A stretch of DNA of 64,000 bases from Sphingobacterium bambusae (GTDB lineage Bacteria; Bacteroidota; Bacteroidia; Sphingobacteriales; Sphingobacteriaceae), in contig NZ_CP138332.1 of the NCBI RefSeq assembly GCF_033955345.1, forward strand, positions 1,612,001 to 1,676,000, in the 5' to 3' direction. Positions 1 to 64,000 of this stretch are shown one piece after another. The notes beneath the pieces are model-generated. The model was not told the DNA's origin. It saw only the letters and a list, made by a program, of their open reading frames with translations, and ran no database searches. How positions within the stretch are numbered: the first letter of the stretch is position 1; each line of letters begins with the position of its first letter. The translations under genes were made by a program, and so were the position numbers.

Positions 1-630
1 TGTACTAGCTAGCTTACTTAATACGCCACTATCCCTATTAACGGTCAAGCGTAAGTATAGGTTCTCTGATCCGATCTTTTCCACCTCACCGATGAGCTCG
101 CTGATCGGCTTAATGAAAGAGCGCTTTACCAACAGCGACACGACGATAACAAATAGTACGCCCAGCAAAAGCGCAATAATTAGCAGATTTCTTAAATAAT
201 TTAAGTGATGGGTGTAAAAATAATTCTCTGCAGAAACACCGAGTATGTAGCGTCTTCCTTTTTGCAAATACAACTTCGTCGAATAAAATGTATTGCCGAT
301 CTTGAAATTACTCGTCCCTGTTTTATCAATTTGCTGCCATAATTCTTTATTAAATCCGCTGCTGTGCACGATGTGGTTGTGCTCATCAAATTCAACAATA
401 AATTCATGTTGCTTGTTGAGTTCTTCCACATAGGTCAAAGACCATTCCGTTGCGACACGTTCTCCGTTGAACATCTTTTCTGCCGCCAAGTTACGTCGCA
501 GTTCCAATCGTTTGTAAAAATCGGAAAATGCAAAATTCGTGATGGAATACATGATGAACACCACAAAGGATGCGGTGTAAATCACTAGAATGGTAATTAA
601 TGCATAAAGAATCTTATTGTAGTTACGCAT
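1..630 (-). CDS. Sensor histidine kinase, N-terminal part (cut by window edge)
   Basis: The frame is open from the ATG at 630 to the window edge (210 codons), so the catalytic part lies outside. A membrane segment near residues 8-30 is followed by a sensor region of about 115 residues, a second membrane segment near residues 147-167, and a HAMP-like linker (IKPISELIGEVEKI). This is the layout of an inner-membrane sensor kinase that would phosphorylate the adjacent OmpR-type regulator. The regulator stop and this start overlap as TGATG, so the two are co-translated. The H-box and ATPase domain cannot be seen, so the kinase call rests on layout and neighbour. The ligand is unknown. Confidence 0.8.
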   Translation of the reverse strand, partial: MRNYNKILYALITILVIYTASFVVFIMYSITNFAFSDFYKRLELRRNLAAEKMFNGERVATEWSLTYVEELNKQHEFIVEFDEHNHIVHSSGFNKELWQQIDKTGTSNFKIGNTFYSTKLYLQKGRRYILGVSAENYFYTHHLNYLRNLLIIALLLGVLFVIVVSLLVKRSFIKPISELIGEVEKIGSENLYLRLTVNRDSGVLSKLAST

Positions 631-1358
631 CAGCTTTCAATTTTTAACACGTAGCCCATCCCGATGACGGTATGTATTGCTTTTACAGGTGTAGCTTTCT
701 CGATCTTCTTCCGCAAATAGTTCACATAAACATCGACTACATTTGAACCGATATCAAAGTTAATCCCCCAAACCTTATCCAAGAGCTCACTTCGTTCAAA
801 AACCTTCTGAGGCGCCTGTATAAACAGGAGTAAAAGCCTGTATTCGGTCGACGTGAGATTTAACTCCTGACCATCTGCGTAAGCGATCTTCTTATAATCA
901 TCTATCTCTAGGAATTTGTAGGTGAATAGGCGTTTTTCTACCGACTGCACCTGTTTAGTAATTTCTTGTTTACGTCGTATGAGGGTTCGTACGCGTGCTT
1001 TAAGCTCGATAAGCTTAAACGGTTTGGACAGGTAGTCATCAGCACCGCTATCGAGCCCTAGCACTACATTTTCTGGACTGCCGAGTGCAGTAACCATCAG
1101 TATGGGTAGATCCGTATAACCCAACAGACGAAAGTTCTTACAGATGTCCAAACCATTCATTTCCGGGAGCAACACATCTAAGATAACAAGGCTGATGGCA
1201 TTGTTTTGCAACTTGTGCAGCGCATCCTCATATTTGGTAGCATGAATCACCTGATAACCATCTTCCTCCAGCCCCTGTATGATGACCTCGGCAACATTTC
1301 TTTCATCCTCTACTAGTAATATACGTTGTCCATCCATAGATCCGATCTTTGCTTGCAA
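630..1358 (-). CDS. OmpR/PhoB-family response regulator
   Basis: The 242-aa protein has an N-terminal receiver (LLVEDE acidic pair, phospho-acceptor Asp in VILDVLLPEMNG, Lys in SKPFK) and a C-terminal winged-helix DNA-binding domain (NLTSTEYRLLLLF, then VDVYVNYLRKKIE and TVIGMGYVL). It should be phosphorylated by the kinase encoded just downstream and act as a transcription factor. Its stop overlaps the kinase start by one base. The reading frame allows a second start, Met8 (position 1337), directly before DGQRILLVEDE; most family members begin there, so the first seven residues are doubtful. The regulon is unknown; close relatives often answer metals or envelope stress. Confidence 0.92.
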   Translation of the reverse strand: MQAKIGSMDGQRILLVEDERNVAEVIIQGLEEDGYQVIHATKYEDALHKLQNNAISLVILDVLLPEMNGLDICKNFRLLGYTDLPILMVTALGSPENVVLGLDSGADDYLSKPFKLIELKARVRTLIRRKQEITKQVQSVEKRLFTYKFLEIDDYKKIAYADGQELNLTSTEYRLLLLFIQAPQKVFERSELLDKVWGINFDIGSNVVDVYVNYLRKKIEKATPVKAIHTVIGMGYVLKIES

Positions 1359-1662
1359 GGGTTTATAAACAGCTAAAATATAACATTTTTATGGATATAT
1401 GATGCAGCGGTAATCTCAAAGACGAAAACAACAGATTATTTTTTTGCATGTACTATTCTTTATAAAGTAAATAAGTAAAAAAACTAGCAGATCATTATAC
1501 GTTGCGCAGCACATCAGATTCTGCGGAGCTCCTTTAAATTCTTGTCTTATGCAAAGTACAAAAAAACAAAATAGCCTTATACTTGTCATAGATAAACAAG
1601 GCTTTTCTTGCGTTTCGCTAGAAACAGTCCGTGTTCAGTTTTTACATTATAAACCAAGGTCA
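1359..1662. other. Divergent intergenic region
   Basis: About 300 AT-rich bases lie between the divergent regulator and DinB-like gene. A frame open on the plus strand from 1549 runs into the DinB-like gene, but its first 38 codons show no signal or domain and I treat them as leader. No clear TAnnTTTG box or strong hairpin was seen. Confidence 0.4.
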
Positions 1663-2322
1663 ATGAAAACGTATATTATTCGTCCACTTATGATAAGTCT
1701 GATGACGCTCTTGATGGCAACAGCGTCCAAAACAGTATTTTGCTACGAGAAGGTCGCAAAAAACCTGCATTACGCTATAGATTCTTTATCTGGAATCGAC
1801 TCGCTGCTGCAATACTTTGAACAGACGACAAACGATTTAGAAAAACAGGTATCGGGGCTTAGCGCAGCACAATTGGCTTTCAAGCCTGCTGCCGATAAAT
1901 GGTCGGTTAGTCAGTGTTTGGAACATATCGTACTTTCGGAAACCATGCTTTTCGAGATGGCTAAAAAAGAGCTCCAAAAAGAGGCACAACCGCAGCGCCG
2001 TAAAGAAGTTAAGGTTACCAATGAAAACCTCAAACAGATGATGGGCGACCGCACACAAAAATTTCAAGCACCACAAGAATTGCAGCCCTTGGGAAAGTAT
2101 ACAGATAGCAAAACCGCTCTATCTGAATTTAAAACTGCACGAGCGCCAGTCTTAGCGTATATTAAGCAAGCGGATGAAGAAGATCTACGAAACCATATTA
2201 GTGAATATCCTACCGGTACGGTAAATGGTTATCAAAACCTACTTTTTATTGCCGCTCACATGGCGCGACACATCAAGCAGATTGAAGAAATAAAAGCCAA
2301 TCCCAACTTTCCAAAACAATAG
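1663..2322 (+). CDS. DinB-family (DinB_2) secreted protein
   Basis: From the ATG at 1663 this encodes 219 aa. The frame extends upstream to 1549, but the internal start is preferred because it is followed at once by a signal-peptide-like segment (hydrophobic residues near 6-22 ending around VFCYEK) and preceded by an AAGG purine run. The mature part is a four-helix DinB_2-like domain, with the typical segment KWSVSQCLEHIVLSE and a late histidine pair AAHMARHIKQ that would bind metal in this family. DinB-like proteins are often metal-dependent transferases or of unknown function. It ends two bases before the next gene, so the two form an operon. Confidence 0.75.
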   Translation: MKTYIIRPLMISLMTLLMATASKTVFCYEKVAKNLHYAIDSLSGIDSLLQYFEQTTNDLEKQVSGLSAAQLAFKPAADKWSVSQCLEHIVLSETMLFEMAKKELQKEAQPQRRKEVKVTNENLKQMMGDRTQKFQAPQELQPLGKYTDSKTALSEFKTARAPVLAYIKQADEEDLRNHISEYPTGTVNGYQNLLFIAAHMARHIKQIEEIKANPNFPKQ

Positions 2323-2324
2323 CT

Positions 2325-2774
2325 ATGAAGACATCAACCTATCATATCAACATACAAAGGCCGGCAGCGCATGTCTTTGAAACGATGCTGACCCGAGATA
2401 CCTACAGACAGTGGACTGCGGAATTTGATCCGAGTTCCGATTTTGAGGGCGGTTGGAACAAAGGCGACAAGATTTATTTTCTCGGACCTTCGGAGCATGG
2501 AAAACGTCAAGGCATGATTGCAGAAATTGTTGAGCATATCCCCAATTCATTTATATCGATTAGGCACTATGGCATCGTTGATGGCGATAACGAAATCACC
2601 GATGGGCCGAAAGTCGAAGCATGGGCTGGAGCCTTCGAAAACTACACGTTCTTGGAGAGCGAAGGACATACCAGCTTGACGGTAGAGCTGGATACCAACG
2701 AAGAGTATGCGGCATACTTCGATGAAGCTTGGCCCAGAGCACTTCGCAAGCTAAAGGAAATTTGTGAACACTAA
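2325..2774 (+). CDS. SRPBCC/AHSA1-type ligand-binding domain protein
   Basis: The 149-aa protein opens with a beta strand and the segment RPAAHVFETMLTRDTYRQW and later has a WAGAFENYTF strand, as in the SRPBCC (START/Bet v1-like, AHSA1) fold that forms a hydrophobic pocket. No signal peptide is seen, so it should be cytosolic. It follows the DinB-like gene by two bases. DinB-like and SRPBCC genes are frequent neighbours in Bacteroidota, but neither has a known substrate here. The stop codon lies inside the left arm of a strong terminator. Confidence 0.75.
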   Translation: MKTSTYHINIQRPAAHVFETMLTRDTYRQWTAEFDPSSDFEGGWNKGDKIYFLGPSEHGKRQGMIAEIVEHIPNSFISIRHYGIVDGDNEITDGPKVEAWAGAFENYTFLESEGHTSLTVELDTNEEYAAYFDEAWPRALRKLKEICEH

Positions 2775-2823
2775 TCAAATAAAAGCGGGACAACCTTTTG
2801 TGTTGTCCCGCTTTTATTTGATT
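2773..2823. terminator. Bidirectional terminator with 22-bp perfect stem
   Basis: Positions 2773-2794 and 2802-2823 are perfect reverse complements around a 7-nt loop. The GC core GCGGGACAAC is flanked by AAAA/TTTT tracts, so the hairpin is followed by a T run on either strand. It sits between the convergent SRPBCC and susD-like genes and includes the last bases of the plus-strand stop codon. Confidence 0.9.
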
Positions 2824-2841
2824 GCTGCGCTAGCGTAATTA

Positions 2842-4395
2842 TCAATCTTTATTCCACCATATTTTAGTGCTAGTCAAATCGTCTCCTTGATTCGTCAATG
2901 CACGCTGGTAGTTATCCCGATTCGTGCTCTGTTCCTTTAAAGGATATATAAATCGTGTTGGAATGGATGTACCTACTTCTGGTATAAAACGATAGCTTTG
3001 GGCGGCACCAGTACGTGTACCCGACCAAATCACATCATCCTTTTTCACTAAAAATGATGGAAAGCCTGTTCTCCGTATTTCCGACCAAGCTTCTACGCCT
3101 TGATTGTACAAGGCCAAGTATTTTTGAGTCAGTACACGTTCTTGGTTTGCTGCGGGAAGCGTAGCTAAATAGTTCGTCACATCCACCGCACTTACGCCCC
3201 ATTTCTCCAAAGAAGCACGTACCCCTTTTTCATAAGCCTGCTGATCCCAATTATTGTACTCCGCAATAATAAATTGCACCTCAGCAAATTCTTGAAGCAC
3301 TTCGGCATAGTCCGCCGCATTGATCACATCGCCAGGCAACGATATCGAATCTGTGGGAAAAAGATTACCGGCAGCGAGCGGCAAGCCATAGGGCTGGCCA
3401 ACATAGGCGCCCTTAACATTGGGCTTCGCATATTTGGGCAACCTAGGATCTGTCGCTGTAAACGGGCCACGTTTGCCCTGCAAGGCCTCCACCAAAACAT
3501 GGGACACCGCAAAATCCTTTCTGTTGGCAATCACCGTTGCACGATAAAGAGGCGCCTCATTGGGCGAGGTCGTCGTGTACTTGAATGCGGCATTATCAGC
3601 ATTGGAGGTAAAAACACCTTTCGCGATAGCATCTTCGATATGTAACCTAGCCAAGGAAACATCCTTCTTTGCAATTCTATTGGCCACCCGTAACCGTAGG
3701 GAATTCGCAAACTTAGCCCAATTTGCATTATTTCCCTTGTAGATAATATCCGCAGTCCCAAACGTCGTTGCCGAAGCATACTTCAACAACGTATCGGCCG
3801 ATTGTTGCAGCTCATTCAGTAGATCTTTGTAGATTTTCTCCTGCGTGGCATAACCGGGCGTCAAGTTATCGGGGTCCTGCTGTAGAGCTTGAAAATCGGG
3901 ATCCGTATTGCCATACGATTGATAGGGAATATCACCAAATACATCCGTTAAACCTTGGAAAGCATAAGCCTTCAATATACGCGCAACAGCTATCTGGTTG
4001 ACATTTGTACCAGCCGTACCCGCTGCCGCGATGGCGCGAGTAGACTCGTCCGTATTCAGTTTGATAATTTCGTTGAGATTGTTCAGCGCTTTATACAAAC
4101 CTGTCCAATAGTTGTCGGCATAGCTGTTGGTAATGACATAGCGCGACTGATCGGTATAGATATTCTGGCTGAAATACTGCGCATAGAGCTGTGCACCGCG
4201 CAGATTAAGCTCTTCGTTGCGCAATGTATTCATCAACTGTTTTTCGGCACTCACCAAAATATACGGTGTTGAAACGGCCGATGGCCGGTTAGGATCGGTA
4301 TTAATTTCCGTAAAAATATCTTTTGAGCAGCTCCCCAGTCCTAGTACTGCAAAGCCAATAATACCTAGTGTATAGATCGTTTTAAAAACTTTCAT
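2842..4395 (-). CDS. SusD/RagB-family outer-membrane lipoprotein
   Basis: The 517-aa protein starts with an SPII signal and lipobox (GLGSC near residue 23), followed by FTEINTDPNRPSAV, the usual opening of the SusD-like_2 group, whose helical repeats form the lid of a TonB-dependent porin. It should sit on the cell surface, bind an oligomeric nutrient and hand it to the SusC partner encoded six bases upstream. No glycoside hydrolase, sulfatase or peptidase gene lies beside the pair, so the substrate cannot be guessed; such bare pairs may import peptides or glycans. Confidence 0.92.
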   Translation of the reverse strand: MKVFKTIYTLGIIGFAVLGLGSCSKDIFTEINTDPNRPSAVSTPYILVSAEKQLMNTLRNEELNLRGAQLYAQYFSQNIYTDQSRYVITNSYADNYWTGLYKALNNLNEIIKLNTDESTRAIAAAGTAGTNVNQIAVARILKAYAFQGLTDVFGDIPYQSYGNTDPDFQALQQDPDNLTPGYATQEKIYKDLLNELQQSADTLLKYASATTFGTADIIYKGNNANWAKFANSLRLRVANRIAKKDVSLARLHIEDAIAKGVFTSNADNAAFKYTTTSPNEAPLYRATVIANRKDFAVSHVLVEALQGKRGPFTATDPRLPKYAKPNVKGAYVGQPYGLPLAAGNLFPTDSISLPGDVINAADYAEVLQEFAEVQFIIAEYNNWDQQAYEKGVRASLEKWGVSAVDVTNYLATLPAANQERVLTQKYLALYNQGVEAWSEIRRTGFPSFLVKKDDVIWSGTRTGAAQSYRFIPEVGTSIPTRFIYPLKEQSTNRDNYQRALTNQGDDLTSTKIWWNKD

Positions 4396-4401
4396 GTTGT
4401 C

Positions 4402-7400
4402 TTAGAATTTAACGTTTACATTGAACCCATAGGTAACAGGAACAGGAATATTTCCTCCCTCTATACCTTGCACATTTCCTCCACTTGATGTGAATTCCGG
4501 ATCTATATATTTACTTTCGGTATAGATATTCCATAGATTCCTCCCATAAACCGATACGCCTAGATTCTTAACTAATTTGTTATCCTTCAACGGGATAGTG
4601 TAACCAAAGGTTACTTCCCTTAATTTCACAAATGTCGCGTCGAAAATAGAAAATGTTGTCGGGCCGTTATATTCGTTTCTAGCCCATTGCTGTGCCGTGA
4701 TACGGGTATCATTTTCCACCGCATTGCTCACATCGTAGGTACCATCGGGGTTAAAAGTAACATCGGCCTTCACCCCATCAAGCACTACTCCAGTTTCACG
4801 AACGTCATTGGCAGCCGTTTTGTCTAATATCCCCGCATACATCCCCACCTTATAGGTTTGAGAGAAGAACTTCCCTCCCACGCGGCCATCGATCAAAAAC
4901 CCGAGGTTAAAATTCTTGTAGCTGAAACTGTTCTGGAAACCAAAAATAAATTTAGGTAAAACAGAGCCTAGCGGAACGAGTTGCGAAGTACGCATATAAG
5001 TTCCATCTGCCTGAACCACTCGTTGCCCATCATTCGCGTAAACAAAATCATAGCCCAAAAACTGTCCATACGACTCGCCTTCACGGGCCACCAGATTCAC
5101 TAAAGTGTTGCTCAAGGTCAAGGTATTCACGAGATCATCCAGTTTCACGACCTTGTTCACATTGCGCGCCCAGTTTATGTTGGTATTCCATTGAAAATTT
5201 TCGTTGCGGACTGGTGTTGCGTTTAAAACAATTTCCAAACCCTTGTTTTCTACACGACCAGCGTTAAGCACCTTAGACTCATAGCCAAAGGCAGACGATA
5301 CCGGAACAGGCAAGATTTGATCACGGGTGGTATTATTATAGTAAGTCACATCAAAGCCTAGACGATTCCTAAAAAACTGCATATTCAGGCCTGCCTCCCA
5401 TGAATTCGTAATCTCCGGTTTAAGGTTAACGTTGTTCAACACGGCTGGCAAGCTGTAAGAAGGCACACCAGCAAAAGCTTGTTCTGCGTTATACACCTTC
5501 AACAACATGTAGGGATCGGTATCATTACCTACCCAAGATACGCCGGCCCGCACTTTGGCAAAAGACAACCAATCTAACTTCCGTAGCGCGTCGAGTTGAC
5601 TAAAGACAAAGCTTCCCGATACCGAAGGATAAAAATACGAGTAGTTATTACTCGGTAGCGTAGACGACCAATCGTTCCGAACCGTCGCGTCCAAGAACAA
5701 CATATCTCTATAGCCCAGTGAAGCGCTACCGAAAAGCGAAGCTATGCGCCGTTTGTAGGTGTAGTTTTCGATCAACACCGATGAGGCATTTTTCAAATTG
5801 TAGTAGTTGGGTATAATCAAACCGCCTTGGGTAACCGCATAATCAACCTTTCGCTGCATATCCCGTACATTTCCTCCTGCCAGTGCATTTAGCGAAAAGT
5901 CATTCCACTGTTTCTTCGCTGTTGCAATAAACTCATAGTTGTATTCGTTCAGGTTATTTCCAGCTTCCTCATACTGCGAGGTACTTCTTGAATACATGGC
6001 TATGCGATCCTCTGATCTAAAGCTATAGACATCGCCGTGTACCTTTGCCTGCAGATTTAACCAGTTTGTCGCTTGATAATCCAAACCTACATTTCCGTAC
6101 ACGCGGTCCCGTTGTTCCTCCATGTAGCTTTCATAGGCCGACCAGTAAGGGTTATCGATGAAGCGTGTGGCCTCCGCCGCAGGGGTATTTTGCCAGCCTG
6201 TACGGTTCCAAGCCAACGGCGTACCATCTGCCCGTTTGTAGTTCTCCAATAACTTATAATCTACCTGAACCGCGCCCCACTGAAAAGCTTCCAACATAAT
6301 ATTCCTATTGGAGGCTCCTGCCCAAGGCTTGCCTAAAGATTCGTTCCTAACATAATTTAGCACCGAACTCACGCGCAGCTTACCCAATTGTGTGCTTCCC
6401 GAGAAATTCAAGCTATTACGTCCTAAGGTCGAATTGGGTGTAGTACCCCGCACGTTTTTATTTGTATAAGACAAACGGTAGGTGGTATTTTCTCCACTCC
6501 CAGCGATAGCTAGATTATTGGTATTGGCTAGCCCTGTCCTAAAAAAATAGTTAACATCATGCTTGGGATACAGCCAAGGTGTAGTCTGCAAATAGGTTGA
6601 CGCGTCCTCGGGGTTTAGGCTGTACCATTGTAAGACGTTGGTACCATCAAGGCGTGGCCCCCAACTTTCATCTGACGCGTAGTCTACAATCTTATAGTCT
6701 GCACCACTGATATTAACCGTTTGAAATTCCGTCGAATATCCCTGTCCATAGAGCTTCTGTCTTTTTGGCAAACGAACGATTTGCTCGAAATCCAACCCCG
6801 TATTTAGTGAGATTGAAGTTTGCTCGCCCACCTTTGCTTTCTTGGTCGTGATCATTATCACACCATTGGCGGCTCTAGAGCCATATAAAGCAGCGGAAAC
6901 AGGGCCTTTCAATACCGAGATATTTTCGATATCGTCCGGGTTGATATCCTGTATCAGATTTCCAACATCTTTTCCGGCACTTCCGTTAATTGTAGCCGAT
7001 GAATTAAGATCCCGGTCGTCGAGCGGCGTGCCATCAACAATATACAGCGGTTGGTTGTTCCCTGAAATGGAGTTTATACCACGAAGCGTAACACGGGACG
7101 ATCCCCCCATATTGCCCCCGGAAGTTGTTACTTGCATCCCCGCCACCTTCCCAGAAAGGGCACTTAAAGCATTGGTAGGACGAGTTTGCAGCTCGACACC
7201 TTTAACTTCCTGTACAGCGTAGCCTAAGGCTTTCTTTTCACGTGAAATACCCAGCGCGGTAACCACGACTTCTGCTATTTCATCTGCTACAGGTGCGAGT
7301 TGAATAGTAAGCGGGCCATCTCCAAGTTGATTGATCGTTTGGGATTCAAACCCGATAAACTTAACCGTGATGGAAGGCGTATCTGCTTTTACGAGCAGGG

Positions 7401-7584
7401 AGAAGCTACCGTCGCCACCGGTTAGAGCTTGAATTTTCGTCTGATTATCCGTAACTGTAGCACCTGCTATAGGTTGATTATTTTGGTCGACAACGCGACC
7501 TTTTAAGGTGGATTGCGCATATAGCTGCCCGGTACCTAGGGCAATAGCGATCCCCGCTATACTTAGATAGTTTTTTGTTTTCAT
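4402..7584 (-). CDS. SusC/RagA-family TonB-linked outer-membrane protein
   Basis: The 1060-aa protein has a signal peptide (cleavage near YAQ), a carboxypeptidase-regulatory-like domain (about residues 28-105, starting LKGRVVDQNNQPIAGATV), then a plug domain with the SusC signature (PLYIVDGTPLDDRDLN) and NGVIMITTKK, and a long C-terminal 22-strand barrel ending in a Phe. It forms the energised pore for the substrate caught by the SusD-like protein six bases downstream. No anti-sigma/ECF sigma gene is next to it, so regulation is not visible locally. Confidence 0.95.
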   Translation of the reverse strand: MKTKNYLSIAGIAIALGTGQLYAQSTLKGRVVDQNNQPIAGATVTDNQTKIQALTGGDGSFSLLVKADTPSITVKFIGFESQTINQLGDGPLTIQLAPVADEIAEVVVTALGISREKKALGYAVQEVKGVELQTRPTNALSALSGKVAGMQVTTSGGNMGGSSRVTLRGINSISGNNQPLYIVDGTPLDDRDLNSSATINGSAGKDVGNLIQDINPDDIENISVLKGPVSAALYGSRAANGVIMITTKKAKVGEQTSISLNTGLDFEQIVRLPKRQKLYGQGYSTEFQTVNISGADYKIVDYASDESWGPRLDGTNVLQWYSLNPEDASTYLQTTPWLYPKHDVNYFFRTGLANTNNLAIAGSGENTTYRLSYTNKNVRGTTPNSTLGRNSLNFSGSTQLGKLRVSSVLNYVRNESLGKPWAGASNRNIMLEAFQWGAVQVDYKLLENYKRADGTPLAWNRTGWQNTPAAEATRFIDNPYWSAYESYMEEQRDRVYGNVGLDYQATNWLNLQAKVHGDVYSFRSEDRIAMYSRSTSQYEEAGNNLNEYNYEFIATAKKQWNDFSLNALAGGNVRDMQRKVDYAVTQGGLIIPNYYNLKNASSVLIENYTYKRRIASLFGSASLGYRDMLFLDATVRNDWSSTLPSNNYSYFYPSVSGSFVFSQLDALRKLDWLSFAKVRAGVSWVGNDTDPYMLLKVYNAEQAFAGVPSYSLPAVLNNVNLKPEITNSWEAGLNMQFFRNRLGFDVTYYNNTTRDQILPVPVSSAFGYESKVLNAGRVENKGLEIVLNATPVRNENFQWNTNINWARNVNKVVKLDDLVNTLTLSNTLVNLVAREGESYGQFLGYDFVYANDGQRVVQADGTYMRTSQLVPLGSVLPKFIFGFQNSFSYKNFNLGFLIDGRVGGKFFSQTYKVGMYAGILDKTAANDVRETGVVLDGVKADVTFNPDGTYDVSNAVENDTRITAQQWARNEYNGPTTFSIFDATFVKLREVTFGYTIPLKDNKLVKNLGVSVYGRNLWNIYTESKYIDPEFTSSGGNVQGIEGGNIPVPVTYGFNVNVKF

Positions 7585-7728
7585 TACAAAGACTTAGGGT
7601 TGAAAAATTCTTTTACGAGTTATTCAATAAATTATCGGAGACTAATTTTGATTTAATTATCTCCTAAACACATTCGACGAAAAAGGACAATACACATAGT
7701 TTCACAATGGATGTAAATGATCTGAGCG

Positions 7729-7736
7729 GCAAATGT
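7729..7736 (-). promoter_or_regulatory. Candidate -7 box for susC-like gene
   Basis: Read on the minus strand this is TACATTTG, a full match to the Bacteroidota -7 consensus TAnnTTTG, about 145 bases before the susC start. A matching TTTG at the expected -33 spacing was not found, so support is partial. The rest of 7585-7871 shows no gene or strong hairpin. Confidence 0.35.
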
Positions 7737-7871
7737 ACATTTATTCCATTAATTTAGTAGACTTTTATCGTCAAAAAAATGTCATCCTAAAAAGACAAAG
7801 CTTAACCTACTGTTTTACAATCGAATGAAAATTGAACAAACCTTTAACTTTCTGAACCGTTATACTTGCGT

Positions 7872-8477
7872 ATGAAAAATCTATCTCTTCTTATGCTTTT
7901 ATGGGGCTCGATTAACTTATTGGGCGCTTGTAACAATCAGCAGCAACCAAACAAACAGGCAGCGGATGCCCGTGCAGACGATAGTACCCACGAGGCCAAG
8001 CTTCAGGACTCCGTCCACTATGAACTTATTCACGATACAGATTCGATTCCTGGAAATATCAACGATGGAGTAGCCTCTCAGCTCAAGGCGCCTATCAAAG
8101 CGCTGGCCGCTTTTTATGCGGCGATGGGTGGCAGTGGCTGTGATGGAGAGACCTGCAAGCTCACTACGGCCCTAGGACTGGGAAAGCAGGGCTCTGATGC
8201 ACATAAGAAATTAATCCAAGACTATTTCCCCGATGATAAAGTGGCAAAAACCGTGGTTGCGCAAGATTGCTATCTCCGCCCAAGTGGAGCTTCAACTTTT
8301 TCTGACTATGATTATTTGAATATCACCGAATATGGAGATACCTTGCGGGTGGACTACAAACTACTTCAATACAATCAGGGGACAGAAAAATGGACGGAAG
8401 GACCTGACATGTATATATTGAAGGACAATGTTTTCCAGAAAATAAAGCGTAACCTATGGACATTTGCTGAAAACTAG
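7872..8477 (+). CDS. Lipoprotein of unknown function
   Basis: The start is the ATG at 7872; the frame can be read two codons further up from a TTG. The 201-aa product has an SPII signal with lipobox LLGAC near residue 20 and a polar linker rich in Gln, Ala and Asp. A globular part includes the cysteine pair GCDGETCKL and a late KQGSDAHKKLIQDYF segment. I do not recognise the family. The cysteines could form a disulfide in the periplasm. It is followed 24 bases later by the AI-2E-type permease. A TATACTTG box (one mismatch to TAnnTTTG) ends only three bases before the ATG. Confidence 0.7.
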   Translation: MKNLSLLMLLWGSINLLGACNNQQQPNKQAADARADDSTHEAKLQDSVHYELIHDTDSIPGNINDGVASQLKAPIKALAAFYAAMGGSGCDGETCKLTTALGLGKQGSDAHKKLIQDYFPDDKVAKTVVAQDCYLRPSGASTFSDYDYLNITEYGDTLRVDYKLLQYNQGTEKWTEGPDMYILKDNVFQKIKRNLWTFAEN

Positions 8478-8485
8478 CTTCTTCT

Positions 8486-8491
8486 AGGAGG
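8486..8491 (+). promoter_or_regulatory. Strong Shine-Dalgarno (AGGAGG)
   Basis: AGGAGG lies ten bases before the ATG at 8502. A full Shine-Dalgarno is uncommon in Bacteroidota, where most starts in this window lack one. It supports 8502 as the start of the permease rather than the internal Met at 8535. Confidence 0.5.
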
Positions 8492-8501
8492 CAGTCTTCT
8501 T

Positions 8502-9605
8502 ATGCTAAAAACGCTTTTTTTAATCACTCGAAAAATGCACACACGCCGAACAAACATTTATCAAACGTTAGCCATCGTCATTTTCGTTGGTGTGCTACTA
8601 TATTTTGCACGCAGTGTTCTCGCTCCCCTCGCCATTTCGAGTATTCTCGCGATGTTGTTTGTATCGCCAAGTAACAATCTGGAGAAAAAGAGCATACCCA
8701 GATGGGCGACAGCGCTTTTTGCTGTTGCCATTTTACTGTTGGCGGCCACGGGTTTGTTTTTCTTGTTCAGTTGGCAATTGCAGAGCTTTTCGGACAACCT
8801 AGATGCCATCAAAGATAATGTCATGAATGTATTGTCTGGCATACAGCAGTGGGTAGAATCTAGCTTTGGACTCGACAGGGCACAACAAAAAGCCATCGCC
8901 CAAGAAGAAATGAAAGCTGGCCAGCAGACAGTGGGACTTACCACGACCTTCGCATCAGGGTTTCTAAGTATTGCAGTAGATACTGTGCTTGTCATAGTCT
9001 ACACCTATCTACTCCTATTTTATCGCGCGCGCATCAAAAATTTCATCTTAAAACTTACCAAGGATAGCAGTAGGATGGAAACGCAGGACATTATATCGTC
9101 TTCGACCAAGGTTGCCGCAAAATATGTCAGTGGACTAGCGAAGATGATTGTTGTACTTTGGGTACTATACGGCATTGGTTTCAGCAGCATCGGCGTAGAG
9201 AATGCGTTGTTCTTTGCAATACTTTGTGGATTGCTTGAGCTGATTCCATTCGTGGGCAACCTCACCGGTACAGGTGTTACCATTTTGGGCGTTATTGCAC
9301 AGGGAGGAAAAACGGAAATGATCCTTTTGGTCATCGGTATTTATGCGGTCGTGCAATTTGCTCAGACCTATATCTTGGAACCGCTCATTGTCGGCAATGA
9401 GGTCAATATAAATCCACTTTTCACCATCATCGGACTGGTGGTCGCCGAAGCTATATGGGGAATTTCAGGCATGGTGCTCGCGATTCCCGTGATCGGGATA
9501 TGCAAAATAATCTGCGATCGGGTCGACTTGCTGAAACCCTACGGCTATCTCATTGGAACAGAGAAGAAGCGGAAGGTTGCTTTTAAGAAACGTAAATCCG
9601 ACTGA
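8502..9605 (+). CDS. AI-2E family transporter (PerM-like permease)
   Basis: The 367-aa membrane protein has paired N-terminal helices (about residues 20-85), an amphipathic extracytoplasmic region (about 85-150) and a C-terminal cluster of helices with the family segment LLELIPFVGNLTGTGVTI and a hydrophobic block near VAEAIWGISGMVLAIPVIG. This is the layout of the AI-2E/PerM (UPF0118) family, which includes the AI-2 exporter TqsA and Na+/H+ antiporter-like members. Which solute it moves cannot be told from sequence. The C-terminus is strongly basic (EKKRKVAFKKRKSD). Confidence 0.9.
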   Translation: MLKTLFLITRKMHTRRTNIYQTLAIVIFVGVLLYFARSVLAPLAISSILAMLFVSPSNNLEKKSIPRWATALFAVAILLLAATGLFFLFSWQLQSFSDNLDAIKDNVMNVLSGIQQWVESSFGLDRAQQKAIAQEEMKAGQQTVGLTTTFASGFLSIAVDTVLVIVYTYLLLFYRARIKNFILKLTKDSSRMETQDIISSSTKVAAKYVSGLAKMIVVLWVLYGIGFSSIGVENALFFAILCGLLELIPFVGNLTGTGVTILGVIAQGGKTEMILLVIGIYAVVQFAQTYILEPLIVGNEVNINPLFTIIGLVVAEAIWGISGMVLAIPVIGICKIICDRVDLLKPYGYLIGTEKKRKVAFKKRKSD

Positions 9606-9706
9606 TCAACTATCTGCCGCACGTAAGGAGCTGACGCCAGCAATCAGCCTTCGACAGGTATTCCAAAAGAATCCCTTATCTTTGCCTCCAAGCAAAAATG
9701 TAGAAC

Positions 9707-10750
9707 ATGGGGTTCCTTCAAAATAGAGATCGCTATCCGTTGAAATACTGGGTAAAAAGAAGTGCCATCTTTTCGCTATGTATCGTTTCCATTCTAGTGA
9801 TCGATTCATTGTACAAAGATCAAGGCCGTTTCTGGCTCAACACCGGAATTGCCTTCGCTGGCCTTTTCGGTGTCATTATTTGCAATCTTATTTTGCATGT
9901 ACATTTCGATGTCAAGGATCCTATAAAATCGCCAATCAAAGTCAAGGTTTTTGGTTATTTTCTAACCTTCGGCATCTGTCTAATGATGTTGACCTTCTCC
10001 GCGAAGTTGGGTATGTTGACACATGAAGAATGTCGTATCATACAGGGATCACCAATCAACTTCTTTTTATTGTGCGGCTTTCGTGCTGCCATCCTAGATT
10101 TTATCGTGCTGCTATGGCTGTATTTCCTGATGAACGATTATTTTAAAAATCAGCTGGAGCTCGAGCGATCAAAACTTGACAAGCTAAAGGAGCGGGCTGT
10201 CAACCAAATGCTTCGCCAACAGGTGCAGCCACATTTTCTTTTTAATGCGCTTTCCAGCTTGAAGTCGCTGATCAAGAAGGACAGTATGATGGCAGAGTCT
10301 TACCTCCTACAGCTCTCCGATTATCTACGCGGTAGTTTTATGACTTCTGACGATGGGCTAGCGACCGTAAAGCAGGAATTGAAACTCTGTGAAGACTACC
10401 TATCGATGCAAAAGATTCGGTTCAAAGAAGCCATCCAATATAAAATTTGCGTATCGGAAGAAACATTTAAAGCCCATCTGCCAATCTTCTCCTTACAACC
10501 GCTGGTGGACAATGCACTGAAACACAACCACTATACTATTGAAAGTCCTTTGCATATTGACATCACCCAAGAGGATGGTTGGATTATTGTGCGTAACAAT
10601 GTATGCGCACGAAAAATCGCAACCGAGGATAACAATAACTATGGTCTAAACAACCTGAAAGAACGCTTTAGTTACTATCTCAGGGATAGTGTTATCATCC
10701 GTGATCAAGGGCTCTGTTTCGAAGTACATGTTAAAATTATCCATACATGA
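9707..10750 (+). CDS. LytS/YehU-type sensor histidine kinase
   Basis: The 347-aa protein has four predicted membrane helices in residues 15-145, then a coiled linker and the His_kinase (PF06580) motif QVQPHFLFNALSSLKSL with the phospho-acceptor His, then an atypical ATPase domain (PLVDNALKHN as N box, YGLNNLKERFSYYL as G box). It has no large sensor domain, so the signal is probably sensed in the membrane. It overlaps the LytTR regulator by four bases (ATGA), a standard pair in Bacteroidota. Confidence 0.93.
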   Translation: MGFLQNRDRYPLKYWVKRSAIFSLCIVSILVIDSLYKDQGRFWLNTGIAFAGLFGVIICNLILHVHFDVKDPIKSPIKVKVFGYFLTFGICLMMLTFSAKLGMLTHEECRIIQGSPINFFLLCGFRAAILDFIVLLWLYFLMNDYFKNQLELERSKLDKLKERAVNQMLRQQVQPHFLFNALSSLKSLIKKDSMMAESYLLQLSDYLRGSFMTSDDGLATVKQELKLCEDYLSMQKIRFKEAIQYKICVSEETFKAHLPIFSLQPLVDNALKHNHYTIESPLHIDITQEDGWIIVRNNVCARKIATEDNNNYGLNNLKERFSYYLRDSVIIRDQGLCFEVHVKIIHT

Positions 10751-11502
10751 GAACGATTATCATAGAAGATGAAGATCTCACGGCAGAAGATCTTGCATTG
10801 ACGCTGAAAAGGATTGAACCTAAAACGGAGCTTTGCGCACGTCTTTCCAGCGTAAAGGAAGCTGTTGCCTACCTAAAAACGGCTCCTTCTATCGACCTTA
10901 TCTTTAGTGACATACAGCTTGGAGATGGTGAATCGTTTGATATCTTTAGGCAAATACCTCCTAAGGTACCTATAGTCTTCTGTACGGCATACAACCAATA
11001 CATGCTGGAAGCCTTCCAAACCTTCGGGCTAGATTATGTTTTGAAACCGTTTTCCGACGAAAGCATTTCAAAGACACTGACCAAATACAAGCTGTTAAGG
11101 CAAACCTTCAATCAAAACACCTTGGAGATGGTTCAGTCGGTACGTCCCCAACAAGCGGGCGATACCCGTAAGAAATCGCTGATCGTAATTAGTGGAGACA
11201 AGATCATCCCCATCCAGTTACAGGATATTGCCATGTGCTATATAGAGTACGACAATGTTTTTGTGAAGACGGCTGCCGGCAAAGAATATTTAGTCAATAA
11301 ATCCTTGGAGGAAATGGAGCATATGCTTGGTGAGGATTTTTTTAGAGTGAATAGACAGCATATCATCAAAAGAACAGCTATCGCGTTTGCGAATACCAGT
11401 TTATCTCGAAAGCTTATATTAAATTTACATGTAGAACATCCGATCAAAATATCGGTCAGTAAGGAAAAATACCAAGCTTTTATACAATGGTTGGAGGGGT
11501 AG
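10747..11502 (+). CDS. LytTR-family response regulator
   Basis: The 251-aa protein has an N-terminal receiver (acidic IIEDED, phospho-acceptor Asp in IFSDIQLGDG, Lys in LKPFSD) and a C-terminal LytTR DNA-binding domain (ALCYIEYDNV-like strand, YLVNKSLEEME, FFRVNRQHIIKR). It should be phosphorylated by the kinase whose stop it overlaps. LytTR factors bind two direct repeats and usually control local or envelope genes; the target here is not evident. The genes on either side are not typical partners. Confidence 0.93.
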   Translation: MRTIIIEDEDLTAEDLALTLKRIEPKTELCARLSSVKEAVAYLKTAPSIDLIFSDIQLGDGESFDIFRQIPPKVPIVFCTAYNQYMLEAFQTFGLDYVLKPFSDESISKTLTKYKLLRQTFNQNTLEMVQSVRPQQAGDTRKKSLIVISGDKIIPIQLQDIAMCYIEYDNVFVKTAAGKEYLVNKSLEEMEHMLGEDFFRVNRQHIIKRTAIAFANTSLSRKLILNLHVEHPIKISVSKEKYQAFIQWLEG

Positions 11503-11665
11503 AAAGAACGTATCGGTGCATTCACCGGTGAAGTTGTCGGTTCGGCGGAATATTTGTCCGTTTCAGCCGATTTTCTAATAATGATTACCCACAATCCGTG
11601 CATATTTGTTGTGTGCTAACGTCGCAGCTCGGCGTATGCAGAAACTTAACAAAAATTGTGTAGCC

Positions 11666-11938
11666 ATGAAGAAGTATGTATTGATTTTTAAAACGTCCAT
11701 CCGAACCATCTTGGAGCGTTCCCATCTCATTGCAAAACTCTATAATGTATCTAAAGAAGTGAAATTTGCGACAATTGATCTAGACGACGAAGACTTTATT
11801 CTACGTGTAGAATCAACCCAGCGCAACGAAGATTTTATCTCCCGATTTCTCCATCTAGAAGGACATCAAGTAGCATTTTTGGCGGCTTTTGAAAAAGATG
11901 AGCATGGTCGCCCTCTATTACAGCCAGCTTATTATTAG
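11666..11938 (+). CDS. Small HMA-fold-like protein lacking the CxxC metal site
   Basis: The frame is open from 11606, but the ATG at 11666 is the better start (MKKYVLIFKTSI), giving 90 aa. The pattern of a first strand, a helix (LERSHLIAKLYNV), then TIDLDDEDFILRVES, a second helix (EDFISRFLHLEG) and a last strand matches a ferredoxin-like beta-alpha-beta HMA fold. The metal-binding CxxC expected in loop 1 is replaced by KTSI and the protein has no cysteine. This is fold inference by eye. Relatives in Bacteroidota are annotated as hypothetical. No partner gene is obvious; it is convergent with the sorbosone-dehydrogenase-like gene. Confidence 0.65.
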   Translation: MKKYVLIFKTSIRTILERSHLIAKLYNVSKEVKFATIDLDDEDFILRVESTQRNEDFISRFLHLEGHQVAFLAAFEKDEHGRPLLQPAYY

Positions 11939-11974
11939 TGTAAGATCATACATGTCGCTTTATAAATCAACAAC

Positions 11975-12007
11975 GTTGCGTGGGCTTTCAACCGAGGCCC
12001 ACGCAAC
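11975..12007. terminator. Bidirectional hairpin between convergent genes
   Basis: GTTGCGTGGGC at 11975-11985 pairs perfectly with 11997-12007 around an 11-nt loop. It lies between the HMA-like gene (plus) and the sorbosone-dehydrogenase-like gene (minus). No long T run follows, so it may act weakly or mainly protect transcript ends. Confidence 0.65.
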
Positions 12008-12038
12008 TTGCGCTTTATATGTGATCTTGTAAGAAAAA

Positions 12039-13358
12039 TTATTCGTCGCGTTTTACAGCCCAAACGGTGTTTGCGGCATCATCGGTCACCAACATATACT
12101 GCTTGGTAAAAGCAATCGATACGGGACGACCATACACCTCTCCTTTTTCCGCATCACTGATAAAACCGGTCAGAAAATCCTCTGCCTTTCCCGCTGGGCG
12201 CCCCTTTGAAAAAGGGACGAACATAACTTTATACCCAGAGAAAGAGGACCTATTCCAAGAGCCATGTTGTCCTATATAAGCGCCTTCGGGAAATCCATCA
12301 CTTTTGTTGAAGGACAGCCCTAGGGAAGCCGTGTGTGCTCCCACCGCAAAATCTGGCGTTATCGATTTCTCCAATATGCCACTAGGCAGCTTACCTTTCC
12401 ACCGGGGATCAGTGTGTTGGCCCCAATAGGCATAGGGCCAACCGTAAAAGCCACCGTCTTTCACGCTCGTTATATAGTCCGGAACGAGCTCATCTCCCAA
12501 CTGGTCGCGCTCATTCACTGCCGTCCATAACGTAGATGTTTGCGGCTCGATATCCATACCTACAGGATTACGGATGCCTGAGCCGTAGATGCGCTCGCCA
12601 GAGCCATCCAAATTCACTTCCAGAATAGCCGCCCGCCGCACTTCATGTTCCATGCCATTCTCTCCGACATTACTGCCAGATCCTACCGATATGTAGATCT
12701 TTGTGCTGTCGGCATTTGGGACTATATTTCGGGTCCAATGGTTGTTATACCCTCCAGCTGGCAAACTTACTATCTTTTCCCCCTTCTTTGCAATTTCGCC
12801 GTTCTTATAAGCAAAACGCACTAATCCATCAGTGTTTGCCACATAAAACCAATCTTTAAGCAATAACATTCCGAAGGGCTGCGACAAGCCCGTAAGCACT
12901 GTATCGCGTTCATCGGCAACACCATCGCCATTGCTATCGCGCAGGCGAATGATATTATTGGGACTAGCACTTTTAAACTGGTTGCGGGCATTTGCTTTGT
13001 CTTCATCTTCATTTTTTCGTTCCGTACGAGACTGTGCGATATACACATCGCCATTTGGCGCTACATAAACATGCCTAGGACTATTCAAGCTATCGGCAAA
13101 CTTGACAACGCTAAAACCTCTTTTAGCAATGGGCGTCTTCCCATCTTTCCAGCCGGTAATCTTCGAAAATTTATTCTTGGCGGGGGTCGCCAGCGGTTCT
13201 TGTGGCACGATCTGCAATCCATATTCTCTTTCCTGCGCTGCAGAATCAGTTTGATCGGACTCAGCTTGTCTTCCCCCGGCCCCGCAAGAGACCATCAAGC
13301 AGCTTATACCAAGAATTGAAAACCATCGTTGGCTCGTACTTATCCAATGTTGTATCAT
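12039..13358 (-). CDS. PQQ/sorbosone-dehydrogenase-like beta-propeller lipoprotein
   Basis: The 439-aa protein has an SPII signal (LMVSCGAGG) and a beta-propeller of the L-sorbosone dehydrogenase / soluble glucose dehydrogenase type. Family segments visible are GFSVVKFADSLNSPRHVYV, GSGIRNPVGMDIEP, TAVNERDQLGDELVPDY and GGFYGWPYAYWG. Members oxidise sugars with PQQ in the periplasm or are uncharacterised surface propellers. No PQQ synthesis genes are in the window, so activity depends on external or distant PQQ. Probably transcribed alone and convergent with the small HMA-like gene. Confidence 0.87.
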   Translation of the reverse strand: MIQHWISTSQRWFSILGISCLMVSCGAGGRQAESDQTDSAAQEREYGLQIVPQEPLATPAKNKFSKITGWKDGKTPIAKRGFSVVKFADSLNSPRHVYVAPNGDVYIAQSRTERKNEDEDKANARNQFKSASPNNIIRLRDSNGDGVADERDTVLTGLSQPFGMLLLKDWFYVANTDGLVRFAYKNGEIAKKGEKIVSLPAGGYNNHWTRNIVPNADSTKIYISVGSGSNVGENGMEHEVRRAAILEVNLDGSGERIYGSGIRNPVGMDIEPQTSTLWTAVNERDQLGDELVPDYITSVKDGGFYGWPYAYWGQHTDPRWKGKLPSGILEKSITPDFAVGAHTASLGLSFNKSDGFPEGAYIGQHGSWNRSSFSGYKVMFVPFSKGRPAGKAEDFLTGFISDAEKGEVYGRPVSIAFTKQYMLVTDDAANTVWAVKRDE

Positions 13359-13461
13359 GCTATTTTTCGTTTTTATGTGACGAACTTATGTAGAATGGAT
13401 TGTGAAGATCCTATCTAATTAACCATAATAAAAACGAAAGGTTCTTGATTTTTTTAAATCC

Positions 13462-13860
13462 TCACCCTGCCAAACCGCCGAAAATACTGCTTAGCATAAT
13501 GGACAACACAATGAAGGTAATTATGACGTACATGCGGTCTCTTTCTAGTGCAAACGCAATGAGCGAACAAAAGACACGAAGCACCGGCGTGGCGATCAGG
13601 GCCAAAACCCCAAGCTGTATAATTTCCTTGGCGCTTCCGGCAAACGCTCCCTCAGCGATTCCTTTATAGGTCGTGTAGCCTTCGTGCTCCCCGTGAAACA
13701 CACTGTAGTCAGGGATGAATTCCATACCATGCTGATACAAGTATATCGCTCCTCCCACTAGTGCTATTGCACTAGCCAAGAGCACACCGTAGCGCAGAAA
13801 ATGGGCAACCAACAGATCGACGTCACGATCGCTCATTTGACTTATTTTTTTTGTAGCCAT
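13462..13860 (-). CDS. DUF1634 membrane protein (TSUP partner)
   Basis: The 132-aa protein has three membrane helices (about residues 22-42, 80-103 and 110-128) and the DUF1634 features DRDVDLLVAHFLRYGVLLAS and LGVLALIATPVLRVF. DUF1634 proteins are almost always encoded beside a TauE/SafE permease, as here, 32 bases downstream of one, and probably form part of the same anion-export complex. An alternative start is Met9 (MSDRDVDLL), which fits most relatives. Confidence 0.85.
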   Translation of the reverse strand: MATKKISQMSDRDVDLLVAHFLRYGVLLASAIALVGGAIYLYQHGMEFIPDYSVFHGEHEGYTTYKGIAEGAFAGSAKEIIQLGVLALIATPVLRVFCSLIAFALERDRMYVIITFIVLSIMLSSIFGGLAG

Positions 13861-13892
13861 ATTAGTAATGTTTTGAAGATAACATGGATTGG

Positions 13893-14726
13893 TTAAAATT
13901 TATGTTGGAAACCATTGTACATCATCTGGACCGCCACAAAAACAATAGCCACACAAAAAATGATCCTTAGTACCTTAGGATTCATACGTGTCAACAATTT
14001 AGCACCCGTAAACGCGCCGGCCAATACGCCCAAAATAACAGGCATCGCGAGTCCCGGATCCATATACCCACGTTGCAAATAAACGGCCGCACTCGCTGCT
14101 GCCGTCACGCCGATCATAAAATTACTGGTAGTTGTGCTTACCTTGAACGGAATGTGCATGGCTGTATCCATCGCCAGCACTTTCAGTGCACCCGAGCCGA
14201 TACCCAATAGACCAGAGATAACGCCCGCAACGCTCATCAGGGAAAACCCAGCGCCCACGTGTCGTAGCTTGTAAGGTACCAGCTTATCGCCTACTGGATA
14301 GGATGCATTGAGCTTCAGCTTTTCCGCTAACGGGCTGCCTTCTGACAATGCTTCCTGATTTTTCTTGCGCATGGTCATCGCTGCCGAAAAGATCAATATA
14401 ATACCAAACAAGATAGCGATGGTATTCGTTGGTGTGTAAATAGCCAATAGGGCTCCAAACACAGCGCCTACGGTAGTGGCTATCTCCAAAAACATGCCCA
14501 ATCGAACATTGGTAATCCCTTCCTTCACATAGGCGCTAGCCGAGCCCGATGAGGTGGCGATAGATGCAAGCAGTGCTGCGCCTATAGCATAGCGGATATC
14601 TACGCCAAAAACAAGTGTCAATAAAGGGATGACGACCACTCCGCCTCCCAATCCGGTCAACGAGCCCAACAAGCCCGCCAAATAGGATCCGATCAGCAAA
14701 ACAAGGGTAAAAACAAGTACTGTCAT
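13893..14726 (-). CDS. TSUP (TauE/SafE) family permease
   Basis: The 277-aa protein has eight hydrophobic helices in two repeats, each opening with the glycine-rich family motif (LTGLGGGVVVIPLL near residue 26; ISGLLGIGSGALKVLAM near residue 170). TSUP proteins move sulfite, sulfoacetate or other organosulfur anions across the inner membrane. The paired DUF1634 gene supports the call. The substrate is unknown; no sulfur-metabolism gene is adjacent. Confidence 0.9.
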   Translation of the reverse strand: MTVLVFTLVLLIGSYLAGLLGSLTGLGGGVVVIPLLTLVFGVDIRYAIGAALLASIATSSGSASAYVKEGITNVRLGMFLEIATTVGAVFGALLAIYTPTNTIAILFGIILIFSAAMTMRKKNQEALSEGSPLAEKLKLNASYPVGDKLVPYKLRHVGAGFSLMSVAGVISGLLGIGSGALKVLAMDTAMHIPFKVSTTTSNFMIGVTAAASAAVYLQRGYMDPGLAMPVILGVLAGAFTGAKLLTRMNPKVLRIIFCVAIVFVAVQMMYNGFQHKF

Positions 14727-14917
14727 GATAGAAATATGGAATAAAACAAAATGGTTTCCTGCATCTTAGGAAAAAACATGTACGAAAACCGACGCAACTC
14801 TCTTTGATCCTTGCGCTAGGCAAACGTACGACTTTTGCCATTTAACTTCTATTTTGTATCAACCAAGTGACAGGCTGAACACGCCTTTTTTATCTACTCG
14901 ATCTAACATCCGCCCTG

Positions 14918-14948
14918 TTTTTAATTACTCAGATAATCCATAACTTTG
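14918..14948 (+). promoter_or_regulatory. Bacteroidota promoter for orphan kinase
   Basis: TTTT at 14918-14921 is followed after 19 bases by TAACTTTG at 14941-14948, a full match to TAnnTTTG at the usual spacing. Transcription would start near 14953, leaving a leader of about 37 bases before the ATG at 14990. Confidence 0.5.
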
Positions 14949-14989
14949 CATTTTATTAACCGCGTACTAATTACCATTTTACAGATTGC

Positions 14990-16306
14990 ATGAAAAATCT
15001 GCTATCGATCTTGAAAAAGCTCACCCATATTGGAGTCCGTCAAGGTATGTCTTATTTAGAGAACAAAAGGATTCAAATGTTGAATTTGATAGCGTTATCT
15101 TGCATACCGCTTACACTCTTTTTTTCCATATGCAATTTTATGAAGGATCATCAATTGCTCGCGGGTATCAATCTGGCCAACAGTGCCGCTTCCGCCATTG
15201 TTTTGTTGCTGCACCACCGCCATCAATATAATGCAAGCCGAATTGTATTACTGGCATTCAACTTTATTCTATTTGCGATTGGATGTTTACTATATCAAAA
15301 TGGCGCAACGTATTATCTCCTTTGCGTCCTTATTGTCACTATCCTCGTGTATGATAAAAAATGGATCCAAATTCTGGCAGGCGCAAGCATCATTGGCGTC
15401 ATACTATTTGTCACCTTTTACCCGCAACAATTTCTGCATAAAGAAGCACTATCGACACAACGAAACATGATCAACACGATAGGTGCACTGGTATTTATGA
15501 CGTTTATCATTAGTTTTTTCAAACATGTTCAATATGGCTATCAAGCCAAGATAGAAGAGCAGCATGCAAAACTGAAGCAAATGAATGTGGACATGCAAAA
15601 GATATTTTCCATCGTTTCTCACGATATCAAGAGTCCGCTCGCATCACTGCAGAGCGTTATCATGCTATTTAAAGAGGGATTTCTTACGATGGATGCCACC
15701 GCACAGTCTATTCAACTAGTGAGCAAGCGAATTGCTCAATTAAATAGTACCTTAGACAATCTACTCCACTGGAGTAGCAACAATCTAAAAGGATTGCAGA
15801 CGAGTAAGTCGCATATCTATCTAATGGGTGTGGTGCAAGAGACCTGCTACTTTCTAGAAGCCTTGGCTGATCAAAAAGCGATAGACTTTGATATACAGGT
15901 AGACCAAGAGATCTTTGTATATGCCGATCGCGATCAGTTAAGCACGATATTACGAAACCTCATCAGTAATGCCATAAAATTCAGCTTTGCCGGAAGCACC
16001 GTGACATTGAGGGGCATGACGACGGAAGATCATGTTACACTTCACGTGTCCGACACGGGTGTAGGCATGCGACGAGATCATCGCAAAGCACTCTTTCTAT
16101 CTCTTCAAGCCCCTGCTTTCGGTACTGACGGTGAGCGCGGATCTGGCGTAGGACTTGTGCTGTGCCATGAATTGATCAAGCAAAATGGGGGTAGCATCCT
16201 TGTGGAGAGCACAGAAGGAGAAGGCTCAACCTTCAGCATAAGCTTGCCGATCGGGGTATCACATCGACCAACCGTTTTTGTAGGGGATGATATGCTAGTG
16301 GAATAA
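14990..16306 (+). CDS. Orphan membrane sensor histidine kinase
   Basis: The 438-aa protein has an N-terminal membrane domain of about six helices (residues 30-180), a coiled linker, the H box VSHDIKSPLASL, an N box (LISNAIKFS) and G boxes (DTGVGM and GSGVGLVL), i.e. a complete HisKA/HATPase kinase. No receiver domain or neighbouring regulator gene is present, so the partner is unlinked. The sensor part has little outside the membrane, suggesting a membrane or quinone-type signal, but that is inference. An upstream promoter is visible. Confidence 0.9.
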   Translation: MKNLLSILKKLTHIGVRQGMSYLENKRIQMLNLIALSCIPLTLFFSICNFMKDHQLLAGINLANSAASAIVLLLHHRHQYNASRIVLLAFNFILFAIGCLLYQNGATYYLLCVLIVTILVYDKKWIQILAGASIIGVILFVTFYPQQFLHKEALSTQRNMINTIGALVFMTFIISFFKHVQYGYQAKIEEQHAKLKQMNVDMQKIFSIVSHDIKSPLASLQSVIMLFKEGFLTMDATAQSIQLVSKRIAQLNSTLDNLLHWSSNNLKGLQTSKSHIYLMGVVQETCYFLEALADQKAIDFDIQVDQEIFVYADRDQLSTILRNLISNAIKFSFAGSTVTLRGMTTEDHVTLHVSDTGVGMRRDHRKALFLSLQAPAFGTDGERGSGVGLVLCHELIKQNGGSILVESTEGEGSTFSISLPIGVSHRPTVFVGDDMLVE

Positions 16307-16449
16307 GGCGTCATCAGCTGGCACATATACATGTTAAAAAAGGCAACTTTTATGTATGCATCAGCTTTTTTTCTTATTTTTGTTATGTTTAATAGTGGAT
16401 ACTTTCAAGTGCCAACGCCAATTGCATACTTGTTTCATTATTAACAATG

Positions 16450-16480
16450 CGGGGAACTTCGGTATCCCCGTATTCTTTTC
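16450..16480 (+). terminator. Hairpin with T-rich tail between kinase and cupin
   Basis: CGGGGA at 16450-16455 pairs with TCCCCG at 16465-16470 and is followed by TATTCTTTTC. It can end the kinase transcript or act as an attenuator in the leader of the cupin gene, whose ATG is 38 bases further on. Confidence 0.5.
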
Positions 16481-16507
16481 AAGTCGAAAAAATAAAAGCT
16501 TCTTTAC

Positions 16508-16843
16508 ATGGACAAACTATTTGGTATAGATCAAGAATTAACATGGACAGATCTCGGAGCAGGCGTGCAACGTAAAGTGATGTCACATAATGAGGAGCTA
16601 ATGCTGGTCAAGGTAAGATTTGATAAAGGAGCCGTTGGAGCATTACATCAGCATCATCATGTCCAGATTTCCTATGTACAATCGGGTCGATTCAAGTATA
16701 TTATCGGTGAGCATGAACAGATCCTTGAGGCCGGCGACAGTTGCATTGTCCCGTCCATGCTGATACACGGATGTGAATGCTTAGAAGAAGGCGAATTGAT
16801 CGATTCCTTCACGCCGCAACGGACTGATTTTTTATCGTATTAA
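16508..16843 (+). CDS. Cupin-domain protein
   Basis: The 111-aa single-domain cupin has the metal-site motif 1 as GALHQHHHVQISYVQSG (three consecutive His plus Gln) and motif 2 as AGDSCIVPSMLIHGCE. This is a small beta-barrel with a probable metal centre, found as stand-alone dioxygenase-like or sugar-binding proteins, and close to the KduI/PagR-like pectin-regulatory cupins in length. No substrate can be assigned. It is convergent with a small unknown gene 19 bases away. Confidence 0.85.
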   Translation: MDKLFGIDQELTWTDLGAGVQRKVMSHNEELMLVKVRFDKGAVGALHQHHHVQISYVQSGRFKYIIGEHEQILEAGDSCIVPSMLIHGCECLEEGELIDSFTPQRTDFLSY

Positions 16844-16862
16844 AATCGATCGATCAGTAAAA

Positions 16863-17117
16863 CTAATCGGTTGCGCTAAAACGAATCTCCTGAGACGACT
16901 GTATATCCCTAAAATGGATCGACAAGTGTTCCTGCACGCCATGCAATAATTCGTAATTGGGATTAGCTTTGAACGCTCGTTCAATCTCTGCGAAAGAGGC
17001 GAGCAGTTCTTTGTTACCTAGGCATTCCTTGAACACCTCCTCATTGAATGTACCCAAATTCCGATCTTCGGTGCTTTTGATAATCTTTATTTTTCTTGTT
17101 GTGAACGTAACTTCCAT
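16863..17117 (-). CDS. Small hypothetical protein
   Basis: An 84-aa frame has a balanced composition, a predicted N-terminal strand (MEVTFTTRKIKIIK) and a helical middle (FKECLGNKELLASFAEIERAF). It has no signal peptide or membrane helix and I do not recognise a family. The opposite-strand frame in the same place looks like a shadow, with an unlikely composition. It is convergent with the cupin gene. Confidence 0.5.
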   Translation of the reverse strand: MEVTFTTRKIKIIKSTEDRNLGTFNEEVFKECLGNKELLASFAEIERAFKANPNYELLHGVQEHLSIHFRDIQSSQEIRFSATD

Positions 17118-17427
17118 AACCTATCACTTTTGTTATTCATTTGATCCCCATTCCATGGGTGGTATCCGTTAACTCACCGTTTACACAAAAAGTTCTCAAC
17201 ATGATTCTTTCCCGTAGATGCACCGCAGGTTCAGGTATAAACCGATTGATCTTTGGCTGTACCGATCTGATTATCTTGATGCCAGACAACGAAGGAGGAA
17301 AACTGCGTCTTCCGACCTTTTAGTTTAGAACAGTTCTAAACTACCTTGTTTTATTGATTGGTCTGTTGCCGGCCATTTTTTCGGCGAAATAATAAATATA
17401 TTTATTCCATAAAACCCGTCCAGCATT
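17118..17427. other. Leader region of cydAB
   Basis: About 310 bases between the small minus-strand gene and cydA. A 60-codon frame at 17141-17323 has no recognisable features and is probably chance. The region holds a 23-bp palindrome (separate entry) and an AT-rich stretch with TATATTTA about 30 bases before the cydA ATG, one mismatch from a -7 box. Confidence 0.4.
17321..17343. promoter_or_regulatory. 23-bp palindromic operator candidate upstream of cydA
   Basis: TAGTTTAGAAC at 17321-17331 is the exact reverse complement of 17333-17343, with a single A at the centre. Arms of 11 bp with no mismatch, no loop and no T tail point to a binding site for a dimeric repressor (TetR-, MarR- or Rrf2-like) rather than a terminator. 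It lies 84 bases before the cydA start. No regulator gene is next to it, so the factor is unlinked or outside the window. Confidence 0.65.
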
Positions 17428-18762
17428 ATGGAAGACATGATTCTCTACAACAGGCTTCAATTTGCCTTCACCATTACCTTTCATTATTTATTTCCTCAAT
17501 TGACCATGGGACTGTCGCTTATGATTGTCTATTTCAAATGGATGTCCATGAGAACGAAAAATCCAGATTACAACCACGCAGCGAAATTTTGGATGAAAAT
17601 TTTCGCTTTAAATTTTGCGATGGGTGTGGTAACAGGTATCCCGATGGAGTTTCAATTTGGCACGAATTGGGCCAAGTTTTCCGAACTAACAGGGGGCATC
17701 GTAGGACAAACGTTGGCTATGGAAGGTATGTTTTCCTTTTTTTTAGAATCTTCATTTCTCGGTATGTTCATTTTTGGTGAGAAGCTTCTGGGGCAAAGGT
17801 TACATTTCTTGGCGGGCTTGATGGTGTTTTTGGGATCTTGGGCAAGCGGTTATCTTATCATCGCGACACATTCGTGGATGCAACATCCGGTGGGTTACGA
17901 AATTCTTGAAAATGGGAAATTTGTCCTTACGAATTTCGCAGCTTTATTCAAGAATCCTTGGCTATGGCCTTCCTACTTGCACAACCAAGCAGGCTCTTTG
18001 ATTACCAGTTCTTTTTTTGTCTCTGCGGTTGGGGCTTTCTATATCTTAAGCGATAAACACCGTACCTTTGGGAAGATCTTCCTGAAAAGCGGCGTTATTT
18101 TTGGCGTAATAGCCTCTATAGTTGTCGCCTTCCCTACCGGCGATCTGGCCGCTAAAAATGTAGTAAAGTACCAGCCTGCCACCTTCGCCGCCATGGAGGG
18201 CATCTTTGAGACGGAGCGTGGGGGCGCTGAAATTGTACTCGTGGGACAGCCCGATATGGTCAATAAAAAATTGGACAACAAAATCTCCGTTCCGAATATC
18301 CTCAGCTTTTTGACCTACCAACGGTGGGATGCCGAAATAAAGGGATTGAATGAATTTGATGAACGCGTACATCCAACCAATGTACCGGGGCTATATTACG
18401 CCTACCATATTATGGCAGGGCTAGGTACGATTTTCATTGCTATTATGCTGACTGCTGCCTTTCTTCTGGTCAGAAAAAAACTGTACCAGTCGAATTGGTT
18501 GCTATGGATATTGATGTTCTCCATTCCGTTTCCCTACATCGCCAACACGGCAGGCTGGTACACCGCCGAATTAGGTCGACAACCTTGGTTGGTTTATAAT
18601 TTAATGCGGATGACCAGTGGCGTGTCACCAACGGTATCTTCTGGGAACACCTTATTTACGCTATTGGGCTTTGTGGGGCTTTACATCTTACTTGGTTTAC
18701 TGTTTTTACTCTTAGTGCTAAAGATCATCCGTAAAGGTCCTGAACCAATCTTAGCACATTAA
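17428..18762 (+). CDS. cydA: Cytochrome bd ubiquinol oxidase subunit I
   Basis: The 444-aa inner-membrane protein has the N-terminal segment LQFAFTITFHYLFPQLTMG containing the haem-ligand His, the QFGTNWAKFSE block, and the conserved ELGRQPWLVYNLMR near residue 385, which belongs to the quinol-oxidising region. It is the short-Q-loop type. Together with CydB it reduces oxygen with electrons from quinol, giving high-affinity respiration at low oxygen. The CydB gene starts 12 bases later. No cydX or cydDC is nearby. The upstream palindrome suggests transcriptional control. Confidence 0.96.
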   Translation: MEDMILYNRLQFAFTITFHYLFPQLTMGLSLMIVYFKWMSMRTKNPDYNHAAKFWMKIFALNFAMGVVTGIPMEFQFGTNWAKFSELTGGIVGQTLAMEGMFSFFLESSFLGMFIFGEKLLGQRLHFLAGLMVFLGSWASGYLIIATHSWMQHPVGYEILENGKFVLTNFAALFKNPWLWPSYLHNQAGSLITSSFFVSAVGAFYILSDKHRTFGKIFLKSGVIFGVIASIVVAFPTGDLAAKNVVKYQPATFAAMEGIFETERGGAEIVLVGQPDMVNKKLDNKISVPNILSFLTYQRWDAEIKGLNEFDERVHPTNVPGLYYAYHIMAGLGTIFIAIMLTAAFLLVRKKLYQSNWLLWILMFSIPFPYIANTAGWYTAELGRQPWLVYNLMRMTSGVSPTVSSGNTLFTLLGFVGLYILLGLLFLLLVLKIIRKGPEPILAH

Positions 18763-18774
18763 CACTTTTTCACG

Positions 18775-19851
18775 ATGGAAACATTATGGTTTATCGTACT
18801 GGTTGTGATGTTGGCAACCTACATTGTATTGGATGGTTATGACTTTGGGGCGGGTATCGTGCATCTTCTGGTTGCAAAGGACGATGATGAACGAAAAGCC
18901 GTGACAAACGCGATTGGCCCTTTTTGGGATGCCAACGAGGTGTGGCTTATCGCTTCGGGTGGTGTTTTGTTTTTCGCATTTCCAACGCTTTATGCCTCTT
19001 CGTTCAGCGGCTTTTACTTACCACTTATGCTTGTTTTGTGGCTACTTATTTTCCGCGCTGTAGGACTCGAGCTAAGGGGACAAGTTCACAACAGGTTATG
19101 GGAGCGATTGTGGGATAGGGCTTTTGGCATTGCCAGCCTACTATTAGCGCTGTTTTTCGGCGCGGCATTAGGCAATGTGGTACGTGGAGTAAACTTAGGC
19201 ATGGTCGAAAATGGTGTAGCCCAACAGGAGGCACCCTATTTTTTTCTACCGCTATGGAACCCAACCTTCGACCCTCTTGCTGAACATCAGGGGATCATCG
19301 ATTGGTTTACCATTGTACTGGGTCTGGTATCGGTGCTGACGCTCACTATTCATGGTGCCAATTGGATCATCCTAAAGTCGAATTCGAAAATCAATCTTCG
19401 GTTAAAACCTCTTATATTTCGTCTGAACCTGGTCCTATCAGTATTCGTCTTGATCTCTGCAGCGCTATGGTACTATGTAAAACCTATTGCATTCACCAAC
19501 CTAGAAGAGCATTACTGGCTATGGATATTCCCCATGATTGCACTCGCAGGATTAATTGCACTATTCAACATAAAAAAATTCAAAAAAGATAGTAGTGGAT
19601 TTATATGCTCCAGCTTGTTTATCCTTGGTAGCTTCGGCACAACAGCTGCCTCGATGTTTCCTATTTTACTTCCCTCAACAAACGACATAAATCCATCGCT
19701 AACGATCTACAATGCTTCTGCAAATGAATATGGACTATCTGTAGGGCTGGCTTGGTTTATCGTAGCTAGTATTCTTGTCGTCGTTTATTTCATTATTCAA
19801 TTTAGGGTATTTCGAGGGAAACTAGACGACCTAGGCTACGGAGAGCATTGA
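18775..19851 (+). CDS. cydB: Cytochrome bd ubiquinol oxidase subunit II
   Basis: The 358-aa protein has about nine membrane helices and the family opening LDGYDFGAGIVHLL, then NAIGPFWDANEVWL and later LTIHGANWIILKS. It pairs with CydA to form the bd oxidase and shares its transcript (12-base gap). Length is usual for the family. Confidence 0.96.
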   Translation: METLWFIVLVVMLATYIVLDGYDFGAGIVHLLVAKDDDERKAVTNAIGPFWDANEVWLIASGGVLFFAFPTLYASSFSGFYLPLMLVLWLLIFRAVGLELRGQVHNRLWERLWDRAFGIASLLLALFFGAALGNVVRGVNLGMVENGVAQQEAPYFFLPLWNPTFDPLAEHQGIIDWFTIVLGLVSVLTLTIHGANWIILKSNSKINLRLKPLIFRLNLVLSVFVLISAALWYYVKPIAFTNLEEHYWLWIFPMIALAGLIALFNIKKFKKDSSGFICSSLFILGSFGTTAASMFPILLPSTNDINPSLTIYNASANEYGLSVGLAWFIVASILVVVYFIIQFRVFRGKLDDLGYGEH

Positions 19852-19905
19852 TTCCTGACAAGCTCCGTTGATTCCCGAATTTGTTTAATAAGGTTACTTC
19901 CAGCC

Positions 19906-19929
19906 GTGTAGTTGTACGAACAACTACAC
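19906..19929. terminator. Hairpin after cydAB
   Basis: GTGTAGTTGT at 19906-19915 pairs perfectly with 19920-19929 around the 4-nt loop ACGA. It sits 55 bases after the cydB stop. The following bases are only weakly T-rich, so it is a probable transcript end or stabiliser. The remaining 19930-20144 is AT-rich and shows no gene. Confidence 0.5.
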
Positions 19930-20144
19930 AGTTGGATCTGTTTCTCTGCTTGCGGGAGAATCAGCTACGAACGGTAATTAAAAAATTCAAAACAAATTAA
20001 ATAATTGATTAACAAAAACTTAACACAACATTCAAAAATAAAACACCTCCCCTTGCGGCATATCTGCGTTTTTTAGCACAGTTTTTGAAAAGGCTGGATA
20101 AATCACAGTTTTTATTTTTTTAAATATTATTTAAAACAAGCATC

Positions 20145-20603
20145 ATGCACAAACTAACGTTTAAAAACGCAGGTTTATTCCTGTTTATGCTCTTCAGCGC
20201 AGTATTCTTGAACAGTTGCAGCAAGGATGAAGCTACTGTAGAAGAAGGTTCTTACAAAATCACGATTACCGCAACAAATGTTACAACAGATGATTACATC
20301 AGCTTCGTTGCGTCTGGCTCTCCTGTTGATTTTCAGGCAAACACACCATGGAAAGTAAACGGTGCAGAACGTACCGGAGAAACAGCAGTATCTGTTACGG
20401 ATGCCGACTTAGCTGGCGGTACAAAGACTGTAGTTATCGAATCTGCACGCCCATTGCGTATGGTTGCCATCGGAGCACAGTTTATCCCGACGAGACAAGC
20501 GATTTCTATCTCATTTAAAGTGGAAAAAAATGGCCAAACTCAAGTGGAAGAAAATCTACAGCTAGCGCCAGAACAATCGTTCTCTAGAAACTATTCTTTT
20601 TAA
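20145..20603 (+). CDS. Small lipoprotein of unknown function
   Basis: The 152-aa protein has an SPII signal with lipobox FLNSC near residue 25, then a beta-rich domain (YKITITATNVTTDDYISFVAS, read as alternating strands). The composition, rich in Thr, Val and Ala without Cys after the lipobox, fits a surface or periplasmic beta-sandwich. No family recognised. It stands alone with its own terminator downstream. Confidence 0.75.
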   Translation: MHKLTFKNAGLFLFMLFSAVFLNSCSKDEATVEEGSYKITITATNVTTDDYISFVASGSPVDFQANTPWKVNGAERTGETAVSVTDADLAGGTKTVVIESARPLRMVAIGAQFIPTRQAISISFKVEKNGQTQVEENLQLAPEQSFSRNYSF

Positions 20604-20630
20604 TTTCAGCATACATAAGAAATTATATAC

Positions 20631-20660
20631 GAGCGTTGTCTATATGGCGACGCTCTTTTC
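20631..20660 (+). terminator. Terminator of small lipoprotein gene
   Basis: GAGCGT at 20631-20636 pairs with ACGCTC at 20650-20655 and is followed by TTTTC, 28 bases after the stop codon. Confidence 0.6.
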
Positions 20661-20735
20661 GTTCCATCACTCTTTCGAACGTAAGCAACACGTTCTTTAG
20701 CGAAACAGTTGTACCAAAGTCTGTTTACGCGCTGC

Positions 20736-22604
20736 TTAACGCTCGAAAATATATTGCTGCAACAACTCCTTATACTGATCTGTTCCAAAAGTAGAAAGAT
20801 GGTCTCCGTCGTAAAAGTAAGCTTGCGAAGCATCTCCGTGCTTGATTTTTGGTAGATCATATACATCTATATAACGCGAAGCTATCTTAGATCGCTTCAA
20901 AAACTGGTTGACATAGTAACGAGCGGGAACCAAATAATCCGATTTATCCAAACCAAAACGTCTGTGTAAGGTCTCGACGACAGGATACTCGACACGATAG
21001 CTCTCTGTTTGCCCGATAAAGACAACTGGAACATTGTAGGTAGCAAAGAAAGTATCTATTCGGTTAAAATACGCGATCAGCTGCTTCTTACTATAGCTAG
21101 CATAATTTGCTGCGAGAATCACTTTATCGATCTTGGACATGTTGGTCGGTAGATAGTTTTCATACATAAAATCCATTAGATCACTTGGACCTTGGAAAAC
21201 GGATGCAACACCGGGTACGGGAAAGGCTTCATCTGCCGTTGCCTGTATCAGATTGACCTTATTGTTATTAGCCAAATCGCGCAACGTAGCTGAAAACATG
21301 CCCGCGTGACAATCACCCAAAAGCAAGTAATTATACGTACTATCGGAAATTCGGAAGAGATGCTGGCGATCATAGCTATCAAAGGATGAATTGGCCAACA
21401 GGTGTCCCCTGCCAAAATCGTACTGTGCTGGCGCATACTGAACCGGATAAACACGTTGAAATTGCGCTAGCGAGGATTGACTACCGAAGAAAAGCAGCCT
21501 CTTTAATGGAATTTGTGTTAGAGAAAAGGTAATAAGTACCGTTAGTAAAATTCCCCCGACTAAAACATTTGGAGCACGAAATCGATGCCGTTTTTCCACT
21601 AAGTGATAGGCTAATGTACTAACAGCAATGGACATAAAAAAAAAGAAAACTCTAGCCTCAAAAACCTGATCCCAGGCAAAGTAGGTCGACAAAACGACAA
21701 TCGGCCAATGCCATAAATACCAACTGTAGGATATCCGTGCAGCATAGACCACAGGCGCGGAACGAAACAACCTGTAATCAGGACCGATGAGCAGCACAAA
21801 CAAAGTGAGCCCCACGGGTAGTAATGTGGCCGTCGAAGGCCAGCCCCAACGACCAATCTGTAGATAGCCCGACAAGGCGAGCAGCAGTGATACAAGCAGC
21901 ACAATGCTGAGCAAATTTTTTAGCAACAACGACCAACGCTTGGTTAGGATTGGCCCCAAAAAAAACGCAAAAGCACCTGTCAAAAGCTCCCAGGCTCGCG
22001 CTGGAAACATATAAAAAGCAAAGGATTCTTTGACCTGCACATAATAAAACATGCATAACAGCGATAAAAGCCACAACAAGGACAGCAGCAGTATCGGGAC
22101 AAAGTAAGATTTTCTTTTAAGCCATTTCCCGAATCCCAACCAAACCAACGGATAAATCAGATAAAACTGCCACTCTACGGAAAGCGACCATGTATGCAGT
22201 AAAAAGTTCAGTTGTGATGAAGGAGCAAAGTAACCCGATGAATGGTAGTAGTGTATATTTGAAACGAAAAGCGTGCTGGATAGTGCGAACCGACTGAAAT
22301 CGTAAAGCTTTATTCCAAGCACAGCATAGATTAACAACAGAAACACGAGGATGACAAACAGCAATGCAGGCAAAACACGAGCTAATCTTCTAAAGTAGAA
22401 ATCCTTCAAATTGAAGGTATTGGAATTTAATTGCTGACTTATTATCTGGGTCATCAAGAATCCGGATAGCACGAAGAAAATATCAACGCCTGCATATCCA
22501 TCACTAAACAACATGAGTTTAAAATGATAGCAAACAACTGCAACAATTGCGAGGCAACGCAGAAATACGATATCATACCGGATGTTATTCTCTATCGTTA
22601 GCAT
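20736..22604 (-). CDS. Acyltransferase-3 / SGNH fusion (OafA-like O-acetyltransferase)
   Basis: The 622-aa protein has an N-terminal acyltransferase-3 membrane domain of about ten helices (residues 1-360), opening RYDIVFLRCLAIVAVVCYHF with the catalytic-type His, then GVDIFFVLSGFLMT and RLARVLPALL. The C-terminal periplasmic SGNH domain has LLGDCHAGMF as the first block and DGDHLSTFG as the Asp-His block. Such fusions move acetyl groups across the membrane onto O-antigen, peptidoglycan or exopolysaccharide. No glycan cluster is adjacent, so the acceptor is unknown. Confidence 0.92.
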   Translation of the reverse strand: MLTIENNIRYDIVFLRCLAIVAVVCYHFKLMLFSDGYAGVDIFFVLSGFLMTQIISQQLNSNTFNLKDFYFRRLARVLPALLFVILVFLLLIYAVLGIKLYDFSRFALSSTLFVSNIHYYHSSGYFAPSSQLNFLLHTWSLSVEWQFYLIYPLVWLGFGKWLKRKSYFVPILLLSLLWLLSLLCMFYYVQVKESFAFYMFPARAWELLTGAFAFFLGPILTKRWSLLLKNLLSIVLLVSLLLALSGYLQIGRWGWPSTATLLPVGLTLFVLLIGPDYRLFRSAPVVYAARISYSWYLWHWPIVVLSTYFAWDQVFEARVFFFFMSIAVSTLAYHLVEKRHRFRAPNVLVGGILLTVLITFSLTQIPLKRLLFFGSQSSLAQFQRVYPVQYAPAQYDFGRGHLLANSSFDSYDRQHLFRISDSTYNYLLLGDCHAGMFSATLRDLANNNKVNLIQATADEAFPVPGVASVFQGPSDLMDFMYENYLPTNMSKIDKVILAANYASYSKKQLIAYFNRIDTFFATYNVPVVFIGQTESYRVEYPVVETLHRRFGLDKSDYLVPARYYVNQFLKRSKIASRYIDVYDLPKIKHGDASQAYFYDGDHLSTFGTDQYKELLQQYIFER

Positions 22605-22772
22605 ACTCGAGCTTCTTGTACAATTTTTTCTTTCCTAAAGATAGGCAATTAAACAGTTTAGTTTTCAACGAAAAAAAAGACTTTTTTCTAGGCAAATCGA
22701 GCGACAATATTCCAAAAATTTCATTGCTAAAGTTGTAAATTGCAACCATTAGACACAACATTCTTCCTTTAC

Positions 22773-23348
22773 ATGACACAGGCATACCATCAAGACGAGA
22801 CGTTCAACAAGGCAAATTTTCAAAATTCCGATCTGCGTGGATCAGAATATGATGGTTGCGTATTCACTTCCTGTATCTTTAACCAAGCAGACCTCTCAGA
22901 CTGTAAATTCATCGACTGCAAGTTCATCCATTGCGACCTGAGTTTGGCGACTGTTTCAAGGACAAGTTTCCAAGATGCATCATTTTCCCATTGCAAAATG
23001 ATGGGTATATCATTTGCAAGCTGCAGCACCTTTGGACTATCCTTTGTTTTCGACAATTGTCAACTGCAGCATAGCATTTTTACGAAACTGAAATTAAAGG
23101 GGCAGAAATTTAGCAATTGTGCTTTGCAGGAGGTTGACTTTACGGAGGCAGACATCAGCGCAGCAGTGTTTGAGCAATGTAATCTGGAACGAAGTATTTT
23201 TCGACAGACGAACTTGGAAAAAGCAGATTTCCAGACATCATTTAATTACAGCATAGATCCAGAATCCAACCGGATAAAAAAAGCAAAATTCTCTATGTGG
23301 GGACTATCGGGTCTACTCAGCAAATATGAAATACTGATTGCCAAGTAG
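22773..23348 (+). CDS. Pentapeptide-repeat protein, Qnr-like
   Basis: From the ATG at 22773 the protein has 191 aa (a TTG start at 22740 is possible but adds no family residues). It is built of A(D/N)LXX-type five-residue repeats over about residues 12-155, in two blocks separated by a break near residues 95-100, as in the Qnr and MfpA right-handed quadrilateral helix. The C-terminus (NYSIDPESNRIKKAKFS then GLLSKYEILI) resembles the dimerisation helix of Qnr-type proteins. Qnr proteins protect DNA gyrase from quinolones by mimicking DNA. Function here is inference; many chromosomal relatives have no known role. Confidence 0.82.
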   Translation: MTQAYHQDETFNKANFQNSDLRGSEYDGCVFTSCIFNQADLSDCKFIDCKFIHCDLSLATVSRTSFQDASFSHCKMMGISFASCSTFGLSFVFDNCQLQHSIFTKLKLKGQKFSNCALQEVDFTEADISAAVFEQCNLERSIFRQTNLEKADFQTSFNYSIDPESNRIKKAKFSMWGLSGLLSKYEILIAK

Positions 23349-23381
23349 GTAATCCTATCTATTCTTTTTTCCAGCAAAAAA

Positions 23382-23414
23382 AAACAGCTCTTAGCAGATA
23401 GCCAAGAGCTGTTT
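23382..23414. terminator. Bidirectional terminator between pentapeptide gene and ribBA
   Basis: AAACAGCTCTT at 23382-23392 pairs perfectly with 23404-23414. An A9 run precedes it on the plus strand, so on the minus strand the stem is followed by a long T run, making it a strong terminator for ribBA and usable for the plus-strand gene. Confidence 0.8.
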
Positions 23415-23431
23415 CCTGTAAAACAGTAATC

Positions 23432-24646
23432 TTAATTGTCTTTCATTATAGAATGTCCCATACGGTCTCTTTTCGTCCGTAAGTACGATTCATTGAATGG
23501 GTTGGCCTCGATTTCGATCGGTACATTTTCTACGACTTCCAAACCATAGCCCACCAATCCAGCCCGCTTCGTTGGGTTGTTGGACATCAAACGCATCTTG
23601 GATACACCGATATAACGTAGAATCTGTGCTCCAACACCATAATCGCGCAAATCCGCCTTGAAGCCTAGCTGTAGATTGGCATCCACGGTATCGACCCCTT
23701 GCTCCTGCAACTTATAGGCATGCAATTTATTTATCAATCCGATACCACGTCCCTCTTGGTTCATGTAAACTACCACACCTTTTCCTTCTTCCTGAATCAT
23801 CTGCATAGATTTATGCAACTGAGGTCCGCAATCACAACGGCAAGAACCGAATATATCGCCGGTTATGCAGGAACTATGCACACGTACTAAAATAGGTTCA
23901 TCCTCGCTCCATTCTCCTTTATATAGGGCTAGATGTTGTTCTCCTGTATTTTTCTGTGTAAATGCTTTCAACTTAAAATCGCCCCATTGAGTCGGCATAT
24001 TGACCGTTTCCTCTTCCTGAATGAGCGAGTCGTGTTTTAAGCGATATTCAATCAAATCTTTAATACTGACGATCTTCAGATCAAAACGTTTTGCTACTTC
24101 TATGAGATCCGGAAGACGCGCCATTTCTCCGTCGTCTTTTAAAATTTCGACTAACACACCCGCCGGCTCAAATCCAGCTAAACGTGCCAAATCAACAGAT
24201 GCTTCTGTATGTCCTGTACGACGTAACACCCCACCGTCTTTGGCGATAAGCGGAAAAATATGCCCAGGTCTTCCTAACTCTTCCGGTTTGATGTTAGGAT
24301 CGATCAACGCCTTAATGGTCTTAGAGCGATCCGAAGCCGAAATTCCCGTGGTACAACCGTAGCCCTGAAGATCAACCGAAACCGTAAAATTGGTCTCATA
24401 GACCGCGGTATTTTGCCCCACCATTAGGTCAAGGTTCAGCTCCATACAGCGCTCCTGTGTGAGTGGCGCACACACCAATCCACGACCATGTGTAGCCATG
24501 AAGTTGATAACCTCTGGAGTCGCATTGCGAGCCGCAGTCACAAAGTCGCCTTCATTTTCACGATCCTCGTCATCAACAACGATGATGACTTTCCCAGCCT
24601 TGATATCCTCAATAGCTTCCTCGATCGTATTTAATTTAATTTCCAT
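23432..24646 (-). CDS. ribBA: Bifunctional DHBP synthase / GTP cyclohydrolase II
   Basis: The 404-aa protein fuses RibB (residues 1-205) and RibA (206-404). RibB makes 3,4-dihydroxy-2-butanone 4-phosphate and shows [11 protein letters not shown] and [11 protein letters not shown]. RibA opens GTP for riboflavin synthesis and shows the zinc site [15 protein letters not shown] and NQEGRGIGL. It feeds both branches of riboflavin biosynthesis in the cytosol. No FMN riboswitch was seen in the short leader; a -7 box lies about 22 bases upstream. It follows the LptF/G gene on the same strand. Confidence 0.97.
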
Positions 24647-24667
24647 GTTGTGTTAGTCTTTCGTCTA

Positions 24668-24675
24668 CAAAGGTA
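24668..24675 (-). promoter_or_regulatory. -7 box of ribBA
   Basis: On the minus strand this reads TACCTTTG, a full TAnnTTTG match, placing a transcription start about 15 bases before the ribBA ATG at 24646. The short leader leaves no room for an FMN riboswitch. Confidence 0.5.
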
Positions 24676-24722
24676 GGGTTCTTTCATGTGTTTTCTATAA
24701 TACCCTTGTCAAAATCTGTTGG

Positions 24723-26180
24723 TTAGCGCGACAACCGCTTCCCAAACTTCGATGTGATCCATTTCCACGCAGCCTCCAACTTCAGCTTATATTGTTCAAT
24801 ATCAAAAAGCGAGGAGTCGGTAGTCGACTTGTACGTCAAAAACATAGCCAATGGGCTGAGCACAATTATTGCCATCCACATGCCGAAAATCGGGTCTAAA
24901 CTACCATCTTTTGCTGCTTTTTCGGACATCGTGGAAATAATATGGTAAATCAAAAAGAAAATAATTGCGACCACCACTGGCAGTCCTAGTCCGCCTTTAC
25001 GAATGATAGCTCCGAGAGGTGCCCCAATAGCGAAAAGTAATAAACAGGAGACAGCCAAGGTAAACTTTCGATGAAATTCAATATTATAACGAATATCTTT
25101 TTCTACGTATGACTTATAATCCGGCTCTTTCATCTCGAACACATTGTTCATCTGCTGTACCTGTCCCAAAGCGTTGCTGATCAGCATTCGTCGCTGATCT
25201 TTCGGAACATAATCTGTCAAGAAATCGTTGAATTTTTTAACCTTAATCTGAGCTACCTGCTTCTCATGATAATAGGGAGAAAGGTAGGTGACATAATTTT
25301 TAGCTTCCAAATAGATGTTTCGACGGATACTATCCAGCTGCAGACGGTTGGAATCTGTGTACATTTTCAGCTGTTTTAGATTCAACATGGAATGGTGCGT
25401 TTTAAAAAAACTCTCATCTGTTCGCTTCATTTGAAAAGCTTCCATATCAAATTTCTGCTCAGTCTCTTTAAATCGAAATCTGGTAAATTGCTGACGTGGA
25501 TCGTAGCGTTTAGCATTTTTTGCTCTAGACTCCTCATAACGCACCCCGTCCTTCAAGCGCAGAATCATGTAATTATTATCTGCGGAATTCTGCATAAATC
25601 CCTCCTTGGCCAACAGCACATTATTCGTGGCATTGCCAGATCGGTGATCATAAATCATCAGGTTATACAAGATTGTTCCATTCTCATTCTTGCTTTTCGC
25701 ACGAATAGAATAACCTGGAATCGTACTATTAAATATACCGGACTTAATTAAAAAATCGGCTTTCTTATTGCGCACATCCCAAAGCAGCGATCCCATCTTA
25801 AGGTTCACTACAGGAAGGATATAGTCGGAAAACAGAAAAGATCCCGCCGCAAAAAGCGTAACGAAGAAGATAAGTGGTGTCATCGCCTTTCGCAAGGAGA
25901 ATCCTGCAGCCTTTATCGCTACCAGCTCATAGCTCTCTCCCAAATTCCCGAAGGTCATGATGGAAGAAAGAAGCATGGACAACGGCAAAGCCATCGACAG
26001 CTGGACGGCACACTGATAACCGATAAGTTCCATCAGCACGTACCACTCAAACCCTTTACCGATCAGATCATCGATATACTTAAACAAAAAAAGCATCAAA
26101 AGGACGAACATCACGATACAGAAACATACCATGAACGGCCTAATAAATGCTTGTAGAATAAGAATGTGTATCTTCTTCAT
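24723..26180 (-). CDS. LptF/LptG-family permease (YjgP/YjgQ)
   Basis: The 485-aa protein has three N-terminal helices (residues 10-120), a large periplasmic beta-jellyroll (about 130-370) and three C-terminal helices (about 380-465), the LptF/G layout. The opening ILILQAFIRPFMVCF and MALPLSMLLSSIMTFGNL are family-like. It should be a membrane half of the Lpt ABC machine moving lipopolysaccharide from the inner membrane. Whether it is LptF or LptG is not decidable here. The periplasmic domain is long, as is common in Bacteroidota. Upstream lies a -7 box. Confidence 0.93.
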   Translation of the reverse strand: MKKIHILILQAFIRPFMVCFCIVMFVLLMLFLFKYIDDLIGKGFEWYVLMELIGYQCAVQLSMALPLSMLLSSIMTFGNLGESYELVAIKAAGFSLRKAMTPLIFFVTLFAAGSFLFSDYILPVVNLKMGSLLWDVRNKKADFLIKSGIFNSTIPGYSIRAKSKNENGTILYNLMIYDHRSGNATNNVLLAKEGFMQNSADNNYMILRLKDGVRYEESRAKNAKRYDPRQQFTRFRFKETEQKFDMEAFQMKRTDESFFKTHHSMLNLKQLKMYTDSNRLQLDSIRRNIYLEAKNYVTYLSPYYHEKQVAQIKVKKFNDFLTDYVPKDQRRMLISNALGQVQQMNNVFEMKEPDYKSYVEKDIRYNIEFHRKFTLAVSCLLLFAIGAPLGAIIRKGGLGLPVVVAIIFFLIYHIISTMSEKAAKDGSLDPIFGMWMAIIVLSPLAMFLTYKSTTDSSLFDIEQYKLKLEAAWKWITSKFGKRLSR

Positions 26181-26214
26181 ATCGATGCTGAATTTCCCTT
26201 CGCAACCTCCGACA

Positions 26215-26222
26215 CAAAGATA
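26215..26222 (-). promoter_or_regulatory. -7 box of LptF/G gene
   Basis: Read on the minus strand it is TATCTTTG, a full TAnnTTTG match, ending 35 bases before the ATG at 26180. Confidence 0.5.
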
Positions 26223-26232
26223 CTATATTTTT

Positions 26233-26610
26233 TTATGCTCCGATAACACTCTGTAGATAGCCAATGGAGTTAGCCCATATTTTTTTTCGATCTTCCAGAT
26301 TATCTTGTTTCACATAATCGGTAATGGATAAGGCAACATCGTTGGTAAGCTCATCTTGAATAATTTCGATTTCAAAATAATATGGCTCGTCGTCAATCCA
26401 TTTAAAGCGAACGGCCTTATTCTCTTTACTAGTAACTAGCCTCGCCCTATTTACCTCATCATCCCAGATAAATTCGTATACACCATCTTTGTAATTTACA
26501 TCATCGGCAAACCACTGGGACAAAGCATTCGGCTCCTGAATGTAAGGAAATAAAATCCGAGGGGATGAATTTATTATATATTCTAAATGAATTTCCACTT
26601 TTTGTTCCAT
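26233..26610 (-). CDS. START-like domain protein
   Basis: The 125-aa cytosolic protein has the START-like/SRPBCC pattern (IHLEYIINSSPRILFPYI, then NALSQWFADDVNYKDGVYEF) and an aromatic beta-rich middle. It belongs to the START-like group with acidic strands that is common in Bacteroidota and usually of unknown function. It is 52 bases upstream of the LptF/G gene on the same strand; that pairing recurs in related genomes to my knowledge, but a functional link is not shown. Confidence 0.8.
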   Translation of the reverse strand: MEQKVEIHLEYIINSSPRILFPYIQEPNALSQWFADDVNYKDGVYEFIWDDEVNRARLVTSKENKAVRFKWIDDEPYYFEIEIIQDELTNDVALSITDYVKQDNLEDRKKIWANSIGYLQSVIGA

Positions 26611-26796
26611 ACAGCTTGTTTTGGTTAATAATTAAAAAACCATTGTTGACGTTTTGTAATTATACAATTTTATTTCGGTAATCAAAATAGAAGCTCTAAT
26701 TAATTTTGGCTTCTAAAGCCGCACCAAATTATCCAATTCATAATGAGCATATTGCAACACGCCCTACGCAAATCGCCTTCGAATTGATTTTTTTTC

Positions 26797-26826
26797 TTTG
26801 CATGTAGCGAGTATTTGCTATATTTG
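26797..26826 (+). promoter_or_regulatory. Promoter of tRNA-Met
   Basis: TTTG at 26797-26800 is followed after 18 bases by TATATTTG at 26819-26826, matching both elements of the Bacteroidota promoter. Transcription would start near 26831, eight bases before the tRNA. Confidence 0.7.
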
Positions 26827-26838
26827 CATCACGAAAAC

Positions 26839-26912
26839 GGCGGGGTAGCTCAGATGGTTAGAGCGCAGGATTCATAACCCTGAGGTCGGCAGTTCGATCC
26901 TGCTCCCCGCTA
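26839..26912 (+). tRNA. tRNA-Met (anticodon CAU)
   Basis: A 74-nt cloverleaf: acceptor GGCGGGG pairs with CCCCGCT (one G-U end pair), D arm GCTC/GAGC, anticodon arm 27-43 with loop TTCATAA giving CAU, T arm GGCAG/CTGCT with loop TTCGATC. CCA is not encoded. The paired first base distinguishes it from initiator tRNA, and the acceptor stem differs from tRNA-Ile2, so elongator Met is the best call. There is one A-C mismatch at the base of the anticodon loop. Confidence 0.93.
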
Positions 26913-26914
26913 CA

Positions 26915-26948
26915 AAAAGCAGACACCAAAGTGTCTGCTTTTCTTTTT
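26915..26948 (+). terminator. Terminator of tRNA-Met
   Basis: AAAAGCAGACAC at 26915-26926 pairs perfectly with 26931-26942 around CAAA, followed by CTTTTTT. Confidence 0.9.
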
Positions 26949-26968
26949 TAAAAGGGTTGAGATACATA

Positions 26969-26988
26969 GTTAGAGCGCAGGATTCATA
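26969..26988 (+). repeat. Partial copy of tRNA-Met (20 identical nt)
   Basis: Bases 26969-26988 are identical to 26857-26876 of the tRNA, covering part of the D arm and the anticodon loop, 112 bases downstream. The flanks diverge, so it cannot fold as a tRNA. It may be an attachment-site scar left by an integrative element, or a local duplication. Confidence 0.7.
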
Positions 26989-27219
26989 TCGGATCAAGCA
27001 GAATCTTTGGCATCATACCGAATTCTTGGGGGCGATAAAGGGTTCTTGACCAGCAGTAATGGATCCTTTAGTGATCTTGCAGCTGTTTGCCACCCTTCTG
27101 GCCAAGAAAGAGATACACGGCATACGTCGCAGCATATATACTATCGTATAAATGCGCCTATTTATTGGTTAAAGATGATAGCTTTCTCTCTTGAGCTGCC
27201 TACGATTGCGCGCAAATAC

Positions 27220-27561
27220 CTAGCAAATAAACTGTAACAGCTATCTGTTCTGTCAAACATGCTAGGACGTTGAACAAAACACCTAGAACTTCTTTTCTAA
27301 ACTCTAGCTGTTTCTTCGCAAGTGCTAGCTTAATTTTGCTAAATGCTAGCATGTAGGTCGTAACACCTAGCATGTCTTCCAGAAAGTCTAGCATTTCCTT
27401 TGAACATGCTAGCATTATTCTCAGAACACCTAGCACTTTTATTAAAACATCTAGCACTTCTATGAAAACAGCTAGAACTTTTGTTAAAACACCTAGCACT
27501 TTTGTCAAAACAGCTAGCACTTTTTACAGAAATGCTAGCATTTCTGTAAAAAGTGCTACAG
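27220..27561. repeat. 21-bp tandem repeat array, 16 units
   Basis: From 27220 to 27555 the sequence divides into 16 units of exactly 21 bp. Fifteen start with CTAG and one with CTAT. The later units (27430-27534) are best conserved: CTAGCACTTTT, a variable spacer, then AAAACA. Around each core the sequence is roughly symmetric (AAAACA-NCTAG-CACTTTT), so every unit is a weak palindrome. There are no unique spacers as in CRISPR. The period equals two turns of B-DNA and also seven codons; both strands carry a long open frame through the array. Function unknown. Confidence 0.9.
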
Positions 27562-27567
27562 TTTTTT
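27515..27567. repeat. 44-bp perfect palindrome with T6 tail
   Basis: Bases 27515-27558 are a perfect palindrome with no spacer, formed because the 14th array unit is the exact reverse complement of the 13th, centred on GCTAGC (27534-27539). It is followed by CAG and TTTTTT at 27562-27567. It could terminate plus-strand transcription through the array or extrude as a cruciform. Confidence 0.85.
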
Positions 27568-27714
27568 CAAACGAACAAGGCAGCCATTTATCGGCCTTCA
27601 AACCTATTTAAACGCATGTTTTAAGCTAAAAAGTAGGAAAAATGAGCCAAGCATATTTTTTGAGGTTTGTAGCATTTTGGCTCGATTATCCTAGTTTTAC
27701 TAGCCGTGATCTTG

Positions 27715-27722
27715 TAGCTTTG
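27715..27722 (+). promoter_or_regulatory. Preserved -7-like box ahead of a gene remnant
   Basis: TAGCTTTG fits TAnnTTTG and is followed by CACCCCC. It lies 62 bases before the reading-frame remnant at 27784. No good -33 element at 19 bases was found. Confidence 0.35.
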
Positions 27723-27783
27723 CACCCCCAAAAATCCAAAGAGTGGATTATAAACATACAGACGAATATAGTTGTTCGAATAA

Positions 27784-27918
27784 AATCTCTCCAATGAGGT
27801 TCAGTCTGCTTTCCGTGCGCTCCCAAAATCGAATGTTTTGGGTTTGCTAAATGCGGCGGCAACCTATATTCTTGAAGATGCGGAAAAAGTCGATTTACGT
27901 AATCCATTTCTTCCTTGA
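27784..27918 (+). pseudogene. Gene remnant, 44 codons plus stop
   Basis: The frame reads NEVQSAFRALPKSNVLGLLN and continues with AAATYILEDAEKVDLRNPFL before a TGA, a natural-looking helical protein stretch quite unlike the surrounding frames. There is no start codon in frame; upstream stops occur at once, so it is the end of a broken gene. The family is not recognised. Confidence 0.4.
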
Positions 27919-28316
27919 AACAAATAGTCGATTATTTTTCTTCAAGCCCAAAACTTTTGAACATAATCCGATTTTTTTTTCACGAAGCCCCTCTCCAATT
28001 TCCTTACTACCATGATAGGAAATGGGATAAGTCCTCCCATCTTTCTCACAAATGTAGCGAGATCCGCTGATGCGGATATGGTCACAGCCGACTCAAAAAA
28101 AGCAAAATTTGTCGGTTTTTGTTTTTAAATGAGATTAGACAACACCCTCCTTTGCCGCAAACCTAGCGTCAAAATCGAGAAATTAAAGAGATCTTTCGTT
28201 TACCATCGCTAAAACTTTTGACATTTCCCACCTATTATTCGCATCTTAGTCGAGAAATAAATCATACGAGGTTTCAGGAAAATTGGTCAGCACTCCGAAA
28301 CACTTTCCCATCATGA

Positions 28317-28454
28317 TCAAAAGAAATTATTACCATCATTGGTAACGAGTTTGCATCTATCCATGATGAGAATGTTGGTCCTTTAAGGTTAAACCACCTG
28401 TATGTAACTAAAGCTAGCGAGATCTATCGAAGACTGACATCAATAAGTATCTGA
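28317..28454 (+). pseudogene. Possible gene remnant, 45 codons
   Basis: The frame reads KEIITIIGNEFASIHDENVG and continues GPLRLNHLYVTKASEIYRR to a TGA, with protein-like composition. It has no start codon and a stop directly upstream. It may be a fragment of a decayed mobile gene. Not recognised, and chance cannot be excluded. Confidence 0.3.
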
Positions 28455-28531
28455 GAACAAAGATTTACTCAGTCCTACGATTTACGGAAACTTTTGGAAC
28501 ATTTCTCCTGTTAACACATTAAACTAAGCAC

Positions 28532-29962
28532 ATGAAAACATCGTTTTTTACAGAGAAGGCCTATATAAATGGCAAATTTGTATCGGGTAAAAAAAAGTTT
28601 CCAGTTGTCAATCCGGCCAACGGTAAGACGATCGGTTCTGTACCGGATCTAACGGTTGCGGATTGCAAGAAAGCCATCGATGCGGCAGAACAAACATGGC
28701 AGTTTTGGAAAGAAACATCTATTGGTGAGCGCTGCAAAGTAGTCAGAGGCATTTTTGATTTGATTAACGAGCACAAAGATGAACTGGCTGAAATCATGAC
28801 TAAGGAATGTGGAAAGCCCTTAACAGAATCTTTAGCAGAAGTGGATTATGCCAACGCCTTTATGGAATGGTTTTCCGAAGAAGGCAAACGTGCCTACGGA
28901 GAAACCATCCCCTCCTTGAAAGGTGATATGCGGTTGAGCACAATAAAACAGTCCGTGGGTGTTGTAGCAGCCATCACGCCGTGGAACTTCCCGTTAGCCA
29001 TGATTACGCGCAAAGTAGCTCCAGCATTGGTCGCCGGCTGCACTATCATTGTAAAACCAGCTTCCCAAACACCATTTTCGGCTTTAGCGCTAGCCAAAAT
29101 CGCCGAACTTGCAGGCCTACCCAAAGGTGTCCTGCAGGTGATCACCTCCACTGATAGCCGCGGCATAGGAAAAGAGTTGGCGAGCAATCCAACAGTTCGT
29201 AAGATAACATTTACCGGATCCACCGCAGTAGGCAGCACCTTGATGGCGCAAGCCGCCGGAACGGTAAAGCGTTTGTCCATGGAACTTGGCGGCAATGCCC
29301 CTTTCATTGTGTTCGACGATGCAGATATAGAGAAAGCTGTTCAAGGCGCTATTGCGGGCAAATTCAGAAATGCTGGCCAAACTTGCGTGGCCGTCAACCG
29401 TTTCTACATTCAAGAAGGCGTCTACGCACGTTTTGCAGAACGCTTAACACATGAAGTCAAGAAGCTACGTATAGGCGATGGTATGAAGAAGAATATACAA
29501 ATAGGACCACTTATCAACCGAGCTGGCTTAGAGAAGGTGCAAGAACACCTTTCGGACGCGATCGGGAAAGGTGCCATCGTTTCCTGCGGAGGAAACAACA
29601 TAAAAGACTTGTTTTTTGAACCCACTGTGCTAACCAACGTCTCCTACGATTCGCTTATCGCTAAGGAGGAAACTTTCGGTCCCGTCTGTGCGCTGTTCTC
29701 GTTTAAGACCGAAGAACAAGCCGTCACGCTAGCGAACGATACTCCCTTCGGTTTAGCCGCTTACTTCTACTCGTCGAATGTATATCGGTGTCAACGGGTT
29801 GCAGAAAAGATTGAATCAGGGATGGTTGGCATAAATACAGGAATGGTATCTAACGCCTCTGCGCCATTTGGGGGAATAAAGCAATCAGGACTGGGCCGCG
29901 AAGGCGCGAAACAAGGTTTAGAAGAATATCTGACCACAAAATATATCTGTTATGGTACCTAG
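28532..29962 (+). CDS. NAD(P)-dependent succinate-semialdehyde dehydrogenase-like aldehyde dehydrogenase
   Basis: The 476-aa protein has the ALDH landmarks: ITPWNFPLAM and VKPASQTP in the cofactor domain, the TFTGSTAVGS turn, general-base Glu in ELGGNAPF, and the nucleophile Cys in NAGQTCVAVNR. The sequence is closest in pattern to GabD-type succinate-semialdehyde dehydrogenases, which feed succinate to the TCA cycle from GABA, but other semialdehydes are possible. It is single, with no GABA transaminase beside it, and ends in a strong terminator shared with the convergent barrel gene. Confidence 0.9.
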   Translation: MKTSFFTEKAYINGKFVSGKKKFPVVNPANGKTIGSVPDLTVADCKKAIDAAEQTWQFWKETSIGERCKVVRGIFDLINEHKDELAEIMTKECGKPLTESLAEVDYANAFMEWFSEEGKRAYGETIPSLKGDMRLSTIKQSVGVVAAITPWNFPLAMITRKVAPALVAGCTIIVKPASQTPFSALALAKIAELAGLPKGVLQVITSTDSRGIGKELASNPTVRKITFTGSTAVGSTLMAQAAGTVKRLSMELGGNAPFIVFDDADIEKAVQGAIAGKFRNAGQTCVAVNRFYIQEGVYARFAERLTHEVKKLRIGDGMKKNIQIGPLINRAGLEKVQEHLSDAIGKGAIVSCGGNNIKDLFFEPTVLTNVSYDSLIAKEETFGPVCALFSFKTEEQAVTLANDTPFGLAAYFYSSNVYRCQRVAEKIESGMVGINTGMVSNASAPFGGIKQSGLGREGAKQGLEEYLTTKYICYGT

Positions 29963-29979
29963 CCCATAACAGATATATT
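29940..29979. terminator. Bidirectional terminator, 16-bp stem
   Basis: Bases 29940-29955 and 29964-29979 are perfect reverse complements around an 8-nt loop that contains the TAG stop of the aldehyde dehydrogenase. The stem therefore encodes the last five residues of that enzyme. AT-rich outer arms serve both strands. Confidence 0.75.
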
Positions 29980-29989
29980 ATGCTACCAT

Positions 29990-30496
29990 CTACCAGAGGT
30001 GGTAGCGTAAACCAAACATCACAAAATTGGGCTCAAATTCTTCCCAATCGAAATGATACTTCACTTTATAACCTCCGTAAACGGAAATATTTGCATCTGG
30101 AAAATAATAACTCAACCCCAACTGCGCATTGGAAACAGTAAAGTTTCGTCGCGCCTCTGGTGTCACCACCTCACCATCAATTTCATTAAAGCGATAGAAA
30201 TCTTGACTTAAGCCCGCTCCAAGAAAGACATTGAAATTGCTTTTTTCCTTATCCAAGAACGAAAAGAGGTAATCGGCACCGGCTGCCACAAAACCATTAC
30301 GCCCGTAAACTTGTCCTTGCACAGCGGAGTACGTTCCAAAATCATATTTCCCCTGAATACCAAAGGCGCCATTATAGGAAGGAGATTCCAATTGCACATC
30401 ACCATAAAACCCAAAAGCCCAAGCATGATCTTGCGCTTTAGTAAGCAACGATGATAGGCTTAGCACTGCGATAAAAAGTAAACTGATATTTCTCAT
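29990..30496 (-). CDS. Small outer-membrane beta-barrel protein
   Basis: The 168-aa protein has a signal peptide (cleavage near LTKAQ) and alternating strands rich in Gly, Tyr and Phe (AFGFYGDVQLESPSYNGAFG), ending MFGLRYHLW with an aromatic last residue, as in eight-stranded outer-membrane barrels. Ligand unknown. It is the last gene of the hem/two-component operon, 12 bases after hemJ. Confidence 0.78.
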   Translation of the reverse strand: MRNISLLFIAVLSLSSLLTKAQDHAWAFGFYGDVQLESPSYNGAFGIQGKYDFGTYSAVQGQVYGRNGFVAAGADYLFSFLDKEKSNFNVFLGAGLSQDFYRFNEIDGEVVTPEARRNFTVSNAQLGLSYYFPDANISVYGGYKVKYHFDWEEFEPNFVMFGLRYHLW

Positions 30497-30508
30497 AATT
30501 CAATCGTT

Positions 30509-31087
30509 TTAATCTATTTTTTCACCTTTCGATTTTCTATATTTCTTATACAATTTAATCAAAATCATCAATAACACCGAAAGCCCGACAAGCCCTAAAA
30601 CACCATACAACCAATCCACTGCCGAACGAAAGATCACCAAGAACACGATCGCAAAAAGTACCACGGTGGATAGTTCATTCCACAGACGTAAGTGAGATGA
30701 CTTCCAAGTGCAGCGCTCTTCAGCCAGTTGCTTCATGATGTGCTGCGATTTAAAGTGGTAAAATAGCAATAGCGCAACAAATGCTAGCTTGACATGCATC
30801 CAACCCTGACTAAGGAAGCCGGGCGACAGATAAAGCATAGTGATGGCAGATGTGAGCATGATATACATAGCTGGGGTAGTAATTACCCACCACAGACGCC
30901 GCTCCATCAGAACAAACTGCTCGTGCAACACCTTATACTCCGCCATAGGCTTTTGTTTAGCCTCCGTATGGTAAATGAACAGCCGTGGCATATAAAACAA
31001 GCCGGCCATCCAACATACCATGAAGATGATGTGCAACGATTTCGCGTACAAATACAACATGTCGAAAAAACTATATAGAAGGGACAT
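30509..31087 (-). CDS. hemJ: Protoporphyrinogen IX oxidase HemJ (CopD-like)
   Basis: The 192-aa protein has four to five membrane helices and the HemJ signature: KSLHIIFMVCWMAGLFYMPR near the start (with the conserved His) and GWMHVKLAFVALL (conserved His and Lys). HemJ oxidises protoporphyrinogen in the membrane for haem synthesis. Met10 (DMLYLYAKSLHIIF) is a likely alternative start, closer to known lengths. It lies 19 bases after hemE, which supports the role. Confidence 0.87.
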   Translation of the reverse strand: MSLLYSFFDMLYLYAKSLHIIFMVCWMAGLFYMPRLFIYHTEAKQKPMAEYKVLHEQFVLMERRLWWVITTPAMYIMLTSAITMLYLSPGFLSQGWMHVKLAFVALLLFYHFKSQHIMKQLAEERCTWKSSHLRLWNELSTVVLFAIVFLVIFRSAVDWLYGVLGLVGLSVLLMILIKLYKKYRKSKGEKID

Positions 31088-31106
31088 CTAACCGCCCCTT
31101 CCCTTC

Positions 31107-32141
31107 TTAATACCTAAATTCCTTTACAACGTCAATGGCATACTTCACATTGTCAAACGGGATATCGGGCATGATACCATGACCAAGATTAAATATAAAA
31201 CCGTTCTCACCACGCATTCGTTCAAACAATTGATGGATTTTTTCCTTGATTACTGCTTTATCGGCGTATAGAACAAAAGGATCTAAATTTCCCTGTACAG
31301 CAATTCCTTGTGGCAAAGCTTGTTTAATATTCTTTAAATCGGCATTCCAATCGACAGAAATAACATCTGGATTGGCCTCGGCCATCATTGGAGCAAAAAC
31401 GGAAGATCCTTTACAGAAGGAAATAACGGGAACCGAGCGCTTTATATTCGCCAAGATGTATTTATTGTAATAGTGTGAAAAATCACGGTAATCATTCCAC
31501 GACAGTGCCAACGCCCAGCTATCAAAAAGCTGCACCGCATTAACACCAGCATCGATCTGCATATTCAGATATTGGATGGTTACATCAGCAATCTTTTGCA
31601 GAATATAGTGTGCGAGCTGCGGATCGTTGTTCAACAGCAGCTTCGTACGCTTAAAATCTTTGGATGACCCTCCCTCCACCAAATAGCTCAGTATCGTAAA
31701 AGGTGCCCCGGCAAAACCGATCAGCGGTATACTTCCGTTTAAGCGTTGTTGAATCACCTTGATGGCGTCCGCTACATATTGTAGCTTATCCAAACAGTCT
31801 ACGTTTAGATTTTCCGCATCGGCCTTTGAGCGTACGGGATTACTGAACAGTGGACCTACGCCCTGCTCAAACGAGAGGTCGCCTCCCATTGCTTCTGCAG
31901 TAACCAATATATCGGAAAACAGTATGGCGGCGTCAATACCCAATAAATCCACGGGAAGCATGGTTACATCTGCTGCAATTTCAGGCGTTTTGCACATCTC
32001 CAAAAAGCTGTACTTATTTTTTATCTCCCAATATTGAGGCATAAATCGGCCCGCCTGCCGCATCATCCATACCGGTGGACGTTCCGTAAACTGCGACAAG
32101 GCCGCTTTGATCAATAGGTCGTTCTGTAAAGTTTGATTCAC
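31107..32141 (-). CDS. hemE: Uroporphyrinogen decarboxylase
   Basis: The 344-aa cytosolic enzyme removes four carboxyl groups from uroporphyrinogen III to give coproporphyrinogen. It shows the N-terminal signature RPPVWMMRQAGRFMPQY, the middle GFAGAPFTILSYLVEGG, and NLGHGIMPDIPFDNV near the end. Its start abuts the TPR gene stop. It is flanked by hemJ, so late haem steps are co-transcribed with a two-component system. Confidence 0.97.
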   Translation of the reverse strand: MNQTLQNDLLIKAALSQFTERPPVWMMRQAGRFMPQYWEIKNKYSFLEMCKTPEIAADVTMLPVDLLGIDAAILFSDILVTAEAMGGDLSFEQGVGPLFSNPVRSKADAENLNVDCLDKLQYVADAIKVIQQRLNGSIPLIGFAGAPFTILSYLVEGGSSKDFKRTKLLLNNDPQLAHYILQKIADVTIQYLNMQIDAGVNAVQLFDSWALALSWNDYRDFSHYYNKYILANIKRSVPVISFCKGSSVFAPMMAEANPDVISVDWNADLKNIKQALPQGIAVQGNLDPFVLYADKAVIKEKIHQLFERMRGENGFIFNLGHGIMPDIPFDNVKYAIDVVKEFRY

Positions 32142-32660
32142 TTAGCTATGTTTATTTAGTTCTACTTCTATTTTCTGGATAATCCCTTGCTGCCGTTCGG
32201 TCAACCTAAGCTTTTTCGCTAGATCGATGTATACCGGCACCCTATCATAGTTCTTTTTCCGCAAGTTTATATTGGCCAAATTGATCAATACAAAGCCTTT
32301 TTCGGTATCCCGCTTCCAGGGTAAGCGCGAGGCAAGTTGAAAATGGTATTCCGCCTCGTCTACCTGATCCTGCTTTAGCCGAATATTGCCCATCATAAAT
32401 TCGTAATAATTGCGTCTTCCCTTACGCAGGCGATCAGGGTTTTTAATCTCGTTAAGTAAGCGCTCTGTCTTTTCATAATCTTGTTTATGAAAAGATTGCG
32501 TTGCCAAAAAAACCGTTCCTTCCCGAAAATGGCTCCATACAACATAGCCGACACCACCAAGGATATAAACCGCAATATTGTAGTGCTGGCTGTACAGCGC
32601 ATAAAGAAGAAATGCCACCGCTACAGCGATGACAATCATTCTGGATCGTGTGTTCATCAA
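32142..32660 (-). CDS. Membrane-anchored TPR-like protein
   Basis: The 172-aa protein has two hydrophobic segments (about residues 8-24 and 30-44) and a soluble part of helical repeats resembling tetratricopeptides (YYEFMMGNIRLKQDQVDEAE, then GFVLINLANINLRKKNYDRV). It should scaffold a partner at the inner membrane. It lies two bases after the regulator gene and directly abuts hemE. The same order occurs in related genomes as far as I recall; the function is unknown. Confidence 0.78.
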   Translation of the reverse strand: MMNTRSRMIVIAVAVAFLLYALYSQHYNIAVYILGGVGYVVWSHFREGTVFLATQSFHKQDYEKTERLLNEIKNPDRLRKGRRNYYEFMMGNIRLKQDQVDEAEYHFQLASRLPWKRDTEKGFVLINLANINLRKKNYDRVPVYIDLAKKLRLTERQQGIIQKIEVELNKHS

Positions 32661-32662
32661 TA

Positions 32663-33382
32663 TTAAACGGTTGGTGTGTCCGTAAATTTATAACCTACCC
32701 CACGAATAGAATGGAAGAAAACCGGATGTTTCTGATCGGGTTCGAAATATTTACGGAAAGTAAGGATAAAATTATCGATGGTTCGCGTCGAAGGATACAC
32801 ATCGTAATTCCAAACGGTTTCCAAAATTTGCTCCCGTGAAACGGCCTCGTTCTTACGCTCGATGAGTAGCTTCAGCAACATGGTTTCTTTTTTTGTGAGC
32901 GATGTGATGCTACCATCAGCATGATGCAACTCATACGAATTGAAATAAATGGTTTTATCGCCGATGGTATAAGAGTTGAATTCTTTCAAATCATCCGCCT
33001 TTAAGCCGCGACGAATAAGATTTCCAACGCGCAGGATCAGCTCTTCCAAATTGAATGGTTTGACGAGATAGTCATCAGCACCTTTTTTCAGTCCGGTAAT
33101 GCGATCCTCGCTACTGTTCTTCGCTGTCAAAAACATAATAGGCACCTCCGTGTTCTGAAGGCGAATAGTCTCAGCTACCTGAAACCCATCAATCTCAGGA
33201 ATCATCACGTCCAACACAATCAGGTTAAAACGCTCTTCCTTAAATATTTTCAACGCCTTTTTACCATCTGTGGCGGTGGTCACGCGATAGCCCTCTAACT
33301 CCAGATTTAGTTTGATTGCTTCCAAAAGATGCTCTTCATCTTCCACCAAAAGTATACGCTGTTTAGCTTGCATAGTTGTCAA
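32663..33382 (-). CDS. OmpR/PhoB-family response regulator
   Basis: The 239-aa protein has a receiver (LLVEDEEHL, Asp in IVLDVMIPEIDG, Lys in VKPFNLEEL) and a winged-helix output domain (LTKKETMLLKLL, TRTIDNFILTFRKYF, SIRGVGYKF). It pairs with the kinase whose end it overlaps by 20 bases. The pattern resembles the RprY-type regulators of Bacteroidota. Regulation of the co-transcribed haem genes is an inference. Confidence 0.92.
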   Translation of the reverse strand: MTTMQAKQRILLVEDEEHLLEAIKLNLELEGYRVTTATDGKKALKIFKEERFNLIVLDVMIPEIDGFQVAETIRLQNTEVPIMFLTAKNSSEDRITGLKKGADDYLVKPFNLEELILRVGNLIRRGLKADDLKEFNSYTIGDKTIYFNSYELHHADGSITSLTKKETMLLKLLIERKNEAVSREQILETVWNYDVYPSTRTIDNFILTFRKYFEPDQKHPVFFHSIRGVGYKFTDTPTV

Positions 33383-34241
33383 ATGTTACTTCAAAAATAC
33401 TCCCTGATGGAGTGTTATCCTTTACTTTTATTGAGGCATTATGTTTTTGCAATACGGTCTTCACAATATACAACCCTAAACCTGTGCCTTTGGTTTTACG
33501 TGTAGACTCGTTCCCTACGCGGTAAAACTTGTTAAATATATTCTTTTTTTCTTCATCGGGAATACCCTGTCCATGATCGGCCACCGAAAATTGCAATTTC
33601 CCGAGCTCATTCTTTTTCAGCTGCACCATCACGCTGGCACAGGGTGGCGAATACTTGATCGCGTTCTCGATAAGATTATTGACCACATTAGTGATGGCAA
33701 ATTTATCGGCATGAATTACGATATCTTCCTGCAGATCGGGCTTGATTACTTGCGAACTGCAGGCGTTCTTTTGTAACCTATCCACCACGATATTTACCAC
33801 CTCTGTAAAATTGAAATCCTCTTTCGGTAAATTGAAACTCCGACTTTCCAACTTGGTAGTCAACAGGACGTTCTCGACCAGATCGTCGAGCCGTTCAATA
33901 TCCTTTAAGGAGTTTGTCAAAAACATCTTTTGTTGTTCGCGTTCCAAGTCCCTTTTTAAAATCGTCTGTATATACAATTTCACCGATGCCAGCGGAGACT
34001 TCAACTCGTGAGTCACCGAGAGCAGGAAATTCTGCTGCTGCTGCTGCTGCTTATGCTCGCGGCTAAAGAGTTTTTTCAACCGCATCGCTCCCCAAATAAA
34101 GATAAGCAAAAAGAAAATACCCTCGCCGATAATCATGCCTCTGCGTTCGGGCTCGTAGCTCACCAACAGATAGCCCCACCATCCCAACTGCATAACGGCA
34201 TAAAACACCAGAAAATAAAACAAAACAAGGGCTCTCTTCAT
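33363..34241 (-). CDS. Sensor histidine kinase of the hem operon
   Basis: The start at 34241 (MKRALVLFYF) is chosen over the frame start at 34274 because a full -7 box lies inside the longer form. The 292-aa kinase has two membrane helices (about residues 5-22 and 38-56), only a short external loop, a run of six glutamines, then the H box LSVTHELKSPLASV, an N box (LIENAIKYSP) and G boxes (DHGQGIP, GTGLGLYIV). It should signal to the adjacent regulator. The tiny sensor loop suggests detection in or at the membrane. Confidence 0.9.
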   Translation of the reverse strand: MKRALVLFYFLVFYAVMQLGWWGYLLVSYEPERRGMIIGEGIFFLLIFIWGAMRLKKLFSREHKQQQQQQNFLLSVTHELKSPLASVKLYIQTILKRDLEREQQKMFLTNSLKDIERLDDLVENVLLTTKLESRSFNLPKEDFNFTEVVNIVVDRLQKNACSSQVIKPDLQEDIVIHADKFAITNVVNNLIENAIKYSPPCASVMVQLKKNELGKLQFSVADHGQGIPDEEKKNIFNKFYRVGNESTRKTKGTGLGLYIVKTVLQKHNASIKVKDNTPSGSIFEVTFDNYAS

Positions 34242-34261
34242 ATGCGTATAATCAATATGCA

Positions 34262-34269
34262 CAAAAGTA
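34262..34269 (-). promoter_or_regulatory. -7 box of kinase-hem operon
   Basis: On the minus strand this is TACTTTTG, a full TAnnTTTG match, 20 bases before the ATG at 34241. It supports the shorter kinase start and would drive the six-gene operon down to 29990. Confidence 0.5.
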
Positions 34270-34333
34270 ACCATTTGCTGCAGGCTATGGAAATGCTAGC
34301 CTTTTTTTGACACTAATAAGAAAAATCCTTTCC

Positions 34334-34341
34334 TATATTTG
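34334..34341 (+). promoter_or_regulatory. -7 box of YjjG-like gene, almost at the start codon
   Basis: TATATTTG is a full TAnnTTTG match and ends three bases before the ATG at 34345. The TTTG at 34306-34309 is 24 bases upstream, more than the usual 19. The placement implies a leaderless transcript. Confidence 0.5.
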
Positions 34342-34344
34342 TAC

Positions 34345-35046
34345 ATGTTTTTTGATAAAAAAGATATTTTCTTTGACCTTGACCACACCATCTGGGATTT
34401 CGACAGAAATGCTCGCGAGACATTACACGACCTGTATTTCAAGTATAAATTCGCTGCACTAACTGGCGTAGATAGCTCCGATTCCTTTATTGAAACATAT
34501 ACGGCCAACAACCATCGGCTATGGGATCTCTATCACCACGGTAAGATAGACAAAGTCACCTTGCGAAAGGCTCGCTTCGAAGATACCTTTTCACAATTGG
34601 GACTGTCACCCACATTGTTTCCTTGGACATTTGAGGAGGAGTACTTAGCTATCTGTCCCACAAAGACGAACCTTTTTCCGCATGCGCATGAAACCTTAGC
34701 TTATCTCTCTTCCAAGTACAGGTTACACCTTATATCAAATGGATTTAAGGAAGCTTGCGAAATGAAGCTCGAAAACAGCAAATTATCGCCCTACTTCCAA
34801 ACGATCGTAATTTCAGAAAATGTAGGTGTTAACAAGCCTGATCCGGCCATATTCCACTATGCACTAGAAAATGGCGCCGCTTCGGTCGATACATCTGTTA
34901 TGATAGGAGATAATGTGGATGCCGACATACGTGGTGCCCAAAACGTGGGTATTGATGCCATATACTTTAACGCTGTAGGTGCAGAGCAACCTACAGACAT
35001 AAAACATATGATTATCGATCTTAAAGAGCTGCAAGCATGTTTTTAG
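34345..35046 (+). CDS. YjjG-family noncanonical pyrimidine nucleotidase (HAD superfamily)
   Basis: From the ATG at 34345 the protein has 233 aa. It shows HAD motif I as FFDLDHTIWDFDRN, motif II near LHLISNGFKEA and motif III/IV as NKPDPAIFHYALE and MIGDNVDADIRGAQN. The WDF after motif I and the overall length are typical of YjjG, which dephosphorylates noncanonical pyrimidine nucleotides and 5'-nucleotides. It is divergent from the kinase-hem operon. Confidence 0.88.
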   Translation: MFFDKKDIFFDLDHTIWDFDRNARETLHDLYFKYKFAALTGVDSSDSFIETYTANNHRLWDLYHHGKIDKVTLRKARFEDTFSQLGLSPTLFPWTFEEEYLAICPTKTNLFPHAHETLAYLSSKYRLHLISNGFKEACEMKLENSKLSPYFQTIVISENVGVNKPDPAIFHYALENGAASVDTSVMIGDNVDADIRGAQNVGIDAIYFNAVGAEQPTDIKHMIIDLKELQACF

Positions 35047-35130
35047 TCGAAAAAGAATAGCCGCTTTCAAAACTTCTTAGAATCGATTTATAAAGATAAT
35101 CGAAAGCTTTTTATATTTACTAACACCAAA

Positions 35131-36300
35131 TTATTGCGTTTCATTTCTAGCAAGTGTACCTACCAAACTAATGGAAACAACAATAGCCCCTCCATAGTTA
35201 GCTATACCGGCAACATGCTGAGTCATGTCGAGCCGTAGCTGATGTGTTCCTTGTGTCAACATATTTGCCATGAAAGCTGTACGAGGTGGCACCGTGTCAC
35301 TTTGGCAATAATTTCTTGTGGGATAGTTCCAGAGACCAGGCTGTACACTTCCATTAGCAACAGATGGATTTCGTTCTTGATACCTTTGTTCCGGCACACA
35401 GACCATCCTCGTGCTATACGAATCTATTTGCTGACCGTCAAGTGTTAAAACGTTCGTCGTGTAAAACCCTTCTGGCCCTGTATAGAGCACTCTAAATTTC
35501 ACATCTGCAATATCGTCAGGAACAGTAAACGATTGGGTCAGGGATTTAGTCTGTGTCAATGTACCGCCCATGTTAAGGAACCCAACGATCGGCAAAGTAT
35601 AATTATCTTTCGGCCATGAGTTTAAATCAGTATTACCTGAACTCACCAAAGTTAGATCGGTCTTATAGGTGTAGGAATTGTTTCCGGGCTGACCTTGGCT
35701 AGATGCTATCCATATTGTAGAGTCCTGATCTTTTAATGCCGAAGCGAAAGCACTAATATCAAATTCATAAGGTACTACCGGAGAGCTAGTCGTAATATTG
35801 ACAAGCCCACTTTGGTTCCATTGTGTCGATAAGTACGGAAGAACATAACGAGCCATCTCTACTCTTCCCGCGCGATATGCAGCCGTAAGCGTTGGATCGT
35901 TCTCGGCAGACGGGGTAGCAGTTCCTTTCGCTGTTTTAAAATAATAAAGATATCCGAAAGGCTCTGTCTGAGCCGTGCCTGCATACACGTTTAGGTGCAA
36001 CGCAAGTGTAGCACCTAATCCTTGTTGCTGCACTTCCGTTAACCTTGTCGCATAAACAAGCTGATCGTAATTACCTACTTCCAAGGCTACGGTGCTTGGA
36101 TTAATATTTGACTCGCCGTTTGACGGGTAGAAAAGGACGCCTTCTTGAAGTTTGATTTCGCCAATATTCGACACAGAAGCTTGAGCCTTCGTTGACAAAG
36201 CTAAAATCGATTCATCTTTTTCTGTTTGTTTTTGACAAGAGACCAATGAAAACAAACCGATGGTCACCGTGAGCAGTAGTTGAAAATTTGATAATCTCAT
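35131..36300 (-). CDS. PNGase-F-like fold lipoprotein
   Basis: The 389-aa protein has an SPII signal with lipobox (FSLVSC). The second half resembles the C-terminal domain of peptide-N-glycosidase F: SFTVPDDIADVKFRVLYTG, then GLWNYPTRNYCQSDTVPPR, matching the GNW...RAGWCPG...VPTR block, and a final beta strand VVSISLVG. The first domain is beta-rich, but the catalytic CDEWDR segment of known PNGase F is not visible. It may bind rather than cleave N-glycans. Alone on its strand; the family call is moderate. Confidence 0.6.
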   Translation of the reverse strand: MRLSNFQLLLTVTIGLFSLVSCQKQTEKDESILALSTKAQASVSNIGEIKLQEGVLFYPSNGESNINPSTVALEVGNYDQLVYATRLTEVQQQGLGATLALHLNVYAGTAQTEPFGYLYYFKTAKGTATPSAENDPTLTAAYRAGRVEMARYVLPYLSTQWNQSGLVNITTSSPVVPYEFDISAFASALKDQDSTIWIASSQGQPGNNSYTYKTDLTLVSSGNTDLNSWPKDNYTLPIVGFLNMGGTLTQTKSLTQSFTVPDDIADVKFRVLYTGPEGFYTTNVLTLDGQQIDSYSTRMVCVPEQRYQERNPSVANGSVQPGLWNYPTRNYCQSDTVPPRTAFMANMLTQGTHQLRLDMTQHVAGIANYGGAIVVSISLVGTLARNETQ

Positions 36301-36731
36301 ATGTATTAAGTTTAAAAGAGTAAGCCATTCTTTTCAGAAATTATCGCTGCTGCTACCTTAAATTGATCTATATAACATTTGAAAGAGATTACTCTAACCA
36401 AAAGTTACACCTGTCGCAATAAAGCGAAAAATTAACCGAATATTAATACATAACGAAACTCACTATTAAATTATTACATGAATTAATGATATTTAAAAAA
36501 ATAACATTCAATTCTTAATCAAAACACCATACAAACAATCGTAAGAAACAATTTAATCAACAAAAAACCACTAAAGTAAACCTGCAAACGTTAAACCAAA
36601 TTATAAAATTTCCCCAGCAACCGTTACCCTTTATACAATGACATTTAAAAGGTTGTCAACGTAAAAGGAGTTTTAAAATTTCTGAAGATTCAATTTGAGG
36701 GAGAGTAGACGGGTCACAGGCACATAAAAAA
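36301..36731. other. AT-rich intergenic region
   Basis: About 430 bases between the PNGase-F-like gene and the terminator of the DUF1080 gene. It is very AT-rich, with A and T runs at 36460-36620, and has no recognisable gene or perfect -7 box. It must contain the promoter of the PNGase-F-like gene. Confidence 0.4.
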
Positions 36732-36753
36732 AGGTCGAAATTTCTCTCGACCT
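36732..36753 (-). terminator. Terminator of TonB receptor-DUF1080 operon
   Basis: On the minus strand AGGTCGA (36753-36747) pairs with TCGACCT (36738-36732), followed by a T7 run. It lies 31 bases after the DUF1080 stop. Confidence 0.85.
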
Positions 36754-36783
36754 CAAACTAATTTCTTACTTCGTTTAACTATT

Positions 36784-37599
36784 TTAAAGAACCTTCACTT
36801 TAATGTTCTTCAACCAAACATCATCGCCATGGTCTTGAAATCCGATGACGCCAGACTTGGTCTTGCCACCAACATTGTTCAACAATTCAAACGCCAATGG
36901 CCACTTCGCTTCGCTAAACTTACTGGCCTGTAACAAGGTTGTCCAATCGCTTGTCCATAGGCTATACTCGACTACCTTTACATCATTTTGATAATGGGTA
37001 ACTTTGCCTTTATTGACCACAATCTTAGCCTTATTCCATTGTCCTGCTGGATTACCATTTTGCGGTTTTGCGGGAATCATGTCATACAGAGAACCTGATT
37101 TTCTGTTTCCATCAACCCCCATTTTAGCATCGGGATGGTTATCATTATCCAACAATTGGTATTCTGGGCTAGAAATATAAATCGGTTGATCCTTAACTTC
37201 TTTCGCTAAAACGAATACACCGGAATTTCCGGAATTTGAAATTTTCCATTCAAACTCCAGCTCGAAATTCTTAAAATCATGTGCGAAAATCAAATCGCCA
37301 CCATCAGGATTCGTCACTCCAGCCGGGTTCTTGGAGAATTTCAACATACCATCTTCAATAGACCATTTCGCGGGAACCTTCTCCTTATTATATCCTCGCC
37401 AGCCATTCAGGGATGTTCCATCAAAGATAATATACGCGCCATTCGCGTCCTTTTTAAAACTTTTCAGATCCACCTTCGGTAGGTTTAGAATCTCATACTG
37501 AGGGACGTTCGACGCAGCTTTTTTTGCCTGCTGTGCATTGCAAGACATACTTGTTACAAGCATGGCCGCTCCTATCACATACATAAAATTTCTCTTCAT
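36784..37599 (-). CDS. DUF1080 (3-keto-disaccharide hydrolase-like) secreted protein
   Basis: With the start at 37599 (MKRNFMYVIG; a Met four codons upstream is possible) the 271-aa protein has a signal peptide ending near MSCNAQQ, possibly lipid-anchored through that Cys. The DUF1080 lectin-like beta-sandwich shows IFDGTSLNGWRGYNKE, KWSIEDGMLKF, NFELEFEWKISNSGNSGVF and EYQLLDNDNHPDAK. Some members hydrolyse 3-keto-glycosides; others are binding domains. It lies 49 bases after the TonB receptor gene. Confidence 0.9.
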   Translation of the reverse strand: MKRNFMYVIGAAMLVTSMSCNAQQAKKAASNVPQYEILNLPKVDLKSFKKDANGAYIIFDGTSLNGWRGYNKEKVPAKWSIEDGMLKFSKNPAGVTNPDGGDLIFAHDFKNFELEFEWKISNSGNSGVFVLAKEVKDQPIYISSPEYQLLDNDNHPDAKMGVDGNRKSGSLYDMIPAKPQNGNPAGQWNKAKIVVNKGKVTHYQNDVKVVEYSLWTSDWTTLLQASKFSEAKWPLAFELLNNVGGKTKSGVIGFQDHGDDVWLKNIKVKVL

Positions 37600-37647
37600 A
37601 TTAAAATGCATAAGTTTAGTTGCTGATTAAAGGTAATAAAAATCTCC

Positions 37648-40101
37648 TTAAAAACCTCCGCCCATATCATCACCCGACTCTCCATTTTCCTTTTGCTCAC
37701 GTTTCTTCGTCAGATCTTGCAAGCCAAAACGATAGGAAAACGAAAGGGTAACCATCCGCTTCATCCAACGGTGTTCAAAATCGGTAACAATCTGTGGTGT
37801 GACGGTCTGCGCACCGAATCGACGGGTATTAAATAGATCGCGAACATTGAGCGAAAGATTGGCACGTTTATTCATAAACTCCTTCTTTACGGCGACATCG
37901 ACGCCCGTCATGTACTTTGTTTTTCCTTGTGCCATCACCCGTGGAGCGAAATAGTCACCACGAAGCTGAAAAGCCCAATTTTTAGGCAATTTCACGTTCG
38001 AGTTCAAGTTGGCATTCCAGTTAACGCCCTCTTGTTCTTGTATATCGAAATCCGCATTGCCTTCAAACTTATTATAGAACAGGTTTCCGTTCCATGTTGC
38101 ATCCCACCAGTTGGTGATATTAACCTTGGTGATCAACTCGATACCAGCGACATTGGAACTTGTTAAATTCTCCCAACGGCTAAAGGTCACGCTGTTTTCA
38201 TCCACCAAATAAATGTAGGGCTGCATCACGTCATTCATACGTCGATAGTAGGCTGTAGAAATGAAATTCCACTTGCTGTATGTCTTGGCAAAGCTAGCCT
38301 CGAAAGAATGAATATCCTCTGGCAATAGATTTGGATTACCTTGGCGTCTGTTCATCTCATCGGATACATCTGGAAATGGATTCACCTGCCATCCACGTGG
38401 ACGTTGCACGCGACGTGAGTAGCTGAGCTGCACCTTATCTCCTTTATCGTTGACATCATAAGTTAAAAACACCGTTGGATACAGACGGAAATAGTTCTGC
38501 CCTCCATCGACAACCTGCTCTGCCGCAGAAAGGTCGGGATCCTTCGCGAAATAGCGCGTAGTCAGATCCACCTGCTCTGCACGAAGGCCTACCTGATAGC
38601 CAATCTTTTTGGACAATTTATTTTGATAATTCACATACAAAGCGTGCACGGCATTGGTCATATCAAAATCGTTACTGATCGAGTAATCAGGAAAATATTG
38701 ATTATTAAGCGTGTTCAGGGTATCTGAAAACTGCGTATCGAATGACTTACGGATTAGGCTTCGGTAACCTGCTTCGAACTTACTATCCTCATTGAAAGGT
38801 AGCACATAATCCAGCTGAATGTTCATCATCTTACCATCCTCGCTGGTTTCATTAATCCTTCCATCGGTAGGTGAACCCGAGCTGTAGGTCTGCGTGAAGC
38901 TGTTTACACCATCTTCAGTATCCCTACCATAGTTAAAATTAGCAACAAGTTCTGCACCCTCTCGATCAAATTTACGGATAACGTCTAAATTGAATTCGTA
39001 GCCTAGATCACTTTCGGTTTGTCGCGACAGACGCGTGCTCGTGCCTGATAGCGAGGGATGGTTAAGGTAGCGATAGATCAAATCGGCATCGCGATCGTTA
39101 TCGCGGACGCTTAGGTTGGTAGACAAGCCGATGGTCGTTTTATCATTCAAAAAGTAATCCGCACCCAACTTCACCGTATTGTTGATCCCACGTCGAGATG
39201 TTTCCTCAGTATTATCTATCCGACTGTCGTTGTTAAGATACAAATTGTTTCTTGCGCCAGACCCAACCATATTCCGTCTATTAAAGTTGTAGTTACCATA
39301 ATAGTTGAACTTCTTATCTCGGAAATTAAGCGTCACGCCAGCCATGTAGTTATTGTATGATCCCGCAGAAGCCGTGGCCGTACCATTAAGTCCGGTGCTG
39401 ATGTTCTTTTTCAGTACGATGTTAATGATGCCGGATTGACCCTCTGCATCATATTTTGAAGAAGGGTTCGTAATAATTTCTACTTTATCGATGGCATTCG
39501 CCGGCAGCGATTGCAACAATGCATTCACATCACTTCCTGCCAAGGCAGACTCGCGTCCGTCGATAAGAATCTTTACACTGCTGGATCCACGCAGCGAGAC
39601 TGCTCCATCCATATCCACCTGCAAGGTGGGAACATTCTGCAATAGATCTGTTGCCGATCCACCTACACTGACTAAGCTTTGTGAAACATCAAATACTTTC
39701 CGATCGATGCCTAGGCGCATCTCCGGCGCACGTCCCTCAACGACAACCTCCTGAATCACTTTGCCGTCACCGGTCAACAAAATCTTGCCTAAATTGAGCG
39801 GATCGACACTGTTTACCTGAATATTATCGCGAATGATATCTTGTTTACCTACGTAGGTTATACGCAGCGCATAGGTTCCGAAATTAACTTCGCCAAATCG
39901 AAGATTCCCCTGCACATCGCTTTGTGCACCTAGCACATACTGCTTGTCAACCTGACGCAACAGGGATGCACTTGCCCCGATAATGGGCTCATTGGTTTCT
40001 GCATCGATGACGACGGCTTCTATTTTTCCTTTTTGGGCAAGGAGCAGAAAAGGTGAAAAAATAAAGAATAAAAGTACTTTAACGTTTTTAGTTGATATCA
40101 T
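37648..40101 (-). CDS. TonB-dependent receptor with N-terminal regulatory-like domain (OMP beta-barrel family 3)
   Basis: The start at 40101 (MISTKNVKVLLFFIF) is preferred over 40116 and 40122 because it is followed at once by the signal peptide (cleavage near LLLAQ). The 817-aa protein has a carboxypeptidase-regulatory-like domain (EAVVIDAETNEPIIGASA), a plug with VKILIDGRESALAG and IEIITNPSSKYDAEG-like segment, and a large barrel. This class lacks a SusD partner and resembles CirA-like or peptide/glycan receptors. It shares a transcript with the DUF1080 gene. Confidence 0.92.
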   Translation of the reverse strand: MISTKNVKVLLFFIFSPFLLLAQKGKIEAVVIDAETNEPIIGASASLLRQVDKQYVLGAQSDVQGNLRFGEVNFGTYALRITYVGKQDIIRDNIQVNSVDPLNLGKILLTGDGKVIQEVVVEGRAPEMRLGIDRKVFDVSQSLVSVGGSATDLLQNVPTLQVDMDGAVSLRGSSSVKILIDGRESALAGSDVNALLQSLPANAIDKVEIITNPSSKYDAEGQSGIINIVLKKNISTGLNGTATASAGSYNNYMAGVTLNFRDKKFNYYGNYNFNRRNMVGSGARNNLYLNNDSRIDNTEETSRRGINNTVKLGADYFLNDKTTIGLSTNLSVRDNDRDADLIYRYLNHPSLSGTSTRLSRQTESDLGYEFNLDVIRKFDREGAELVANFNYGRDTEDGVNSFTQTYSSGSPTDGRINETSEDGKMMNIQLDYVLPFNEDSKFEAGYRSLIRKSFDTQFSDTLNTLNNQYFPDYSISNDFDMTNAVHALYVNYQNKLSKKIGYQVGLRAEQVDLTTRYFAKDPDLSAAEQVVDGGQNYFRLYPTVFLTYDVNDKGDKVQLSYSRRVQRPRGWQVNPFPDVSDEMNRRQGNPNLLPEDIHSFEASFAKTYSKWNFISTAYYRRMNDVMQPYIYLVDENSVTFSRWENLTSSNVAGIELITKVNITNWWDATWNGNLFYNKFEGNADFDIQEQEGVNWNANLNSNVKLPKNWAFQLRGDYFAPRVMAQGKTKYMTGVDVAVKKEFMNKRANLSLNVRDLFNTRRFGAQTVTPQIVTDFEHRWMKRMVTLSFSYRFGLQDLTKKREQKENGESGDDMGGGF

Positions 40102-40124
40102 TGTGAAAACAAACATTTTCACAA
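40101..40124. promoter_or_regulatory. 24-bp dyad directly before TonB receptor start
   Basis: TTGTGAAAA at 40101-40109 is the reverse complement of 40116-40124 with a 6-nt centre. It touches the ATG at 40101 and could be an operator or a hairpin that hides the start codon. Confidence 0.4.
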
Positions 40125-40182
40125 AAAAACAAAATAAAAGCTGCTATAGTTCTATCGTAACTGTATTATTACGCTAGTGGTT

Positions 40183-40464
40183 TTACTCTACGGATACTGT
40201 AAGTCCTTCCGATTTTAAAATTTTTCGGTAAACCTCCATCTCCGTATATGACCCTTCCAGCACCGCACACTTACCTTCATTGTGTACTTTCCAAGCGATC
40301 TGTTCGGCTTGTGGTTCGGTATATTGTAAATGTTTAATCAGACAGGCTATTACGTGGTCAAAGGTATTAATCTCATCGTTCCAAAGGATCAGGCGGTTGG
40401 AGGTCTTAACAGCTGCCAAGATTTCATCAAGCGTAAAGGTCTCTTGTTCGGTTTGTACACTCAT
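40183..40464 (-). CDS. clpS: ClpS-like adaptor
   Basis: The start at 40464 (MSVQTEQETF) gives 93 aa; the longer frame from 40509 runs over the promoter. The protein shows the ClpS fold segments LILWNDEINTFDHVIACLI and AWKVHNEGKCAVLEGS. ClpS delivers N-degron substrates to the ClpA/ClpC unfoldase. The family-conserved N-terminal DD/ND (here NDEINTFD) and HxxG (HNEG) are present. It is divergent from the KAS III gene 66 bases away. Confidence 0.9.
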   Translation of the reverse strand: MSVQTEQETFTLDEILAAVKTSNRLILWNDEINTFDHVIACLIKHLQYTEPQAEQIAWKVHNEGKCAVLEGSYTEMEVYRKILKSEGLTVSVE

Positions 40465-40468
40465 AATA

Positions 40469-40476
40469 CAAAAGTA
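40469..40476 (-). promoter_or_regulatory. -7 box of clpS
   Basis: On the minus strand this is TACTTTTG, a full TAnnTTTG match ending four bases before the ATG at 40464, so the transcript would be leaderless or nearly so. It rules out the longer clpS start. Confidence 0.5.
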
Positions 40477-40530
40477 GTTATTTTTTAAAAAATGACGTAC
40501 TTTTACCAACTAATCAAATGGATATAAACT

Positions 40531-41577
40531 ATGTTTCAGTCGAAAATAGCGGGCATCGGCTATTATGTGCCCAAGAACGTATACAGCAACAACGATCTCA
40601 CCCGATTTATGGAGACAAGTGATGAATGGATACAGGAACGCACAGGTATCAAGGAACGTCGCTATGCTGACAGACTTGAAGAAACGACGACAACAATGGG
40701 CGTTGAAGCGGCGAAGGTAGCTATTGAGCGTGCGGGAACAAGTGCGGAAGAAATTGATTTTATCATTTTTGCGACCCTATCTCCTGATTATTACTTCCCA
40801 GGCTGTGGTGTCTTGTTGCAGCGAGAGATGGGCATGAAAGAAATTGGCGCTTTGGATATCCGCAACCAGTGTTCTGGATTTGTGTATGCACTATCTATAG
40901 CCGATCAGTTCATCAAGACGGGCATGTATAAAAATATATTGGTTGTAGGATCGGAGAAACATTCCTTTGCACTCGACTATTCCACTCGTGGACGCGCAGT
41001 GTCGGTCATTTTTGGAGATGGTGCGGGCGCCGTGGTGCTACAACCCACAACAGAAGAAGGGAAAGGTATACTAAGCACACACCTGCATGCCGATGGTGAG
41101 GAGGCCGAAAAGTTAGCGATGTACTATCCCGGGGCTTCAGGCGGTAAATGGCTGGAAAATAAACCTACTTGGCCGGATCAAGAACTGGGCGGCATGTTGA
41201 TGACTAGCGACATGTTGGAAGATGGCACCGCCTTTCCCTACATGGATGGCCAAGCTGTCTTCAAAAAAGCGGTAGTTAAATTTCCGGAGGTGATCCATGA
41301 AGCCCTGGCTAAAAATAATCTTCAGGCTGGTGATATCGATATGCTTGTCCCGCACCAAGCCAACTTGCGTATATCGCAATATGTTCAAAAAACGTTGGGA
41401 CTGAAAGACGAACAAGTGTTTAACAACATACAAAAATACGGTAACACAACAGCTGCTTCCGTTCCAATCGCGTTGTGCGAAGCTTGGGAACAAGGCAAAA
41501 TAAAGGATGGAGACTTAGTTTGCCTTGCTGCTTTCGGCGCAGGGTTCACCTGGGGATCTGCATTGATTCGTTGGTAA
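40531..41577 (+). CDS. 3-oxoacyl-ACP synthase III (FabH-like)
   Basis: The 348-aa thiolase-fold enzyme condenses an acyl-CoA with malonyl-ACP to begin fatty-acid synthesis. Visible are WIQERTGIKERRY at the N-terminus, the catalytic Cys in NQCSGFVYAL, the catalytic His in VPHQANLRI and Asn in KYGNTTAASVP, and GDGAGAVVLQP. The extended middle (residues 180-240) is typical of KAS III enzymes that take longer or unusual acyl groups, so it may not be the housekeeping FabH. A fatty-acid hydroxylase lies convergent beyond the terminator. Confidence 0.93.
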   Translation: MFQSKIAGIGYYVPKNVYSNNDLTRFMETSDEWIQERTGIKERRYADRLEETTTTMGVEAAKVAIERAGTSAEEIDFIIFATLSPDYYFPGCGVLLQREMGMKEIGALDIRNQCSGFVYALSIADQFIKTGMYKNILVVGSEKHSFALDYSTRGRAVSVIFGDGAGAVVLQPTTEEGKGILSTHLHADGEEAEKLAMYYPGASGGKWLENKPTWPDQELGGMLMTSDMLEDGTAFPYMDGQAVFKKAVVKFPEVIHEALAKNNLQAGDIDMLVPHQANLRISQYVQKTLGLKDEQVFNNIQKYGNTTAASVPIALCEAWEQGKIKDGDLVCLAAFGAGFTWGSALIRW

Positions 41578-41624
41578 CGAAGAGGCGAACAAAAAGTTAT
41601 GCTTGAAGAAGCTAGTTAATCATC

Positions 41625-41661
41625 ATTTTCTTCTGGACGTTCCAGACGTCCAGAAGAAAAT
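41625..41661. terminator. Bidirectional terminator, 16-bp perfect stem
   Basis: Bases 41625-41640 and 41646-41661 are perfect reverse complements around TCCAG, with AAAAT/ATTTT ends on both sides. It separates the convergent KAS III and fatty-acid hydroxylase genes. Confidence 0.92.
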
Positions 41662-41684
41662 TAAACAATCTAGAAAGCGATCAC

Positions 41685-42323
41685 TTAAAGTTTCTTTCCA
41701 TTTTTCTTACCAAAGCCTGAATTGAATATGAGGTCCCACAGGGATGAACTCACCCCGAAGCCGCGCTCGGGATCCGAGTAATGATGCAACATGTGATGAT
41801 CCTTAATTTTCTTGAAAATACCCGATTTGAAATTGGCATGATGCATCGCATAATGGCATTCGTCGTAAATGAGGTATCCAATCAGGAAGCCCGCGAAAAA
41901 AGAGGCCAACGTAAATTCTTCAAAGAAGAAACTAAAAATAAAATAGATAAATGCAGCCATCGGTATACTAGCGGAAAGAGGCATCACCAGCCGTAAACGA
42001 TCTTTGGGATAATCGTGGTGCACACCATGGAAAATAAAGTGGATGCGCTGCCCCCATGCAGATTTTGGATGAAAATGAAACACCCAACGATGCAGTACAT
42101 ACTCTGCCAATGTCCAAAAGGCTAACCCAAAGAAGAAGTACAGCACAACGTCTTCGACTTCCATCTCGCCGATAGCCAATGATCGATAGATTAAATAACA
42201 AATAACAGGAATCCAAAAAATCAATGGAATACTATAGTGGATTTTTGTTAAAGACTCTAAAAAATCATTTTTGAACATCCGAGTTGACTCCGTAGAGTTC
42301 GAAACATATAATTTTTTTGCCAT
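41685..42323 (-). CDS. Fatty-acid hydroxylase / sterol desaturase-family membrane protein
   Basis: The 212-aa protein has about four helices and the diiron histidine motifs HRWVFHFHP, HFIFHGVHHDYP, HYAMHHANF and HHMLHHYSDP, in the order found in fatty-acid 2-hydroxylases. It would hydroxylate lipid acyl chains in the inner membrane. Sphingobacteria make 2-hydroxylated sphingolipids, which makes an FA2H role attractive; that link is inference. Confidence 0.9.
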   Translation of the reverse strand: MAKKLYVSNSTESTRMFKNDFLESLTKIHYSIPLIFWIPVICYLIYRSLAIGEMEVEDVVLYFFFGLAFWTLAEYVLHRWVFHFHPKSAWGQRIHFIFHGVHHDYPKDRLRLVMPLSASIPMAAFIYFIFSFFFEEFTLASFFAGFLIGYLIYDECHYAMHHANFKSGIFKKIKDHHMLHHYSDPERGFGVSSSLWDLIFNSGFGKKNGKKL

Positions 42324-42348
42324 AACAGGGAGGATTTAAATGATAACA

Positions 42349-42356
42349 CAAAATTA
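42349..42356 (-). promoter_or_regulatory. -7 box of fatty-acid hydroxylase gene
   Basis: On the minus strand this reads TAATTTTG, a full TAnnTTTG match, 25 bases before the ATG at 42323. Confidence 0.45.
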
Positions 42357-42455
42357 ACAAGACTTTAACCTTGATCAAAATTTTACTTTTTGAACTTTTT
42401 CATCGTTTTGTCAAATAATGATACCCTACTACTCCACCCTATCGGAACAATCTTT

Positions 42456-44357
42456 TCAAAAACCTGTATTCCAACTGTATAGACCATTTTTCAAGAGAAT
42501 AGATTCCTCATCCAACAGTTCACGTACAACCTTCACTTTCGATTCGTCATTCCCAATAGATAACTCATCAACCAGTTGCTTGATGGTTTTACTTTCCACC
42601 AACAGCAAGGTCTTGATTTCCTGTCGCAAACTGTCTTCGAGGTCTTTTTTATGCAGACGCATCAAGCAGAGGTCGCACACGCCACAATACGTATTATCTT
42701 GTTCACCAAAGTATAGTTGAAGGGCTTTGCTCCGGCAGTCGGTAGTATCCAAGTAGGCATAAATCGCTTTAAGTTGGGTTTCCTTTATCGCTCTTCGCTC
42801 TTGAATGAAGGCCGCATCAATAAACAGGTTTTTATAATCTACCCTAGCCTGTAAAAATTCCAGTTGCGGTGCATCCGTTTTAGATAGGTAGCTTGCCAAC
42901 TGCATTTTTTGTAAACCCTGAAACATCTCTACCACATTGCTGTAGGATGTTTTCAGCTTTTTTGCGAAGTCATATTCATTGACAGGCACATAGTATTCAA
43001 ACACGCCACCGTATGTCCGTAATACAAGCTTTATCAGGGGGTCATATTTTGCGGACTGTACCTGAAATTTATAAAGCTCCTGGTAATCAATTTCGAATTT
43101 AAATCGAGATGGAATAAATACCGCTTCCGATACACTGAGCCAACCATCTCGTTCTAAAAATTTAAGCGCGCTCATGGTTGGTAAAATATCAAGCAGGTAT
43201 CGTTTACAAAAATCTACGATATCGAAATCAAAGAAAGCACCTCTTCCAGCACCGTAAGCAATCTGAAAATAATTACCTAAATGATGGTATACTTGCTGAA
43301 TAAAACTAATGGGCGGATAGCTGGCTTCAAAGTTTTCCCAAAGTTTATCGCGGTCGGCCTGTTGGTACATCAACACCGGAAATGCTTTTTTCCCATCCCG
43401 ACCAGCCCTACCGGCTTCTTGGTAATAAGCTTCCAACGAATCCGGGATATCTAAATGCAGCACAAAACGAACATCGGGCTTATCGATGCCCATTCCAAAA
43501 GCATTCGTAGCAACAATAATGCGTACTTTATTATCCATCCACCCATCCTGTTTAAGCGAACGTGTTTGCGCGTCAAGGCCAGCGTGATAGAAATCTGCTG
43601 AGACACCATGGTTTATCAGATATTGCGCCACCTCTTGTGTTTCGCGTCTATTACGGACATAGATCACACCCGAACCACCCAGCTTATGAATCATGCGCAG
43701 CATGCGCCCCATCTTGTCGTCTTCTGCCAAGGCCATGTATCCTAGATTTTCACGACGAAAACTCATCTGAAAAACTTCTCCACCCACAAAGGTCAGTTTA
43801 TCCTGTATGTCTTGTACAACAGCTGGGGTGGCTGTCGCGGTGAGTGCTAAAAAAGGCACCGTAGGATGGAGCTGCCTTAACGCAGAAAGTTGCAAATAAG
43901 GAGGACGGAAATCATATCCCCATTGCGATATACAATGGGCTTCATCGATGGCAAAAAGACTCACTTTCATGTAACGGATACGCTCCTTCACCAAATCACT
44001 ATAGAGTCGCTCGGGGGACAAATACAGAAACTTAATACGCCCGTAGATACAATTGTCCAAAGCAATATCTACCTCTCGAGGTGACATACCCGAAAAAATA
44101 GCCACCGCGTCTATCCCCTTTTTGCGCAAGTTCTGAACTTGGTCTTTCATCAATGCAATAAGCGGACTGATAACTATACAGATGCCCGCCAATTGGAGTG
44201 CGGGCACTTGAAAACAAATTGATTTACCACCGCCAGTTGGTAGCAATGCCAGCGTATCGCGTCCCTGCAGCACGCAAGCAATTATCTCGCTTTGCAAAGG
44301 TCGGAATGCTTCATATCCCCAGTACTGCTTTAACAGCGCTAAACTTTTGTTTTCCAT
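42456..44357 (-). CDS. RecQ-family ATP-dependent DNA helicase
   Basis: The start at 44357 (MENKSLALLKQYWGYEAFR) is chosen over the frame start at 44390, which would overlap comEC; it leaves a 4-base gap. The 633-aa SF2 helicase has LLPTGGGKSICFQ (Walker A), DEAHCISQWGYDFRP (motif II), TATATP (III) and QEAGRAGRDGK (VI), then a zinc-binding segment with CGVCDLC and a C-terminal winged-helix-like tail. No HRDC domain is obvious. RecQ unwinds 3'-tailed DNA in repair and recombination; here it ends a ComEC operon. Confidence 0.93.
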   Translation of the reverse strand: MENKSLALLKQYWGYEAFRPLQSEIIACVLQGRDTLALLPTGGGKSICFQVPALQLAGICIVISPLIALMKDQVQNLRKKGIDAVAIFSGMSPREVDIALDNCIYGRIKFLYLSPERLYSDLVKERIRYMKVSLFAIDEAHCISQWGYDFRPPYLQLSALRQLHPTVPFLALTATATPAVVQDIQDKLTFVGGEVFQMSFRRENLGYMALAEDDKMGRMLRMIHKLGGSGVIYVRNRRETQEVAQYLINHGVSADFYHAGLDAQTRSLKQDGWMDNKVRIIVATNAFGMGIDKPDVRFVLHLDIPDSLEAYYQEAGRAGRDGKKAFPVLMYQQADRDKLWENFEASYPPISFIQQVYHHLGNYFQIAYGAGRGAFFDFDIVDFCKRYLLDILPTMSALKFLERDGWLSVSEAVFIPSRFKFEIDYQELYKFQVQSAKYDPLIKLVLRTYGGVFEYYVPVNEYDFAKKLKTSYSNVVEMFQGLQKMQLASYLSKTDAPQLEFLQARVDYKNLFIDAAFIQERRAIKETQLKAIYAYLDTTDCRSKALQLYFGEQDNTYCGVCDLCLMRLHKKDLEDSLRQEIKTLLLVESKTIKQLVDELSIGNDESKVKVVRELLDEESILLKNGLYSWNTGF

Positions 44358-44361
44358 GTGT

Positions 44362-46452
44362 CTAATCGAGCTTCTGCCAAACATAGGCAAAATTATCCTT
44401 CAAAATATAATATTGCAAATGGGCGAACGAGGCCGTGTGGATCATTGATGAAATCGTCGCCGCATCATTCGTCCCGTCAAATATAACAGCTTCTTGAGGA
44501 TTAATTACGCGAAATGTGGTACTATCAGTGACTTTGGCATTGCGGACTAAGATCCAAGAGGTATCTTCCAAGAACAAAGGTTCATAAAATTGATGCACCA
44601 ATGCAAGCCGACCGAAAGGTGTTTCTATTAAGCTTACTTTGCCGGCAGATACATCAATTTTGTGAAAGCTTATATTCGATTTATCCGCGTAGATGGATAA
44701 ATCAGTCCAGAGTGCGTGTTTTATCCTTGGGTGATCCAGGCTGTCCAAGGTAGAAATCAAGGCGACGCGTCCGGCGTCAATGACAGCAATAGCGATTTCG
44801 CGTTGCACATTGTACATTTTTATACCTTGAAAATCTTGATACTGCAAGCGTTGTATCGCTCTGCTAACGCTCAGCACAAAAGCACAAGAAAGCAATACAA
44901 ATAGCGCGGACTTCTTAAGGCCATACCAAACCCACAACAGCATAAACAATAGAGCCACCGAAAGTAGTAAATCGACTTTACGTAAATGAATACCATGTAT
45001 CACAGAAATGGGCATAGCCTGAATCAAGTGAAGACCTTTCAGCATTGCAAAGCACAGGAATGTCAGACATTTACCTAAAAATAGGTTTAACGTTACAAAG
45101 GGTGAAATCGCCAGCAATATACCGAGGTACATGAGCAAGGTAGAAGGAATAGCGATGAGCAGATTTCCCAGTAAAAAGTACGTCGGAAACTGGTGGAAAT
45201 AGTATAATGCAAATGGTGCCGTAAACAGTTGAGCAGCTATGGAGACCCAAATAAGCTCCAAGCATAGCCGAAGGGGCAACCATTGAACACGAACTAGTGA
45301 ACGTAACAGCGGATACAAGGTAAACAGTCCAAATACAGCAGCATAGGACAACTGGAAACCTACGTCAAATAGTAAGAAAGGATCAAAAAGCAACAGAAAA
45401 AATGCGGAAGCAAACAATGCATTCAGATTGCCATAATTTCGCTTTGCCACATCGGCAATTAGCAAAAACGAAATCATCATCCCTGCCCGTAATATGGATG
45501 GAGCCATCCCGGTCAGGATGACATAAGCCCATATCGCCAGTAGCATGGATACACACCTAAAAAAACGACCATATCTATATCTTTTCAATCCAGATAGCGA
45601 CACGTTAAGCAGAAAGAAAACAAGGCTAACATGCATTCCAGATACGCTCAATACATGGATGGTGCCGGTTTCAGAAAAAGTTTGTAACAACTCACCACTA
45701 AAATCACTTCGATGCCCAAAGATCAGGGCAGCACACACACTTAATGATTCTTCATCAAGCACAACTTCCCCAAACTTGGTTTTCAATTTATGCCGCAACT
45801 TGAGTGCTTCGCCAACGACCCAGTTCCCTTGTTCACGTTCCAAGATCAGGCACTCCCTTTGCTGAAGAAATGCCTGATGATAGATATTTCTATTGGCGCA
45901 ATAGCGCCGATAGTCGAACTGAAGGGGATTATATGCAGTTGGTATCTGCTGAAATCTATTTACCATAGCCACTTTATCTCCATACTTAAAAGGATTCCCA
46001 GCTTCTGTGCGTGCGACACTGACCATGACCGAGCCCGAAACAGCGAAACGATCTTTATCAAATTGTCCTTGAATAATATCTACGGGAAATCTTATTGTCT
46101 TTTCCCGAACGACGGGTTCGTCGGCAACTATACCGATTAGTAGTTGTGTGGCCTGTCCATCCAAAGGCGACGACTGATGAACAGGAAGTCGATAGGCCAA
46201 TGAAAGAAGTCCCAATAAAACGAAACATGGATAAACGAACACAGAAGACAAACGACTGCTGAGGGATTTTAGAAAAATCTGTAAAAAGAGCAAAGCGATG
46301 CTAGCGATAATGGCAAACGAGCTTATCGCACACAGTGCTATATTCGAGAACTCGATGTAAAGTCCCAATAAAATCCCCAATGAGAACAAAAAAAACACGC
46401 GAGCATAAGGCGTTCTCCGTAGCACTTCCTGGACTGCTAGCGCTACTACCAT
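44362..46452 (-). CDS. ComEC/Rec2-family DNA-uptake channel
   Basis: The 696-aa inner-membrane protein has N-terminal helices, a DUF4131-like segment (about residues 50-200) and the competence domain of about 8-10 helices (VLSVSGMHVSLVFFLLNVSL is the family signature near residue 275). The metallo-hydrolase-like C-terminal part is short and lacks a clear HxHxDH motif. ComEC carries single-stranded DNA into the cytosol in natural transformation. It overlaps the upstream helix-hairpin-helix barrel by 7 bases and RecQ follows after 4 bases. Confidence 0.92.
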   Translation of the reverse strand: MVVALAVQEVLRRTPYARVFFLFSLGILLGLYIEFSNIALCAISSFAIIASIALLFLQIFLKSLSSRLSSVFVYPCFVLLGLLSLAYRLPVHQSSPLDGQATQLLIGIVADEPVVREKTIRFPVDIIQGQFDKDRFAVSGSVMVSVARTEAGNPFKYGDKVAMVNRFQQIPTAYNPLQFDYRRYCANRNIYHQAFLQQRECLILEREQGNWVVGEALKLRHKLKTKFGEVVLDEESLSVCAALIFGHRSDFSGELLQTFSETGTIHVLSVSGMHVSLVFFLLNVSLSGLKRYRYGRFFRCVSMLLAIWAYVILTGMAPSILRAGMMISFLLIADVAKRNYGNLNALFASAFFLLLFDPFLLFDVGFQLSYAAVFGLFTLYPLLRSLVRVQWLPLRLCLELIWVSIAAQLFTAPFALYYFHQFPTYFLLGNLLIAIPSTLLMYLGILLAISPFVTLNLFLGKCLTFLCFAMLKGLHLIQAMPISVIHGIHLRKVDLLLSVALLFMLLWVWYGLKKSALFVLLSCAFVLSVSRAIQRLQYQDFQGIKMYNVQREIAIAVIDAGRVALISTLDSLDHPRIKHALWTDLSIYADKSNISFHKIDVSAGKVSLIETPFGRLALVHQFYEPLFLEDTSWILVRNAKVTDSTTFRVINPQEAVIFDGTNDAATISSMIHTASFAHLQYYILKDNFAYVWQKLD

Positions 46453-48493
46453 TGGTAACGCATTTGGATTTTCACTTCGGATCGATAAGGCCCACTGCTT
46501 TGGTCAAGCCCCGTTCCTACGGTTTCCGCATCAAAATAGCGGCTAATGCTATAACGTGCCCAAACGTCAGTATGCCGACCTATCTTGTAACGCATGTTAC
46601 AGTAAGATCGCCATCCCTTCCCATTGTATAAAGGAAAGGAATTGGCATACAGCACATCATTTTCAAAAGCATACAAGCGTGCATCGAAGGAATCTGTTGT
46701 AAAATAAGCCACCCTTGCATTAGCCTGTAATCGCCCTTTTGGTCGTGTCCAAAATAGATCTTGGTAAAAGAGCATACCGATGTCCCGTCGTTGCTCCTTA
46801 TCGAAAGAAACCAATTCACTTCGGGATCGAACTTCCCAAACTTTTGATAGCTTGTTTGAAAGTTCAGCCTTATTTGATGCCTTCCTACATCGGCCAAATA
46901 ACGCTCCGCTGCATCTGTATTTGCGTTCTCCTGCCGCATCCGATATCTATAACGCAAGCCAATGTCGCCTTTCTTATACCACTGGTAGGTTGCTTGAGAA
47001 AAGAGATCCACGGCGATACTGGGTGCGTCCGTACGAAACCGTAACCATGGAAATCGAACAAGATCTGCGTAAGCGACCCATGTTAACTTTCTAGCTAACT
47101 GGTACGTCACACCCGCATACACGGCTCGTTCGTTCGCGACGGTACTTCCTTCGCCCAATGCTTGACTGAAAGGTGCATAATAGGCCGGTTGATAATTGCG
47201 GTAATTCGCAAATATAGAAAGCGTTGGCGTAAGACTCGCAATCAGGCCATTTATCGTGGCCCATGTGCCATTAACCTGATAAGCAAACTCACCAAACAGA
47301 TAGACATTGCGAAAGCTCATTTGGTAATTTGCCGTGGTATGAAAACTTGATTGTCCCCTAAAGCGATTGATATCGCGTATTGCAGACGAAGGTATAATTG
47401 TCCCGTTATACTGACTGTACAACGCTAGAGCGCCAAACCGCAGCCGTGCTCGTTCATAGGATACATTCATGCCCGTCGTCAGATGATCAATCTGGCGCCT
47501 GTTACGTAGTTCATTGGGCGTACGATGCAATCCAGATACCGACAACGAATGAATCTCCATACCATCCGCCGTTTGGACGCGATTGCCTGAAAGCTTACGC
47601 CAAGATACAAAGGGAACGAACGACAGGGCATGCCATTGCAATTTACCTGCAATGCCCCGCAGAAAATTATATTCATTCATGGAAGTATAACTACGTAGAT
47701 CCACAGCACTTCGAGCCGTAGTTGTGATCATAGGACCTTTGCCAAAACTTAGCCCATTCCATAAAACCAATCCCTGTCCTACCTGCATGGCATAATCGCC
47801 AACAATCAACTCCTTTAAAAATCCACTTCCCCTTAGGTTAAGACTTACGCCGTAATGATCAAAGCCCCAACGCTGTTGTTCCTTAAAAAATGGCTCGCCG
47901 GCATCTTTTTCCATATTAATCGCTACACGAATATGATCGCCTACACGTAACCTATACCGCACTGTATACCTATTAGCATCCCCGAGGTAACGCGAACGTG
48001 TCGTATCAGTAATTGCATAGCCTGTCTGTCGTTGCAATATTCGAGCGTATCGAAAAATCAAATCCTGATCGACTTTACTGAGAGCCTCCTGTAAACCGCC
48101 ACTTTGCAACGGACCTGACGGATGAACGACGACGAACGGGATTAGCTTTTCTACTGTTGTCAAATCCAGTCCCTCTACGGATTGCAACTCCAGTACGGAG
48201 AGAAAATTTCCGGCTTTCAGTCGATGTCCTAAAATGCTAGCTATCTGCACCGGGCTTAAAAACAATAGATGTGCAAAATCTTTTCCATCAGATTTATTAA
48301 GATCTATGGGGCAGCGCAGATAATGTCGTAGTGTCTCTGTAAATTCGCTAATGTCGACCGATTGATCCAGCCCTTCCAACAATTGTTCGACAATTGCCTC
48401 TTCCAAATCCGTAGAAAGATCAACCTGTGCTATAGCGACAGTTGTACACAACAGGCTTGCCCAAATTCCGATAAGTATACGACTAAAACGCAT
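46446..48493 (-). pseudogene. Helix-hairpin-helix outer-membrane barrel protein, frameshifted
   Basis: A signal peptide (residues 1-22) is followed by helix-hairpin-helix repeats (about residues 40-135; DLNKSDGKDFAHLLFLSP and SVEGLDLTTVEKLIPFVV) as in ComEA, then a long beta-barrel. The frame from 48493 loses sense after TSYQKF near 46845 and stops at 46580. The barrel end continues in the next frame (SELVSFDKEQRRDIGMLF through the final MRYQW at 46446). A missing base in an A4 run (plus-strand T4 at 46842-46845) explains it. About 680 aa if repaired. It overlaps comEC by 7 and the PorV-like gene by 11 bases. Real mutation or assembly error is undecided. Confidence 0.8.
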
Positions 48494-49280
48494 AAGACAA
48501 CGCTAATTGAGGCGACGATCCAAGCGTAACATGGAAAGCCGATGCCAAATCAAATGCCCATTTACCCTTCATAAAGCCTACACCGCCGGTATACTGGAAC
48601 GGGGAGGAAGCAAAGCCGCCTCGTAGACAAAACTGCTCGGAGAAACGATATATCAAACCGGAACGATACCGCCACGTTTCGGGATGCTCGCGCCACACAT
48701 CGACTACTGCCTCAAGTTGACTCGTGACCTGCGCTAAAGCACCGACTCCTACCTCTTGGACAATACGTTGATCCACTAACGTGGAAAATTTTGCTTGCGC
48801 AATGTTTCGCCAAAAGAGGCCTAAGCTTAGATGGTCTATTCCGCGGAACTGAAAGCCCAAGTCGCCACTAAACTGTCGCTCACTTTGATAAGAATGTACA
48901 GCAAACTGATGATAGTTGACGCCGACAGAAGCAGAAAAATGACCAAAAGAGCGCACGAAAGATGCGCCAGATCGCATAAGGCTACTCAACTCAAAAACGC
49001 CATAGTTTGTAACCGTGAAACCTAACCAAGAGCCAGAAAAAACTGGAATCGCCAAATAAAAAGCTTGGCTGGCGATATCCGTTCCGACAAAATGTTGTTG
49101 AAAAGCGCTGCCTGCAGCTAGTCGCTTTAGTGAAGTAAGACCTGCGGGATTATCTTGCAATGCAAAGATTCCGTCCTGCGCTACACTGGCACCGCCAGCA
49201 CCTAAAAAGGGTGCAGGAGAAAACTGTTGAGCAGATAATCGAAAGGCCATTACTAGGAGAAGTAACGTCTTGATTATCAT
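48483..49280 (-). CDS. PorV/PorQ-like outer-membrane barrel protein
   Basis: The 265-aa protein has a signal peptide (cleavage near RLSAQQ) and the opening GAGGASVAQDGIFALQDNPAG, typical of FadL/PorV-like barrels in Bacteroidota, with strands to the end (QLALSYAF). PorV and PorQ act with the type IX secretion system, but many members are of unknown function. It is first in the operon with the HhH barrel, comEC and recQ, and overlaps the HhH gene by 11 bases. Confidence 0.75.
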   Translation of the reverse strand: MIIKTLLLLVMAFRLSAQQFSPAPFLGAGGASVAQDGIFALQDNPAGLTSLKRLAAGSAFQQHFVGTDIASQAFYLAIPVFSGSWLGFTVTNYGVFELSSLMRSGASFVRSFGHFSASVGVNYHQFAVHSYQSERQFSGDLGFQFRGIDHLSLGLFWRNIAQAKFSTLVDQRIVQEVGVGALAQVTSQLEAVVDVWREHPETWRYRSGLIYRFSEQFCLRGGFASSPFQYTGGVGFMKGKWAFDLASAFHVTLGSSPQLALSYAF

Positions 49281-49476
49281 AATTCATTATAATTGATGCT
49301 TAAAGATAAAACAAACATCGCACAAAAAAGAAAACAACGAAATAAATTTTACGAACACTCGAACGTAAGCTAGAAATCACGCGACGAAAGTCATGCTAAA
49401 ATCGAAGAGAAAAAGCACGCATGCTTAGGAAACAACGCTTGAGGGAGATTATTGATCGCGGAGACAGTTTGTCACG
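49281..49476. other. Intergenic region between PorV-like operon and atp terminator
   Basis: Short region with a near -7 box for the PorV-like operon (TATCTTTA on the minus strand, around 49306-49313, one mismatch). A 74-codon plus-strand frame here is composition noise. Confidence 0.3.
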
Positions 49477-49516
49477 AAAAAGAGAGGCCGCACATCGTAA
49501 TGATGCGCGGCCTCTC
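49477..49516 (-). terminator. Terminator of atp operon
   Basis: GAGAGGCCGC at 49482-49491 pairs with 49507-49516, extended by CATC/GATG inside. On the minus strand it is followed by TTTTT, 25 bases after the atpG stop. Confidence 0.9.
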
Positions 49517-49540
49517 AACCTTATAAAAATAAATTTAATT

Positions 49541-50428
49541 TTAGCCGTTAGACAATGCAGCAGCTCCAGAGACAATCTCTGTCAACTCCGTTGTAATCGC
49601 CGCTTGACGCGCCTGATTGTACGAAAGTTTCAAGGACTTCAATAAATCGCCTGCATTCTCTGTAGCTTTATCCATCGCTGTCATACGCGCACCATGCTCG
49701 GAAGCATTGGAATCCAAAACTGCTTTGAAAAGCTGCGTTTTTATCGCCTTCGGAATCAACTCTTCAATGATCTTCTCTTTAGAAGGCTCAATGATATAGT
49801 CAATCTCGCTTGTTGCTTTATCTGCAACCGATTCTTCCGATGGCAGTAGTGGCAACAATTGTTCTGCTGTCATAATTTGAACTGCAGCATTACGGAACTC
49901 ATTATATACAATTTCTACGCGATCAATATTACCTGCTTTAAACTCGTCCATCACGTATGTGGTGACTTGCGAGACATTTTGGAAGTTCAGATCACTGTAC
50001 AAATCATTGTAATTGCCAATCACTTGGAATCCGCGTTTTTGAAAAAAATCGTGTCCGCGTTTACCTATGGCAATGATACTTAAATTCCCGCGTGCGTGCT
50101 GTTCAGCATACTTGCTAAAGATCAAGTTGTTGGCCGTTTTTATAGCATTTGCATTAAATGCACCTGCCAATCCTCTGTTGGACGTTAACACGATCACCAA
50201 TACCTTTGTCGGAATACGATCCTGCGTATAGGGAGAGTCATTGCCTTCAACAGAAGCAGAAACTTGCGCCAAAATATCTCTTAGCTTATTGGCATAAGGC
50301 CGTAACTGTACTATAGCATTTGTCGCACGCTTCAATTTCGCTGCAGCAACCATTTTCATGGCTTTTGTGATCTGCTGCGTGGAGGTTACCGAGCTAATCC
50401 GGTTTCTTACTTCTTTTAAATTTGCCAT
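49541..50428 (-). CDS. atpG: ATP synthase F1 gamma subunit
   Basis: The 295-aa protein forms the rotating central stalk. N-terminal helix motif NLKEVRNRISSVTSTQQITK with AMKMVAAAKLKRA, and the C-terminal helix SYNQARQAAITTELTEIVSG are diagnostic. It is last in the operon after a repeat-containing gap from atpA. Confidence 0.97.
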   Translation of the reverse strand: MANLKEVRNRISSVTSTQQITKAMKMVAAAKLKRATNAIVQLRPYANKLRDILAQVSASVEGNDSPYTQDRIPTKVLVIVLTSNRGLAGAFNANAIKTANNLIFSKYAEQHARGNLSIIAIGKRGHDFFQKRGFQVIGNYNDLYSDLNFQNVSQVTTYVMDEFKAGNIDRVEIVYNEFRNAAVQIMTAEQLLPLLPSEESVADKATSEIDYIIEPSKEKIIEELIPKAIKTQLFKAVLDSNASEHGARMTAMDKATENAGDLLKSLKLSYNQARQAAITTELTEIVSGAAALSNG

Positions 50429-50436
50429 ATACTAGC

Positions 50437-50494
50437 CGTAGATTGAGTATGGAGTAGTGTGCATTGAGTATCTCGATACGCAATACGCTATACC
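50437..50494. repeat. Short repeat/imperfect dyad in atpA-atpG gap
   Basis: ATTGAGTAT occurs at 50442-50450 and again at 50463-50471, 21 bases apart. The second copy begins an imperfect dyad, ATTGaGTATC at 50463-50472 facing GATACgCAAT at 50475-50484. The style (GTATTG/CAATAC words) is that of small dispersed intergenic repeats seen in Sphingobacteriaceae. Confidence 0.55.
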
Positions 50495-50503
50495 CGCATC
50501 TGA

Positions 50504-52078
50504 TTAATATTTTGCTGCTAAATCTTTAGCGACTTTCTCTAACACATCGGTCAACTCATCCGTGAATTTACCCGCTTTTAAGCTAGCCAATACTTCAGGA
50601 TGACGTTGCTCTAACTGCGTTAAATACTCTTCCTCAAACTGACGAACATTTTTTACCGGAACAGAACGGAACAAACCTTTAGTACCAGCGTAAATGATAG
50701 CAACTTGCTTTTCTACCGATACTGGAGAGTATTGTCCTTGCTTTAAAATCTCTACGTTACGGATACCTTTATCCAATACCGCTTTTGTCGCAGCATCAAG
50801 ATCTGAACCGAATTTCGCAAAAGCTTCCAACTCGCGGAACTGTGCCTGATCCAATTTCAATGTACCAGCAACTTTCTTCATCGACTTGATCTGTGCGTTA
50901 CCACCCACACGTGATACGGAGATACCCACGTTAATCGCGGGACGGATACCAGCGTTGAACAAGTTAGACTCCAAGAAAATCTGACCATCAGTGATGGAGA
51001 TTACGTTAGTCGGGATATACGCAGAAACGTCACCAGCTTGTGTTTCAATAATAGGAAGTGCAGTTAAAGAACCGCCACCTTTTACCAAATGCTTAATGGA
51101 ATCAGGAAGGTCGTTCATATTACGAGCGATCTCATCTGACGCATTAATTTTTGCAGCACGCTCCAATAAACGGGAGTGCAAATAGAATACGTCACCTGGA
51201 TATGCTTCACGTCCCGGTGGGCGACGCAACAACAACGACACCTCGCGATACGCCACGGCTTGTTTCGACAAATCATCATATACGATCAACGCAGGACGAC
51301 CTGTATCACGGAAAAATTCACCGATTGCAGCACCTGACATTGGCGCGTAGAATTGTAATGGAGCAGGATCAGCAGCAGAAGCAGCAACAACTACCGTATA
51401 GGCCATTGCGCCCTTTTCCTCTAAAACGCGAACAATATTTGCTACTGTAGAGTTTTTCTGACCTACTGCAACATATATACAGAACACAGGCTGGCCTGCA
51501 TCGTAAAACTCTTTTTGATTTAAGATGGTATCGATACAAACAGCAGTTTTACCTGTTTGACGGTCACCGATAACCAACTCACGTTGACCACGGCCAACCG
51601 GAATCATCGCATCGATCGCCTTGATACCTGTTTGCAAAGGCTCCGTTACTGGCTGACGGTAGATAACGCCTGGCGCTTTACGCTCAATAGGCATTTCATA
51701 CGTTTCACCTGCAATCGGTCCTTTACCATCGATAGGCTGACCTAGTGTGTTTACTACACGACCCAACATACCTTCACCTACTTTAATAGATGCAATACGT
51801 TTTGTACGTTTTACGGTATCACCTTCTTTAATTTCATCAGAAGGACCTAAAAGTACAACACCTGCGTTGTCTTCTTCCAAGTTAAGAACGATACCTTCTA
51901 ATCCGTTATCAAATTCAACCAACTCACCGGACTGAACTTTAGTTAAGCCGTAAATACGAGCAATACCGTCACCCACAGTAAGTACGGTACCCACTTCCTC
52001 GAGTTCGGCTTCTGATTTAAAGCCTGACAATTGCTCTCTTAGAATTGCCGAAACTTCATCTGGTCTTACCTCTATCAT
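50504..52078 (-). CDS. atpA: ATP synthase F1 alpha subunit
   Basis: The 524-aa protein shows the P-loop [26 protein letters not shown] before it, and [18 protein letters not shown]. It forms the non-catalytic nucleotide sites of the F1 hexamer. The beta subunit gene is not in this operon. Length is normal for the family. Confidence 0.98.
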
Positions 52079-52132
52079 GTTATTATTATAAGGGGTTTTT
52101 GATTTTATTTACCTTCCAAAAAGCCGCAGCGA

Positions 52133-52678
52133 CTAAACGCCTTGACTTACAAAATATTTATCCAATTTTTGCAATTTACCTGCAATACTTGCGTCGATCT
52201 GCTTATCGCCCACACGAATGACGAAACCACCGATAACCGATGCATCAACCTTGTTCTTCAACAACACCTGAGCACCAATTTCCGAAGCAATCTTCGCCTG
52301 TATATTCTTTAAATTTTCTTCGGACAATGCCGTCGCCGAAACAACCGTTGCATTTACGATACCTTTCACGACGTTGTATTCACGAATAAACTCTTGCAGA
52401 ATATCGACAAGAATTGCCGCACGGCCCTTATTGACCAAGATCGTAAAAAAGGAAACGATAAGCGGATTAACCTTATTGTCAAAAAGGGCTAGCAAAACGC
52501 CACGTTTTTTATCACCACTTATGATCGGATTTTTGAGAACAGCTTGGACTTCCGTATTAGATTTAAGGACAGCAATGATCTGCTCCACGTCGGTCTTCAC
52601 GGCATCTAAGTTACCCTGCTCCTGTACCAGTTCAAGAAGTGATTTTGCGTATCTGGAGGCAACTGTAAAAATTGACAT
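52133..52678 (-). CDS. atpH: ATP synthase F1 delta subunit
   Basis: The 181-aa protein starts VASRYAKSLLELVQEQ and has the OSCP/delta pattern, with the C-terminal GGFVIRVGDKQIDASIAGKL. It links F1 to the peripheral stalk. Operon position between atpF and atpA supports the call. Confidence 0.95.
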   Translation of the reverse strand: MSIFTVASRYAKSLLELVQEQGNLDAVKTDVEQIIAVLKSNTEVQAVLKNPIISGDKKRGVLLALFDNKVNPLIVSFFTILVNKGRAAILVDILQEFIREYNVVKGIVNATVVSATALSEENLKNIQAKIASEIGAQVLLKNKVDASVIGGFVIRVGDKQIDASIAGKLQKLDKYFVSQGV

Positions 52679-52736
52679 TTTATTAAATTAAAAATTAAAA
52701 AAATAGAAACTAAAAAAGCTTGATCGCTCTTCAATC

Positions 52737-53237
52737 TTAGTTTAATTTAACATCCTTCAACAAGTCCGCCACAAATGCATCTTGTTTACCTTGGTCTTCG
52801 AATTCCTTTGTTAACACTTTACGAGCAATATCCAAAGAAAGGGAAGAAACCTGATTTTTCACTTCAGCTAAAGCCAAATTTTTCTGTTCTTCAATTTCCT
52901 GCTTCGCTTGCTCCAAAATGCGCTTGCTAGACTCTTGTGCTTCGTGTTTAGCTTCGGAAACAATCTTATCTTTAAGTTCTTTCGCTTCTTTCAGGATCTC
53001 GTCACGCTCTGCACGTGCTTCTTTCAATAACTGCTCATTTTCGTTCGTTAAACGAGCCATCTCCAACTTGGCTTTCTCAGCTGAATCCAATGCTGCGGAG
53101 ATACCTTTTTCACGTTCTTCCAAAGCATTGATAATTGGCTTCCAAGCAAATTTACCCAAGATAAAGATTACGATCAATAAAATGATAACCTGCCAGAAGA
53201 ACAAACCATACGAGAACTGATTAATTAATGCTTCCAT
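52737..53237 (-). CDS. atpF: ATP synthase F0 b subunit
   Basis: The 166-aa protein has one N-terminal membrane helix (FFWQVIILLIVIFILGKFAW) and a long charged coiled coil (residues 30-150) that makes the peripheral stalk. Lengths and position are typical. Confidence 0.96.
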   Translation of the reverse strand: MEALINQFSYGLFFWQVIILLIVIFILGKFAWKPIINALEEREKGISAALDSAEKAKLEMARLTNENEQLLKEARAERDEILKEAKELKDKIVSEAKHEAQESSKRILEQAKQEIEEQKNLALAEVKNQVSSLSLDIARKVLTKEFEDQGKQDAFVADLLKDVKLN

Positions 53238-53286
53238 TGTATTATATAGTCTAAATATAAGATGTTATTTTTTGTTCTTTAAAAGA

Positions 53287-53319
53287 GCACCTTTCGCAAC
53301 CAACCGTTGCAAAAGGTGC
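53287..53319 (-). promoter_or_regulatory. Large hairpin between atpE and atpF
   Basis: Bases 53287-53300 pair with 53306-53319 (13 of 14 pairs) around a 5-nt loop. On the minus strand it follows atpE by 18 bases and is followed by TCTTTT. It may stop some transcripts or protect the atpE message, raising c-subunit supply. Confidence 0.6.
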
Positions 53320-53337
53320 CCTGTACGGTACATTGGA

Positions 53338-53526
53338 TTATTTACCTAAGATTAAAGCACCGAATGCTAAACCTTCTACTAGGGCACCAATGATGATCAT
53401 TGCAGTTTGAATTTTAGATGCTGCTTCTGGTTGACGAGCGATAGCTTCCATAGCTGAACCACCGATTTTACCTAAACCTAAACCTGCACCGATTACGATT
53501 AAACCTGCTCCAATTAAGTTGTACAT
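53338..53526 (-). CDS. atpE: ATP synthase F0 c subunit
   Basis: The 62-aa proteolipid is a two-helix hairpin with loop RQP (residues 31-33) and the ion-carrying Glu51 in GALVEGLAF. The residue after the Glu is Gly and no Gln/Ser/Thr sodium ligands are seen near it, so proton use is likely. It is short for the family, lacking extra N-terminal residues. Confidence 0.95.
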   Translation of the reverse strand: MYNLIGAGLIVIGAGLGLGKIGGSAMEAIARQPEAASKIQTAMIIIGALVEGLAFGALILGK

Positions 53527-53564
53527 AGTAATGAATTTATAATATAAAATTTAACAAAAAATGC

Positions 53565-54665
53565 TTAGTGATGTGCGTGCTCTTCGACTGCCATCCCGAT
53601 AAATAGAGAGGATAGCATCGTGAAGATAAACGCCTGTAAAAATGCAACTAACAGTTCCAAAAAGGTTAATATCAAGGTCAAAACCAACGATACACCGATA
53701 CTACCTGGAACAGTCAACTGTTGCTGGAATAAGTATACAATAGCAATAAGTCCCATAACAACAGAGTGACCAGCCGTAATATTCGCAAAAAGACGAAGCA
53801 TCAACGAGAAGGGCTTTGTGAACATACCCAACACCTCGATAGGTGCTAAGACAAATTTAAATGGAACAGGAACGCCTGGCATCCAAAAGATATGTTTCCA
53901 GTAATCCTTATTTGCTTTAAAGTTTGTAATCAAGAATGTAAACAACGCTAAACACAAAGTTATCGAGATATTTCCCGTCACGTTAAAACCTAGCGGCGTC
54001 AAGCCTAACAGATTTAATGTAAAAATCAAGAAGAAAACTGACAACAGGTAAGGCATAAACTCTTTGTAACGATGACCTATGTTAGGCATAGCCATTTCAT
54101 CACGAACGTAGAGCACCAATGGTTCCAAAGCACGTCCTAATCCCTTAGGTAAAGCATTTGGCCCTTTTTTGTAGGTTCCAGCAAGGCTGATGAATCCCCA
54201 AAATAAAAGTGCAGCGGCCAAAAATAAACCAACAACGTTTTTAGTGATTGAAAAATCCAACGGCTTCGCGTTCGTAGCGTGATGATGCTCATCAAAAGTC
54301 AATGTTCCAGCAGCATCCGTTTTGTAGATCTTGCCGTGGTGCAACGCATAGTATTGACCATCCTTTTCCACAACCGTTTCGCCATGATGAAATTCTCCAG
54401 AAGAGAACACCTTAAGACCGCCATCGATCAAGATTACAGGTAAAGGAAAGCCGTAGTGCTTGCCCGCTTTTTTATCGGTAAACAACGAAAAATAATAATC
54501 GTCCTGCAAGTGATGCTGACTGTATTCCTGAATTTCATCCGCTTGGGACTTAGGCTCCTCGCCATGACCATGATGTGCTTCTTCAGCAGCACGAAGCGTG
54601 TCAAACGGGGCAACAGCAAAGAAGATTACTGCAAAAAATAAAAGTGCTCTTTTAAGACTCACCAT
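53565..54665 (-). CDS. atpB: ATP synthase F0 a subunit with N-terminal periplasmic extension
   Basis: The 366-aa protein is long for subunit a. It has a signal-like start (RALLFFAVIFFAVAPFD, then AAEEAHHGHGEE) and a His-rich extracytoplasmic stretch up to about residue 145, then five or six helices with the essential Arg in LMLRLFANITAGHSVV. Such extended a-subunits are typical of Bacteroidota. It forms the proton half-channels next to the c-ring. Confidence 0.95.
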   Translation of the reverse strand: MVSLKRALLFFAVIFFAVAPFDTLRAAEEAHHGHGEEPKSQADEIQEYSQHHLQDDYYFSLFTDKKAGKHYGFPLPVILIDGGLKVFSSGEFHHGETVVEKDGQYYALHHGKIYKTDAAGTLTFDEHHHATNAKPLDFSITKNVVGLFLAAALLFWGFISLAGTYKKGPNALPKGLGRALEPLVLYVRDEMAMPNIGHRYKEFMPYLLSVFFLIFTLNLLGLTPLGFNVTGNISITLCLALFTFLITNFKANKDYWKHIFWMPGVPVPFKFVLAPIEVLGMFTKPFSLMLRLFANITAGHSVVMGLIAIVYLFQQQLTVPGSIGVSLVLTLILTFLELLVAFLQAFIFTMLSSLFIGMAVEEHAHH

Positions 54666-54755
54666 TTTCGATTTACTATTGAATGATAAAAAATTTTGCG
54701 CAAAAATACAACTTTATTTGGCATTTGTTAACAAATGTTAGAACTTTTTATAGAT

Positions 54756-55160
54756 TTACTTTTCAACAACCCTTATATCTTGATTTACAAGCTTATAGGC
54801 CACAAAAATATCGTACAATAAAAAGATAAAAAACGCCACCAAAAAGTTTAATTCTAAAAAGTCATTTTCAAATAAATTTAGACCGGATTGAATAAATAGA
54901 TAGCTCGCCACAGCTTTAATTAAAATGCAACCTAAAAACACGAAGCTGAGGTAGTTTTTCAATGCGAAATCTGTCAGCAATAAAAGTACAGCTACCAGCA
55001 GAGAAGCCACAAATCCAAACGTGTAAATCCCGAGCAACGTGTAGTCCGTCTGCCCCCACTGGCTTTCAACACCTAATTTTTGTAACACCAAAGTTTGAAC
55101 ACCATACCCCAATACTGTTATCAGCAACAGTAAACCCACAAATCTCACGTACTTATTCAT
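54756..55160 (-). CDS. Four-helix membrane protein of the atp operon
   Basis: The 134-aa protein has four hydrophobic helices (about residues 5-25, 42-65, 70-90 and 105-125), no soluble domain and few charges. It occupies the place of AtpI between atpZ-like and atpB genes and overlaps the upstream gene by 8 bases. It may help c-ring assembly or Mg2+ supply, as proposed for AtpI. Sequence identity to AtpI is not evident. Confidence 0.8.
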   Translation of the reverse strand: MNKYVRFVGLLLLITVLGYGVQTLVLQKLGVESQWGQTDYTLLGIYTFGFVASLLVAVLLLLTDFALKNYLSFVFLGCILIKAVASYLFIQSGLNLFENDFLELNFLVAFFIFLLYDIFVAYKLVNQDIRVVEK

Positions 55161-55380
55161 TCTTATTTAAATAATTGACCTGTCTTATAAATTGATACAT
55201 AGACACGATAACCCCCAACATGGTTAGACCTTTCATCCACCATCCACCTTCTACCGCATAGCGAACGTCCAACCAGGCACCTAATCGGTAAAACAGGTAG
55301 ATGGTCACCCCCATCTGTATAGGCATAGAAGTGAAGACCAACCATTTGTTCTTCGCTTTACTTCCCTTTTTTTCTTCCAT
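55153..55380 (-). CDS. AtpZ/AtpI-like F0 assembly protein
   Basis: The start at 55380 (MEEKKGSKAKNKW) is chosen because the -7 box lies upstream of it; the longer frame to 55401 would overlap the box. The 75-aa product has a basic start, two helices (MPIQMGVTIYLFYRLGAWLD and LTMLGVIVSMYQFI) and matches the ATPase_gene1/AtpZ family found at the head of atp operons. Confidence 0.85.
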   Translation of the reverse strand: MEEKKGSKAKNKWLVFTSMPIQMGVTIYLFYRLGAWLDVRYAVEGGWWMKGLTMLGVIVSMYQFIRQVNYLNKNE

Positions 55381-55398
55381 CAGCAAACTAAAAGGACT

Positions 55399-55406
55399 CA
55401 AAGATA
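55399..55406 (-). promoter_or_regulatory. -7 box of atp operon
   Basis: Reads TATCTTTG on the minus strand, a full TAnnTTTG match, 19 bases before the AtpZ-like ATG. No close -33 match was found. Confidence 0.5.
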
Positions 55407-55477
55407 GGATTTAATATGCAGAAACCATCCTGCACACTCCGGCTTTCTTAGATTTATTCTAAAAAAGAAACAAACAA

Positions 55478-57700
55478 TTAATCTGCAGCTAGTTCCAAAA
55501 CTTTCTGTCCGATTTTTATATCGGGATAATCGAAATCTGCACCGAGCATAACTTTCAGTTCCGAAGATGATTTTTCTGGATTTTGGCGAATCACGTCCAG
55601 TATTCTATTGAGTTTATCTTCCGCAATTAGGTCGGTAGCATCCACTTCTTGCCCTACGTAGTTAATAAGGTGCCCATAGATCGTACCCACCACCATATCA
55701 CGTTTCTTGGCGATATCTTCGATACTCAAACCATCCATAAACATATCAAGTGAAACGGCCTTTGTATCTTTGATAGTATCATCGTCATTCGCTACTTTAA
55801 TCTTACTATCTTTAGTTTTCTCCTTTGCATGGAGTGAATCCACAACGCCGGACAGATCGCCTTCCTTGGTCAAGATATCTGCAATCGTCAAACAATGCGT
55901 AAGCTGTTCTTTCTTACGCCTGAAATCGAGCAACAACGAACGTAACTCTTCGATATATTTTTTTGTTCTCTTCTTGACCTTCCATTCTTCGATATGTTCT
56001 TGTGTTGTGAGAAGAACATTCACATCAAATTTTGGCAGAAACCAGCCTACGGCCGATTGTGTACGCTCACAAATTTTACCGTAATCCAATTGCTCTTTAT
56101 CCCGAAGCATGGCATATAACTGTGTGATAAACTTGTTGGCAACCTTCTCCTGTTCTTGAAGCGCAGCGATCAATCTTTCAAAGTAGGCCAACGCTGCATC
56201 CTTGCTATCGATATTACGTTTTGTTAAGGACTCGCGGAGATCCAGCGTGACCTCCAACAAGCTCGTCCACCGAAAGCTTTGCAACAAAATCTGTCCTAAA
56301 TAATGGCGCTGGCAGAGCTCCAGCACTTTAGCGACTTCATCTCCAGCCTGCATACGCTGCATAAAATCAACCACCTGGAAGTCCGTGCGTATAGAATGCT
56401 GCGGAATTTTTGATTTTAGTACCAGACCGCTTAAGCCGGTAAGCCTACTCAGCGCTACATAAACCTGCCCCGCAGCAAAGGACGTACCGGCATCGATAAC
56501 AGCTTTATCAAAAGTCAGTCCTTGGCTTTTATGAATCGTGATGGCCCAGGCCAAGCGTAGCGGATATTGGGAAAATGTGCCCATCACCTCTTCTTCGATC
56601 TTATCCTCTCCCTTGTTATAGTTATAACGGATGTTTTCCCATGTCTCCCGTCGTACCGTGACATCCTCCGAACCATCCTTAAAACCTACAATAACTTGAT
56701 GCTTATCAAACTGGAGCTCCTTTACGACGCCGATTTTTCCGTTGAAAAACTTTCTATCTTCACCGCTATCATTTTTGATAAACATCACCTGTGCACCAAT
56801 CTTCAAGGGCAGTGTTTCCTCCGCAGGATAGGACGATTGCTGAAATTCGTCTTTCACCACTGCCTTGACATTATGAAGTGTTCCACCAAGCTGAATCAAT
56901 TGTTCTTGATTAATACTATCAGCAAGCTTATTGTGGGAAGCCAACGTAATAAATTGCTCGCCCTCTTTTGGCGAGAAGCCTTCTTGGTAATGAGAATTAA
57001 GATATTCCAAGTCCTGTGGCGTGCACTCGTTGTTTCGAATGTTGTTCAGTAGGCCGATAAAATCACTGTCATTCTGCCGATAAATCTTGTTCAACTCCAA
57101 TAGAACGGGAGGATGCTCACGCAGGACTTTTGCGTCGAAGAAAAATGGGCTGCTGTAGTGCTGACGCAGCAATTGCCACTCATGATCGCGCACCACCGGC
57201 GGTAATTGGTACAAGTCACCAATAAATAACATCTGTACACCACCGAAAGGACGCATATCCCGCCGCACAGATTTCAAAATAACATCGATAGCATCCAGCG
57301 TATCCGCCCGTACCATCGATACCTCATCAATCACCAAAAGCTCCAATTCTTGCAAAATAGCACGCCGCTGCTTTGTAAGCTTGATGGTGGAAAACAGTCT
57401 GCTTTTATTATAAATATTACCGTCTTGCTCGTCCCATTTTAAGGGATAATCTTCGATGAACGTACCGAAAGGAAGCCAAAATAAAGCATGCAGGGTTGTG
57501 CCGCCAGCGTTCATTGCGGCTACACCTGTCGGCGCTGTGACCGCCATTTTCTTATATGAATTTTCGCGTATATACTTTAAAAAGGTCGTCTTTCCCGTAC
57601 CGGCTTTTCCCGTCAAAAACAAATGTTGATTAGTTTGATTAACAAACGAAACGGCCTGCATAAAGGCTATATTTTTATCGTCAACTTTTGGCTGTCCCAT
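55478..57700 (-). CDS. PIF1/RecD-like SF1 helicase with C-terminal helix-turn-helix
   Basis: The 740-aa protein has FLTGKAGTGKTTFLKYI (Walker A), APTGVAAMNAGGTTLHALF (Ia), LLVIDEVSMVRADTLD (II), QLPPVV (III) and LAWAITIHKSQGLTFDKAVI (V/VI), as in PIF1-type 5'-3' helicases. Residues about 600-740 add the HTH_40-like domain (SLDMFMDGLSIEDIAKKRDM then VVGTIYGHLINYV), a combination frequent in Bacteroidota. Likely role in replication-fork or G-quadruplex processing. Its own promoter box lies upstream. Confidence 0.92.
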   Translation of the reverse strand: MGQPKVDDKNIAFMQAVSFVNQTNQHLFLTGKAGTGKTTFLKYIRENSYKKMAVTAPTGVAAMNAGGTTLHALFWLPFGTFIEDYPLKWDEQDGNIYNKSRLFSTIKLTKQRRAILQELELLVIDEVSMVRADTLDAIDVILKSVRRDMRPFGGVQMLFIGDLYQLPPVVRDHEWQLLRQHYSSPFFFDAKVLREHPPVLLELNKIYRQNDSDFIGLLNNIRNNECTPQDLEYLNSHYQEGFSPKEGEQFITLASHNKLADSINQEQLIQLGGTLHNVKAVVKDEFQQSSYPAEETLPLKIGAQVMFIKNDSGEDRKFFNGKIGVVKELQFDKHQVIVGFKDGSEDVTVRRETWENIRYNYNKGEDKIEEEVMGTFSQYPLRLAWAITIHKSQGLTFDKAVIDAGTSFAAGQVYVALSRLTGLSGLVLKSKIPQHSIRTDFQVVDFMQRMQAGDEVAKVLELCQRHYLGQILLQSFRWTSLLEVTLDLRESLTKRNIDSKDAALAYFERLIAALQEQEKVANKFITQLYAMLRDKEQLDYGKICERTQSAVGWFLPKFDVNVLLTTQEHIEEWKVKKRTKKYIEELRSLLLDFRRKKEQLTHCLTIADILTKEGDLSGVVDSLHAKEKTKDSKIKVANDDDTIKDTKAVSLDMFMDGLSIEDIAKKRDMVVGTIYGHLINYVGQEVDATDLIAEDKLNRILDVIRQNPEKSSSELKVMLGADFDYPDIKIGQKVLELAAD

Positions 57701-57729
57701 GAATGTATCCCTGATTATTGAATGAGGGA

Positions 57730-57737
57730 CAAAGATA
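57730..57737 (-). promoter_or_regulatory. -7 box of PIF1-like helicase gene
   Basis: Reads TATCTTTG on the minus strand, a full TAnnTTTG match, 30 bases before the ATG at 57700. Confidence 0.5.
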
Positions 57738-57909
57738 ACAATATCTATCCGTTCCCTGAGACGTACAGCGCCACTATTGTGAATCCCAGCAGCAAATAAG
57801 CGGTGTAAAACGGCTCCAACGCAATATTTTGAGCCTTTTGCTTCCTAAAGCGCCTTTTTATTTTGTGTATTTTGGGAAAACCGCTAACTTCACCGCAAAT
57901 ACACAAGAC

Positions 57910-58413
57910 ATGGCAGAACATATTGATAAAGGCGAATTATTTAGCCAAATTGAAGAGAAATTAAAAAACGAAGGTTTCCAGATCGACAATATCGACCAAA
58001 CGAGACCTTGGGGTGGTTTTTTTGTGATCAATGAAGATCAGGCGCAGCAGTTTGCAGATCAGTACTTCGATGGATTAGATGTACAAGGATTGAAAATATC
58101 TGGCAAATTAAGCCCAAAAATTCTTATTGTTGCCCCGAACAAACGCCTTTCTTGGCAGTACCACCACCGCAGAGCGGAAATCTGGCGCGTAACGCAAGGT
58201 GAAGTAGGTGTGGTAACCAGTGCCACCGATGAAGAAAATGAATTGAAGCGCCTAAGTGTAGGCGAGTTTATACGCTTGTCACAAGGCGAAAGACACCGCC
58301 TTATTGGATTAGAGGGATATGGTGTGGTAGCAGAAATATGGCAACATACGGATAGCGAAAACCCATCCGATGAAAGCGATATCGTGCGCGTACAAGACGA
58401 TTTCGGAAGATAA
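57910..58413 (+). CDS. Cupin protein of mannose-6-phosphate isomerase type II-like fold
   Basis: The start at 57910 (MAEHIDKGELFSQIEEKL) gives 167 aa; the longer frame from 57829 has no protein-like lead. The cupin shows RPWGGFFVINED, LSWQYHHRRAEIWRVTQGEV (metal-type His pair) and GEFIRLSQGERHRLIGLEGY. The order WG...Q/HxHR...GExxxIPxxxxH is that of type II phosphomannose isomerase cupins, but shorter. It may isomerise or bind a sugar phosphate. It stands alone and ends in a shared terminator. Confidence 0.8.
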   Translation: MAEHIDKGELFSQIEEKLKNEGFQIDNIDQTRPWGGFFVINEDQAQQFADQYFDGLDVQGLKISGKLSPKILIVAPNKRLSWQYHHRRAEIWRVTQGEVGVVTSATDEENELKRLSVGEFIRLSQGERHRLIGLEGYGVVAEIWQHTDSENPSDESDIVRVQDDFGR

Positions 58414-58430
58414 GTCAAAAAAGTATACAA

Positions 58431-58467
58431 AAAAGGGAAGGTGCGGCAATGCTCCTTCCCTTTTTTT
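58431..58467. terminator. Bidirectional terminator
   Basis: AAAAGGGAAGG at 58431-58441 pairs with 58454-58464; the plus strand continues with T7, and the A run in front serves the minus strand. It separates the convergent cupin and DUF3857 genes. Confidence 0.9.
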
Positions 58468-60478
58468 ATTTATTGAACCATGATTTCAGCGAATCCAGAA
58501 ACGAAGGTTTCGCTATAGCTACGCCCAAACCATAAGCGCTCTTACCTACTCCGCTATACTTCTCCCGAAGGGATGGTATATCAGCAACGGCCACCTCTAC
58601 GTTCGACAGGGGAATAAACTCGATGTCGGCTACCGCTTCAAACTTGTTGACTTTCTTTTTCAAGCTGTATTTAAAAAGTTCGTAATCGACATTCATTTGT
58701 TTATTTGTCGTCTCATCATGCTGCTCGATAGGTTTATCACATCGAATGGTAACACGATATTTTTCGGAATCAAAGGATTGCCAAAAACTCACATCTTTCT
58801 GCACATAGTCGCGTAGCTGTTGCTTTACGACAGCCGAATCATAGTATTTCAGATATTTACGTCCGTTGCCAGTTATATAGTAAGGATTATTGATAATCGT
58901 TGTGTATTCAGTTACAAACACATTATTTATTTTATCATCGCTGACAATTTGTACGTTTGCATCCTTAAAAATCTCTCTTTTGTCATTAGAGAGTTCATTA
59001 TCGACAAGATCAAGACAACCGAAGACAAAATTATTCGTATTGTCCACAACAGCTTTTTTGTTGGTATTCTTAAAATATCGGCGCATCGCGTTAGCTCTGC
59101 TATAGCGATAGGTGGTTTTTATCGAAAGCTTGCCTACATCGTTCGTTACATCAAATAGAACGTCATCAAAGATCGCAAAGTTGGGGTATTTGTATCCTTC
59201 GCGCTGTTGAATGGTACTCGTCGGATTCAGGCTGAGGTAATTTAGAAAACTGATGAATGAACGGTTTTCAAGGGTTCCGTACTCATCCCTGTAGGTGGCA
59301 TCAACAAAATGCTCTTCACCGTTGTTCAGCACCTTCAAGATCACATGGTTGAAGTTGAAAAGTGATGGCAGGTATTGGCGTAAATAAAAGTCGGCGTTGT
59401 AATTTACCAACACAATTTCTGATTCTACTCCAAGATAGGCCAATGCCGTCTTCAGCAGTACCGTCTTCGCCTTACAATCTCCCTGCTTAAATTCGTACGT
59501 TACCCAAGGATCCTGCGGCTTATGACCATGCATCTCCTCTTCGTTATAGATATAGCGTACGTTGTTTTGCACATATTCTATAGCAAGCTGTATTTTTCCT
59601 TCTATGTCGTCACCTAGGGCATCAAGCTTTGCCACGAGATCTGTTGCATAATCCTGCAGTGATTTCGTTTTCAAAGCCGCTTCATAATGTGGATAAACCA
59701 GCTCCATCAACTGTTCGTAGCTTTGATCGGTGGCAAAATCAATAAAAGGAAAAACTTCTCGGTTAACGTCCACCGCATTCAGGTAGTTTTCAAATCGCAA
59801 CGAGAAGGTCTCGCCCGCTGCAATCTGCCCTTGTTCAACAGGCATCAACTCGCCCATTGTATCCCTGAAATAAAGCTTTTTGTAGACCATGGGTTGCGAA
59901 CGCTTATTGATCAAATCAAAGGAGTAGCTACCGTAACCCCAATATACATCCGGACTGAACCAAATATATTTAAAGCAGGCCTTACGCAAGAAATCTTTGT
60001 CTGTAAATGTCAAAACTCGGGTATCTTCTACGATAATGATATCGTAGAGTCGCACGTCCTTAATACTGACGTTTACCTTTTTTGAACTGTTAATCACACC
60101 ATCCACACTTTGGTTTTCATGATCCAGCACCTTAAACCGAGTATCGGGAAGCTTATCAATCAGTTGACCATCGCGCAGGACTGAAATCCGGTGAAAAACG
60201 ATATGCTCAGCCGGATAGAGCACATATTCGTTGACAGAGGCGAAATCTAAGGTTCCCGGTTGTTGAATGGAATAGGCCATCAGATTGTACTCCGCATTTT
60301 GCGTATCGTCCGTGTACTGTACTTTCTTCAGAAAATAGCAAAAATCCCGACCATCGTCATATTGCTGTTGGGAAAAATCTGTTTCCACAATACGGGAAAG
60401 CAGCTCTTCGTCGGATGTCAGATCGATCCATGAAGCCGGCTGCCCAATCTGGTATTTTTCTTCTATTTCATGTTCCAT
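58466..60478 (-). CDS. DUF3857 / transglutaminase-like protein
   Basis: The 670-aa protein has a DUF3857 beta-sandwich (about residues 45-220), then a transglutaminase-like domain with Cys in EFKQGDCKAKTVLLKTAL, His in FNFNHVILKVLNNG and Asp in EHFVDATY, and a C-terminal beta domain. The triad is intact, so protease- or crosslinking-like activity is possible. No signal peptide is seen at the N-terminus (MEHEIEEKYQ), unusual because many relatives are exported. Function unknown. Confidence 0.85.
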   Translation of the reverse strand: MEHEIEEKYQIGQPASWIDLTSDEELLSRIVETDFSQQQYDDGRDFCYFLKKVQYTDDTQNAEYNLMAYSIQQPGTLDFASVNEYVLYPAEHIVFHRISVLRDGQLIDKLPDTRFKVLDHENQSVDGVINSSKKVNVSIKDVRLYDIIIVEDTRVLTFTDKDFLRKACFKYIWFSPDVYWGYGSYSFDLINKRSQPMVYKKLYFRDTMGELMPVEQGQIAAGETFSLRFENYLNAVDVNREVFPFIDFATDQSYEQLMELVYPHYEAALKTKSLQDYATDLVAKLDALGDDIEGKIQLAIEYVQNNVRYIYNEEEMHGHKPQDPWVTYEFKQGDCKAKTVLLKTALAYLGVESEIVLVNYNADFYLRQYLPSLFNFNHVILKVLNNGEEHFVDATYRDEYGTLENRSFISFLNYLSLNPTSTIQQREGYKYPNFAIFDDVLFDVTNDVGKLSIKTTYRYSRANAMRRYFKNTNKKAVVDNTNNFVFGCLDLVDNELSNDKREIFKDANVQIVSDDKINNVFVTEYTTIINNPYYITGNGRKYLKYYDSAVVKQQLRDYVQKDVSFWQSFDSEKYRVTIRCDKPIEQHDETTNKQMNVDYELFKYSLKKKVNKFEAVADIEFIPLSNVEVAVADIPSLREKYSGVGKSAYGLGVAIAKPSFLDSLKSWFNK

Positions 60479-60617
60479 AAATGTGTGTTGCTTATTTTAA
60501 TTGGCAAAGCCATCAAATAGCAGAAAAAACCGTACCGTAATTCATAAAATGTATAAAAAATAGCAAATTTTAGGGATATCGTCTTTTTTGAACATAGGCA
60601 TCCTTCGGTTTTTTTTC

Positions 60618-60625
60618 TATTTTTG
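60618..60625 (+). promoter_or_regulatory. -7 box of parE
   Basis: TATTTTTG matches TAnnTTTG and lies 28 bases before the parE ATG at 60654. The nearest TTTG is 27 bases upstream, more than usual. Confidence 0.4.
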
Positions 60626-60653
60626 TTCTCGAAGAAAACTAGCGTAACACTAC

Positions 60654-62513
60654 ATGACGACATATAACGAAGATAGCATACGGTCACTAGACTGGAAAGA
60701 ACATATCCGCCTGCGTCCAGGTATGTATATTGGTAAATTAGGCGATGGTTCTGCCTATGACGATGGTATCTATGTGCTGTTGAAAGAAATTGTCGACAAC
60801 TCTATTGACGAATTTGTCATGGGAGCTGGAAAGACAATTGACATTACCGTTCACGAAAACAAGGTGGCTGTGCGCGACTATGGTCGTGGCATCCCTATTG
60901 GTTCTGTTGTGGATGTAGTATCCAAAATAAATACCGGTGGAAAGTACGACAGTAAAGCTTTTCAAAAGTCAGTGGGTTTGAACGGTGTGGGTACAAAAGC
61001 GGTCAATGCCTTATCTAGCCAGTTCGTTGTACAGTCCTATCGCCAAGGCGTTACCCGGATTGCACAATTTTCTTGCGGCGAGCTTGTTGCCGATGAGCAA
61101 AAAGATACGTCGCAACGTAATGGTACCGCAACCAGTTTTTTTCCAGACGAGTCCATCTTCCGCAATTACAAGTTCCGCACAGAGTTTGTAGAGAACATGA
61201 TTTGGAACTATGTTTTTCTAAACTCGGGTCTAACGGTCAATTTCAACGGTCAGAAGTATATTTCTGAAAATGGCCTTAAAGATCTTTTGGAGCGTAATAT
61301 AGACACCGAATCTATGCGTTACCCAATTATCCACCTGAAAGGCGAAGATATCGAAATTGCGCTTACACATGGACAACAGTATGGTGAAGAGTATTATTCG
61401 TTTGTCAACGGACAACATACCACGCAGGGAGGAACGCATCAAGCTTCCTTTCGGGAGGCTCTTGTGAAGACCGTTCGTGAATTTTACAAAAAAGAGTTTG
61501 ATGCAGCCGATATTCGATCATCGATCATCGGCGCTATTGCCATAAAAGTGCAGGAGCCTGTCTTTGAATCGCAAACGAAAACAAAATTGGGTTCGCAAAG
61601 TATCGGTCCAGATGGACCTACTGTGCGTACCTTCATCAACGATTTCATCAAAAAGGCACTCGATGATTATTTGCACAAAAACCAAGATACAGCAGATGCC
61701 TTGCTGAAGCGGATATTACAATCGGAAAGGGAGCGTAAAGATATTGCCGGTATCAAGAAATTGGCGAATGAACGTGCTAAGAAAGCCTCGTTACACAACC
61801 GCAAACTACGCGACTGTAAGGTACATTTCAACGATAAGAACGAACGCAATCAGGAAACGACATTATTCATCACCGAGGGTGACTCTGCCAGTGGCTCGAT
61901 AACCAAATCGCGTGATGTACAAACCCAGGCCGTTTTCAGTCTAAAGGGAAAGCCACTAAACTCTTTCGGTATGTCCAAAAAGATCGTTTATGAGAACGAA
62001 GAATTCAACTTACTGCAACATGCTTTGAATATCGAAGATGGATTGGACGGATTGCGCTATAACAATATCGTTGTGGCTACCGATGCCGATGTCGATGGGA
62101 TGCACATTCGGCTTCTGCTATTAACCTTCTTTTTACAGTTTTTCCCAGACTTGGTAAAAGCAGGACATGTTTCCATTCTGCAGACACCGCTTTTCCGAGT
62201 AAGAAACAAAAAAGAAACCATCTATTGCTACTCTGACGAGGAGCGTCAGCGTGCCATCGCGAAACTTGGAGGCAAGCCAGAGATCACACGTTTCAAAGGT
62301 TTGGGCGAGATTTCACCATCGGAATTTGGTCTTTTCATTGGCAAAGACATCCGTTTGGATCCCGTTATCTTATCCAAAGAGAACAAATTGCCGCAACTGA
62401 TGGAGTACTACATGGGAAAAAACACACCAGAGCGTCAAAGACATATCGTCGAAAACCTCCGCATAGAGGTCGACTTAGAAGAAGAACTCGCAAAAGCAGC
62501 TGCAGCCTCCTAG
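60654..62513 (+). CDS. parE: DNA topoisomerase IV subunit B
   Basis: The 619-aa protein has the GHKL ATPase ([33 protein letters not shown]), transducer, and Toprim domain ([23 protein letters not shown]). Length is typical of ParE/GyrB without the GyrB insertion; the [17 protein letters not shown] opening favours ParE of Bacteroidota. It pairs with ParC to unlink daughter chromosomes. The parC gene is not directly downstream; purU follows after 27 bases. Confidence 0.92.
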
Positions 62514-62540
62514 AGGTTGTAGCTATTACGCACAGAAAAC

Positions 62541-63383
62541 ATGTACAACCAAACCTTAATTCTCATCCAATGTCAAGATGCCGTTGGACTTGTGGCGGCG
62601 ATCGCCCAGATCATTGCCAAACATCAACTTAATATCGTCACCATGCGTGAATTTGTGGACGAGGAGAACAAAAAGTTTTTCCTCCGTGTGGTCTGCAGCG
62701 GCGTACCTGCCGAGATTCCCGCATTGCAAGAAGACCTCCTATCCAATTTACCCGCACAGGCACTCGTAACCATAAATCCCGATCGCCAAAAAAAGATAGT
62801 CGTATTGGTCACCAAAGAGCACCACTGCCTTGCAGACATACTCGTCCGTCATTTCTTCCAAACGCTTAATGCTGATGTAAAAGCGGTTGTAGGCAATTAC
62901 GACAGCTTGAAGGGCTTTACTGAAAAATTTGACATCCCCTACCATTTGGTATCGCACGAAGAAAAAAGCAAAGAACAGTTCGAACAGGAGTTAGCCGAAA
63001 TCATCGAGCCCTACCAGCCGGATTACATTGTACTGGCGAAGTTTATGCGCATCCTCTCGCCTAGCTTCGTTGCCCGTTTTGAAAACAAGCTGATCAATAT
63101 ACACCACTCCTTCTTACCGGCATTTATTGGTGCAAACCCCTACCGACAGGCGCACAAGCGTGGCGTGAAAATTATCGGTGCCACCGCACATTTTGTGACG
63201 AACGACCTTGACGAGGGACCAATTATCGTGCAGCGTACAAAATCCATCAACCATAGCTATGATGTTCCTAATTTGGTAACAGCAGGAAAGGAAATTGAAA
63301 AAGCTGTGCTCAGCCACGCCATACAGCTGCTGATGGAGGATCGTGTAATGCGGCAGGGAAACAAAACCATCGTCTTTGAATAA
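62541..63383 (+). CDS. purU: Formyltetrahydrofolate deformylase
   Basis: The 280-aa protein has an N-terminal ACT domain (ILIQCQDAVGLVAAIAQIIA; about residues 1-80) and a C-terminal formyltransferase-fold domain with VLAKFMRILSPSF, INIHHSFLPAF, GATAHFVTNDLDEGPII. It hydrolyses 10-formyl-THF to formate and THF, supplying formate to purine synthesis and balancing one-carbon pools. The HHS and Asp of the active site are present. Confidence 0.94.
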   Translation: MYNQTLILIQCQDAVGLVAAIAQIIAKHQLNIVTMREFVDEENKKFFLRVVCSGVPAEIPALQEDLLSNLPAQALVTINPDRQKKIVVLVTKEHHCLADILVRHFFQTLNADVKAVVGNYDSLKGFTEKFDIPYHLVSHEEKSKEQFEQELAEIIEPYQPDYIVLAKFMRILSPSFVARFENKLINIHHSFLPAFIGANPYRQAHKRGVKIIGATAHFVTNDLDEGPIIVQRTKSINHSYDVPNLVTAGKEIEKAVLSHAIQLLMEDRVMRQGNKTIVFE

Positions 63384-63589
63384 GCGGCTTTAAATATCAT
63401 CAAGATCACCGCTTGGTAGCATGATCCTGAGTGTTGCAAAAAATAAATGCCAGCACGCGACTAGCATATTTTGTGCAAGCTCAAATCCAACCATTGGCGA
63501 ACAAAATGATTGATATCATTTTTTCCTAAGGGCTCCATTATTTTATGCTTGCCTGTATTTTCCGTATTTCGCGGTTATATTACAGCGAT

Positions 63590-64000
63590 ATGAAACATGG
63601 TTTCCACATTCCAGTATTAGGACTGGCATTTTCCATAGACACGCCGATTAAGGTGGCCAAATACGGTATCAATTCGGTTCTTTCCATTGTCGACGACGAG
63701 CTAATCGAGCGGATACGCTTGTTCTATCTAGCGAAAAGCGGCGAGCAACCGCAGCCAATTTCAAAAAATGAAAGCGACTATCGAGCAAAAAGGATAACAG
63801 CCTACCTCGATTTAGTCAAGCAATTGGTGGATGCCGACATAAATCGAATGAAGAACAGCGGATTTGCCATCGGTTCGGATCTAAACAAGTACTATGAGCT
63901 CCTTCCAAGCCAGAGTGCGGAAAAGCAGATCTATCTTGCCATGCTTCAACTGGAGGAAGGAAATGAAAGAGATGCATTCGCCAGCCAACTTAAGAAACTC
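63590..64000 (+). CDS. Conserved hypothetical protein, N-terminal part (cut by window end)
   Basis: The frame is open from the ATG at 63590 to the window end (137 codons). It starts MKHGFHIPVLGLAFSIDTPI and continues KVAKYGINSVLSIVDDELIE, then YRAKRITAYLDLVKQLVDAD. The opening resembles a long conserved Bacteroidota protein of unknown function (hundreds of residues) that I recall but cannot name. No signal peptide or membrane helix is seen in this part. Confidence 0.8.
   Translation, partial: MKHGFHIPVLGLAFSIDTPIKVAKYGINSVLSIVDDELIERIRLFYLAKSGEQPQPISKNESDYRAKRITAYLDLVKQLVDADINRMKNSGFAIGSDLNKYYELLPSQSAEKQIYLAMLQLEEGNERDAFASQLKKL

Follow-up and report, generated by a model that had tools for sequence, protein, structure and literature searches.

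Evidence that a 21-bp tandem array in Sphingobacterium bambusae belongs to a gene-less copy of an Fn3-family control region

Introduction

Plasmid iteron and centromere arrays are built of direct repeats lying near two helical turns apart, and the tandem half-sites of AraC/XylS regulators come in twos, with a centre spacing of 21 bp. The 21-bp array described here, in a 64,000-nucleotide stretch of Sphingobacterium bambusae DNA (the whole of which we call the window), and its relatives at other loci are unlike the plasmid arrays in that they are chromosomal, occupy many loci with differing sequences and go with a gene family, promoters and RNA genes. Moreover, the ORFs around the window array, judged by eye, are unlike replication or partition genes. 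With AraC/XylS sites the arrays of the gene family share the 21-bp spacing, and an AraC gene often adjoins them, but unlike a pair of half-sites they are long, and no AraC-specific signal was found in them.

Two described systems come closest. BvgA~P dimers at ptx sit at 22-bp spacing on one face of the DNA, on individually weak sites (PMC7250471). The BvgA~P arrays at ptx and fha of Bordetella share two-turn spacing with ours and lie, in that system, upstream of the promoter; ptx has six BvgA sites at 22 bp and the window about 16 units at 21 bp; and a single regulator is involved there, whereas the Sphingobacterium arrays have locus-specific units and are known from sequence alone. BvgA at ptx is the closest working analogue that we found, and it shows how a strict period can go together with a loose sequence (PMC7250471). 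For the dispersed element of which the window array is part, the closest analogue found is BrickBuilt of Porphyromonas gingivalis, which is described as a MITE with 23-nt units, present in one species group and having small inverted-repeat ends (PMC4596501). Like BrickBuilt, our element is a dispersed intergenic minisatellite with a leader and a tail, whole-unit expansion and contraction, and promoter elements; unlike it, our element has 21-bp units, a tie to a gene family and locus-specific sequence, and no terminal inverted repeats were found in its window copy (PMC4596501).

The coupling to a gene family through locus-specific units appears in neither the BvgA nor the BrickBuilt account, in the portions of both that were available. 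Such arrays were likewise absent from the open-access PMC literature searched, within the extracts that it offered. To our knowledge, conserved spacing with non-conserved sequence has seldom been described in bacterial regulatory DNA.

The window array and its surroundings

The array occupies positions 27220-27555 of the window, where we counted the sixteen 21-bp units, 15 of them opening with CTAG, that an earlier note on this DNA had reported. The features of the region are as follows.

26839-26913, plus strand: tRNA-Met (CAT), neighbour of the element, called by ARAGORN and matched by Rfam tRNA
26968-26988, plus strand: second copy (20/21 nt) of tRNA-Met positions 26856-26876, directly preceding the element, read from the sequence
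27009-27868, no strand assigned: dispersed element (type A) of leader, 21-bp array, inverted repeat, putative promoter and tail, from comparison of genome copies
27220-27555, no strand assigned: 21-bp array of 16 units, read from the sequence
27515-27558, no strand assigned: perfect palindrome from the last two units, then a T-run (terminator-like), read from the sequence
27634-27650, plus strand: left arm of a long inverted repeat, 15/17 pairs with the right arm by eye
27677-27693, plus strand: right arm of the same repeat, read from the sequence
27715-27722, plus strand: TAGCTTTG, a match to the Bacteroidota -7 consensus, 21 bp past the inverted repeat

The units are contiguous and have no spacers, which bears out the earlier statement that this is not a CRISPR locus. 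The one unit opening otherwise is the second (27241), with CTAT, and a partial 17th unit at 27556 opens with CTAC; the columns that are invariant in 16/16 units are CTA (phases 0-2) and the A of phase 16. The 21-bp period was also recovered by TRF. The 64-kb window contains 130 CTAG in total. Chance does not account for the phasing: the pattern CTAG-17N-CTAG-17N-CTAG occurs 97 times per strand genome-wide versus 2 for the reversed pattern, its positions among the matches listed corresponding to five arrays.

The array does lie downstream of a tRNA, as previously stated: tRNA-Met ends at 26913, 306 bp before the array starts. The duplicated stretch of this tRNA just before the element is a possible integration scar. 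Sigma-70-type promoter matches in 26800-28600 were no more numerous than in shuffled sequence (3 versus 4.7), and a plasmid search gave, in the 20 best of 44 records, matches confined to the tRNA.

A dispersed element and its copies

The type A element is a segment of about 860 bp that combines the array with an inverted repeat and a putative Bacteroidota-type promoter, without a conserved gene. Six copies are present in the genome: the window copy, four other long copies found at 85-90% identity by a genome search with the window array region, and one remnant (L016), which by its coordinates is short of about 294 bp, or 14 units. The same search also gave further, more distant CTAG arrays. 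The lack of indels noted earlier is true of the window copy, and across the five aligned long copies the only indels within the array are of 21, 42, 63 or 84 bp, the flanks having 1- and 5-bp indels. The number of units differs between copies. The ends of the element are ragged among copies, and no terminal inverted repeats of at least 12 nt pairing both ends of 26990-27890 were found in the window copy. The L009 copy has about 240 bp of extra sequence in its tail (near 10211-10446), missing from the window, L010 and L011 copies, which extends a minus-strand reading frame.

By a 150-bp cut-off that was chosen post hoc, three of the six copies neighbour a tRNA gene (tRNA-Met in the window, tRNA-Pro at L010, tRNA-Asp at L012) and a fourth (L011) neighbours the SRP RNA. 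For 3/6 copies, proximity to a tRNA has a chance probability of about 3e-4 (66 tRNA genes in 45 clusters), assuming that one tenth of the genome (intergenic) is open to insertion. Rfam, applied to eight stretches of the same genome, gave tRNA and SRP RNA and nothing else.

At E 1e-5 the element was unmatched in 59 other Sphingobacterium genomes. The possibility raised in the earlier note that the array is unique to this strain, with unit number varying freely, is half borne out: the type A sequence has no match in those 59 genomes and its copies differ in unit number, but the kind of array is widespread.

An Fn3 gene family with similar upstream regions

Three of the more distant CTAG arrays sit upstream of a 202-codon gene or truncated versions of it. 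The gene is intact at L014, where an AraC-family gene lies upstream of it, and truncated at two other loci. The family protein, of about 205 aa, has N-terminal helices and a C-terminal fibronectin-III (Fn3) domain, and its AlphaFold2 model is helical plus Fn3 with a pLDDT of 86. Among the matches listed, the 50 PDB entries similar to the model are Fn3-type or receptor domains, and the 50 viral proteins, several of them without a name, are for the most part tail and fibre proteins with Fn3 domains. Pfam fn3 was found in 8/22 family members at E 0.1, other Pfam matches being weak; NCBIfam gave single weak matches, PHROGs matched one member each in three families, and PADLOC had no match for the 4 proteins submitted. 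The family is present in 26/60 Sphingobacterium genomes, with up to 13 matches per genome, and its alignment matches 35/149 Bacteroidia genomes, some of these matches being Fn3 domains of large proteins. The libraries gave no function beyond Fn3 for this multi-copy Bacteroidota family, on which the array, should it prove to be a binding platform, would give a handle.

We took 80 family genes of Sphingobacterium with 1.5 kb upstream and used 79, L165 being dropped for want of a tblastn match. A second set comprised 39 of 40 loci drawn from ten further Bacteroidia families (19 genomes; L214, at a contig edge, was left out), with gene starts set by a longest-ORF rule that may be wrong for some (e.g., L231 and L239). 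Within 200 bp before the gene, 49/79 Sphingobacterium loci have a long inverted repeat, versus 1/79 shuffled. Downstream of it, mostly at 19-23 bp, 36/49 loci have TAnnTTTG, which we take to be the Bacteroidota -7 consensus; raw counts of this box within 100 bp of the start are 55/79 in Sphingobacterium and 3/39 in other families. The control region consists of a 21-bp array, then a long inverted repeat (in Sphingobacterium), then a putative Bacteroidota-type promoter box. The placement of the TAGCTTTG box in the window, which is common to all five long copies, resembles that at gene-bearing loci. That the window feature is a gene-less copy of an Fn3-family control region is well supported.

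Period kept, sequence not

In the 79 Sphingobacterium upstream regions, autocorrelation is 0.38-0.40 at lags 21, 42, 63 and 84 and 0.25-0.29 at all other lags from 3 to 99, the mean showing no half-period peak at 10 or 11. Inside the family genes, lag 21 gives 0.279 and does not stand out from the other multiples of three, which reach 0.281. The 39 other-family loci peak at the same lags, with 0.36-0.40 versus a mean of 0.28 over lags. When loci were taken singly, a period of 21, 42 or 63 exceeded 60 shuffles in 72/79 Sphingobacterium loci, in a test that unrelated periods pass in 8.6% of cases. Under a strict threshold, such arrays were found in 63/118 upstream kilobases (34/79 Sphingobacterium and 29/39 other-family loci), and 6 had another period only. 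Control stretches from relatives, 400 kb hand-picked away from listed family matches, gave 11 array loci when every period is counted and 2 when the period is 21, 42 or 63, a contrast that is not matched per kilobase because the controls include coding DNA and the upstream kilobases are largely intergenic. Neither of the two adjoins a detectable family gene. Evenly sampled, 400 kb of the own genome gave 6 distinct array loci, of which 2 have period 21 and one of these is a family locus; 251 kb of own-genome stretches gave nine strong arrays, all of period 21, in a set that includes the window and whose other stretches were mostly chosen because they matched.

Unit sequences vary by locus, their likeness being mainly among close orthologues. 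The CTAG core emphasized in the earlier note is real in the window array, but it is not a general feature, other loci having other cores. Some loci have periods of 20, 22, 41 or 44, about two or four turns and not codon multiples. That the period is kept where the sequence is not suggests that the spacing of the arrays, rather than their letters, is under selection. In addition, the unit profiles are quasi-palindromic more often than permuted profiles are, in 38/65 arrays at p<0.05 (mean z 2.2; arrays scoring at least 12). Locus L235, which has masked letters, was excluded here and from the curvature and open-frame tests below. These signals point to sites of a dimeric protein two turns apart over coding or bending.

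How the array is bound we infer. With slightly better than even confidence, we read the window feature as a gene-less dispersed copy of the control region, with an array that would form a same-face, two-turn platform for an oligomeric DNA-binding protein and work like BvgA at ptx. Dimers of this protein would be seated every two helical turns on one DNA face and would be mutually cooperative. Because the dimers would hold each other in this way, spacing would be constrained while single units were free to drift. The protein-filled array would load the adjacent promoter, and solo copies would titrate the array-binding protein or bring the promoter to other sites. The earlier note had already suggested that spacing is under selection and that the array is a same-face, multi-site binder of protein, and this still appears to fit best, the period outlasting the sequence, coding being rejected and units being often quasi-palindromic. 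Against the platform stand the substitutions within the array, about as frequent as in the right flank among the five copies, the solo copies, which precede no conserved gene, and the strict threshold, passed by only 34/79 Sphingobacterium loci. Should the array be a binding platform, the family would offer dozens of natural variants in which pitch can be weighed against sequence in DNA recognition.

We also propose, more tentatively, that in Bacteroidia small Fn3 genes may each have a private, fast-evolving array in which the two-turn pitch is nearly always kept, read by an oligomer that recognizes pitch over sequence (or by a fast co-evolving partner at each locus), with solo arrays near RNA genes as outposts.

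Alternative explanations

The alternative that survives best, although we consider it doubtful, is a neutral minisatellite within a MITE-like or segmental repeat, expanding and contracting by slippage or unequal exchange and having no function beyond its spread. It would account for the dispersed copies, for their variable ends and leader and tail, and for the gain and loss of whole units, and the layout of BrickBuilt with its 23-nt units is similar (PMC4596501). It is also favoured by the substitutions between the five copies, which at 0.05-0.11 per site in the array do not fall below those of the right flank (0.04-0.09; left flank 0.01-0.30). However, one period in unrelated sequences is not expected of a neutral process, and periods of 21, 42 or 63 are found in 2/11 control array loci versus 63 family loci, against 6 with another period only. 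Nor were terminal inverted repeats, such as those of BrickBuilt, found at the ends of the window copy.

It is unlikely, in our view, that the arrays are the cognate sites of a neighbouring AraC-family regulator, each paralogue having its own site. Pfam detected the AraC-type HTH_18 domain in 43/78 upstream ORFs scanned in Sphingobacterium, an AraC gene is present at the intact CTAG locus of the own genome, and in other families at least two LuxR-type and at least one LytTR-type domains were seen among 32 upstream ORFs scanned (32 of the 39 loci). Array scores are higher beside AraC than without (median 17.3 versus 8.9, p 0.02), with labels assigned by regular expression to 42 loci (Pfam 43), at least L121 being wrong and L114 and L118 missed. 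The 21-bp spacing of AraC/XylS half-sites fits as well. Yet arrays are also present in 32/37 loci that the labels class as having no AraC nearby, and after correction of the labels by eye in 41/43 AraC loci versus 31/36 without. Likewise, unit similarity follows AraC-domain similarity overall (Mantel p 0.002; 37 AraC-labelled loci with array scores of at least 7), but this correlation is lost in the same 37 loci once gene relatedness is removed (partial Mantel p 0.11). Furthermore, quasi-palindromic units fit symmetric dimers better than the direct half-sites of AraC. The neighbouring AraC regulator as binder of the array is a candidate, not the answer.

Improbable, too, is a hairpin-forming DNA or RNA, in which the long inverted repeat and the palindromic units would fold to act as attenuator, terminator or recombination site. 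The perfect 44-bp palindrome and T-run at the end of the window array speak for it; by eye, the stem changes in the L010 and L012 copies are paired, L009 has one mismatch and L011 lacks the palindrome. The arms of the long inverted repeat also covary: 13/20 pairs are changed on both sides (0/500 shuffles as high), with a covariation score of 0.361 versus 0.106 in shuffles, both measures being inflated in that loci were chosen by pairing. The alignment contained 32 loci (29 distinct) of the 42/79 that pass a 20-nt-loop rule (15/20 pairs), leaving out loci with other arm types (L098, L099, L101, L107, L112, L113, L123 and L126) and two whose repeats are array palindromes (L162 and L163). Against hairpins, the inverted repeat is 5' of the -7 box wherever a box was found and therefore should be outside the gene's own mRNA. 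Rfam matched the tRNA alone in 26800-28600 and had no hits in 7 related loci; a long inverted repeat was found in 0/39 other-family loci, most of which have arrays. The inverted repeat and its covariation count for the control-region reading as well.

The earlier note had also entertained a phased bend, since 21 bp is two turns. We regard an intrinsically phased bend as very improbable and reject it: predicted curvature, calculated with wedge values, is no higher than in column-permuted arrays (mean z 0.03 over 57 arrays, 3 above 1.64 and 3 below -1.64), although the window itself has a z of 1.4. These 57 arrays, also used for open frames, comprise the window and those that score at least 14 over a length of at least 168 bp. 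A heptad-repeat protein gene, suggested by a 106-codon minus-strand reading frame over the array (27200-27520) and akin to the conserved protein gene considered previously, deserves practically no credence and was rejected, since the 33 columns that vary among the five copies over units one to ten fall 11/11/11 by codon position, open frames occur in 18/57 arrays versus 21.2 expected from column permutation, and some loci have periods of 20, 22, 41 or 44. Small reading frames within such arrays are likely to be spurious.

Arrays away from family genes and minor observations

The association between the Fn3 family and the arrays is strong but not strictly upstream because of three loci. A highly homogeneous array of thirty 21-bp units separates convergent genes past an operon with an Fn3-family gene (L018 8346-8978; G000:C1:5508346-5508978). 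Another, of 27 units, lies downstream of an Fn3-family gene (L284 8874-9448; G000:C1:5248874-5249448); several of its reading frames are open, on either strand, and its unit resembles, by eye, the leader of the window element at about 27035-27060. The third 21-bp array has no detectable Fn3-family gene nearby (L266 12738-13084; G000:C1:937738-938084); by eye it is like the L160 array, and it may be a solo copy belonging to a second type of array.

In a distant family, a CTAG-cored 21-bp array was seen with no Fn3-family match within 3 kb (L036 1312-1567; G038). A CTAG match in G005 lies inside a long reading frame and looks unrelated. Direct repeats of 10 bp, about one helical turn, are found just 5' of Fn3-family genes at L283 (7541-7595) and L284 (7854-7919). 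Finally, genome G044, with ten Fn3-family matches, has GATC every 21 bp (the reversed control pattern) in 17 matches per strand, and this is perhaps another array core.
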